Source: Xestospongia muta (Eukaryota > Porifera > Demospongiae > Haplosclerida > Petrosiidae). From it: a stretch of 64,000 nucleotides of DNA. The notes under the pieces are model-generated. The model was not told the DNA's origin and did not search any database. It was given only the letters and a program-made list of their open reading frames with translations. The number at the start of each line of letters is the position of its first letter. The first letter of the stretch is position 1. The DNA lies in NCBI GenBank assembly GCA_963693285.1, contig OY848924.1:129001-193000 (forward strand). Direction: 5' to 3'. Positions 1 to 64,000 of this stretch are shown piece by piece. A program made the position numbers and the translations under genes.

Positions 1-1241
1 TAGTTCCATTCCCAATAGCAAGAGAAAGTTGTTATGAATTGACCAGCCTGCTGATTAAAAATTGTCCATCTATTCAGGAAATATTCTTTCAATCTTCCAA
101 CAGTGATAATCAGGATGAGATAATAGGGAATATTGCATCAAAGATAAAGCAAGACACTGGCCACACGTTAACCATCAAAATTAGTTTACCTGCAGCACCA
201 CAGAACGTCCACAAAACAACAAACAAGACTGTTTACACATTCGATCGGTGTTACCAAGGCCCACAATTAGGAGGTCAATATTCGATATTTACCGCTTACG
301 ATTTCTGGAATATCAGTCACATTCATGAAATGGGGATAACAGGAAAAGGTATCACAGTAGCTGTTGTGGATAGTGGACTCGATTATTCCCATCCAGCATT
401 TAATCTTAAAGAAAATATTGAATTCAAGGATTGCACAAGGAGTTGCTTGGGTACTAATGATACCGATGGTCATGGTACTATGTGTGCAGGCATTATATGT
501 GGTGATGCCTTTGAATATAGTAAGAACCCAGATTCAAATGCAGAAGTAGAGATGCTGGAAACATTTCCTCCTGGTATCGCAAACAAAGGAAAGCTAGTTG
601 TATACAAAGTGTTCTCTGATTACTATGCATCAAATGAAGCAATTTGTACAGCTTTACAAGATATTGAAAGGAGGGGAGATATTGATGTTGTTTCTCTTTC
701 TCTTGGTTCATTAGCATTCACATTTTCAATTGCTGAAGCTATTTCAAATCTTGTTAGTAAACGTGCGATAGTAGTTTGTGCTGCCAGTAACTATGGTAAC
801 AAGTATATCCAACCAATTGCCTTTCCAGCTCGACTAGGACATGTATTAAGCATAGGGTCCCATGATAAAAATGGGAAAACCTCTCGTTTTTCTCCAGTAG
901 GTCAACAAATTGACTTTCTAGCTCCAGGTGAAGAAATAACAGCACCATGCAGTACTTACTATCACCATTACATTAAAGTAAATAGTGGTACATCATTTGC
1001 TGCTCCTGCAGTAGCTGGCCTTATTTGTTTGATTCTTGGTTATATCAAGAAACGTTATCCTAATGTACTACGCCATTTTAAGTGTCATTGGGTGATGAAG
1101 GAGTTATTACGTGAAATCAGCACATCTCCAGGTCGACCTACTGACGACCAGGGATTTGGTGCACTTGATCCAAGGCGTTTTTTCAAACAGCCAGAACGCT
1201 TTGTGGAGTACATCATGTCAGAGATTCTTGATAAACAATGA
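1..1241 (+). CDS. Subtilisin-like serine protease, copy A (5' end outside window)
   Basis: Family S8 subtilase. The reading frame is open to the left edge: read from base 3 it aligns codon for codon with the copy at 11774-13489, so the apparent start near base 39 (a TTG) is not real. Counting from base 39, the triad is Asp111 (VAVVDSGLDYSHP), His145 (DGHGTMCAG) and Ser319 (SGTSFAAPAVAGL), with the oxyanion Asn251 (CAASNYG), all intact. No intron is visible in the part present. It faces the broken JmjC copy tail to tail, 106 bp away, the same layout as the pair at 11.8-15.9 kb, so both belong to one duplicated cassette. Probably catalytically competent if the missing N-terminus is intact; substrate unknown. 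Confidence 0.85.
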   Translation, partial: VPFPIARESCYELTSLLIKNCPSIQEIFFQSSNSDNQDEIIGNIASKIKQDTGHTLTIKISLPAAPQNVHKTTNKTVYTFDRCYQGPQLGGQYSIFTAYDFWNISHIHEMGITGKGITVAVVDSGLDYSHPAFNLKENIEFKDCTRSCLGTNDTDGHGTMCAGIICGDAFEYSKNPDSNAEVEMLETFPPGIANKGKLVVYKVFSDYYASNEAICTALQDIERRGDIDVVSLSLGSLAFTFSIAEAISNLVSKRAIVVCAASNYGNKYIQPIAFPARLGHVLSIGSHDKNGKTSRFSPVGQQIDFLAPGEEITAPCSTYYHHYIKVNSGTSFAAPAVAGLICLILGYIKKRYPNVLRHFKCHWVMKELLREISTSPGRPTDDQGFGALDPRRFFKQPERFVEYIMSEILDKQ

Positions 1242-1347
1242 GAATACCCTCCACCTCCAATTGAGTCAATGAATTTAATTTAGAACAAATACAGTTTTGC
1301 TATGTTTATTTTTGCTAAGTTTTTTGAAAAAAAATAGTTTGAAATCA

Positions 1348-3202
1348 TTACAGTTCATCTCTAGCATGTGGATGACCATCTCCACCTCCCTCTTCATCCT
1401 CATTAAAGTCTGGGGGTGGATGATAAGGATAAGGGGGTGGAGCTTCATCATCAGGAAATAAGAACTCATCAGAAGGAGGGGGTGGAGCCTCATCTCCATC
1501 TAATAGTCTCCCCACATGGTCCATAGCTTTACGATATCGTTCAAGTGGTATCTTATCACCACGTAGATCTAACTCACGTAATATTCCATTACATCCTGGT
1601 AATAAAATATCAAAGAGCTATATAAAATAATATAAAATAAATAATTAATAATTATCAATCAATATACCTCATTAATATTTTCTTCTTTCAGTTCTAGTGG
1701 TTTACCAGTAGAGTGCTATATAAAACAATGACATCATTATGACATCATCATAAACCACACCCACCTCTTTTTGAGTATTATATACATCTTTAGCATGTAT
1801 TGTATCATCAGGTCGCTTCATCTCAATTAAAAAATGCCTACAATATATTTATTAGACCACACCTACTCTTAATTAATAAGCATACTTTTTTGTAGTTCAG
1901 GACTGTCCTGGTTTATGATGGACACAGATACCTTCACAATCCTCTGATCTGAAACTAAACATTAAACATATTATTAGTGTTGTTTTGGTATATCAAAACT
2001 AAAGCTAAAAGTAGTTTTAGTAAGGCATTTGACTTTTGGTAAACTAAAACTAAAATTATCTTCTTTCACAACTAAAACTAATACTAATACTAAAAGTTTA
2101 GCTCTTACTAAAAACTAAAAGTATTAACTTTGCTTTTAGTTTTAGTACATTCATAACATGGATCTATTGAATGTCATACATCAGTAGACATGAATGAAAA
2201 GGTGAATGCTATGTATGTCCTCTCATTATATATATAGTTGATCTTTGATTGTAAATCATGGCTACTATTGGGAGACCTAGGGACAGCTGTGTATGGAATT
2301 TTTTAAATACAAAGCCAAAACCAGTGTAACTTAATATGTATAAAGCCAACTAGTTACATCTACAACCACATTGATTTTACAACCACTTTACTATAGTAAT
2401 TGATCATGGCTTCAATTGAAGCTACAAACAGATACTATTTTGACTGAAACTAATCCATTTAGTTAAGCTGAAATAGTATCTACCTCTTCATCATGGTTTT
2501 TGTTATTGGACATAAACTACAAAGAGTACTTTTAGGCTTCTAGTTGGCTTTACATACATATTGCGTTAGACCAGTTTTGGCTTTGTGGTAACTCAATATT
2601 GGGCTTACATTATATTGATGAGATTATCGTAACGAAGACAATGGTTGAAATGACAAAATGGTTTTTTAAGTGTACATACTATTATTGTATGTTATGGTTT
2701 AATAACCCTCCTACGTGTACATTACCCTCTTTGAGCATAACTGTAGCACATTTTATGGTAAGTTAAAATGAAGTGAAATGGGAACATCCTCTTTAAAATG
2801 AACTTATATAGTTACAAACTAGCTATGAATATCACAGATACAATTTATATATAATACATGTATACTTACTCAAATGGTATCCACCACACATTAACTCCCA
2901 TGTTTCTACCATAAGAGTCCACCTGTATACAATGACATCATTATGGCATCACTATGACATCATCACTTACATGATGGAGCCATTTATAAGGCAAATACAG
3001 ACAGTCTCCAGCATTAACAGTAGCTTTGTACCATGGGATCTCAGGTAAGTTAGGATATTGAGTCATATTAACACTGTAATATAGATACATGGATGTTGTA
3101 AATGGATACATAGATATTATAAATGGATACATAGATACCATAATGGATGCATAATAACATACACTGTCACATCCATGTGGTAGTATCGATATCCTAGAGT
3201 TT
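1348..3202 (-). pseudogene. Broken copy A of the ER JmjC gene
   Basis: Homologues of exons 5-10 and the end of exon 4 of the intact gene at 13604-15928 are present with splice sites, and the last exon (1348-1617) still ends in an RDEL retention signal. The exon 7 homologue (about 1895-1952) has lost 26 bases relative to the intact copy, and the frame then meets TGA at once. The HxD iron-binding exon and the signal-peptide exon are absent; upstream of the exon 4 remnant the sequence becomes protease-derived. Intron 6 is enlarged and contains about 95 bp (2537-2632) also found upstream of the protease at 11387-11473. The copy therefore cannot encode a working enzyme. Confidence 0.8.
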
Positions 3203-3358
3203 TGTGTTCTGGTCAAATTGAATGTGTAAACAGTCTGATTTGTTGTTTTACGGACATTCTTTGATGCTGCAGGAAAACCAATTTTGATGATTAGATTACA
3301 GGGAGTGTTTTTCCTTATCCTTGACGCAAGATCTTGCACCACTTTCTTATCCTGATCC
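3203..3358 (-). pseudogene. Subtilase N-terminal fragment fused to JmjC remnant
   Basis: On the minus strand this encodes a stretch like the pre-catalytic region of the proteases (QDLASRIRKNTPCNLIIKI, then KTTNQTVYTF), matching the 11774-13489 protein just upstream of its catalytic domain. It runs directly into the JmjC exon 4 remnant at LTRTQNS; the DNA at the junction resembles both parents, suggesting microhomology-mediated joining or gene conversion. The frame stays open into the following intron minisatellite, but the product would have neither active site. Confidence 0.7.
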
Positions 3359-3502
3359 ACGTGCCCTTTGAAATAACATATAGAATAGTTATTAAAGATA
3401 TATTATTATATACCACATAGGTCTGGTCCCTCCTCTTCCTATCTGTATTTAACCTCATCAATATTAAAAGCAGCACATAATGTAATAGAGAGTCAACTAC
3501 TG

Positions 3503-4105
3503 ATGACTTCTAAAATACTGCTTTGTCTTTTGGTGACTAGCTCTCTTGTTAGAGCTAATGTAATTCGTAGCTGCAGCAGTAGCTCTGGAGATGGTATTGC
3601 TCCTCAAACATGTGGAACAAACAATACAAAATTCTACTGTCCGGTAGACGGAATGTGCAAGCCTCGTCATCAACGGTGTACTCTTCCTAGTGTCTGCATC
3701 AATACAACAACCAATATAGAGGATGGATGTCATCCAAACGATTCTGAACACTATAACATATTACTTGGTCATGCAGAACTTGGAATTTTATTTTTAAAAC
3801 GGCGTATTAAGCTTAAGCCCGAGCATCAATTCGTTGAATATCGAGGATTTGTATATGAATTTGGAAAAAAATATAAAGTTCAAATCTTAGATACAGCTGA
3901 TCCTCTATATAAATATCGCAATGGTATGAATTTGAAAGGAAAAGGAATTGAAGTTGTAGGGATCAGCAGTTGCACATGGGAAGAAGCAACAAATTTTACA
4001 AATACATGGAATAAGAAATATAAGCTATGTACAAACAATTGTCAACATTTTGCTGAAGAACTAATAGATCATCTAAAATCTGATTGTCGTCCCAAACCCA
4101 AATAG
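3503..4105 (+). CDS. Secreted LRAT/NlpC-like papain-fold protein (tentative)
   Basis: 200 residues, uninterrupted by introns. An N-terminal hydrophobic stretch (residues 4-18, ILLCLLVTSSLVRA) looks like a signal peptide. Next comes a Cys-rich segment of about 50 residues (CGTNNTKFYCPVDGMC and further Cys), then a C-terminal domain with GHAELGI and LCTNNCQHFAEEL. The NCQHF motif resembles the catalytic Cys motif NCEHF of lecithin:retinol acyltransferase-like proteins, and the upstream His fits their catalytic His. An extracellular or luminal hydrolase or acyltransferase is therefore possible; the exact family is uncertain. The ATG at 3503 is chosen because it places the signal peptide at the N-terminus. 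It sits between JmjC/protease debris and a MITE-like element. Confidence 0.55.
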   Translation: MTSKILLCLLVTSSLVRANVIRSCSSSSGDGIAPQTCGTNNTKFYCPVDGMCKPRHQRCTLPSVCINTTTNIEDGCHPNDSEHYNILLGHAELGILFLKRRIKLKPEHQFVEYRGFVYEFGKKYKVQILDTADPLYKYRNGMNLKGKGIEVVGISSCTWEEATNFTNTWNKKYKLCTNNCQHFAEELIDHLKSDCRPKPK

Positions 4106-4796
4106 TATTAAATGTGAGGATCAAACTGCAGATTTGCATCAAGTAATTAATGATTTATTACAAAACCATTATATAGAATATTGTGACAACCAAGTAAAAA
4201 GTATCTATGTCTCCGATAATAATATTCATAATATTTAGTAAGCTGAATATTTTGCTTCATTTTAAGTTTAATAATATCTTGTTTATGCAAATTTGATTAC
4301 TTAATAATAAAACAGTTTGTAATAGTCACATGATCTTAGCCAATCAAATAACTTGATTTAATCAGCTGACAGTGCTTTATATTTAACATTCATAGTATCA
4401 CAGCACATTTCGTTAATCACCACTAACTAATTAATTGGTATTAGCTTTCTATGATGCATGTACAATTTATTGAAACAGAAATAGATCTTAAAGCAAACAA
4501 CAATTGTTGATATGTCTGCTTGCTTCCTTTAAAACACAGACCATCACATTGCATTGTTTAATTAGTACGTCATGAGCTTATGACATGGTTAAAAAAAGAT
4601 GTCTAAACTTTGCCATCAAGACTATTCCAGCTCCACAACAGGTTCATATCTAATAAAAAAATGTTGAATATTCAATTTATTGTAGTATTCTTATAGTCCT
4701 GAAAGCAAAATACAAGTTTGAAAGGAGTCAGTATGTAAACAACAAAAAAAGTGAGATGTAAAGTTACAGGGGCCAGTGAACACATATGAAGTGTCG
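4106..4796. other. AT-rich intergenic DNA, no gene seen
   Basis: Downstream flank of the LRAT-like gene. Stops interrupt every frame and I see no splice-supported coding segment; only AT-rich sequence with AATAAA-type motifs (for example near 4308) that could serve polyadenylation. Confidence 0.5.
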
Positions 4797-5118
4797 TTTG
4801 TGTCAAAACTAAAGTTTATAGATAATTTAATTATTGCTCAGGATTTGTAAATACTACAATAAATATAATAAATATGAACAGAATTTTATAAATGGATGTG
4901 GGATTTATAAATGATGTTAGAGATTTGCAACTGCTGCATTTATTAATTCCTACTGTATTTATAAATTTCTAGGTGTATTTATATTAAAAATTCTTGGCAG
5001 TCTTTACAAATCTCTAGTATAACTATAAATTCCCACGTGCATTTATAAATCTCTGCTGTATTTATTATACTTGTTGTCATAAATTAATAATGTACAAACT
5101 ATTTAGTTTTGACACAAA
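4797..5118. mobile_element. MITE-like foldback element
   Basis: Perfect 16-bp terminal inverted repeats, TTTGTGTCAAAACTAA at 4797-4812 and its reverse complement at 5103-5118, bound a 322-bp AT-rich segment with no coding capacity. The interior contains several facing TTTATAAAT-type half-palindromes, so much of it can fold back on itself. No clear target-site duplication was identified. It fits a non-autonomous DNA transposon; an old chance palindrome is less likely given the terminal match. Confidence 0.6.
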
Positions 5119-5335
5119 TGGCGCCCCATAAACACAAGTCATGCAATAGACAAAGAGCCAATGAACCAACAATATGTTCTAGAGCTTTTACATACACTTA
5201 AAATAGCATTTTGTCTTTTTAACTGAGGTCTTTACTACCATACTTTTAAGAATTAGAAGCAAAACGTAATCTGTGTAGTTTGTTGTTCAATAATTGAAAC
5301 TGTTACCAAGATATGGATACCGACGCTAAAAAAAA

Positions 5336-5471
5336 TTGGTGCACTTAATCCAATGCGTTTTATCAAACAGCCAAAATGTTTCGTGGACAGAATTAAATCA
5401 CAGATTGATTCCCAATCATTGCAATACTATACTACAGAGAACAAGACTAAGTCAAGCACTTTAGATAATTA
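5336..5471 (+). pseudogene. Relic subtilase C-terminus 1
   Basis: Translates to GALNPMRFIKQPKCFVDRI, matching the conserved end of the proteases at 1-1241 and 11774-13489 (GALDPxRFFKQPERFVEYI). Nothing of the catalytic domain precedes it, so this is a decayed fragment of a fourth protease copy. Confidence 0.75.
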
Positions 5472-5531
5472 GATTAAACTTTAAATATGTAAATTTGTAA
5501 TTTGCAAAAGTTCAGAACATTACAGTTCATC

Positions 5532-5649
5532 TCTTAATCCATTTCAATTCTTTCAACAACCTGACCATATAATTCAGACAATCCATGATGAAGTCATTAA
5601 CCCTGTGTTCACTGAGCTTTTCAGGACTGACTTTACATTTCCTTATTAA
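5532..5649 (+). pseudogene. Relic subtilase C-terminus 2
   Basis: Translates to LNPFQFFQQPDHIIQTIHDE followed by VINPVF and a stop at 5647-5649. It matches the end of the minus-strand protease at 6413-8608 (LNPLYFFQQPDQIIKMINDE) rather than relic 1, so two protease subfamilies left fragments side by side. No catalytic residues remain. Confidence 0.75.
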
Positions 5650-6412
5650 TATGTATTATATTCACACTTAGTTTTGTCTTTATTATTGATTGTTATCTAT
5701 CAGAATTATTTTACATGTTTTGGCTTTGAATTTATCAATAAAACATTCAAAGCACATTGCAAACTGTTTATTCAAGAAGGAGGATTGTGTGATGATCATA
5801 CACTAGAAAGAGGTGTATAGGAAAGGATGTGTTATAATTATATATACAATTTGCTAATTTAAAAAGAGGTGTGTACTGATCATACACCGGACAAGAGTTG
5901 AGAAAAGTTGAAGATGATAAAGTTGCTGAGTTAAACAAGAACCCAACTTACGTTGCTACATTGAGTGCTATAGCTAATTTGCTACCATTTTGTGCTCAAG
6001 GTGTACATCTCCTCTACATTGCTAGTAACATGGACTTGTGAACTATTGAGCAATGCTTTATTATATAACATGAAAATAGTGGATTTCAAATATTCTATCA
6101 TTTGATAAACTGTTTATTTATAGTACATAAACATATAGAATATACATCATTTAACTCTAAATGTATATTACTACTATTAGCATGGAGTTGTAAACTAGCT
6201 GTTTCTTCCCTTTGTACATTTATAAAATCTAATGCTCCAGTTATAGCACTAGAATTTGTATGCTAGGAATTTGGCATGATACTGTAATAGGTTTAACATA
6301 ACTTAACTTAGCAAACAATTATTTTAATTCACTATTAACTATTGAATGGGAATTAATACAAAAGACAAAAGATAATAATCTATAGTTCAGCTGAATAGCC
6401 ATAATTAAAGTA
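5650..6412. other. Intergenic DNA, no gene seen
   Basis: AT-rich sequence between the relic protease tails and the 3' end of the minus-strand protease. No splice-supported coding segment on either strand. Confidence 0.5.
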
Positions 6413-8608
6413 TTAATGAAAATATTGTTGAGAAAGTTCCATAAAAACTGGATTAACAACTTCATCATTAATCATTTTAATAATTTGATCTGGTTGTTGA
6501 AAGAAATAAAGTGGATTGAGAGCACCAAACCCTTCATCATCAGTGTGTCGACCAGGACATGTGCTTATTTTACGAAGAATTTCCTTCATAACCCAGTGAT
6601 TTTTATATTGCTTTGCTACCTGAACACTGTGAGGCAGGTTGCTTATACCAATGCGATTGATGTACTCTAAGATAAGGCAAACAAGACCTGCAACAGCTGG
6701 GGCAGCATAAGATGTACCACTATCTACAGCTACATGGTTGGCTATCATGCTATTAGGTGCAGCTACACATTCACCTGGTGCCAAAAAGTCAATGTCCTGA
6801 CCAACTGGAGAGAAAGAAGAAGGTTTCCCATGAGGACCATGAGATCCAATACATAGCACATGACCTAGACGAGCTGGGAAACAGATTGGCTGACTATACT
6901 GACGACCATAATTACTGGCAGCACAAACAATTATAACTCCATTACTGACAAGATCATTGATAGCATCAACAACATCTAATGAGATACCTAGAGATCCCAT
7001 AGAAAGAGAAACTACATCAATACGTTTTTGTTGTTCTTTATTATTTTTGCCAATCCACCTCAATGCATTAGCTACAGCAAATGATGTTGCTGTATTTGAA
7101 GCACCTGATGTCACTTTGCAGACTACAAGATTAGCATCTGGTGCTACTCCACTTGGAAAGATATTGATCTCACTAACTAATTCATTTTGTGGATCAGGAT
7201 AATAATCAAAGGGTTTACCACACAGTATTCCAGCGCAAATAGTTCCATGACCAACCATATCTATATTTATAACATCACCTGTAAAGTTATAAGCTTTTGA
7301 GGTATTTCCAAAGGCATAATGAGGACTTATTCCGCTATCGACTATAGCAACGGTTACGCCTTTCCCAGTAAACCCCTTGCTGTGAATTTTTTCAAGATTC
7401 CAATACTTGTAAGCAGTGAAGTTTGAAGACCCCGGTGAATATGGTACCATCAAATGAAAATCAAAAGCGAAAACTTGACTTTGTGGGTCCTGCAATCCTA
7501 AATTTTTTGGAATGGCTATTTTTGCCTTGCTCGATGGTTCGGCTACAGATCCTCTCTTCTTTTTGGTATTTGATTTCTTATCTGCAGGTGGCTTTTTAAC
7601 CTTCTTTTCTTTTTCTTTCTTTTTGTCACTTTTATAAGAGACTATCAACTTTGAATTGAGTCTCACTTTAGGCTTTTCAACTTCTTCTGTAACCTTCTTT
7701 TGAATGACATCTTCGAGCTTCTTTTTAAGAGCAGCATTGGATTCTACTGAGTCATTGGTATGAAGACAGATCTCCTTTGGTTTGTATACAAGCAAAGGGT
7801 CAACAACATGAACAAGATCATCATGTGATATTTTCTGGTCTTTAGCTGAGAATTGTAGTTTTATCTCATGAAACCGAGGACTCTTTTTTTCACAAAACTC
7901 ATTCTCTAGTCCACACATCACTACTTTAAGAAGGTCTATTCGCATTTCAGGAAAAACTACTTTGGGCACTTTTAATTGACAAGTCTTAGTCATGATTTTG
8001 GCCAAAATGCGTGTCAACAGATCAGTGTTATCCTGCAGTTTACTTCCATACGATGATGGTAAAGTGAGATCAAGTTTATCCACAGTGACTTTTGCAGTCA
8101 AACGACAATTTTCAATTGCTCTATTGAAGTAGTCCTCCAAAACTTTTGAAAGGTCAACTGTTACAAGCAGCTTTTGAGCTGCCACTTGAGGAGGCAAAAG
8201 ATGAATAAGTTTTATGTTTACATCAATTGGATTGTTATCAGCATTAGGATCATTCTGGTCCTCCACTACTGGCTCACTTGATGGTTGGACGTTACCTGGT
8301 GTCTCTGAGCCATTATGACTCTCTTGTACTTCACTACTACGATTGTTATCAGCATTAGGATCACTTTGGTCCTCAACTGGCTCGCTTGATAATTGGTTGT
8401 TACCTGGTGTCTCTGAGCCATCATGACTTACTTCAGGATTAGGTTCATTGAGAGAAGGCACAGTTGATGTTGATGGGTTGTCACTACCTTCTAATGATGT
8501 ACTAGGCTCACGATCACATCTACTACGTTTGGGTGATGGTTCTTCAGTATCACTGTCACTATCAGTTGATTCACTGCTAGAGTCAGTAGCTATCTCCAAT
8601 GCTGACAT
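6413..8608 (-). CDS. Subtilisin-like serine protease with long N-terminal region, copy B
   Basis: 731 residues in one uninterrupted frame. Residues 1-130 are acidic and Ser-rich with a twice-repeated block (GSETPGN ... DPNADNN). Residues about 130-290 form a domain shared with the protease at 11774-13489 (both start near LLPPQ/ILPPK) that I do not recognise. Residues about 328-352 are a Lys-rich tract that could be a nuclear signal. The S8 catalytic domain follows with Asp424, His454, Asn566 and Ser633 in standard motifs. There is no signal peptide, so an intracellular place is likely, unlike secreted or proprotein-convertase subtilases. The ATG at 8608 is the only Met before about residue 206. 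It is more diverged than copies A and C. Confidence 0.85.
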   Translation of the reverse strand: MSALEIATDSSSESTDSDSDTEEPSPKRSRCDREPSTSLEGSDNPSTSTVPSLNEPNPEVSHDGSETPGNNQLSSEPVEDQSDPNADNNRSSEVQESHNGSETPGNVQPSSEPVVEDQNDPNADNNPIDVNIKLIHLLPPQVAAQKLLVTVDLSKVLEDYFNRAIENCRLTAKVTVDKLDLTLPSSYGSKLQDNTDLLTRILAKIMTKTCQLKVPKVVFPEMRIDLLKVVMCGLENEFCEKKSPRFHEIKLQFSAKDQKISHDDLVHVVDPLLVYKPKEICLHTNDSVESNAALKKKLEDVIQKKVTEEVEKPKVRLNSKLIVSYKSDKKKEKEKKVKKPPADKKSNTKKKRGSVAEPSSKAKIAIPKNLGLQDPQSQVFAFDFHLMVPYSPGSSNFTAYKYWNLEKIHSKGFTGKGVTVAIVDSGISPHYAFGNTSKAYNFTGDVINIDMVGHGTICAGILCGKPFDYYPDPQNELVSEINIFPSGVAPDANLVVCKVTSGASNTATSFAVANALRWIGKNNKEQQKRIDVVSLSMGSLGISLDVVDAINDLVSNGVIIVCAASNYGRQYSQPICFPARLGHVLCIGSHGPHGKPSSFSPVGQDIDFLAPGECVAAPNSMIANHVAVDSGTSYAAPAVAGLVCLILEYINRIGISNLPHSVQVAKQYKNHWVMKEILRKISTCPGRHTDDEGFGALNPLYFFQQPDQIIKMINDEVVNPVFMELSQQYFH

Positions 8609-9084
8609 TTTGAAACTTAATCACATGTGCACAATTTATAAACACCTTTAATAAACAGTGTACATAGTCCAATAAAAATTATGACAATCCTCTTCTCCAG
8701 ACCAACGCCTAAAATATCTTAAAAAACACTAGCATTGTTTAAATTCCCCCTAATTAGTTAACAATGGCAGGAGTGGTCCATAACTATAATAATATTAACT
8801 TCAATAAACTAGTAAGAATTTAACATCACATGTTGTCTGAAAGAAATAAAGTTTAAATAAAATAAAGTACTCATAAAGTATGTTAACTACAAAAATAATG
8901 TGCTAGTAGCCAAAACGAGCAAAAACTAGTTTTTTGGTCGCTATTACCCCTTTGTTAGGTCTGGGTACATATGTTAATGTTAGAGTTAGTTTTCCAACAG
9001 TCCATGTATTTATTTTAGAACAAAAATACAATTTGCACTTTTCTATTGCTAATTTTTTTGAAAACAAAAATAGTTTTGAAATCA
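8609..9084. other. Upstream flank of protease B
   Basis: On the minus strand a TATAAAT lies at 8634-8640, about 30 bp before the ATG at 8608, which would imply an extremely short leader; I do not rely on it. Otherwise AT-rich sequence between protease B and broken JmjC copy B, with no coding segment. Confidence 0.35.
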
Positions 9085-10820
9085 TTACAGTTCATCTCTA
9101 GCATGTGAATGACCATCTCCACCTCCCTCTTCATCCTCATTAAAGTCTGGGGGTGGATGATAAGGATAAGGGGGTGGAGCTTCATCATCAGGAAATAAGA
9201 ACTCATCAGAAGGAGGGGGTGGAGCCTCATCTCCATCTAATAGTCTCCCCACATGGTCCATAGCCTTACGATATCGTTCAAGTGGTATCTTATCACCACG
9301 TAGATCTAACTCACGTAATATTCCATTACATCCTGGTAATAAAATATCAAACAGCTATAATAATAATAATATAAAATAAATAATTAATAATTATCAATTA
9401 ATATACCTCATTAATATTTTCTTCTTTCAGTTCTAGTGGTTTATCAGTAGAACGCTATATAAAACAATGACATCATTATGACATCATCATAAACCACACC
9501 CACCTCTTTTTGAGTGTTATATACATCTTTAGCATGTATTGTACCATCAGGTCGCTTCATCTCAATTAAAAAACTTCTACAAGATATTTGTTAGACCACA
9601 CCCACTCTTAATTAATAAACATACTTTATTTGTAGTTCTGGACTGAGAGGAAATTGGCTTATCGGAGCAAATCCTGGTTTATGATGGATACCGATCCCTC
9701 CACATTCCTCAGATTGGAAACTAAACATTAAATATATTATATATATACCTAATAATACATGTATTTATACATGTACTTGTATCAGGTTATAATATATTAA
9801 TAGTAATAATACTAATGATCACAATTATAGCAGATGGTCTTAATTGTAATATAAGAATGCAATATCTACATTTATCTCTATATATTTAATTACAACTAAG
9901 CTATATATACTATTGAGTTGATATAATAACAAATCCCATAGAAATTATAAAGTGACTTCTGATAATCCAGCTGTCATGTTTTTATAATGTACATACTAAC
10001 GTTGTGTGTTATGGTTTAGTAACCCTCCTACCTGTACATTACCCTCTTTGAGTATAACTGTAGCACATTTTATGGTAAGTTAAAATGAAGTGAAATGGGA
10101 ACATCCTCTTTAAAATGAACTTATATAGTTACAAACTAGCTATGAATATCACAGATACAATTTATATATAATACATGTATACTTACTCAAATGGTATCCA
10201 CCACACATTAACTCCCATGTTTCTACCATAAGAGTCCACCTGTATACAACGACATCATTATGACATCACTATGACATCATCACTTACATGATGGAGCCAT
10301 TTATAAGGCAAATACAGACAGTCTCCAGCATTAACAGTAGCTTTGTACCATGGGATCTCAGGTAAGTTAGGATATTGAGTCATATTAACACTGTAATATG
10401 GATACATGGACGTTGTAAATGGATACATAGATATTATAAATGGATACATGGATGTTGTAAATGGATACATAGATATTATAAATGGATACATGGATACCAT
10501 AATGGATGCATAATAACATACGCTGTCACATCCATGTAGTAATATCCCAATATTTTGTGTTCTGGTCCAATTTTCTCAGAGTATTCTGGTTCAAACATGA
10601 TAAACTCTTTACGTCCACTCACTAAAAATGAAAGTTCTCCACAGAATCCGAATGGAGGACTGACTTTGTACCGCCACTACTAAACCTAAAAAGTTACAAA
10701 GGCATGTGTCCATTATAGTAACTGTACATCATCTACCTACCGAACATTAATAAATGCTATATTTTCAGTGTATCCACCACATAACATAAAACTTGGAAAT
10801 GGCCATTCTTCTTTCATTTT
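9085..10820 (-). pseudogene. Broken copy B of the ER JmjC gene
   Basis: Exons 4-10 and part of exon 3 of the JmjC gene are recognisable, and the final exon (9085-9354) ends in RDEL. Exons 1-2 (signal peptide and start) are gone: within exon 3 homology stops near 10818 and is replaced by sequence resembling the intron or flank of the same locus. In exon 4, where the intact gene reads HCVVSG just after the HSD iron-binding motif, this copy reads His-Phe-stop because TTTTTAG replaces TGTGTGG. A 5'-truncated copy with a nonsense change, so non-functional as a JmjC enzyme. Confidence 0.8.
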
Positions 10821-11112
10821 TACATGTACTTGTATCAGGTTATAATATACTAACACTTGTGATCACAATTACAACAGATGATCTTAATGGTAACATTTCA
10901 TATAAGAATGTAATATCTACATTTATCTCTATATATGTAATTACAGCTATGCTATATATACTATAGAGTTTACATAATGATAAATTCCTTAGAATTGATA
11001 AAGTGACTTCTGATAATCCAGCTGGCTTGTTTTATAATGTACATACAGTTACTAATATTGTGTGTTATGGTTTAGTAACTCTCCTACATACCTGTACTCT
11101 CTTTGAGTATAA

Positions 11113-11118
<6 letters not shown>

Positions 11119-11173
<55 letters not shown>

Positions 11174-11193
11174 TGTATGTATATGTATATATA
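11119..11193. repeat. (AT)n / (ATGT)n microsatellite
   Basis: A run of AT dinucleotides followed by tandem ATGT/GTAT units, immediately next to the hairpin at 11194-11255. Open frames through it are artefacts of the period. Confidence 0.9.
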
Positions 11194-11255
11194 CATATAT
11201 ATGTAAGGTGTTTAGAAAGGGGTGCACTCCTTTCTAAACACCTTACATATATATG
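11194..11255. repeat. Perfect 27-bp inverted repeat with 8-nt loop
   Basis: The left arm at 11194-11220 contains GTAAGGTGTTTAGAAAGG; the right arm at 11229-11255 is its exact reverse complement; the loop is GGTGCACT. The arms would form a 27-bp hairpin in RNA or a cruciform in DNA. It could be the end of a foldback transposon or a small hairpin RNA source. Confidence 0.85.
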
Positions 11256-11704
11256 GGTTATATCTATATGCTGTTCATAAATGATCTGCAATGAGTCTTG
11301 GGAATTAATCTTGTAGTAACACAGAAGAGACACCATCTTTCACATTTGTTTCAGTTATTGAACATAAACTACAAAGAGTACTCTTTGGCTTCTAGTTGAC
11401 TTTATACACATCAAGTTAGACCAGTTTTGGCTTAGTGGCAACTCAATATTGGGCTTACATTATATTGATGACATTATGATAACAAAGACATGAAATGAAA
11501 TGACAAAATACTATTTCAAGTGTTTGTACTTGACTACTGGTTCTAGTTCAGTTGAAATAATATCCATCTCTTGCTCATCGCTTCAATTGTTGATAGCCTT
11601 GGACACTATATTATTAACCATCTCTTATGTAGAACATGTACATGTGACTGACTGACCAATTGTTGGTTAGGAATGTACTGTCACTACTGTGGGGGTGTAT
11701 TGTG
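11256..11704. other. Upstream flank of protease C, with duplicated segment
   Basis: No gene seen. Bases 11387-11473 (GACCAGTTTTGGCTTAGTGG and around) recur at 2537-2632 inside the enlarged intron of broken JmjC copy A, showing that promoter-side protease DNA was moved in the rearrangements. Confidence 0.55.
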
Positions 11705-11750
11705 TATAAAATATATAAATTAGCACATTCCACACCATACACATCAGTTT
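11705..11750 (+). promoter_or_regulatory. Core promoter of protease C (TATA and initiator)
   Basis: TATAAA occurs at 11705-11710 and again at 11714-11719. A TCAGTTT initiator-like sequence has its A at 11746, 32 bp from the second TATA. This places transcription start just before the ATG at 11774 and decides the start codon of the protease. Confidence 0.5.
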
Positions 11751-11773
11751 GCATGCAGCACATCTTATCTGCA

Positions 11774-13489
11774 ATGACTTCAAAACAAACCAGTAGTGAG
11801 ACAGAAGAGACACTACCTGTCAAAGTTGGTAAAGACGATCCAGATGAAGACTTATTTCAATCACCAGGACCCAGCATAGATCCTGATATAGAAGAACAAG
11901 CTATCCTTAAATTGACTGATATTTTGCCCCCAAAAATTGAAGTACGTGTGCTAGAAACACAGCAAGACTTCCGGGATCAAATCTATCTAACTGTTAAGAC
12001 CAGACTGGAGCAGTCCCTGTCATCAGAACAAACCAGTTATGAAGAATTAAATTTGGAACTTCCAGAAGCTTATAAACGTAAGCTAGATCATGACTTGTTG
12101 CAAAGAATTTGTGCTCTTTTTTTTGAAAAAGTCAAAAAGGCAAAAAGATTACGGCTACCAAATCTAAATGAAATTGAGCTTATTAGAATGATTAAGCACA
12201 GCAACCTTAATATTAGTGGAGATTATGAGAAAATTATAGTTCCGTTCTTAATAACAAGACAACATTGTTATGATTTAAGCATCGAGCTGATTAATAATTG
12301 TTCATCTATTCAGGAAATACACTTTCAACCTTCCTACAGTGAAAATAACGATAAGAGAGAGGTGCAAAATCTTGTATCAAGAATAAAACAAAACACTAGC
12401 CGTGATATAGTCATCAAAATTGATTCACCTGCATCACCCAAGAATGGTACAACCATCAAAGAAACAATAAACAAGACTGCTTACACCTTTGATCAGTGTT
12501 ACCAAGGCCCACAATTAGGAGGTCAATATATCATGTTTACTGCTTACGATTACTGGGATATCGGTTACATTCATGAAATGGGGATAACAGGAGAAGATAT
12601 TACAGTAGCTGTTGTGGATAGTGGACTTGATTATTCCCATCCAGCATTTTATCTTAAAGAAAATATTGAATTCAAGGATTGCACTAGGAGTTTCTTGGGT
12701 ACTAATGATACCGATGGTCATGGTACTATGTGTGCAGGCATTATATGTGGTGATGCTTTTGAATATAGTAAGAGCCCAGATTCAAATGCAGAAGTAGAGA
12801 TGCTGGAAACATTTCCTCCTGGTATCGCAAACAAAGGAAAGCTAGTTGTATACAAAGTGTTCTCTGGTTACTATGCATCAAATGAAGCAATTTGTACAGC
12901 TTTACAAGATATTGAAAGGAGGGGAGATATTGATGTTGTTTCTCTTTCTCTTGGTTCATTAGCATTCACATTTTCAATCGCTGAAGCTATTTCAAATCTT
13001 GTTAGTAAACGTGTGATAGTAGTTTGTGCTGCCAGTAACTATGGTAACAAGTATATCCAACCAATTGCCTTTCCAGCTCGACTAGGACATGTATTAAGCA
13101 TAGGGTCCCATGATGAAAGTGGGAAAACCTCTCGTTTTTCTCCAGTAGGTCAACAAATCGACTTTCTAGCTCCAGGTGAAGAAATAACAGCGCCATGCAG
13201 TACTTATTATCACCATTACATTAAAGTAAATAGTGGTACATCATTTGCTGCTCCTGCAGTAGCTGGTCTTATTTGTTTGATCCTTGATTATATCAAGAAA
13301 CATTATCCTGATGTACTACGCCATTTTAAGTGTCATTGGGTGATGAAAGAGTTATTGCGTGAAATCAGTACATCTCCAGGTCGACCTACTGATGACCAGG
13401 GATTTGGTGCACTTGATCCAACACGTTTTTTCAAACAGCCAGAACGCTTTGTGGAGTACATCATGTCAGAGGTTCTTGATACACAATGA
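11774..13489 (+). CDS. Subtilisin-like serine protease, copy C
   Basis: 571 residues with no introns. The ATG at 11774 (MTSKQTSSETEE) is preferred over the in-frame ATG at 11660, because a TATA box and initiator lie between them and the upstream codons would be promoter. Residues about 50-240 form the unrecognised N-terminal domain shared with protease B; the S8 domain follows with Asp282, His316, Asn422 and Ser490, all in canonical motifs. No signal peptide. Nearly identical to copy A across the catalytic domain, which indicates recent duplication. It converges with the intact JmjC gene, 114 bp away. An intracellular subtilase of unknown substrate. Confidence 0.88.
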   Translation: MTSKQTSSETEETLPVKVGKDDPDEDLFQSPGPSIDPDIEEQAILKLTDILPPKIEVRVLETQQDFRDQIYLTVKTRLEQSLSSEQTSYEELNLELPEAYKRKLDHDLLQRICALFFEKVKKAKRLRLPNLNEIELIRMIKHSNLNISGDYEKIIVPFLITRQHCYDLSIELINNCSSIQEIHFQPSYSENNDKREVQNLVSRIKQNTSRDIVIKIDSPASPKNGTTIKETINKTAYTFDQCYQGPQLGGQYIMFTAYDYWDIGYIHEMGITGEDITVAVVDSGLDYSHPAFYLKENIEFKDCTRSFLGTNDTDGHGTMCAGIICGDAFEYSKSPDSNAEVEMLETFPPGIANKGKLVVYKVFSGYYASNEAICTALQDIERRGDIDVVSLSLGSLAFTFSIAEAISNLVSKRVIVVCAASNYGNKYIQPIAFPARLGHVLSIGSHDESGKTSRFSPVGQQIDFLAPGEEITAPCSTYYHHYIKVNSGTSFAAPAVAGLICLILDYIKKHYPDVLRHFKCHWVMKELLREISTSPGRPTDDQGFGALDPTRFFKQPERFVEYIMSEVLDTQ

Positions 13490-13603
13490 GAATACACTCC
13501 ACCTACAGCACCAGTTGAGTCAATGAATTTAATTTAGAACAAATACAGTTTTGCTATGTTTGTTTTTGCTAAGTTTTTTGAAAACAAAAATAGTTTGAAA
13601 TCA

Positions 13604-15928
13604 TTACAGTTCATCTTTAGCATGTGGGTGACCATCTCCACCTCCCTCTTCATTCTCATTAAAGTCTGGGGGTGGATGATAAGGATAAGGAGGTGGAGCT
13701 TCATCATCAGGAAATAAGAACTCATCAGAAGGAGGAGGTGGAGCCTCATCTCCATCTAATAGTCTCCCCACATGGTCCATAGCCTTACGATATCGTTCAA
13801 GTGGTATCTTATCACCACGTAGATCTAACTCACGTAATATTCCATTACATCCTGGTAATAAAATATCAAACAGCTATAATAATAATAATATAAAATATAA
13901 AATTAATAATTATTAATTAATATACCTCATTAATATTTTCTTCTTTCAGTTCTAGTGGTTTACCAGTAGAGCGCTATATAAAACAATGACATCATTATGA
14001 CATCATCATAAACCACACCCACCTCTTTTTGAGTGTTATATACATCTTTAGCATGTATTGTACCATCAGGTCGCTTCATCTCAATTAAAAAACTTCTACA
14101 AGATATTTGTTAGACCACACCCACTCTTAATTAATAGCATACTTTATTTGTAGTTCTGGACTGAGAGGAAATTGGCTTATTGGAGCAAATCCTGGTTTAT
14201 GGTGGATACCGATCCCTCCACATTCCTCAGATTGGAAACTAAACATTAAATATATTATATATATACCTAATAATACATGGAATTATACATGTACTTGTAT
14301 CAGGTTATAATATATTAATAGTAATAATACTAATGATCATAATTACAGCAGATGGTGTTAATGGTTCATTTCATATAAGAATGCATTATCTACATTATCT
14401 CTATATATGTAATTACAACTATGCTGTATATACTATTGAGTTGATATAATAACAAATCCCATAGAATTGATAAAGTGAGTTCTGATAATCCAGCTGTCAT
14501 GTTTTATAATGTACATACTAATATTGTGTGTTATGGTTTAGTAACCCTCCTACATGTAGCCTCTTTGGGTATAACTGTAGCACTTTATGGTAAGTTAAAA
14601 TGAAGTGAATGGAACATCCTCTTAAAATGAACTTATATACTTACAGACTAGCTATGGATATTACAGATACTATTTATAATACATGTATACTTACTCAAAT
14701 GGTATCCACCACACATTAACTCCCATGTTTCTACCGTAAGAGTCCACCTGTATACAATGACATCATTATGACATCACTATGACATCATCACTTACATGAT
14801 GGAGCCATTTATAAGGCAAATACAGACAGTCTCCAGCATTAACTGTAGCTTTGTACCATGGGATCTCAGGTAAGTTAGGATATTGAGTCATATTAACACT
14901 GTAATATGGATACATAAATGTTGTAAATGGATACATAGATATTATAAATGGATACATGGATGTTGTAAATGGATACATAAATATTATGAATGGATACATG
15001 GATGTTGTAAATGGATACATAGATATTATAAATGGATACATGGATACCATAATGGATGCATAATAACATACGCTGTCACATCCATGTAGTAATATCCCAA
15101 TATTTTGTGTTCTGGTCCAATTTTCTCAGAGTATTCTGGTTCAAACATGATAAACTCTTTACGTCCACTCACCACACAATGAAAGTTCTCCACAGAATCC
15201 GAATGGAGGACTGACTTAGTACCACCACTACTGAACCTAAAAAGTTACAAGGACATGTATCTATTATAGTAACTGCTCATCCATCTACCTACCAGACATT
15301 AATAAATGCTATATTTTCAGTGTATCCACCACACAACATAAAACTTGGAAATGGCCATTCTTTTTTCATTGGTTCAGGCATATCGGTTACCATATAAATA
15401 TCATGTGTTTTATATTTCTATACAAATAAAATATTTAGTTTTTTCTTTCAGTTTCAATATGATAAACCACACCCCCTAATTAAAGTAGTATCGCAACATA
15501 CATTTAAAAATTCTTCAAATGTGAATTGTTCTCCTGTTCCCGAACGATTTTCTTTTTTTCCATTTTCTGCTCCGACAATCGCTTTTCCAAATTTGTTCCT
15601 AAACAAACATATGACAATCTCATGATTATTCTATATACAAATAAATGATCACATGACTGTCACATGATCAATTTTACCTCAAATAATTATCATCTTGCCA
15701 GTTTTTATAAGCATCTGTCTCTAAAATTAACCCTTTAAATATTACTGGCAACTTTGGTTCCACATAATTATAATGAAAGGAAAAAGGATCAAGAAACATT
15801 TCATTGACTTCCACAAAATTTGGAGACATATGTGATCCAAGTGGTTCCATGTGACCTGGTGGATATTGGTCACATGACGAACATGTGACAAGAAGTAACG
15901 ACGCTAGGAGAGTTAGTTTTAAATACAT
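13604..15928 (-). CDS. ER-luminal JmjC-domain (cupin) dioxygenase
   Basis: Ten exons splice in frame to 426 residues: 15928-15678, 15598-15502, 15417-15293, 15236-15072, 14898-14796, 14747-14695, 14238-14143, 14095-14023, 13973-13926, 13873-13604. Residues 1-19 (MYLKLTLLASLLLVTCSSC) are a signal peptide. The JmjC fold carries the Fe(II) ligands His169 and Asp171 (VLHSDSVENFH) and distal His247 (GDCLYLPYKWLHHV). A Pro- and acid-rich tail ends in KDEL. Signal peptide plus KDEL predict an ER-lumen 2-oxoglutarate-dependent hydroxylase; the substrate is unknown. It is the only intact one of three copies here. A possible 5'-untranslated donor lies near 16199. Confidence 0.88.
14905..15060. repeat. 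21-bp minisatellite in JmjC intron 4
   Basis: Alternating 21-bp units (TGGATACATGGATGTTGTAAA and relatives, a 42-bp double period) fill intron 4. The same array is shorter in broken copies A (about 3085-3150) and B (about 10400-10500), so it has changed length since duplication. Confidence 0.85.
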
Positions 15929-16502
15929 AATAGCCCCTATAATAAAGAGACAATTATATTCATTGATTGTATATTAGAAATTATATAGTATTAACAATAC
16001 AAGTATTGGATATGATATCTAGAGAGTTGGGTCACTAGGTTTATTGGTTAACTTGGTCTAGCCTACATAATTGCTATATAAAATGCAATCTTCTACATTT
16101 CTCTATTATTTTTCATTATAACATGTATTATATAACCAGAGACTACATATTAACTATGATATGGGAACATCACTACTAACTAGAGACATTATACTTACCT
16201 CGTTTATAATAGAACTGAGCCCCACCCAACTATCACTCCACACCAGAGAACACGCCCCATCTATTAAGATTAACAGGTAATTCATTTATGTATAAAATAT
16301 ATAGTTTTATAATAAATATATATATTATATTATAATTCATTAGTTGATTTTTAAAGAAGATATTAATAATTAGTACATGATATAGCATATATAATGTTGT
16401 ATCATATATATATTTCAAGTCTTGGGCTAAGATCTTAAAACTCACTATATAATGTATAGTGTATTACAATATGTTGTGATTATCTGTTGTTTTGTAGGTA
16501 CA
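15929..16502. promoter_or_regulatory. Divergent promoter region JmjC / XRCC4
   Basis: The two start codons are 574 bp apart. Toward JmjC, a minus-strand donor (CGAG|GTAAG) occurs near 16199; toward XRCC4, AACAG|GTAATT near 16275 and an acceptor TTTTGTAG ending near 16497. Both genes may therefore have short untranslated first exons starting from one promoter near 16200-16260. No TATA box is certain. Confidence 0.4.
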
Positions 16503-18198
16503 ATGGCTGTTGCATCTATGGACGATCTTTTCTCTATGGATCTTAATCCAGATGCCACACCCACTCCAACCCAGACCACCCCCACAGAAAGATCTGGAGC
16601 CACACCCACAAAAAGTCCAAGAAAAAGATTAAGCAATCTGAATGATACAAACAATGATTTATTAGACCTCGTTAAACTAGAAACAGAAGGGGACTGCCCC
16701 ATTCTATATCTACTAGTCCACTCTCATTCAGATCTGTATTATCTTCAAGCTACCGATGGTCGTCAAGCGTGGGTTGGTGCAATCTCTCATCAACACATCA
16801 AAGAAACTGCTAAAAATGCCAAAGGATCAGAAGAGGCATTTCTCAGAGACACAGAACTAGCACTGACTGAAGCACCATCTGGATATCTTTATACGACAGT
16901 TTTGAAACCTTCTGATAACAGTCTAGAGTTCTCATGGAAGAAACATCTTGTTAAAGAGGATATTAAAGTATTTCTAGGTTCTGTTGTCATGGAAACGCAT
17001 GCCACACCTGCTCTTCATCTGAAGATGTTAGACTTTGCTGTTAGTAAAATGAGTGACCAACATAAAACATTACACAGTTTACAACTCGAGAAAAATAGAC
17101 TAATCAGAGAGAGAGAGATGACTTTAAAACAACTGGAGGAGACAATTAACTTGAAAGATGAGGTCAGAATAAATATATGTTCTGAATATATAGATCCATC
17201 AGTCCCTTGTCATGTATCCATTTTTTATCTATGTGTCAATAGTTTACTTTTATCTGTCCATTTTTACAGATTGAAGGAGACTTGTATGGGAAATTTAAAC
17301 TTGTACTAAATGAAAAGAAAGCAAAAATCCGCCGACTCATGGAATCTGTTGAGTATCTCTCTTCAAATCAAACATTAGAAAAGGAGAAGTCAGAAGAACC
17401 CTCGGAAAGACGGGACTCAGTAGGGACAAATGATGAAGGAATTGAGGAGGAAGATGGGAGGGAGAAAGAGATGACACCATCACCGAAACCAAAGTCAAAT
17501 GATGATACTAAGTTTAGTGGTGGTTCAATGTTGACAGATGAATGGCAGAGTGAAATAACATCACCTCCTGTGAAGAGAAGAAAGAGAGAACAAAAGAAAA
17601 CAACCACAGGTAAGAGACAAGTATAATAACTAATTTCATAAAATGTTTGACCTTGGGCCACTGTTATGTTGAGATCATGGACTTACTGACTCTGGTTTCC
17701 AGCAAGAAATTCAAAATCACCATAGTAACTATTACTATAGCAACATTATCATAGCAAAAACATGCATGTTACCATAGCAACAGTATAAACGTCACCATAG
17801 CAACAACTATAGTGACAGCATGTATGTCACCAAACCATCATTACCATGGTTACCATGGTACTATTATCATTGCAATATTACCATAGTAACAATTACCATA
17901 GCAACAGTAACCATAGAAATATAACCATACCAATAATGATTTCATTACCTAATGATATAAGTTAGTTATAACACATGAGGTCAATGATTTGTAATGATTT
18001 GACGAATTTTTTGAAGATAAGCCATTATAATATAGTTTTTGTCTAGATCTCTCGAAACTTCAGCGTCCTCCATCAATTCCTCGTTCTGGTTCATCTGACC
18101 AAGAAAACCTACAGCGATCTCGTAGTACAAGTAGCGAAACCAGTAGACAAGAAAGTGATGAACCACTTGGATCCCAAGACCTCATTAACATGATGTAA
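16503..18198 (+). CDS. XRCC4: XRCC4, non-homologous end-joining factor
   Basis: Three exons (16503-17162, 17270-17609, 18047-18198) splice in frame to 383 residues. After an N-terminal tail of about 60 residues comes the globular head (DGRQAWVGAIS, as DGHSAWTGTVS in human), then the coiled-coil stalk with GDLYGKFKLVLNEKKAKIRR, very close to the human segment that binds DNA ligase IV (LYKRFILVLNEKKTKIR). The tail is acidic and Ser-rich with KRRKREQKK. XRCC4 scaffolds ligase IV in double-strand-break joining in the nucleus. The Met at 16503 is used because the upstream codons look like an intron end (TTTTGTAG). The N-terminal extension is unusual compared with the human protein. Confidence 0.92.
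17700..17935. repeat. ACCATAGCAAC-type tandem repeats in XRCC4 intron 2
   Basis: Many imperfect copies of TTACCATAGCAACAG-like units. Each resembles half or all of an RFX X-box palindrome. Confidence 0.7.
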
Positions 18199-18492
18199 TT
18201 ATGACATCATATGTAAGAACACCCAGCCCCACCCCCTATTAAATGAAACATTAGATAAATTATTTTGAAGTTTAATAAAATATTCAGTGTAATTTTTTAT
18301 AGTAGTTGGTGTGTATGGAGAATAGAGTGATACTACAAACAAAGAGGTTTAAAAACAATAATACACAACAAATGACAGTTTTAACAACAAAGATACTAGC
18401 GGATTTTTGTATATAACGTAAAATACAACGTGTGGTTTGTCGATATTTGATTGAAATAGTCTTCAGGTTTAAAATAGTAGATGAACATTAAC

Positions 18493-18687
18493 TCATGGTT
18501 TGTGATACCTGAGAAAAGAAGTAAAAATTAATCGTTTATTGTCCGTTAATCCATCCATTTGTCCATTTACCTAGTCATATATTCACTATCTGGATGGACA
18601 GCCATTTCATTCTTCTTGTATTCGTTGAGTTCTTTACGAATAGCAGCTTTATCCTCTGGTCTTAGTCTTGTCCAGGGTTTGTCCGCT

Positions 18688-18723
<36 letters not shown>

Positions 18724-19820
18724 AGAACCTACACACACCACAGTAATATACCTTCTATCATAATCCTCGCATTCAACAACTTCTGCATATTCTGCAAACT
18801 TCCTATTAATCAACAATAAATATAGTCTTAATCAAAAGGGGCTAACTCACAAAATATTCTTCTCTCTTAGCTCTTTGACAGTAGGTCTCCGACTTAACTA
18901 AAAGAGAGAGAGAATGACATCAGTTTTAATGAAGACAATTTGTACCTTTCTTGTTAAAATTGCTTTTTTATCTTCAAAATCTTTTTCTCGCTCTGTTTTG
19001 TCTTTAGCTAAAGTAACAAACAAAAATACTATATATGTCGTTAATAGTGGGTGTGGCTAACCTCTAAGTATGTTTCTTTGTTCTAATTCATTTCTGCTTG
19101 GTCGTAAACTTAACCGTCTATGTAATAGACACATAGATCATGAAATGGATATATGGTAAGTTAATGGACATATGTAATAGACACATAGATCATGAAATGG
19201 ATACATGGTAAGTTAATGTAGACACATAGATCATAAAATGGATACATGATGAGTTAATGGACATATGTAATAGACACATAGATCATAAAATGGACACATG
19301 GTAAGTTGATGGACACACCTTTCGAGTTGTTTTTCTACTTCAGCTTTGTGTTCGGCAGTTTGAGCTATAATAAGAATTAGTTACATCATTTCTGATAATG
19401 ATCTGTCCATTTTTCCAAATTATACATCCATTTTATCAATCCATCCATCTATTCTTACTTGGAATAGGTTCATTTTTTCTTCTTTCTCGTAGGATAGCTA
19501 TACTGTCATGACGTAAAACTTTAGAGAATCCACCCACTATAAAATTAAGAAATTAAAGTAAAATTATACTTTAATTACTAAATTAAAAAGGCAATTTATT
19601 TATTTAATTGTTAACTATTTATTAAGGATTTACTTTCTACTTCCTCATCTTCCTCTTCCTCTTCATCGTTGTCATAGGAACCGTCATATTCATCATCAGA
19701 ACTGTCATCATCATCGGGTGAATATATAACAAAGTTAGGATCATTGTTTTGAGTTTTACGACGATTTTCTCTTTGTGGTTCTGATCTATTTTGTTGAGAG
19801 TAACTGTTAGGACCTTCAGC

Positions 19821-19897
<77 letters not shown>

Positions 19898-22800
19898 CAC
19901 TTCATTCACTAGAGGTTCATTGACCAATATACCTCTGGAGGTGATGTCTGTCGTCCATGTGAGAAGGGACTTGGTCTTTTCGGGACAGGAGGTGGAGGAG
20001 CACTAGCCTTCTTTACCTCGTATTGAGGACCACCTTTGAGTATACTCCTTGGACTAGGAGGTGGAGGAGATTCCTGAGGGAGTAAGTTATACCTAATTCA
20101 TCATATAAAGAATTTGTCTCACCTTAACACCTCTTGTGTCACCTAGTTTCGCAGGTAAATTCGTATCACTAATTCTAACTGGAACAGGAGGTACAGTGTT
20201 TTCATAACTGGTTTGACTGGTTCGGTCTGATACAGCACTATTTAAACTGGTACGAGGACCAATTATATGCTCAGGAGCCATCCTATTAGGATAATTCAGT
20301 ATAACTCAGTAAATTTTAGTAAATTATCTGTATATCTTTGTATACTAGAGATCTTACAGGTAAATGAAAACTGTACTGTATAGGATTTGAACATAGGCAC
20401 TTCTGTTCAAGTCAACTACTATGTCAACTGAGCTATCAGTGCTCAGTTGATAGTCACATAGCTTAAACATTATGTCTATTGACAAACTAAATATAAAGCT
20501 TAGGATATCTCAGTAAAACTCAGTAAACTTATTGTACAAACAATTTACCTATATTTGTTATAATCAAAAAAGGGGGTGGGGCCATTTAAACCGGTTTGTG
20601 CTGCAGGATACTGGAATGTTTGTGGGTAAGATCTCACGACTTCGAGAGGTTGGTGTGATGTGTGTGAGTGTGATGGTGCCACTTGTAAGGATGAAAAAGG
20701 AATTTCTGAAGAGATAAAATCACCACTAACATACGGAGCTAAAAGAAGAGACATGTATCCATCAATATGCATCCATTTGGCATTCTGTGTGTTTATTATT
20801 ATGTGTCTATGCGTCCATTTCAAACTCACGTGATGACTCAGTTATTTCTGAAGCACTGAAGTCCACTAAATCTGTACGAGGTAATCCTAATTAAAGAGGT
20901 GTGGTCAGTAAGCATGGATTAAATAATCCTTATAAGGTAACATGTCAATAGATTGTAATGTCTATAACACTGACACAATAATAGACCACACCTACTATAA
21001 TCAATAGATTGTTTTGGCTACAGTATCATTAGTAAACATCAGTACTTACTACAGTGACCTAGGATAGCTACCATTAGTAAGCTCTAGACTAGTAAACATC
21101 AGTACTTACCACAGTGACCTAGGATAGCTACCATTAGTAAGCTCTAGACTAGTAAACATCAGTACTTACCACAGTGACCTAGGATAGCTACCATTAGTAA
21201 GCTCTAGACTAGTAAACATCAGTACTTACCACAGTGACCTAGGATAGCTACCATTAGTAAGCTCTAATCTTACTATAGTGACCTAAGATAGCTAGCATTA
21301 CTAAACTCCAGACTAATGAACTTACAACAGTGACCAAACACTGACTAGGAAGTCTATAATTACTTTAACATACTGTAGTGACATATCTACACCAAATCAC
21401 ATTTCACACACACACACACACACACAAAGACATTCCATGTATTTAATAGACCATATCATGTATTGAAAGAATGGACACAGATCATTTAGTAATCTCACGT
21501 CAATAAAAACACCAGGAACTGACTTCAAATCAACTTCCATGAATACATGTAATAGACATGTACACAGCTGTTTAAAATAACATCAAAGCATTGAAATGGA
21601 CCATTACCTGGTTTCAATGCATAAATAGCTAATATTTCACACAACCCAGATGTCACTAGTAATGATATTTACTTTATATGGAGGAGATATTGAGGCACTC
21701 ATTCTAGTGACAACACAACAACTAGATCATGTCAATAATGTCAATATGATGTAACCAGTAGCCCACCTGTCATATTAGTACTTAACATATTACTTGTTAC
21801 TACCAAATTTGTTAAAGTACTTGGCATACAATGCTAAGTTGGTCATTAACATTCTTTAAATAGTATTTTTATATGTATCAGTACATGTGTACAGTCCTTA
21901 TATGTGGATATTCATCCATAAAGGATTTATTTTCTAGTTAGTCATCCATTTAATAGTTTATTTATTGTTTAGATCCTTTATACATTCATTACAATACAAT
22001 GTATCCATTAAAGTCTCTATGCATCCATTAAAATATTATGAATATAATATACATTGATTAATACTCTCTATGCATCCATTTATACTATCTGTGTTTTAAA
22101 TTTCATTCTGATGATCCATTAATGCACTCTATCTGTCCATTAATATACTCTATCTGTCCATTAATATATTTAATCTGTCCATTAATATACTCTATCTCTC
22201 CATTAATATATTTAATCTGTCCATTAATATACTCTATCTGTCCATTAATATATTCAATCTGTCCATTAATATATTCAATCTGTCCATTAATATACTCTAT
22301 CTGTCCATTAATATACCCTATCTGTCCATTTACTCTATCCTATTCATATATCCATAAATGGCATATCTTCACGCCATTTTCTCTCTCACAACTCATAATA
22401 ATAGCTATATCAAATTCTAAACAACATTAAAAGGAATTTTAAGAATGCAGTAACTGCTTTAATGATGGCAAATATTATTACTTGTTGTCATTATGTATTT
22501 GTGAATGAGAGAAAACAAGTTATCTTACAACCAATAGTGTCCAATCATCATGCGCCATCTGTCCATTTAGCAGATATTCCGTCCATTGTAATATGATGAC
22601 CTATGACTTCATTTGCTTAACCATCCATCCATTTCAATATCCATTACTCCATCTATCCATACTCCAACTATTTATCTGTCCATTCATTACTCTATCCATC
22701 CATTCTCCAGCATTTATCTGTCCATTCATTACTCTATCCATCCATCCTCCAGCATTTATTTGTCCATTCATTACTCTATCCATCCATTCTCCAGTTATTT

Positions 22801-24556
22801 ATCTGTCCATTCATTACTCTATCCATCCATTCTCCAGCATTTATCTGTCCATTCATTACTCTATCAATCCATCCTCCAGCATTTATCTGTCCATTCATTA
22901 CTCTATCCATCCATCCTCCAGCATTTATCTGTCCATTCAATACTCTATCCATCCATCCTCCAGTTATTTATCTGTCCATTCATTACTCCATCTATCTATA
23001 CTTCAGTTATTTATCTGTCCATTCAATACTCTATCCATCCATCCTCCAGCATTTATCTGTCCATTCATTACTCTATCCATCCATCCTCCAGCATTTATCT
23101 GTCCATTCATTACTCCATCTATCTATACTTCAGTTATTTATCTGTCCATTCAATACTCTATCCATCCATCCTCCAGCATTTATCTGTCCATTCATTACTC
23201 TATCCATCCATCCTCCAGCATTTATCTGTCCATTCATTACTCCATCTATCTATACTTCAGTTATTTATCTGTCCATTCACTACTCTATCCATCCTTTCTA
23301 TATCTGAAATATTTATTTAATAACATTAGATCATATTAACACTATTTCCAAGATATCCTGTTATGGTAAACTGTTATAAGAGATAGAATATATACAACAA
23401 CTGTCACCATGTATATACTTTAGCTATATATATGAGTTATGAGATCATTGGATGGATAGATGGAATAATGGATAGATGGACAGTGTGATGAATGGATGGA
23501 TAGGTGAAATAATGGATAGATGGACAGTGTGATGAATGGATGGATAGGTAAAATAATGGATAGATGGACAGTGTGATGAATGGATGGATAGGCGAAATAA
23601 TGGATAGATGGACAGTGTGATGAATGGATGGATAGGCGAAATAATGGATGGACAGTGTGATGAATGGATGGATAGTTTAATGATAGACACATAGTGACTA
23701 AATTGTATATTAAATTATGTTTATTTAAAGACAATTACAAACACATTTAAATAACAGAGAAATAAAATTGTTTATAAATATAATTATAAATAAACTTGAA
23801 CTTTCACTAACATCATACTTAATATTATTACTTTAATTATTACATCAATTAATATAATAACTATTGTTCTCATACTTACTTAATTTATTAGAAAATAAAT
23901 TATTTATTTTTAATTCAAACAACAGTTGTTTTACTAAAGACACATTTCCAAGTCATTATAAATACATTACTACAATGAAATGCACTCACTTCCTATCTAT
24001 GAATAATATAGCAGAGCCAAATAAAGGGTCATTCTGAATTATGGACACCTTCTATATTGAGGACACTTGTTCTAGTCTCATACTAACACTTTAGTGTATT
24101 ATATAACCTCTATATTGAGGACACTTGTTCTAGTCCCATACTAATACTTTAGTGTATTATACAACCTCTATATTGAGGACACTTGTTCTAGTCCCATACT
24201 AATACTTTAGTGTATTATACAACCTCTATATTGAGGCCATCTCTAAATAATGGTTCACTGACTTAGAAAAAACTAATATGCTAATATTATTTTTTTAACT
24301 AACCTGATTGGTCTTTGCCTCGTCTTTTCTTTCTCCATTTCCACGGTCTCACCAGACGATGAAAAAATCCCTTCTTCTTATCAGATTTATGAGGAGACAA
24401 CTCTCCTACACTACCCATTCTAATCATAGAATGTCCAGCAGAACCGTTTACTTCACTAGGGTCTGTTGGATTGAGCAAGTTCGAGTCACTTTGTGAACGA
24501 TGTCGTTCTTGTAAACTTGTCTGAGGATGTTCGTAGGCAACTGTGGCCATTGTCAC
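18493..24556 (-). CDS. PHACTR: Phosphatase and actin regulator (PHACTR family)
   Basis: Fourteen exons join in frame. Exon 1 (24556-24304) has the basic [15 protein letters not shown] segment; a 3.4-kb intron follows; the remaining exons run 20886-18493. Two clear RPEL actin-binding motifs: [16 protein letters not shown] (19117-19062) and [16 protein letters not shown] (about 18897-18852). The C-terminus ([20 protein letters not shown] ... TRYHKP) matches the PP1-binding end of human PHACTRs (TRFHRP). It couples G-actin sensing to PP1 in the nucleus or cytoplasm. The N-terminal RPEL found after the basic segment in vertebrates is not seen, and the first of the C-terminal set (around 19536-19459, [13 protein letters not shown]) is degenerate. 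It shares a promoter region with KAT8. Confidence 0.92.
18690..18720. repeat. (AG)n microsatellite at PHACTR exon 13 acceptor
   Basis: On the sense (minus) strand this is a CT tract that runs straight into the CAG acceptor of exon 13 (exon starts 18687), acting as the polypyrimidine tract. Confidence 0.9.
19822..19895. repeat. (AG)n microsatellite at PHACTR exon 6 acceptor
   Basis: About 70 bp of AG repeats; sense-strand CT ending at the CAG acceptor of exon 6 (exon starts 19820). Confidence 0.9.
20370..20440 (-). pseudogene. tRNA-like remnant (tRNA pseudogene or SINE head)
   Basis: The minus strand shows an A-box-like TAGCTCAGTTGACATAG (20435-20419) and a B-box-like GTTCAAATCC (20392-20383) at tRNA-like spacing. 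The T-arm and acceptor stem do not pair well, so it is not a working tRNA. It lies in a PHACTR intron. Confidence 0.4.
21030..21268. repeat. 60-bp tandem repeat, four near-identical units
   Basis: Exact 60-bp period containing AGGATAGCTACCATTAGTAA and AGTACTTACCACAGTGACCT. Lies in PHACTR intron 1; no coding or spacer structure. Confidence 0.92.
22120..22335. repeat. 21-bp minisatellite (CTGTCCATTAATATACTCTAT)
   Basis: About ten units of 21 bp in PHACTR intron 1, antisense to that gene when read with TCCATT. Long open frames here only reflect a period divisible by three. Confidence 0.9.
22650..23295. repeat. 42-bp minisatellite (CTGTCCATTCATTACTCTAT...)
   Basis: About fifteen units of roughly 42 bp (CTGTCCATTCATTACTCTAT then CCATCCATCCTCCAGCATTT AT), i.e. 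twice the 21-bp unit just upstream. All three forward frames stay open for the same reason. Intronic. Confidence 0.9.
23450..23690. repeat. 44-bp minisatellite in opposite orientation
   Basis: Units with GATGGACAGTGTGATGAATG then GATGGATAGG; the ATGGA core is the complement of the arrays at 22.1-23.3 kb, so the intron RNA could fold back across about 150 bp. Confidence 0.85.
24047..24236. repeat. 58-bp tandem repeat, three units
   Basis: Units with TATTGAGGACACTTGTTCTA then TAGTGTATTATACAACCTC, 58 bp apart, in PHACTR intron 1 close to exon 1. Confidence 0.88.
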
Positions 24557-24901
24557 GTCTCTCCTTTTATCCTCGGCGCGATACAGGCAGGACGGGGGTC
24601 AGATTACTGGCTACTGTGTGGGTGATGGGTCTGGAAAGAGATGATAAACATTCTGTGATAAGTGGGGGTGTGATTTGAAATTGGACACGCCCCTTTTAAT
24701 CTTAAAGCAGTAAAGCTCCACCTCTTAAACACAAGTGAGAGCATTAATTAGAATAACTTTACTTTTTCTGTTTTATTTTAAAGGATCCTTTGTGTTCTCT
24801 AAAGTAACTTAAGTAAGTGTGTAAATATTATATTAATACATCAAAAATTATCGTAAAGGTTATGCTATATCACATTCTTTGATTTGGTTACCATAGAAAC
24901 C
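24557..24901. promoter_or_regulatory. Divergent promoter PHACTR / KAT8 with X-box-like site
   Basis: Start codons are 345 bp apart. GTTACCATAGAAAC at 24887-24900 matches the RFX X-box (GTTRCCATRGYAAC) with one mismatch and ends one base before the KAT8 ATG. Confidence 0.5.
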
Positions 24902-27015
<2,114 letters not shown>

Positions 27016-27365
27016 TTATAACACAGCTCCTATAATTAAATAAGTAATTAACTGTCATCCCTTCTCTGCAAACTTTCAATATTCAAAAATATGTCCTTTT
27101 TAAAAAAATTCCCATAAAAGTATATGATATACCAGTATTATTAATATTACCACTACAAAGAAATGAACTATTATAACACGTTAATTAAGGGGCTAACCGT
27201 TAAAACGCTCTATGGGTAAATGATCGTAGCATGTATAACTCAAAAATTACAAGATAGATATTATTTATAGAATTTAAAATTGCCAAGATTGGTCTGCCTA
27301 GTGGGGTAATGTGATATGGTGACATTTATGTGAAAAAATAACTAAATTTGATAAAATAGACTAAG
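27016..27365. other. Gap between convergent KAT8 and TRAF/PHD gene
   Basis: 3' flanks of two convergent genes; AT-rich, nothing coding seen. Confidence 0.5.
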
Positions 27366-28973
27366 TTATAAACCACGACAAGTTGGACAGGTAAACTCCG
27401 ACAAGAACCTCGCTCTGCAATTTAGCACTTTAACACACATGGAGTGATACCACGTCTCACATGACTGGCACATGATCATGACCGTACGCCAATCTGTTTT
27501 GAGGTACTTACAGGACTCGGATGGGCATTGTTTTTCTGTTGATCCAATTTCGTGGACATATCGTACAATAGGAGATTCGATGGGTTCAAGTTCTGTAAGT
27601 GAATAAATGCATGGATAAGTGTACTGAATAAAATGGATGACTGGATAAATGTATGGATAAATGGAGAAAGCATATGGATGAATAGGTAAATGTATGGACG
27701 AATAGATAAATGTATGGACGAATAGGTAAATGTATTGATGAATAGGTAAATGTATGGACGAATAGGTAAATGTATGGACCAATAGGTAAACGTATGGACG
27801 AATAGGTAAATGTATGGACGAATAGGTAAACGTATGGATGAATAGGTAAATGTATGGACGAATAGGTAAATGTATGGACGAATAGGTAAATGTATGGACG
27901 AATAGGTAATTATATGGATGAATAGGTAAAGGTATGGACTGAATGGATGAATAACTAATAACTAATAGACACATGATGATAATTGTTATGGAGAAAGGGC
28001 AAGAGACAAGATCCACAATCATTAACTTACCTCTTCTTTTACGTGTGTTCCTCTTCTTCCAAAAACTAGAAGGCGATGTGTCAATTCCTTCAGCGACACA
28101 GTCAGTAGCTTTCCTTAACCTGATCTGGCCATCGCTAACATTATCAGTAATTAAACCGACCAGGTCTGTTGGTAGTGTCAATGCATTTCCATCACCTAGC
28201 GCTGTATTATCATCATCTTTAACTGTTTCTACATCAATAGGTTCGTCACTGCCGCCGCCAGATGATTTAACATCAGAACTTTTATTATCTGTGATAATTG
28301 CAGGGGTTTGACAAAAAGTGACCTTTCTCTTCTTAACTGGTGGAGACTCTAAAATGAAAATATAGCAATCATCCATAGTTACATATCACCATAGCAACCA
28401 ATATACTTATTTAAAATTAATGTATTGATAATGTTGCTATCCACATTATTGTTGCCATGGAAACCACTTACCGGTGACATCTTTTTTGACAACAACTTCT
28501 TCTTTCAGTTGGTGTATTTCTGCTTGTAATTCTGATATTTGAGATTTGTAAGTTTTGGCTGTTTGAGCTAATAACTGGTTATGTAAGACAGCAGCCTCTT
28601 GCATGTGTTTCGGCATTTCCCGCCGATTTAAAACAACATCACATCCTGCCCATTGATATTCACATGGGATGTTCTTCATTGGGCATTTGTCCTGAAGATG
28701 AGCGTGCAAAACCTTTTTGGGCATAAATACATTACGATCACATTCATATGGACAAGGTCTTGGAAAATGTTCACACACTAGCACGTGATCCCAGAACTGT
28801 GATATGTCTCCCTCCCAATTACAGCCTTTACCAGTCATAGTGCACTTGACAGGGACGCTTAAACGGAGTTGCGTAAGGATACGCATATCTTGTTCGTTCT
28901 TACAGTTTTTTCTCACGTTGCATTCGCAAAACGGACAGACTTGATTTTCAACAAGCGAAGAAGCGTCCTCCAT
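27366..28973 (-). CDS. TRAF-type zinc finger / PHD finger nuclear protein
   Basis: Three exons (28973-28472, 28348-28031, 27592-27366) join in phase to 348 residues. The N-terminus has a short Cys-rich motif (VCPFCECNVRKNC) and TRAF-type zinc fingers (CTMTGKGCNWEGD, HFPRPCPYECDRNV, CPMKNIPCEYQWAGC), then a short coiled coil (ISELQAEIHQLKEEV). Exon 2 begins PPVKKRKV, almost the SV40-type nuclear signal, followed by an acidic Ser-rich linker. Exon 3 encodes a C4HC3 PHD finger (CPSESC ... CQSC ... HSMC ... CPTC) at the very C-terminus. The combination suggests a chromatin-reading or E3-like nuclear factor; I know no direct named orthologue. The Met at 28973 is chosen over an upstream in-frame Met because the added residues look untranslated. 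Confidence 0.78.
27640..27950. repeat. 20-bp minisatellite in TRAF/PHD intron 2
   Basis: About fifteen units of GAATAGGTAAATGTATGGAC. The intron happens to stay open on the minus strand, but canonical splice sites on both sides show it is removed. Confidence 0.9.
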
Positions 28974-29213
28974 TGTTGTAGAAAGCTCAGGAAAGATAAA
29001 TATAAACGAGCCACACCCCTTTACCAAGCAATATAATAAATACCGTATATCACCTTGTAACAGAATTATTATATTTTGTGTCCGGTAAATTAAAGGTAAT
29101 ACAGTACGAAGTGAGTGTGGTAATAATTTATTAATAACTATTAATAACTTATTAATAACTTATTAATAACTATTAATAACACACTAGTATCTATTGTTTA
29201 GTTTAAAATGCGT

Positions 29214-31059
29214 TTATTCCTCCACTTTGGTTTTCTTGGCACTTGGTTCACCGATGACATAAGCTTTATCACTTTCTTCATCCCAGAAGTCCTCGACTGA
29301 CTGGTCTTTACGAAGCATGAAGAACCTTGAGAAACGCAAGTTACGATCAAGTTCTTTCAGACGACGCATGTCCTCAGCATCGAGACTGACTTTAGTTGCT
29401 TTGAGATTCTCGTGGATACGTTTGAGATTAACAGTTTTAGCGAGTACAACGATGCCACGATGTATCTGATAAGCTATAGCAATCTGAAAGAATGTACAAA
29501 TAATTAGGTGAAATGGATATATAAACACAAAATGGACATATAATCTAATGAAAATAGATTCATATTTATACAGAATGGACACATATAAGAATAAAATGGA
29601 TGTATACTTACCTGTGCTGGTCCAACGTTATGTTTTGTAGCTATCTCATTGATAACTGGATCTTCTAATACTGAAGGATCATCATCACCTTTTGTGGGAC
29701 GGCCAGGATTTCCGAGGGGACTGTACGCCTCAAAAACAATACCTAATTGAATAATACTCATTATATATTCATAGCAATGATATCGCCATGGCAATTTTCA
29801 ATAATAATGTCATTTACCTTTGCTCTTGCAGTATTCAAAGAGGCGTGGTTGTTGGAAGTAAGGATGACACTCGACTAGAAAAATCAAAATGTAATTATAT
29901 AAGCTCCTGTAATTATTAGTTTTAATTATGAGGGAATATAATACAAAAATTGGAATATAGAAAGCTCCTGTAATTATTAGTTTTAATTATGAGGGAATAT
30001 AATACAAAAATTAGAATATAGAAAGCTCCTGTAATTAGTTTTAATTATGAGGGAATATAATGCAAAAATTAGAATATTTTTATAATTATTTTTCTATGCA
30101 TTGTATTTCTTACCTTGGTTCACAGCAGGAACAATGCTAGCTATCTTCAACAAATTTTCTGTCTTTGTAATAGAAAAGTTTGATATACCTATTGCTCTGA
30201 CAAGACCCTTAGAAACTAATTCTTCCATTCCCTATATTAATTAGAAATAAAAGAATAAAGATTATATTTTTATTCTAATTACCAGCCAGCAATTAGCAAT
30301 ATTCTCAGGGGTATACCCCAATTTATCCTCCTCTTTTAATTGACTGAGGATTGCATCTCTTGGTAAATCTTGTGGCCAATGTATCTAATGAAGAATCAAT
30401 GTCACATGACTATAATAATGTTGCTATGGTTACCAGATAAAGATCAAGATAATCCAAACGTAGGTTCTTGAGAGTCAGTTGACAAGCTGGAAGAACGTCA
30501 TCTTTAGAATGTTCGCTGTTCCTGCAGGGGTTAAAAATACACACCATCCATCCATCAATCTGTTAAAATATCCATTCATTTATCCATTAGTTTTCTGTCT
30601 ATCCATCCATCCAGCTATTCATCCATCTAACCAGAGCTTCGATGTGACAAATATATCTTCTCTCTTACAAACACCTTCAGTAAAACACTTTTCAAAAGCT
30701 TGCCCAACCTCAGCTTCATTGCCATAAATATGAGCACAATCGATGTGACGATAACCTGCTCTAAGAGCTTCTTCAACAGCTTGACCTACCTCACCAGGTT
30801 TGGAAAGCCATGTTCTAAGAAATGGATGCATGCATTACTTAATGGATAACAAAGGATAAACAGAATGAATGGACAATGGATTCATAGATGGAGAGAAAAC
30901 TTTTTGCATTATATTTTCAGATGACTATATACATGTTAAAAATAGACCAGCTGCATCCCACCCCCATAAGTAATTAGTATTAGATCTCTCTCACCCTAAA
31001 CCAAAGATTGGTATCTTTGCTCCAGTATTAAGAGTAACATCAGTGACTATATCCGACAT
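29214..31059 (-). CDS. Aldo-keto reductase (AKR1-like)
   Basis: A multi-exon gene starting [20 protein letters not shown] (exon 1, 31059-30995), then 30814-30632 and further short exons to the stop at 29214. The catalytic tetrad is visible: Asp and Tyr in [13 protein letters not shown], Lys in VTSKLW, and His in [11 protein letters not shown]. Later family segments are [23 protein letters not shown] and [11 protein letters not shown]. The C-terminus is basic ([10 protein letters not shown]). Cytosolic NADPH-dependent carbonyl reduction, like alcohol dehydrogenase (NADP+) or related AKRs; the exact substrate cannot be told. Introns carry simple repeats, including a 60-bp tandem block. Confidence 0.9.
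29904..30080. repeat. 60-bp tandem repeat in AKR intron
   Basis: Three units containing AAAGCTCCTGTAATTATTAG and GAGGGAATATAATACAAAAA. Confidence 0.88.
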
Positions 31060-31737
31060 AGTGACAATATATCTAGAACAATGAGAAGAACAAGATCTTG
31101 CAATCAAATGATGGGAAGATAAGAAGCAAGCCAGAAATGACCTTAGCATGTGCTTGAGCCACACCCCCAGAATATCAAGATAGGAGTGTCTTAGTGATAA
31201 ATGCTTTTTGTAATAATTGAACTGTATTTACTGAGTCAATAAGTTTATATTATTAATTACTATTTATGAAGTATAGCAAATAACAAAACAGTCAATTCAA
31301 TTTTTATGACAGACTCACTAGTTGATTCCAGTGAGAACATTACTTACAATTTTAGTATCTATAATTCATATTATTTCTATAGTATGACATCTACCATCTA
31401 TCATAGGGTCATGATTTCTCCAATATTATCACAGCTATTGTGATTTTTATTTTCACTTAATAAATATTATTCTATATATATATATATATAATTATTAATA
31501 ATTTTTATTTTATTCTTTATATTTTTATTTGAATGTAATATAATATTCTTCTTAACAACAGAATCAACATTAGTCAAAATGATATAGAATTAGTAACTAT
31601 GATATGAAGTTATAGATGAAGTAATGAACTAATATTATCTATGATAAATACATTTAGACTAAATGCAATGTTGTAATTTTGTGTCCATATGATACAAGTA
31701 AGAAATTTATAACACTTATGACATTTATTTCAACTTT

Positions 31738-31825
31738 AGTATTATTGTTATTATTATTATTATTGTTATTATTATTGTTATTATTATTATTATTGTTATT
31801 ATTGTTATTTTATTATTCTATATTA
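31738..31825. repeat. (TTATTATTG)n-like microsatellite
   Basis: Tandem TTA/TTG trinucleotide units, about 90 bp. Confidence 0.9.
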
Positions 31826-33005
31826 TAATTATTGACTAATAATATTTCATTTATTATACTTTTATTTGAATGAAAACAAGTTTACTTCATGTTATGTTAT
31901 CATTTTGTATCTATATTATACAAGTAAGGAATTTGACAAACATCATCATTTAGTCTGTAACATTTCCATAGTAACCATTACCATAGTAACAGTTACAACA
32001 AACATACATCCATTTCCTTTTTTATGTGTCCATTTAGATTTACAACACTTTGTCTCATCTGCATTCATCTGACTCATTAATTGCTAAAATAAAATAAAAA
32101 ACAAATAAATAAATAAAGGTGGAATTTGAAATCACTGATATCAGCAATGGTTGTCTGAAGGGTGACCTTTCTTGGTAAGTCAGATTGATACGATACTCTA
32201 TAATGTGATATGCTTTCTATTCATATTTTTCTTGTTGATAAAAGATGATGTTTGTTACTTACAACATCTTTGAATCTTTTGGATGCAAAGTTTGATTATG
32301 TAGCTCTAAAGGTTCTGGAACTCAGGGACTGCAACAATATGGTGATTTTCTATGAGTAGTACTTGTATTGGATGGTTTAGTAAAAGCTAATGTATCTACT
32401 GCAATAATACAAATATATGTTAAGTGACGAATATACCAAACTTCACCATCCAGACACATTGAAGACGTGATATATAATGTAATGATATTATTGCTAACAA
32501 TGTTTGTTGAAGATTACAGCATTGCTGTTATGTTAACATTCCTTATTATCTTCACGAGTAACATTACATATATTATTACTTATGCAGACATTACTTTCAC
32601 ACTTTAAATTTTACTATGCTTGCAACAAAATGAAGTGTTAATGAATACCTGTAGACAGAAATGGTTTGTGTTATGTGAATATTCATATATTGAGAGAGAA
32701 AGTGGTCTGACCTCTGATTTCAACCTTTACAAATGTAATTCATCATTTCATTTGTCGGCAGACATATGAACTACTTCACAGACAGTAATATTGTAGTTAT
32801 AATGTATTGTAGAATAGAAGGACACTAGCTAGCGTTACAAATATATCACTACCTACAAATTACTACACATTATGTAACATTATAGACAATAAACTATTTT
32901 GTATGTATAGAAAATACTCTTTAAAATGACGCTATATATCACACCACTTTACAACAATGTGTTTGTTTATGCATGTAAGACTAAATATAAATTGCAAGTG
33001 AACTT

Positions 33006-33262
33006 ATCTATTAAGCTAGTATCTTGAGAAGAATGTCAGGAATTATCATTACATAGTTCAGGTTACACTCCATTGAACTGTGAAATTAGTAATCGTATAA
33101 ATGTCTATCTACATATCATTTATGTATAAATTTACAATACTAGCTTAAGAATAATGTCAGGAATTATCAATAGATAGTTCAGGTTACACTCCATTGAACT
33201 GTGAAATTAGTAATCGTATAAATGTCTGTCTACACATCATTGATGTATAAATTTACAATACT
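33006..33262. repeat. Direct tandem duplication, about 125 bp x 2
   Basis: Both halves contain GAATGTCAGGAATTATCA, CAGGTTACACTCCATTGAAC and TTAGTAATCGTATAAATGTC with few differences. Confidence 0.88.
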
Positions 33263-33605
33263 ACAGAAATAGCATGCCTTGTATACTTATGCAAGTTTAT
33301 GCAACAGAGTGGTGTGATCAGGCTGCATGATAGCAAGTATAATACAGCTATTCTAAATGGTTTGTTTACCATGACTTTAAAGGAAGTTGAGTACAAACAA
33401 AATCACATTTATTATATTATAATGTACTCAATGCAGCCCCACACAGTTACTCTGCTGTAGCCAATATTATTAGGGTGTGGTTGAGTCTTGGTGGTGTGAT
33501 CATGGCTCCATACTAACGTTATAATCAGGCCACTTGTCAACGGACATTAGAACTGTGTTGATTGGCTCAAAGATGGTCCGGTATTCAGTACAGGACGAAG
33601 TTCAG

Positions 33606-33613
33606 TATAAAAG
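33606..33613 (+). promoter_or_regulatory. TATA box of sterol methyltransferase
   Basis: TATAAAAG, 55 bp before the ATG at 33668, giving an expected start near 33637 and a short leader. Confidence 0.6.
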
Positions 33614-33667
33614 GCTGACGTGCATTGACATAAAAAGGCTTCTTTTGTTTCTGATCCTACAATTGTC

Positions 33668-35203
33668 ATGGCTACTCAATCCCCTTCTATAATAGAAGTG
33701 TCTCATCTCAGTGGTGAAACGAAGACAGTTTATTCTCGTTTCTCAGGTCATTTCAGTAAAATTTTTGCCAATCGAGATGCTGAACGTAATGAACAAGCTA
33801 AAGATATCGCACTAGCTTATTATGATTTAGTCACTGACTTTTATGAGTATGGTTACGGGACAAGTTTTCATTTCGTACCAATCCTTAGTGATAAGACCTT
33901 ACCTGAGTGTATTTCCGAGTACCAGATTGGAATCGGACGTGATCTTCATGCAAAACCAGGAATGAAATTGCTAGTAAGTTTGGATACATCCAATCCTATT
34001 CTTGTTAGTGCAAGTGTTGCATTACATATTGTGGTCTTTCTCCTCCTCTCTCCTTTGTATCTAGGATATCGGTTGTGGAGTTGGAGGTCCAGCTCTTCAA
34101 ATTGCTAAATCAACAGGATCACAAATTGTAGGGCTAAATATTAATGAATATCAAATCGAGCGTGCACGTATGCATACAGAGAAAGCTGGTCTGCAACATC
34201 TCTGTACATATGACAAGGTAGAATATCTTTTATCTTGTAAATTTGAAAAGATACACGGTCATTAACTTAAGTAATTACAGTATACACACACTCATTGCAA
34301 TAATGTATTGGATATTTATATAAACTAATGAAGCCTGTTGAATTGTTGTTGTTATAGAGCTGTCCTTTATATAATTAAATAACTACTTTAATGTATTATT
34401 AAGATACCATATTAAGTGCAATCTACCACTCCTTTTCTAATTATAGGGAGATTTCTGTAACATGGAACAATATGGCGATAGTACATTTGATGGAGCATAT
34501 GCTATAGAGTCAATTGTTCATGCTAAAGATCCCTTACTGGTATACCAAGAACTGATGCGTGTCTTAAAACCAGGTGCTTGTTTTATTGAAAGTGCATGGG
34601 TCTTGACTGAAAAATATTTACCTGCTAATCCTACACATGAGAAGATTAAACACGATGTTGTGGTTAGTAATTGATGGACTTAATGTCTTTAATAGTTCAT
34701 TTTCATTTTCATTGTTTGTCTTTTTTATAGCTTGGTAGTGGAATTCCTAGTTTACGCACAGCAGAGTTTGTTTTGGCCAAAATTAAAGAAGCTGGATTTG
34801 AAATACTCTGTTCAGATGACTATCGTTTGAAGGGTGACCTTCCTTGGTATGGAGAGGGAGAGAGAGAGAGAGAGAGGAAGAGGGAGAGAGAGAGAGAGAG
34901 AGAGAGGGAGGGAAGAAAGGAAGGAAGGAGAGAGAGATATGGATTGTTGTGTTGTCATTTTATAGGTACACATTCTTGATTGGTAAGGGATGTTGTTCAC
35001 TACAAAGTTTTCGTGTTTCGACTCTCGGACGTACTTGTACTCACGTATCACTGACTGGTCTAGAGCTAATCGGGATGGTCCCCAAAGGAACAACCAAAGT
35101 CCACTCGGCACTACTCACAGGCGCTGACGGTCTCATTGCCTCAGGAAAATCCGATATCTTCACTCCAATGTTACGCATCGTTGCTCGTAAGCCACTCACT
35201 TAA
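33668..35203 (+). CDS. SMT: Sterol 24-C-methyltransferase
   Basis: Five exons (33668-33973, 34065-34217, 34447-34662, 34731-34846, 34966-35203) splice in frame to 342 residues, the usual size. Region I, the sterol-binding motif, is [13 protein letters not shown] (YEYGWGxSFHF in fungi and plants). SAM motif I is [27 protein letters not shown] and [13 protein letters not shown] match other conserved SMT blocks, and the C-terminal sterol MT region is complete. The enzyme transfers methyl groups from S-adenosylmethionine to C-24 of sterol side chains in ER-linked sterol synthesis. Most animals lack it; sponges have it and make 24-alkyl sterols. Metazoan introns show it is not a contaminant. Confidence 0.93.
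34851..34938. repeat. (GA)n microsatellite after SMT exon 4 donor
   Basis: Begins four bases after the GTATGG donor; sense-strand GA. Confidence 0.9.
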
Positions 35204-35633
35204 GGAGACTTAAAAGTGTAAACATGTTATCAACACATCACACCACTTTGCACAATTGAAACAACATTACAATAGTTTATAATACACACGTATTCTCAAA
35301 TTACATGTACTGTTGTGTACATGATTGTTACCAACTTACAGTCAGACATGCTGACACCTTTGTGTCTCCTATATCGGCACATCACACCACTTCACATTTT
35401 ATGCTGACTGCATGAATACGTTTATTCATTAACAAAACATGTAATGATAAATATATATACAATGTAGTTTATTATTTATTAATAAATATAATACCAATTT
35501 ATAAAATTTTTGTTTATTATCATTGTTTTATTGAATTTTATTTATTTATTTTTTTGTTGTAATAATAAAAGTTTGCAATAAAAGAGAAAAATAGAAAAAA
35601 TAAAGAACAGATACAAGGAATATATCAAGTGAT
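35204..35633. other. Gap between convergent SMT and SPAG7
   Basis: AT-rich 3' flanks with AATAAA-type motifs; nothing coding seen. Confidence 0.5.
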
Positions 35634-37041
35634 TCATTGATCAATATCATCATCATTTAATAACTTTGCTTTCTTTTTTGAACGAAGATCTTTCAATGTT
35701 TCTTCAATAGAACGAATATCTCTTTTGTTAGCACTTGGTACTAGAGTATACAAAACAAAGGTCACCTTGTCCCAGACTCATTAATTATTCATGACTATTA
35801 TATATTGTTTATTCATAACTTACCAAATCCAAAATGTCTTTCTGGTTCAGTTTTTACAGCTGTTGGTTCTGATATTTCTGTTGCTATTAAATGTTTGTAT
35901 TTTTCTCTGTAATTAGACATAGGTTCTGCCTTTTTAATACTTGAATCTGATTGCTCAGATATACTTGAATTTGGTACATTAGCTTCTGATGGTCTTCGAG
36001 CAGGATTAAATTCCTAGGATACTCAAAAATAATAAATTTTAAATAATTCTTTTTACTTCTCCTCTTTTAAGAGCCTGTAGTTCTTCTTCTGTTGGTGCAT
36101 ACTCCTAATTTAAATATGGATCAATAATATAACAATAGATACATATTTTATTAGTATGGATGTATAAAAGAATGAATGGATAAATAAAAAATTCTAATTA
36201 CAAAATATGGATATATCTATACAGAATGGACTGATGCTTTTTAAAAATGGATACATAGTTATATTAAATGGACTGTTATGTTTTAAAAATGGATATATAG
36301 TTGTATTACATGGACTACTAATTTTTAAAAATGGATACATAGTTATATTAAATGGACTGTTACTTTATAAAAATGGATACACAGTTATATTAAATGGACT
36401 ATTACTTTATAAAAATGGATACATAGTTATATTAAATGGACTATTACTTTTTTAAATAGCATAACATATCTATCAACTTCTTCAGTACCAAATGAATGAG
36501 CTATGAGTCCTGCAGTCTCTGCTACTTCGTGACTAAATGGACAGATAGTATCTCATATAGATACATAGAAGATATAGTCAAATTATTGAATGGACGAATA
36601 AGATTTAAATGGACTTCACAAATGTTAAATGGACACATAAACTTACACAATCGATCGAAACACTTTGTTCATTGGTGAGAATTTCATTCTTTTTTTGGTC
36701 CCTTCTTCTAGAAAAATTCCAATTTGCTTAATTACCTACAAATTAATTATCATTAATGAATAATTAATTAAGTGACGACATACCTTTGAACGTAGTTCCT
36801 CTCGTTTCTTTTTTTCAATCGCTTGTTCTTTCTCCAATTTCTGCTTCATTTCTAACAAAAATCACGTGATTTCATAGCATAATCAAATGACTACAGTATA
36901 TTACACTATATAATCATTAATCCATGTACACTACATTATAGATATTGGCCTATATAAAGTACCTTTAGCGGCTAATCTCTCCTGTTCACTAGGAGTCGGT
37001 GGTTTGTCCATAGAATTTAAGATAGAGCCCAATAAATCCAT
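35634..37041 (-). CDS. SPAG7: SPAG7, R3H-domain protein
   Basis: The multi-exon gene begins MDLLGSILNSMDKPPTPSEQ (exon 1, 37041-36963), like human SPAG7 (MADLLGSILSSMEKPP). The charged helix KQKLEKEQAIEKKKREELRS comes next, then the R3H single-strand nucleic-acid-binding region (HEVAETAGLIAHSFGTEEVD RYVMLFKK), EYAPTEEELQAL, NYREKYKHLI, and the C-terminal ANKRDIRSIEETLKDLRSKK. The vertebrate protein is nuclear and linked to sperm and development; its molecular role is not settled. Start codons of SPAG7 and RGS22 are 80 bp apart on opposite strands. Confidence 0.9.
36205..36450. repeat. 42-bp minisatellite in SPAG7 intron
   Basis: About six units of AAATGGATACATAGTTATAT then TAAATGGACTGTTACTTTAT AA; two AAATGGA cores 21 bp apart per unit (TCCATTT on the sense strand). 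Confidence 0.88.
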
Positions 37042-37121
37042 TGCCTGCTTTGAGCCAACGCCTACTCTCTGCCTACCATAAACAATGATGGGCGTGGCAT
37101 CTCGTTACGATAGCAACAACA
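37042..37121. promoter_or_regulatory. Bidirectional promoter SPAG7 / RGS22 with X-box-like site
   Basis: Only 80 bp separate the two start codons. GTTACGATAGCAAC at 37104-37117 matches the RFX X-box with one mismatch, four bases before the RGS22 ATG. A GGGCGTGGC box (37090-37098) could bind an Sp/KLF factor. Confidence 0.5.
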
Positions 37122-42498
<5,377 letters not shown>

Positions 42499-42562
42499 TT
42501 TTTATTTTTTTTAAAATTTTGTATTATACTTTAAAGGACATTATAATAGGGAACCCCTATAA

Positions 42563-43338
42563 TTATAATGAATTTATTACTAATAATTGTTTCCTTGATA
42601 CAAATGGTTTTAAAGCATTATCTAAAGCAGTTCTATAGTCCTTCAGTTCATGAAGCGTGTTACGAGGAGCCTTGAGGTGACCCTCTTCAGCAATACGACA
42701 GAGATCATTAAACATATCTTCTATCAGATGTCTATCTAAAAATAATATACTCGTATTTAGTACAGGTATTACTACTTTGACTGCATGCATCCATTTCTAA
42801 TTTTATCTGTCCATTCTCACATTCATCCATCCATTCATTCTATTATACATCCATTCCTTCACATACTATTTTTATTCTTTATTAGCCACAATCCATTCCA
42901 GTATCCAACACAATGGACACGCTTGAATATAAAAGAGCTCTATAACATAATTACATGTAATTGACACGTACATTGTACTATATATTTTACTGTTGGTATG
43001 GTAACCGGTTGCCGTGACATTCCTCCATATGTTATCATGACCCCCTCGTCTTTTAATTGTCTAATTAATCCAGTGGAACTCTTTCCACCCACACAATTAA
43101 GAGCTAATGAAGGAGGGGTATACTCCTGTAATAAAGAGAATTAATTAATATAAATAATGTATGAGTACTTTTATTAATTCCTTCATTTCATGAGATGCTA
43201 GGAATTCTTCAGAAACAACTTCTGTAGCTCCTAAATCTTTTAAATATTTGACGATGTCATCAAATTCAGAGCGTTGCTCCCTTGACAAAAAGGAGAATGA
43301 TATTCTTGTCCTCTCTCTCTCTCTCCTTCTCTCCCTCT

Positions 43339-43388
<50 letters not shown>

Positions 43389-44044
43389 TAGATCGTATTA
43401 CATTAATACTATGTATCCCCCATGCTGCACAGAGTTGTACTACAGCTTGTCCTACAGCACTGTTAGCTCCATTCTGTATTACACAGTCACCAGGTTGTAG
43501 TGACACAAAATCCTTTAACATGCGATATGCAGTTGGTGGATTAACTTGAAGAGTAGCAGCAAAATCTAGAGGTATTGTTTGAGGAAGACGCAGGAATTGG
43601 TCTGCTTTGGAGGTAAGATGAGTACGCCAGACACCTTAATATGTATGGATGAATATTAAAGAATAATGGATGAATGAAAACAAATGGATACATACCTACT
43701 CCAGCTATTACAGGCATCACCCAATCCCCTTCGCCAAATAATGTCACATTTTTACCACACCTCCTGACCACACCCACACCTTCATTACCACCCACAGCAG
43801 GCAATGGTGGTTTTAATGGGTATGTCCCTAAGTAATTATGATCATTAACAAAAGGAGATATGACAGATAGATAATGACAAATGGACAGATAGAGTATACC
43901 TTGTATTTGGTTTATATCGGACGGATTGACTGCAGCTAGTAACATTTCAACTTCTATCTCATCCTCTCCAACGTCTGGTAATGGCATTTCTTGCAAACTA
44001 TAAAAATAATTTTTTACGATAAGTAATGTAACATTGGTTGCCAT
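42563..44044 (-). CDS. MECR: Enoyl-[acyl-carrier-protein] reductase (MECR/ETR1)
   Basis: A multi-exon medium-chain dehydrogenase/reductase. Family blocks in order: [86 protein letters not shown] (NADPH-binding Rossmann), [59 protein letters not shown], and the C-terminal [18 protein letters not shown]. It performs the last step of mitochondrial fatty-acid synthesis. The start is uncertain: from the ATG at 44044 there is no evident mitochondrial targeting peptide and the N-terminus is shorter than in human MECR. The ATG itself lies inside a perfect X-box-like palindrome. An acceptor-like TTTTTATAG about 45 bp downstream hints at another first exon. Confidence 0.88.
43313..43385. repeat. (CT)n microsatellite after MECR donor
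   Basis: On the sense (minus) strand this is GA starting inside the donor GTGAGAGAG after the INVIRSR codons. Confidence 0.9.
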
Positions 44045-44290
44045 GGTAACCTACGTAATGACGTCATTGGGATTACCATGTTGGTTGTAGACCAATGACC
44101 AACTACTCCTAAATCTCACAAAATTTGTCCTAGTTAGAGATATAGCATTATATATAGACTTCATTATAAGTGAATTAATTGGAGGTGTGGCTTCTGTTTT
44201 GAAGCCACACCTTCGAATTAGTGTACTGTTTATACAGGGAGGAAGAGAGAAAGAGACTATTCACAATCACATTAGTTCACTTTACATGAA
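44037..44290. promoter_or_regulatory. Divergent promoter MECR / TFIIS with perfect X-box
   Basis: GTTGCCATGGTAAC at 44037-44050 matches the RFX X-box consensus at every position and overlaps the assigned MECR ATG. The start codons are 247 bp apart. Confidence 0.55.
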
Positions 44291-47198
<2,908 letters not shown>

Positions 47199-47451
47199 TA
47201 ATAAAGCATCTTTTTCAAGTTATGAACTTTTCATAGTGACATTTCATCTTATCATCAACCTTTATCTCATTGACTAATCACATCACACTAACAACAACAC
47301 TAACATATTGAAATTGTGTGTGTATGTTATTGAAATTTCTGTATATTTACAGTTAAAACTTGCTAATAGTAATTAATCATCCAAATTTAGGCGTATCCTC
47401 ATGGTTAATAACTTATCATAAAAAGGTGTGGCTGGTTAATAGAGCGCTTCA

Positions 47452-47473
47452 TGACGTCACGAATATGACGTCA
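47452..47473. promoter_or_regulatory. Twin CRE palindromes, selenoprotein copy 1
   Basis: TGACGTCA at 47452-47459 and 47466-47473, 14 bp apart, about 65 bp before the ATG. A CREB/ATF-type consensus, conserved in the array. Confidence 0.65.
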
Positions 47474-47537
47474 CGTTACTTCTGTACAAAAGATAAGTTA
47501 CCCACGTTCTTCTATACAGACTGCAGTTATAGTGTCA

Positions 47538-49063
47538 ATGATGGCAACGTCTTTAGAAGAAGCTCCCACGACTCCAGAGGTATCTCCATCAACAGAAGGA
47601 GCAACTGCTGCTTGTTTAACAAGTAATGGAGAAGATTTGATCGGTCTCTTTAATGAAACAGTTGCTGAGAATTCTGCAACTTTTGTGATTTTTTATCGAG
47701 GAGTTTGGTGACCTTACTGCAGGGTATGATAGAGACATCCGTCCATTGACCATATATCTGTCCATATATCTGTCCATTGTCCGTCTATTCATCCATTTAT
47801 CCTATTAGGCCTATCTCAATGAGTTCAATGGACTTATGGATGAGATCAAGGCCAAAGGGTTGGGGATTTTTGCCGTGTGTGCTCAAGAACAAAATGATGT
47901 TGACCAGATGATGAATGACTACAATCTTCAGTTTAAAGTGAATAGATACAGACACAAACTATGAACAGATAGTATTAACATGTACATGTAGAATGTGTCA
48001 TCTTGGATTAATCCATCCATCCATCCATTTATTCTTTCATTCGTCCATTCATCACTAGTTTTTTAGCTACATGTAACAGCTGTCATTGAATTTCTATTCT
48101 AGTTATATAATCCATACTAACTTATTATACCACATGTATTAACTACTGATATTGTGGGTAATATATTGCCAAGGACACTTGGCTACAGTCAGCATAGCAG
48201 ACACTTATACACTAAACACACTATATGGCTTCATTGAGGAGCTGTAACTTTGTGTTTTGTGATGATATTAGCTTAATAATAACACCTGTGTATCATTGTC
48301 TCATTTCCTCATTTCCTCTAACTTATTATACCACTTGTATTAACTACCGACATAGTGGATATAGTGGATAATATACTCATACTGTCAAAGATACTTGGCT
48401 ACAGTCAGCATAGCAGACACTGTTATACTCTAAACACCAATATATGGCCTCAATAATGAGTGGTAATTGATATTGTCACATTAATAAGTTTGTGTTTTGT
48501 AATGACATTAGCTTAATAGAAACATCTATGTATAACCGTCTCATTTCCTCTTATTTCATTTCCTCTATTTCATTTCCTGTATTAGTGTTATTCAGATCCA
48601 ACACATACTTTGAGAAATTATCTCAATGAACAAGGATATATTACAGTGAGGATATCTGGTGGAGAGAACTCGACTGATTCTAATTTTTACAAAGTCCATC
48701 CTAAAATTAAACAATACAAATATGGTGTCGTCCAACCTGGTAAGACTGGTTTTAAAAACAGGTTTAGTTAACTAGTTTTATTTTAGCTGTGTTGTGTATT
48801 ACCAAAGAAAAGAAAGTTCTATTTGCTTGGGCTATTGAACCAAGCAAGGTTTGTTCATAACATTGTACAATGATTTATCCATCTTGTTATTTATTATTTT
48901 TATGTTTTTTCAGATGAATGTGGGCGGAGCATCAGATCGTCCAGTTCCTGCCGATATCTGGACAATAGTTCAGAACAAATTAGATAATCCTGATGATGAC
49001 ACACCTATTGACTATGGTCGTCTACGTGTCCGTGGTGCAGGCTCTATTTGTACTATTTTATAA
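47538..49063 (+). CDS. Peroxiredoxin-like selenoprotein, copy 1
   Basis: Five exons (47538-47723, 47809-47937, 48586-48739, 48787-48848, 48914-49063) splice in frame to 226 residues if TGA at 47709-47711 is read as selenocysteine 58. The motif FYRGVW-U-PYCRAYLNEF is the AhpC/TSA-like FYRGxWCPYC active site with U for the first Cys; Cys61 is the partner. Downstream are YGVVQPAVLCITKEKKVLFA and WAIEPSKMNVGGASDRPVPA. Coding continues through TGA with matching phases, all four copies keep TGA, and a SECIS-like hairpin follows at 49225-49278. Probably a thiol/selenol redox enzyme, related in design to SelL-type proteins (UxxU), though here UxxC. The start is MMATSLEEAP. Confidence 0.88.
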
Positions 49064-49224
49064 ACAGCTATAATTTGTAGTGAGTTAGCCCCTGTCATAC
49101 TTAACTTTAATTAAATACATCAATATAATTGGAATACAATGTCAATAGTCAGTACTTTTGTCTATAAAGTTTTATTTTTAATATAACAGTGTTTCTGTCT
49201 ATACTCTGTTATATTTGTTATGTT

Positions 49225-49278
49225 ATGATGAGAGATATACTAAACCTGTTGCTATGACAACGGAGTGATCTCTCTGAT
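49225..49278 (+). promoter_or_regulatory. SECIS-like element, copy 1
   Basis: In the 3' untranslated region, 162 bases after the stop. ATGA (49225-49228) and TGAT (49275-49278) form the non-Watson-Crick quartet. GAGAGAT (49230-49236) pairs perfectly with ATCTCTC (49268-49274). The unpaired AAA at 49242-49244 lies 13 nt from the quartet, followed by a small GTTG/CAAC stem as in form 2 SECIS. Confidence 0.8.
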
Positions 49279-49521
49279 GTATTATTATAACATGTATAAC
49301 AGAGTCATGGACAATATCCTTTGCTGTTAAAAATAAGTATTGCCGTTAAAATTTGATAGTAAATTGTGTAAAAAAATGAGAATGCTTGTTCAATTTTTTG
49401 ATAGAGGTTGTGTATACAGTATATTTAAGATATCTTATCATAAAATAATTTATTTACTAACTCATTGTGATTTATAAAACAAAACATTAAACAAGTTACA
49501 TTGAATAGAATACATTGTATA

Positions 49522-49970
49522 TTATGATAAACGTTTTATTGGTAATAAAAATGAGATCGACTTCTCTCTCAATATACCAGTAACATTTGATATCTCAGGA
49601 CTATCCCCAACTTGTCTCTCAACAACTAATTTATCAACTTTTTTACTCTCTACTTCTTTAATATCTTTTTCTTTTTCTTGAAATACTTTTTTCTGATGAT
49701 GTCTTGTTGTAACTTTAACTTGTTCTTCTTTGTGGCTCTTCAAAAAACTGTCTACATTTGATATAACAAGTTTAAACTGAGTTTCAAGGTCTACTATCCT
49801 CTCTTTAGTTTTATGAATGTGACTTTTAAAATGAGGTAAGTCTCTCTGATAACAAGTTAACCCTCTCCCTCACTTGTTTCACCCTCACACCTTTATCAGT
49901 AGCTTCAGATCGTAACTGAGTCTCCTAATATCATAATATCATGAATACATTGATACATTATATCTTATCA
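49522..49970 (-). pseudogene. Captured 3' fragment of coiled-coil gene (1)
   Basis: The minus strand encodes the last-exon sequence of the gene at 57393-61757 (ETQFKLVISNVDSFLKSHK ... ILREKSISFLLPIK) joined at about 49845-49855 to a more 5' exon segment (58496-58625 of the parent). The exons between are missing. The joint sits in shared TCTCT. Confidence 0.8.
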
Positions 49971-50174
49971 TCAACCTTTATCTCATTGACTGATCATATT
50001 ATACTAACAACAACACTAACATATTGAAATTGTGTGTGTATATTATTGAAATTTCTGTATATTTACAGTTAAAACCTGCCAATGGAGTGCTAGTAATTAA
50101 TCGTCCAAATTTAGGGGTATCCTCATGGTTAATAAGTTATCATAAAAAGGTGTGGCTGGTTAAAGAGCGCTTCA

Positions 50175-50182
50175 TGACGTCA
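50175..50182. promoter_or_regulatory. Single CRE palindrome, selenoprotein copy 2
   Basis: TGACGTCA once, 66 bp before the ATG. The 14-bp segment with the second site is deleted in this copy only. Confidence 0.6.
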
Positions 50183-50247
50183 CGTTACTTCTGTATGCAA
50201 AAGTAAGCTACCCACGTTCTACTATACAGACTACAGTTATAGTGTCA

Positions 50248-51773
50248 ATGATGGCAACGTCTTTAGAAGAAGCTCCTACGACTCCAGAGGTATCTCCATC
50301 AACAGAAGGAGCAACTGCTGCTTGTTTAACAAGTAATGGAGAAGATTTGATCGGCCTCTTTAATGAAACAGTTGCTGAGAATTCTGCAACTTTTGTGATT
50401 TTTTATCGAGGAGTTTGGTGACCTTACTGCAGGGTATGATAGAGACATCCGTCCATTGACCATATATCTGTCCATATATCTGTCCATTGTCCGTCTATTC
50501 ATCCATTTATCCTATTAGGCCTATCTCAATGAGTTCAATGGACTTATGGATGAGATCAAGGCCAAAGGGTTGGGGATTTTTGCCGTGTGTGCTCAAGAAC
50601 AAAATGATGTTGACCAGATGATGAATGACTACAATCTTCAGTTTAAAGTGAATAGATACAGACACAAACTATGAACAGATAGTATTAACATGTACATGTA
50701 GAATGTGTCATCTTGGATTAATCCATCCATCCATCCATTTATCCTTTCATTCGTCCATTCATCACTAGTTTTTTAGCTACATGTAACAGCTGTCATTGAA
50801 TTTCTACTCTAGTTATATAATCCATACTAACTTATTATACCACATGTATTAACTACTGATATTGTGGGTAATATATTGCCAAGGACACTTGGCTACAGTC
50901 AGCATAGCAGACACTTATACACTAAACACACTATATGGCTTCATTGACGAGCTGTAACTTTGTGTTTTGTGATGATATTAGCTTAATAGTAATACCTGTG
51001 TATCATTGTCTCATTTTCTCATTTCCTCTAACTTATTATACCACTTGTATTAACTACCGACATAGTGGATATAGTGGATAATATACTCATACTGTCAAAG
51101 ATACTTGGCTACAGTCAGCATAGCAGACACTGTTATACTCTAAACACCAATATATGGCCTCAATAATGAGTGGTAATTGATATTGTCACATTAATAAGTT
51201 TGTATTTTGTAATGACATTAGCTTAATAGAAACATCTATGTATAATCATCTCATTTCCTCTTATTTCATTTCCTCTATTTCATTTCCTGTTTTAGTGTTA
51301 TTCAGATCCAACACATACTTTAAGAAATTATCTCAATGAACAAGGATATATTACAGTAAGGATATCTGGTGGAGAGAACTCGACTGATTCTAATTTTTAC
51401 AAAGTCCATCCTAAAATTAAACAATACAAATATGGTGTCGTCCAACCTGGTAAGACTGGTTTTAAAAACAGGTTTAGTTAACTAGTTTTATTTTAGCTGT
51501 GCTGTGTATTACCAAAGAAAAGAAAGTTCTATTTGCTTGGGCTATTGAACCAAGCAAGGTCTGTTCATAACATTGTACAATGATTTATCCATCTTGTTAT
51601 TTATTATTTTTATGTTTTTTCAGATGAATGTGGGCGGAGCATCAGATCGTCCAGTTCCTGCCGATATCTGGACAATAGTTCAGAACAAATTAGATAATCC
51701 TGATGATGACACACCTATTGACTATGGTCGTCTACGTGTCCGTGGTGCAGGCTCTATTTGTACTATTTTATAA
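50248..51773 (+). CDS. Peroxiredoxin-like selenoprotein, copy 2
   Basis: Same five-exon structure as copy 1, with the recoded TGA at 50419-50421 and stop at 51771-51773. The protein appears essentially identical to copy 1, and even introns differ at few positions, so this is the youngest duplication or has been homogenised by gene conversion. The SECIS at 51935-51988 is identical to that of copy 1. Only one CRE remains upstream, so expression may differ. Intron 2 keeps the internal direct repeat of about 190 bp (GGCTACAGTCAGCATAGCAG in each half). Confidence 0.87.
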
Positions 51774-51934
51774 ACAGCTATAATTTGTAGTGAGTTAGCC
51801 CCTGTCATACTTAACTTTAATTAAATACATCAATATAATTGGAATACAATGTCAATAGTCAGTACTTTTGTCTATAAAGTTTTATTTTTAATATAACAGT
51901 GTTTCTGTCTATACTCTGTTATATTTGTTATGTT

Positions 51935-51988
51935 ATGATGAGAGATATACTAAACCTGTTGCTATGACAACGGAGTGATCTCTCTGAT
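51935..51988 (+). promoter_or_regulatory. SECIS-like element, copy 2
   Basis: Same 54-nt core as copy 1: ATGA quartet at 51935, AAA in the apical part, TGAT ending at 51988. Confidence 0.8.
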
Positions 51989-52231
51989 GTATTATTATAA
52001 CATGTATAACAGAGTCACGGACAATATCCTTTGCTGTTAAAAATAAGTATTGCTGTTAAAATTTGATAGTAAATTGTGTAAAAAAATGAGAATGCTTCTT
52101 CAATTTTTTGATAGAGGTTGTGTATACAGTATATTTAAGATATCTTATCATAAAATAATTTATTTACTAACTCATTGTGATTTATAAAACAAAACATTAA
52201 ACAAGTTACATTGAATAGAATACATTGTATA

Positions 52232-52665
52232 TTATGATAAACGTTTTATTGGTAATAAAAATGAGATCGACTTCTCTCTCAATATACCAGTAACATTTGA
52301 TATATCAGGACTATCCCCAACTTGTCTCTCAACAACTAATTTATCAACTTTTTTACTCTCTACTTCTTTAATATCTTTTTCTTTTTCTTGAAATACTTTT
52401 TTCTGATGATGTCTTGTTGTAACTTTAACTTGTTCTTCTTTGTGGCTCTTCAAAAAACTGTCTACATTTGATATAACAAGTTTAAACTGAGTTTCAAGGT
52501 CTACTATCCTCTCTTTAGTTTTATGAATGTGACTTTTAAAATGAGGTAAGTCTCTCTGATAACAAGTTAACCCTCTCCCTCACTTGTTTCACCCTCACAC
52601 CTTTATCAGTAGCTTCAGATCGTAACTGAGTCTCCTAATATCACAATATCATGAATACATTGATC
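52232..52665 (-). pseudogene. Captured 3' fragment of coiled-coil gene (2)
   Basis: Same chimeric arrangement and same junction as the fragment at 49522-49970, with a few substitutions (GDSPDISN for GDSPEISN). The shared junction shows one original event copied with the array. Confidence 0.8.
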
Positions 52666-52884
52666 CATTATATCTTATCATCAACCTTTATCTCATTGAC
52701 TGATCACATCACACTAACAACAACACTAACATATTGAAATTGTGTGTGTATATTATTGAAATTTCTGTATATTTACAGTTAAAACCTGCCAATGGAGTGC
52801 TAGTAATTAATCGTCCAAATTTAGGGGTATCCTCATGGTTAATAACTTATCATAAAAAGGTGTGGCTGGTTAAAGAGCGCTTCA

Positions 52885-52906
52885 TGACGTCACAAATATG
52901 ACGTCA
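52885..52906. promoter_or_regulatory. Twin CRE palindromes, selenoprotein copy 3
   Basis: TGACGTCA at 52885-52892 and 52899-52906, same 14-bp spacing as copy 1. Confidence 0.65.
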
Positions 52907-52974
52907 CGTTACTTCTGTATATACAAAAGATAAGCTACCCACGTTCTTCTATACAGACTACTGTTATAGTGTTA

Positions 52975-54500
52975 ATGATGGCAACGTCTTTAGAAGAAGC
53001 TCCTACGACTCCAGAGGTATCTCCATCAACAGAAGGAGCAACTGCTGCTTGTTTAACAAGTAATGGAGAAGATTTGATCGGTCTCTTTAACGAAACAGTT
53101 GCTGAGAATTCTGCAACTTTTGTGATTTTTTATCGAGGAGTTTGGTGACCTTACTGCAGGGTATGATAGAGGCATCCATCCATTGACCATATATCTGTCC
53201 ATATATCTGTCCATTTTCCGTCTATTCATCCATTTATCCTATTAGGCCTATCTCAATGAGTTCAATGGACTTACAGATGAGATCAAGGCCAAAGGGTTGG
53301 GGATTTTTGCCGTGTGTGCTCAAGAACAAAATGATGTTGACCAGATGATGAATGACTACAATCTTCAGTTTAAAGTGAATAGATACAGACACAAACTATG
53401 AACAGATAGTATTAACTTGTACATGTAGAATGTGTCATCTTGGATTAATCCATCCATCCATCCATCCATCCTTCCATTCATCCATTCATTCAAGTTTTCT
53501 AGCTACATAGAACAGCTGTCCTTGAATTTCTACTCTAGTTATATAATCCATACTAACTTATTATACCACATGTATTAACTACTGATATTGTGGGTAATAT
53601 ATTGCCAAGGACACTTGGCTACAGTCAGCATAGCAGACACTTATACACTAAACACACTATATGGCTTCATTAACGAGCTGTAAGGTTGTGTTTTGTGATG
53701 ATATTAGCTTAATAATAACACCTGTGTATCATTGTCTCATTTCCTCATTTCCTCTAACTTATTATACCACTTGTATTAACTACCGACATAGTGGATAATA
53801 TACTCATACTGTCAAAGATACTTGGCTACAGTCAGCATAGCAGACACTGTTATACTCTAAACACCAATATATGGCCTCAATAATGAGTGGTAATTGATAT
53901 TGTCACATTAATAAGTTTGTGTTTTGTAATGACATTAGCTTAATAATAACATCTATGTATAATCATCTCATTTCCTCTCATTTCATTTCCTCTGTTTCAT
54001 TTCCTGTATTAGTGTTATTCAGATCCAACACATACTTTAAGAAATTATCTCAATGAACAAGGATATATTACAGTGAGGATATCTGGTGGAGAGAACTCAA
54101 CTGATTCCAATTTTTACAAAGTCCATCCTAAAATTAAACACTACAAATATGGTGTTGTCCAACCTGGTAAGACTGGTTTTAAAAACAGGTTTAGTTAACT
54201 AGTTTTATTTTAGCTGTGCTGTGTATTACCAAAGAAAAGAAAGTCATATTTGCTTGGGCTATTGAACCAAGCAAGGTTTGTTCATAACATCTTAAAAAAT
54301 TGTACATTGATTCATCTATTTTGTTATTTATTATTTTTATGTTTCTTCAGATGAACATGGGTGGAGCATCAGATCGTCCAGTTCCTGCCGATATCTGGAC
54401 AATAGTCCAGAACAAGTTAGATAATCCTGATGATGACACACCTATCGACTATGGTCGTCTACGTGTCCGTGGTGCAGGTTCTGTTTGCACTATTTTATAA
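52975..54500 (+). CDS. Peroxiredoxin-like selenoprotein, copy 3
   Basis: Five exons as in copy 1; recoded TGA at 53146-53148; stop at 54498-54500. Small protein differences (NGLTDEIK for NGLMDEIK; KMNMGGASDRP for KMNVGGASDRP) show it is older than the copy 1/copy 2 split, while the active site, splice sites and TGA are unchanged. SECIS at 54662-54715, twin CREs upstream. Confidence 0.87.
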
Positions 54501-54661
54501 ACACCTATAATTTGTAGTGAGTTAGCCCCTGTCATACTTAACTTTAATTAAATACATAAATATAATTGGAATATAATGTCAATAGTTAATACTTTTGTCC
54601 ATAAAGTTTTATTTTTAATATAACAGTGTTTCTGTCTATACTCTATTATATTTGTTATGTT

Positions 54662-54715
54662 ATGATGAGAGATATACTAAACCTGTTGCTATGACAACGG
54701 AGTGATCTCTCTGAT
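54662..54715 (+). promoter_or_regulatory. SECIS-like element, copy 3
   Basis: Core identical to copy 1 across the quartet, helix and AAA. Confidence 0.8.
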
Positions 54716-54959
54716 GTATTATTATAACATGTATAACAGAGTCATGGACAATATCCTTTGCTGTTAAAAAAAAGTATTGCTGTTAAAATTTGATAGTTAA
54801 ATTGTGTAAAAAAATGAGAATGCTTGTTCAATTTTTTGATAGAGGTTGTGTATACAGTATATTTAAGATACCTTATCATAAAATAATTTATTTACTAACT
54901 CATTGTGATTTATAAAACAAAACATTAAACAAGTTACATTGAATAGAATACATTGTATA

Positions 54960-55375
54960 TTATGATAAACATTTTATTTGTAATAAAAATGAGATCGACT
55001 TCTCTCTCAATATACCAGTAACATTTGATATCTCAGGACTATCCCCAACTTGTCTTTCAACAACTAATTTATCAACTTTTTTACTCTCTACTTCTTTAAT
55101 ATCTTTCTCTTTTTCTTGAAATACTTTTTTCTGATGATGTCTTGTTGTAACTTTAACTTGTTCTTCTTTGTGGCTCTTCAAAAAACTGTCTACATTTGAT
55201 ATAACAAGTTTAAACTGAGTTTCAAGATCTGCTATCCTCTCTTTAGTTTTACGAATGTGACTTTTAAAATGAGCTAAGTCTCTCTAATAACAAGTTAACC
55301 CTCTCCCTCACTTGTTTCACCCTCACACCTTTATCAGTAGCTTCAGATCGTAACTGAGTCTCCTAATATCACAAT
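54960..55375 (-). pseudogene. Captured 3' fragment of coiled-coil gene (3)
   Basis: Third copy of the same chimeric fragment, slightly closer to the parent gene (for example GCTAAGTCTC at the junction). Not an independent gene. Confidence 0.78.
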
Positions 55376-55611
55376 ATCATGAATACATTGATACATTATA
55401 TCTTATCATCAACCTTTATCTCATTGACTGATCATATTATACTAACAACAACACTAACATTGAAATTGTGTGTGTATATTATTGAAATTTCTGTATATTT
55501 ACAGTTAAAACCTGCCAGTGGAGTGCTAGTAATTAATCGTCCAAATTTAGGGGTATCCTCATGGTTAATAACTTATAATAAAAAGGTGTGGCTGGTTAAT
55601 AGAGCGCTTCA

Positions 55612-55633
55612 TGACGTCACAAATATGACGTCA
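55612..55633. promoter_or_regulatory. Twin CRE palindromes, selenoprotein copy 4
   Basis: TGACGTCA at 55612-55619 and 55626-55633. Confidence 0.65.
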
Positions 55634-55699
55634 CGTTATTTTGTATATGCAAAAGTAAGCTACCCACGTTCTTCTATACAGACTACAGTTATAGTGTCA

Positions 55700-57001
55700 A
55701 TGATGGCAACGTCTTTAGAAGAAGCTCCCACGACTCCAGAGGTATCTCCATCAACAGAAGGAGCAACTGCTGCTTGTTTAACAAGTAATGGAGAAGATTT
55801 GATCGGTCTCTTTAACGAAACAGTTGCTGAGAATTCTGCAACTTTTGTGATTTTTTATCGAGGAGTTTGGTGACCTTACTGCAGGGTATGATAGAGGCAT
55901 CCGTCCATTGACCGTATATCTGTCCATTGTCTGTCTATTCATCCATTTATCCTATTAGGCCTATCTCAATGAGTTCAATGGACTTATGGATGAGATCAAG
56001 GCCAAAGGGTTGGGGATTTTTGCCGTGTGTGCTCAAGAACAAAATGATGTTGACCAGATGATGAATGACTACAATCTTCAGTTTAAAGTGAATAGATACA
56101 GACACAAACTATGAACAGATAGTATTAACATGTACATGTAGAATGTGTCATCTCGGATTAATCCATCCATTCATCCATTTATCCTTTCATTCGTCCATTC
56201 ATCACTAGTTTATGTAACAGCTGTCCTTGAATTTCCACTCTAGTTATATAATCCTTACTAACTTATTATACCACATTTATTAACTACCGACATAGTGGAT
56301 AATATACTCATACTGTCAAAGACACTTGGCTACAGTCAGCATAGCAGACACTGTTATACTCTAAACACCAATATATGGCCTCAATAATGAGTGGTAATTG
56401 ATATTGTCACATTAATAAGTTTGTGTTTTGTAATGACATTATAACTTAATAGTAACATCTATGTATAATCATCTCATTTCCTCTTATTTAATTTCCTCTA
56501 TTTCATTTCCTGTTTTAGTGTTATTCAGATCCAACACATACTTTAAGAAATTATCTCAATGAACAAGGATATATTACAGTGAAGATATCTGGTGGAGAGA
56601 ACTCGACTGATTCCATTTACCATGTCTACATAATCCATCCTACAATTAAACATTACAAATATGGTATCATCCAACCTGGTAAGACTGGTTTTAAAACAGG
56701 TTTAGTTAACTAGTTTTATTTTAGCTGTGCTGTGTATTACCAAAGAAAAGAAAGTCATATTTGCTTGGGCTATTGAACCAAGCAAGGTTTGTTCATAACA
56801 TTGTACAATGATTTATCCATCTTGTTATTTATTATTTTTATCTTTCTTCAGATGAATGTGGGCGGAGCATTCGATCGTCCAGTTCCTGCCGATATCTGGA
56901 CAATAGTTCAGAACAAGTTAGATAATCCTGATGATGACACACCTATTGACTATGGTCGTTTACGTGTCCGTGGTGCAGGTTCTGTTTGCACTATTTTATA
57001 A
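55700..57001 (+). CDS. Peroxiredoxin-like selenoprotein, copy 4
   Basis: Same five exons, with the recoded TGA at 55871-55873 and stop at 56999-57001. The most diverged copy: exon 3 reads DSIYHVYIIHPTIKHYKYGI instead of DSNFYKVHPKIKQYKYGV, and exon 5 has GGAFDRP. Intron 2 is shorter because only one of the two internal repeat halves is present. W-TGA-PYC is kept despite this drift. It lies next to the intact coiled-coil gene, so it probably marks the founding end of the array. SECIS at 57163-57216. Confidence 0.86.
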
Positions 57002-57162
57002 ACAGCTATAATTTGTAGTGAGTTAGCCCCTGTCATACTTAACTTTAATTAAATAAATCAATATAATTGGAATATAATGTCAATAGTCAATAATTTTTTT
57101 CCATAAAATTATATTTTTAATATAACAGTGTTCTGTCTATACTCTATTATATTTGTTATGTT

Positions 57163-57216
57163 ATGATGAGAGATATACTAAACCTGTTGCCATGACAACA
57201 GAGTGATCTCTCTGAT
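57163..57216 (+). promoter_or_regulatory. SECIS-like element, copy 4
   Basis: Quartet, GAGAGAT/ATCTCTC helix and AAA are unchanged. Substitutions fall in the apical loop (CTATGA to CCATGA) and just after the small stem (CAACGG to CAACAG), where SECIS elements tolerate change. Confidence 0.78.
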
Positions 57217-57392
57217 GTATTATTATAACATGTATAACAGAGTCATGGACAATATCCTTTGATGTTAAAAATAAGTATTGCTGTTAAAATTTGATAAATT
57301 GTGTAAAAAATGAGAATGCTTGTCCAATTTTTTTATAGAGGTTGTGTATACAGTATATTTAAGATATCTTATCATAAAATATTTTATTTATA

Positions 57393-61757
<4,365 letters not shown>

Positions 61758-61924
61758 TATCCTGTTGCTTGTAACTATAGCAACATGTGGGCGTGGCTTG
61801 TCCATAACGAGAGGCGTGTCCTGCATAGCTAAGCTGCTGGTCACGAGCCCTTTTGTGCAGGAAAACTGAAATATAGTGAACTTGCTGATCAAAGCCGTCT
61901 CTAATTGATATAACTTTATTTAAC
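61758..61924. promoter_or_regulatory. Divergent promoter coiled-coil gene / TBC gene
   Basis: GTAACTATAGCAAC at 61771-61784 resembles an RFX X-box with one mismatch, 14 bp before the tentative coiled-coil start. The opposite gene begins at 61925. Confidence 0.45.
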
Positions 61925-62348
61925 ATGGAGCAATCAGACACTCTAAGATTTGTTTTCAGTATTTCTTTCAAAGTGAAAGTAAGTTTTTATGATATCACTG
62001 ACTGACTGAGAAGGTTTCTTGATAACAATCACTGTTATTGTTTAACGGCTAGTGGTCTCACACTAATAATACATCATTAGACTTTAATATATATAGAATA
62101 TATTAATAGTATATATAAACCTGTTAAGTTATTGATGTAGCATCACAGCAAAGCTATTGAGTACATAATATTGATGTATATGTATTGGACATTTAATGAT
62201 ATTACATGTTGTATGTATAATGTTGCCATTGTTGTTTCATTGTTGTTTATTTTTATTATATTGTTAGATGTAGTTACCATAACATAGATATAATAATTCC
62301 TGAAGTCTAATAAACACTATACAATGAGCAATATATATATAATAAATG

Positions 62349-62388
<40 letters not shown>

Positions 62389-64000
62389 GTTTATTTCATG
62401 TACATTTATATGCTTGCTATGTGTGGAGTTATTTGTTATAAAACTATTTTATAACATTTTTCCCTTTCTTTGTAGTTTCTCCTTTCAAGGAAATCTATTT
62501 CAGATTATATTGTAGTAAGATCTAATGTTGGTCCTTTGTATGTGTTATATAGACATTTGGAAAGGGAGTTAGAATTAAAGTAAGTCTTCTCTATCTCTCT
62601 CATTCAATAATATCATTATCCATTCACATGCCATTTATTCATCTATCCATTAGTCCATCCAAGTCCATATTATTCACACACACATATTATCACCTTGGAA
62701 ACCATTGTTCTGGCTTCCTATATCAAATTCATTACACAAAGCCTTAATACTTCACTGCTTGTATAGTCAGTATATACTCATTACAGCTGTTGGTAGAAGG
62801 AAGACACCAAATATTCATACTGACTTCACTACTTTCCTTTAGATGTTCCTCTGATGCTTTTTCTCTTCTTCCTGTTGCTGTTTGTCTTCCTACATCTTAC
62901 AATGCTGATTTAATACCACCTGAAGATATATCACTTTGTACTCACGTACCTCTAGTATCTGATAAACTATGGAAGCACGTTGTATCAATGTATCCCTACT
63001 CTATGATCAAAGTAGTAGTTGAAAAAAGACCATCTTTTGATATCTCACCTAGACCATCATGTTGTAAGTAAATATGTTTAACATTTAATACTTTGTTTAA
63101 CTACCAGTTGTAATATTGTGATAATAACTGACTATTCTTTGTTTTGTTTTAGTCCCAATTTTTCGTAAAGAGCTGAAATATTTAGATTTACACCGTTATT
63201 TTCCTGAAAAACTCAATCGTAAAAATTTAGTTAGTCTTAGTGAGCTGATTTTTCATAATGATTGTTATGTTAAAAGTGAGTTAAGACGTGGTGTGTGGAT
63301 GCATCTACTGGGAGTATTCCATCCCGGTAAAGAGACTTTAGAAGAAAGAGAAACTTATATTGAAAACCTTCGACGAGTCTACGACACCTTGAAGGTAAAT
63401 GGATGCATAATTTATTTAATGGATGGATACCTGATATTATTATTTATGGATTCTTAATGAATATAATTAATCACATGACTTTTCTAATGAATATCATTAT
63501 AGGGGAAGCGATCAGGTGATCCTGCTACATGGTCCCCACAACTTCACCATCTTCGTGAATGTATTCAAAGAGATGCTATACGTACAGATCCAATGGAAAC
63601 ATTTCTAGCTGGTACTACAGGCAATGTAGTGGATGATAATGTACAGAAATTAATAGAGATTATTATGATATATACTTTGGAACATAAAGATATTAAATAC
63701 ACACAGGTAAGAGAGAACACATCTCTCTATATAACATAATATGTCAATATACTGTTCAGTTTTAGCTGATGTATTTAATGTTGTGTGAAGTACTGTCAAT
63801 AAATATATTTTTATATGAGATAGTGAAAGCTGATTTTAATAGTGAAACCTCCAATCATTTTGATAACTCGTATTAATGATAATACATTCTAGGAATAAGT
63901 TAATATAAATTTTCTCTCTTTTTTCTTTTTCTCAGGGTATGACTGATCTCCTTAGTCCTATTCTTTATGTAATGGAGAGAGAAGATGATGCCTACATTTG
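61925..64000 (+). CDS. TBC-domain Rab GTPase-activating protein (3' end outside window)
   Basis: Exon 1 (61925-61978) encodes MEQSDTLRFVFSISFKVK; exon 2 starts at 62476 (FLLSRKSISDYIVV). Later exons give CSSDAFSLLPVAVCLPTSYN, then the TBC domain: LRRGVWMHLLGVFHPG, IQRDAIRTDPM (IxxDxxR arginine finger) and KYTQGMTDLLSPILYVME (YxQ glutamine finger). Both catalytic fingers are present, so it should accelerate GTP hydrolysis by a Rab in membrane traffic. The TBC segment resembles the TBC1D15/16/25 group; the subfamily is not certain. The gene runs off the right edge. Divergent from the coiled-coil gene, 168 bp apart. Confidence 0.83.

Follow-up and report, generated by a model that had tools for sequence, protein, structure and literature searches.

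Four tandem genes of Xestospongia muta as predicted c-type members of the sponge AphC-like selenoprotein family

Introduction

"AphC-like" selenoproteins (Aq.AphC.like_a, b and c) were described by Jiang, Ni and Liu (2012; PMC3473315), where they are termed sponge-specific. According to the text of that paper, the c form of A. queenslandica has five coding exons and is given by a single gene, while a and b are two tandem two-exon genes. Clustered selenoprotein genes are known from Trichoplax, for which section 10 of the same paper lists six deiodinase genes in a cluster, three of them with a strong SECIS. A further similar case is AhpC_b of the diatom Thalassiosira oceanica (PMC7539508), in the account of that paper a UxxC selenoprotein that contains an AhpC-TSA domain and has prokaryotic Cys relatives. 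These features are common to AhpC_b and the genes studied here, but AhpC_b is a single gene and was likened to them by description.

Here, a 64,000-nucleotide stretch of a Xestospongia muta contig (the window) was analysed. Its genes share with the published family, as far as the text describes it, the Sec in an AhpC-like/Trx-like domain, the SECIS elements and the five coding exons of the c form. In contrast to the one c gene of A. queenslandica, four were found in tandem. Their match to the c form is by exon number. The family was thus already described, and a reading of it as new, without regard to that paper, is unsupported. New here are the four c-type copies by tandem duplication, a CaaX-like tail and the alignment of the Sec with thioredoxin-like CxxC sites. 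Among the matches listed from open-licence PMC papers, supplements excluded, no report of such a tail or of a four-copy array was found, and sections 6 and 10 of PMC3473315 do not mention a CaaX tail.

Results and discussion

Gene array and divergence of the copies

In each of the four five-exon genes between 47538 and 57001, codon 58 is an in-frame TGA (FYRGVW-TGA-PYC), as shown by script reconstruction:

47538..49063, + strand: gene copy 1; exons 47538-47723, 47809-47937, 48586-48739, 48787-48848, 48914-49063; Sec-TGA 47709-47711
50248..51773, + strand: gene copy 2; exons 50248-50433, 50519-50647, 51296-51449, 51497-51558, 51624-51773; Sec-TGA 50419-50421
52975..54500, + strand: gene copy 3; exons 52975-53160, 53246-53374, 54013-54166, 54214-54275, 54351-54500; Sec-TGA 53146-53148
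55700..57001, + strand: gene copy 4, the most divergent one; exons 55700-55885, 55959-56087, 56519-56678, 56725-56786, 56852-57001; Sec-TGA 55871-55873

The number of copies, the in-frame TGA and the TGA-to-TGA distances of 2710, 2727 and 2725 bp, all noted in the first-pass annotation, were reproduced. Coding exons measure 186, 129, 154, 62 and 150 bp (exon 3 of copy 4: 160 bp), each coding sequence ends with TAA, and GT-AG borders were present in 16 of 16 introns. Copies 1-3 are predicted to encode 226 residues each and copy 4 to encode 228, in every case with Sec as codon 58. Coding sequence and splicing continue intact past the TGA, as had been claimed, over 168 open codons or 170 in copy 4.

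Exon by exon, copies 1 and 2 share 98.4-100% identity, and they encode the same protein, with zero replacements past the TGA. Exon 3 of copy 4 has 92.9% identity to each other copy and is 6 nt longer with the frame kept; even this copy retains the TGA, in agreement with the earlier observation. Wherever replacements exist 3' of the TGA, synonymous change per site exceeds replacement change (copies 1 and 3: pN 0.0139, pS 0.128; copies 1 and 4: pN 0.0315, pS 0.091).

The near identity of copies 1 and 2 and the single c gene in the A. queenslandica text (PMC3473315) would fit an assembly artefact, in which one or two real genes, e.g. as merged haplotypes, appear as four. However, indels and substitutions distinguish the units (intron 2: 648, 648, 638 and 431 bp in copies 1-4), and the contig that carries the array measures 8.28 Mb in an assembly of 28 contigs. 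We therefore regard an artefact as unlikely.

Origin of the array

Self-blastn divided the locus into the following units:

47239..55392, no strand assigned: three duplication units of ~2.7 kb each (starts ~47239, 49955, 52666)
start ~55393, no strand assigned: fourth duplication unit, continuing into the neighbouring gene
57389..58628, - strand: stretch read as the end of a convergent gene (gene and strand presumed), coiled-coil-like by eye

Pieces of the last stretch (57389-57716 and 58497-58628) are repeated between the copies at 49518-49972, 52228-52682 and 54956-55410. The array arose via duplication of a 2.7-kb unit consisting of upstream region, gene, SECIS and scraps of the neighbouring gene, which would result in a higher dosage of nearly identical products. 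The suggestion that four copies reflect a strong selenium demand is unsupported, since the array is a local duplication and the published Trichoplax cluster is larger. Near-identical copies of UGA and SECIS form a natural set for dosage and read-through tests.

SECIS elements and tRNA-Sec

A SECIS-type element, absent from the first-pass annotation and beginning 162 nt past the stop codon, was detected in the 3' UTR of all four copies by script scan and predicted fold:

49225..49278, + strand: SECIS core, copy 1 (AUGAU ... AAAC ... UGAU; scan and fold)
51935..51988, + strand: SECIS core, copy 2 (scan)
54662..54715, + strand: SECIS core, copy 3 (scan)
57163..57216, + strand: SECIS core, copy 4 (with two changes relative to copies 1-3, each in the apical part; scan and fold)

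The four elements are copies of one another and hence count as one observation only. The duplex energy of the real element was -11.1, and some matches in shuffled sequences were lower, down to -13.2. With Rfam, SECIS was absent at the gathering score in the window and at E up to 10 in 47400-60500; the eight matches obtained in the latter search were IsrM, snR4 and MIR159, far under their gathering scores. The elements start with AUGA, in contrast to the GUGA listed for the c form of A. queenslandica in PMC3473315.

About 74 kb from the array lies a two-exon paralogue (in L011), the only one found, which likewise contains a TGA. It also has a SECIS-type element, which was spotted by eye and then folded; the scan missed it because its AA sits 13 nt beyond the quartet. 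P0052, a fragment from A. queenslandica, is a/b-like, with 62% identity over 68 residues to this paralogue.

A tRNA-Sec was found in the source genome. With the same search all 14 control genomes gave a match at the loose threshold, and 5 exceeded the cut-off.

Relatives and the reading of the TGA

Other sponges were compared at the Sec column through their proteins. The alignment of homologues proposed in the first-pass annotation gave Cys at this column in 16 of 72 retrieved relatives, which show RG-x-W-C-P-Y/F-C; all 16 were judged non-sponge, and Cys was present in none of those judged sponge-type. A pattern search of genome contigs yielded six matches including two relatives, both cyanobacterial records with WCPYC; twelve matches from viral contigs included none.

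If the TGA were a true stop, the genes would be pseudogenes or encode a 57-residue peptide. Gene callers do halt there, e.g. P0016, on another contig (ENA, 194 kb), terminates at FYRGVW. Against this stand the intact codons and introns in all copies, pN below pS where replacements occur, the SECIS-type element 3' of every copy and the 55-73% identity of P0002-P0014 past the TGA. Thus, a true stop is very improbable.

Removal of the TGA by splicing is scarcely conceivable. Four GT lie within 60 nt 5' of the copy 1 TGA, three of them frame-keeping, and the in-frame TTT|GTGATT, removing 39 nt, looks somewhat like the real intron 2 donor AAA|GTGAAT. But the GT closest to the TGA breaks the frame, and each in-frame GT would remove UPYC, which is conserved as CP(Y/F)C in the 16 Cys relatives. 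Moreover, the relative P0001 is unbroken across the site in a 235-residue frame on a 1083-bp contig. It carries Trp at the Sec site, which we read, from the protein and not from its DNA, as TGA translated under code 4.

We consider it highly probable that the four tandem genes represent the c form within the AphC-like family of sponges and that UGA codon 58 would be decoded as selenocysteine via SECIS. This reading is supported by the SECIS-type elements, the tRNA-Sec in the genome, Cys in 16 relatives and a published family with equal exon number. The array shows, at chromosome scale, a selenoprotein family that has been termed sponge-specific. Since gene callers end or begin their models at UGA, this family readily escapes annotation. 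Late starts of database proteins may also be caused by introns or contig ends.

Fold and active site

The designation "peroxiredoxin-like" holds for the fold. Profile and structure comparison support a peroxiredoxin fold; the Foldseek/VIA matches listed were dominated by peroxiredoxins, which does not in itself speak against other families. In profile alignments the Sec column corresponds to the first Cys of ResA-type (thioredoxin-like) CxxC sites and, in a weak alignment, to a Ser of Bcp 2cx3 and not to its peroxidatic Cys. The fold is common to Bcp/PrxQ and AhpC peroxiredoxins, but Bcp's Cys meets the second position of the site (PYC), again in the weak alignment.

Other families were also compared. 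Typical peroxiredoxins have the active-site motif PxxxT/SxxC, which is absent; the window proteins read R-G-V-W-U-P-Y-C. SelL is UxxU and not UxxC as here, and the SelL-related model NF040769 reached 24.7 bits (cut-off 120). AhpC-TSA_2, which we take to be the PRXL2-type Pfam model (SelU / PRXL2), was not among the six matches obtained from Pfam at E up to 1, a search in which HMMER filters drop most weak ones.

The product is probably an oxidoreductase of peroxiredoxin fold whose site reads U-P-Y-C. Sec would attack a disulphide or peroxide, and Cys +3 would resolve the intermediate, like in CxxC oxidoreductases.

C-terminal CaaX-like tail

The window proteins end with a basic stretch and C-T-I-L. 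Of 23 selected homologue tails, 21 have Cys at -4, as do all four window copies (25/27). At -2, 26 of 27 tails have I, L or V, and 19 of 27 have Leu at -1; at -3 the non-aliphatic Thr occurs in 16 of 27. Thr is outside the aliphatic list for CaaX given in PMC6738349, yet the table there has RhoB ending CKVL.

As a motif, the CaaX-like tail suggests lipid anchoring by prenylation. C-T-I-L may be geranylgeranylated, which would anchor the enzyme at the cytosolic membrane face, where its substrates could be hydroperoxides (membrane-proximal ones or those of lipids) or protein disulphides. A comparable tail is described in PMC6738349 and PMC3316567 for MIEN1/Rdx12, a Trx-like protein with a geranylgeranylated CaaX (CVIL), related to the SelW2 selenoprotein family. 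MIEN1/Rdx12 is the Cys form and of a different family, whereas in the window genes a Sec form would bear the tail.

Tentatively, and with slightly less than even confidence, c-type sponge selenoproteins could be seen as prenylated membrane-anchored Sec oxidoreductases, i.e. a Sec counterpart of MIEN1 with a possible lipid-hydroperoxide defence parallel to GPX4, fourfold amplified here. Such anchoring, if true, would put Sec chemistry at sponge membranes and is a testable hypothesis.

The tail Cys is missing in P0010, P0021 and five a/b-like proteins examined (P0025-P0028 and L011). Cys at -7 is frequent in c-type tails.

Gene structure and duplication of the array

Four genes arranged head-to-tail on the forward strand were rebuilt from their exons in the window. 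The first-pass annotation had described a four-copy array with in-frame TGA codons 2710, 2727 and 2725 bp apart; exon reconstruction confirmed the array, and coordinates and spacings agreed exactly with the rebuilt exons. Each TGA is codon 58, in FYRGVW-TGA-PYC. The exons measure 186, 129, 154, 62 and 150 bp, except for exon 3 of copy 4 with 160 bp, and GT-AG borders were found in all 16 introns.

AphC-like genes of the array (from exon reconstruction) and the two-exon paralogue L011
47538-49063, + strand: copy 1, in-frame TGA at 47709, ends with TAA
50248-51773, + strand: copy 2, in-frame TGA at 50419, ends with TAA
52975-54500, + strand: copy 3, in-frame TGA at 53146, ends with TAA
55700-57001, + strand: copy 4, in-frame TGA at 55871, ends with TAA
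C8:101732-102469 by protein search (101738-102469 as locus L011), - strand (opposite to the array): L011, AphC-like selenoprotein gene with two exons, on the same contig and about 74 kb upstream

Copies 1 and 2 encode an identical protein. Upstream of the TGA no replacement was observed in any of the six copy pairs. Downstream of it, pN was 0.0139 and pS 0.128 for copies 1 and 3; for copies 1 and 4 the values were 0.0315 and 0.091, with a replacement cluster in exon 3. This exon of copy 4 (56519-56678) carries a local replacement run and 6 extra nt, SIYHVYIIHPT replacing SNFYKVHPK, and keeps the frame.

Self-comparison showed that a stretch of about 2.7 kb is repeated, with unit starts near 47239, 49955, 52666 and 55393. 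Between the copies, two segments joined to each other match 57389-57716 and 58497-58628 in the stretch past copy 4. Therefore, one duplication unit carried the selenoprotein gene, its upstream region, the SECIS element and, in rearranged form, the end of the neighbour. The latter is a putative convergent coiled-coil-like gene on the - strand; its ORF 61113-61892, the one scanned, matched no Pfam family. Within intron 2 of copies 1-3, a segment of about 200-240 bp is repeated (48117-48557 and equivalents); it seems to be present singly in copy 4 (intron of 431 bp).

Evidence for selenocysteine

In the 3' UTR of all four copies, AUGAU-GAGAGAU...AAAC...AUCUCUC-UGAU starts at nt 162 past the stop. 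A SECIS pattern was fixed post hoc from this element (RUGAN, AA 9-12 nt on, NGAN; at least 10 of 12 positions paired, one irregularity allowed, duplex of -8 kcal/mol or below). It matched five places on both strands of the window, four of them the elements of the copies. In 20 dinucleotide-shuffled versions of the window there were 10 matches altogether, and the duplexes of some were stronger than those of the real elements. Because the elements are copies, they count as one observation, not four; their evidential weight is the location behind every stop. Rfam reported no SECIS in the window.

The genome (158 Mb, 28 contigs; window at C8:129001-193000) contains one tRNA-Sec match above the Rfam cut-off (78 vs 47 bits) and four weaker ones below it. 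This cut-off was also exceeded in 5 of 14 control genomes. ARAGORN called the same locus tRNA-Sec with anticodon tca. The reading of copies 1-4 as selenoproteins, already proposed in the first-pass annotation, is well supported.

Active-site column in relatives

With the spliced protein, Cys replacing the TGA, phmmer found 18 proteins. The profile of alignment A1 retrieved 71, and together these are 72 distinct relatives, all examined for the active-site pattern. Cys stands at the Sec column in 16. Seven are fungal by name (Cadophora, two Exophiala, two Fusarium, Mollisiaceae, Oidiodendron); from their sequences, six of the remaining nine were judged bacterial and three fungus-like. Thus, Cys occupies this column in relatives judged non-sponge and in none judged sponge-type. 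WCPYC was also detected at two cyanobacterial loci in the genome-contig search.

The database protein P0001 has Trp at this column, probably a TGA translated by code 4, as judged from the protein alone, and P0016 stops at the active site. The pattern was not shown by the other 54 of the 72. Among these, P0002-P0014 begin 13, 22, 27 or 39 residues past the active site, as expected if ORF callers had met an in-frame stop; introns or contig ends could give the same. Many others are short single-exon pieces. The named sponge proteins are P0014 (Em0023g89a), which we take from its prefix to be from Ephydatia muelleri, and P0052 of Amphimedon queenslandica.

Comparison with known AphC-like selenoproteins

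A protein search of the genome gave 22 matches among the best-scored candidates: 20 are exons of copies 1-4, and two are both exons of one additional gene, L011. Its active site reads YFRGKW-TGA-PFC, and a SECIS of the GUGA type lies about 108 nt past the stop. Its protein lacks the CaaX-like tail of copies 1-4 (Cys at -4) and shares only 62% identity with P0052.

Jiang, Ni and Liu (2012; PMC3473315) call AphC-like selenoproteins sponge-specific and also report relatives from Oscarella carmela and Suberites domuncula. A. queenslandica forms a and b are in tandem with two coding exons each, and form c has five on a separate scaffold. By exon number, copies 1-4 match c and L011 matches a/b. In contrast to the two two-exon genes described there, one was found here among the best-scored candidates. 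The SECIS of c is listed there under GUGA, whereas copies 1-4 have AUGA. Together with the 62% identity between L011 and P0052, these two differences suggest that the window probably belongs to a sponge other than A. queenslandica. UxxC has also been published for AhpC_b of a diatom (PMC7539508). AphC-like selenoproteins are a known kind; the additions are the four-copy array and the CaaX-like tail. For CaaX or prenylation with selenoprotein, the matches listed from open-licence PMC papers included no title on the sponge AphC-like family.

Elsewhere in the window, three long uninterrupted subtilase-type ORFs were observed: 39-1241, 6413-8608 (- strand) and 11660-13489. Pfam assigned Peptidase_S8 to the latter two; the first is similar by eye. 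A direct-repeat block of GGTCTGGGTATGAGACTATTTCAGTAGTACTCTTATT-like units, seen by self-comparison at 46302-46783, lies immediately upstream of exons that are TFIIS-like by eye.
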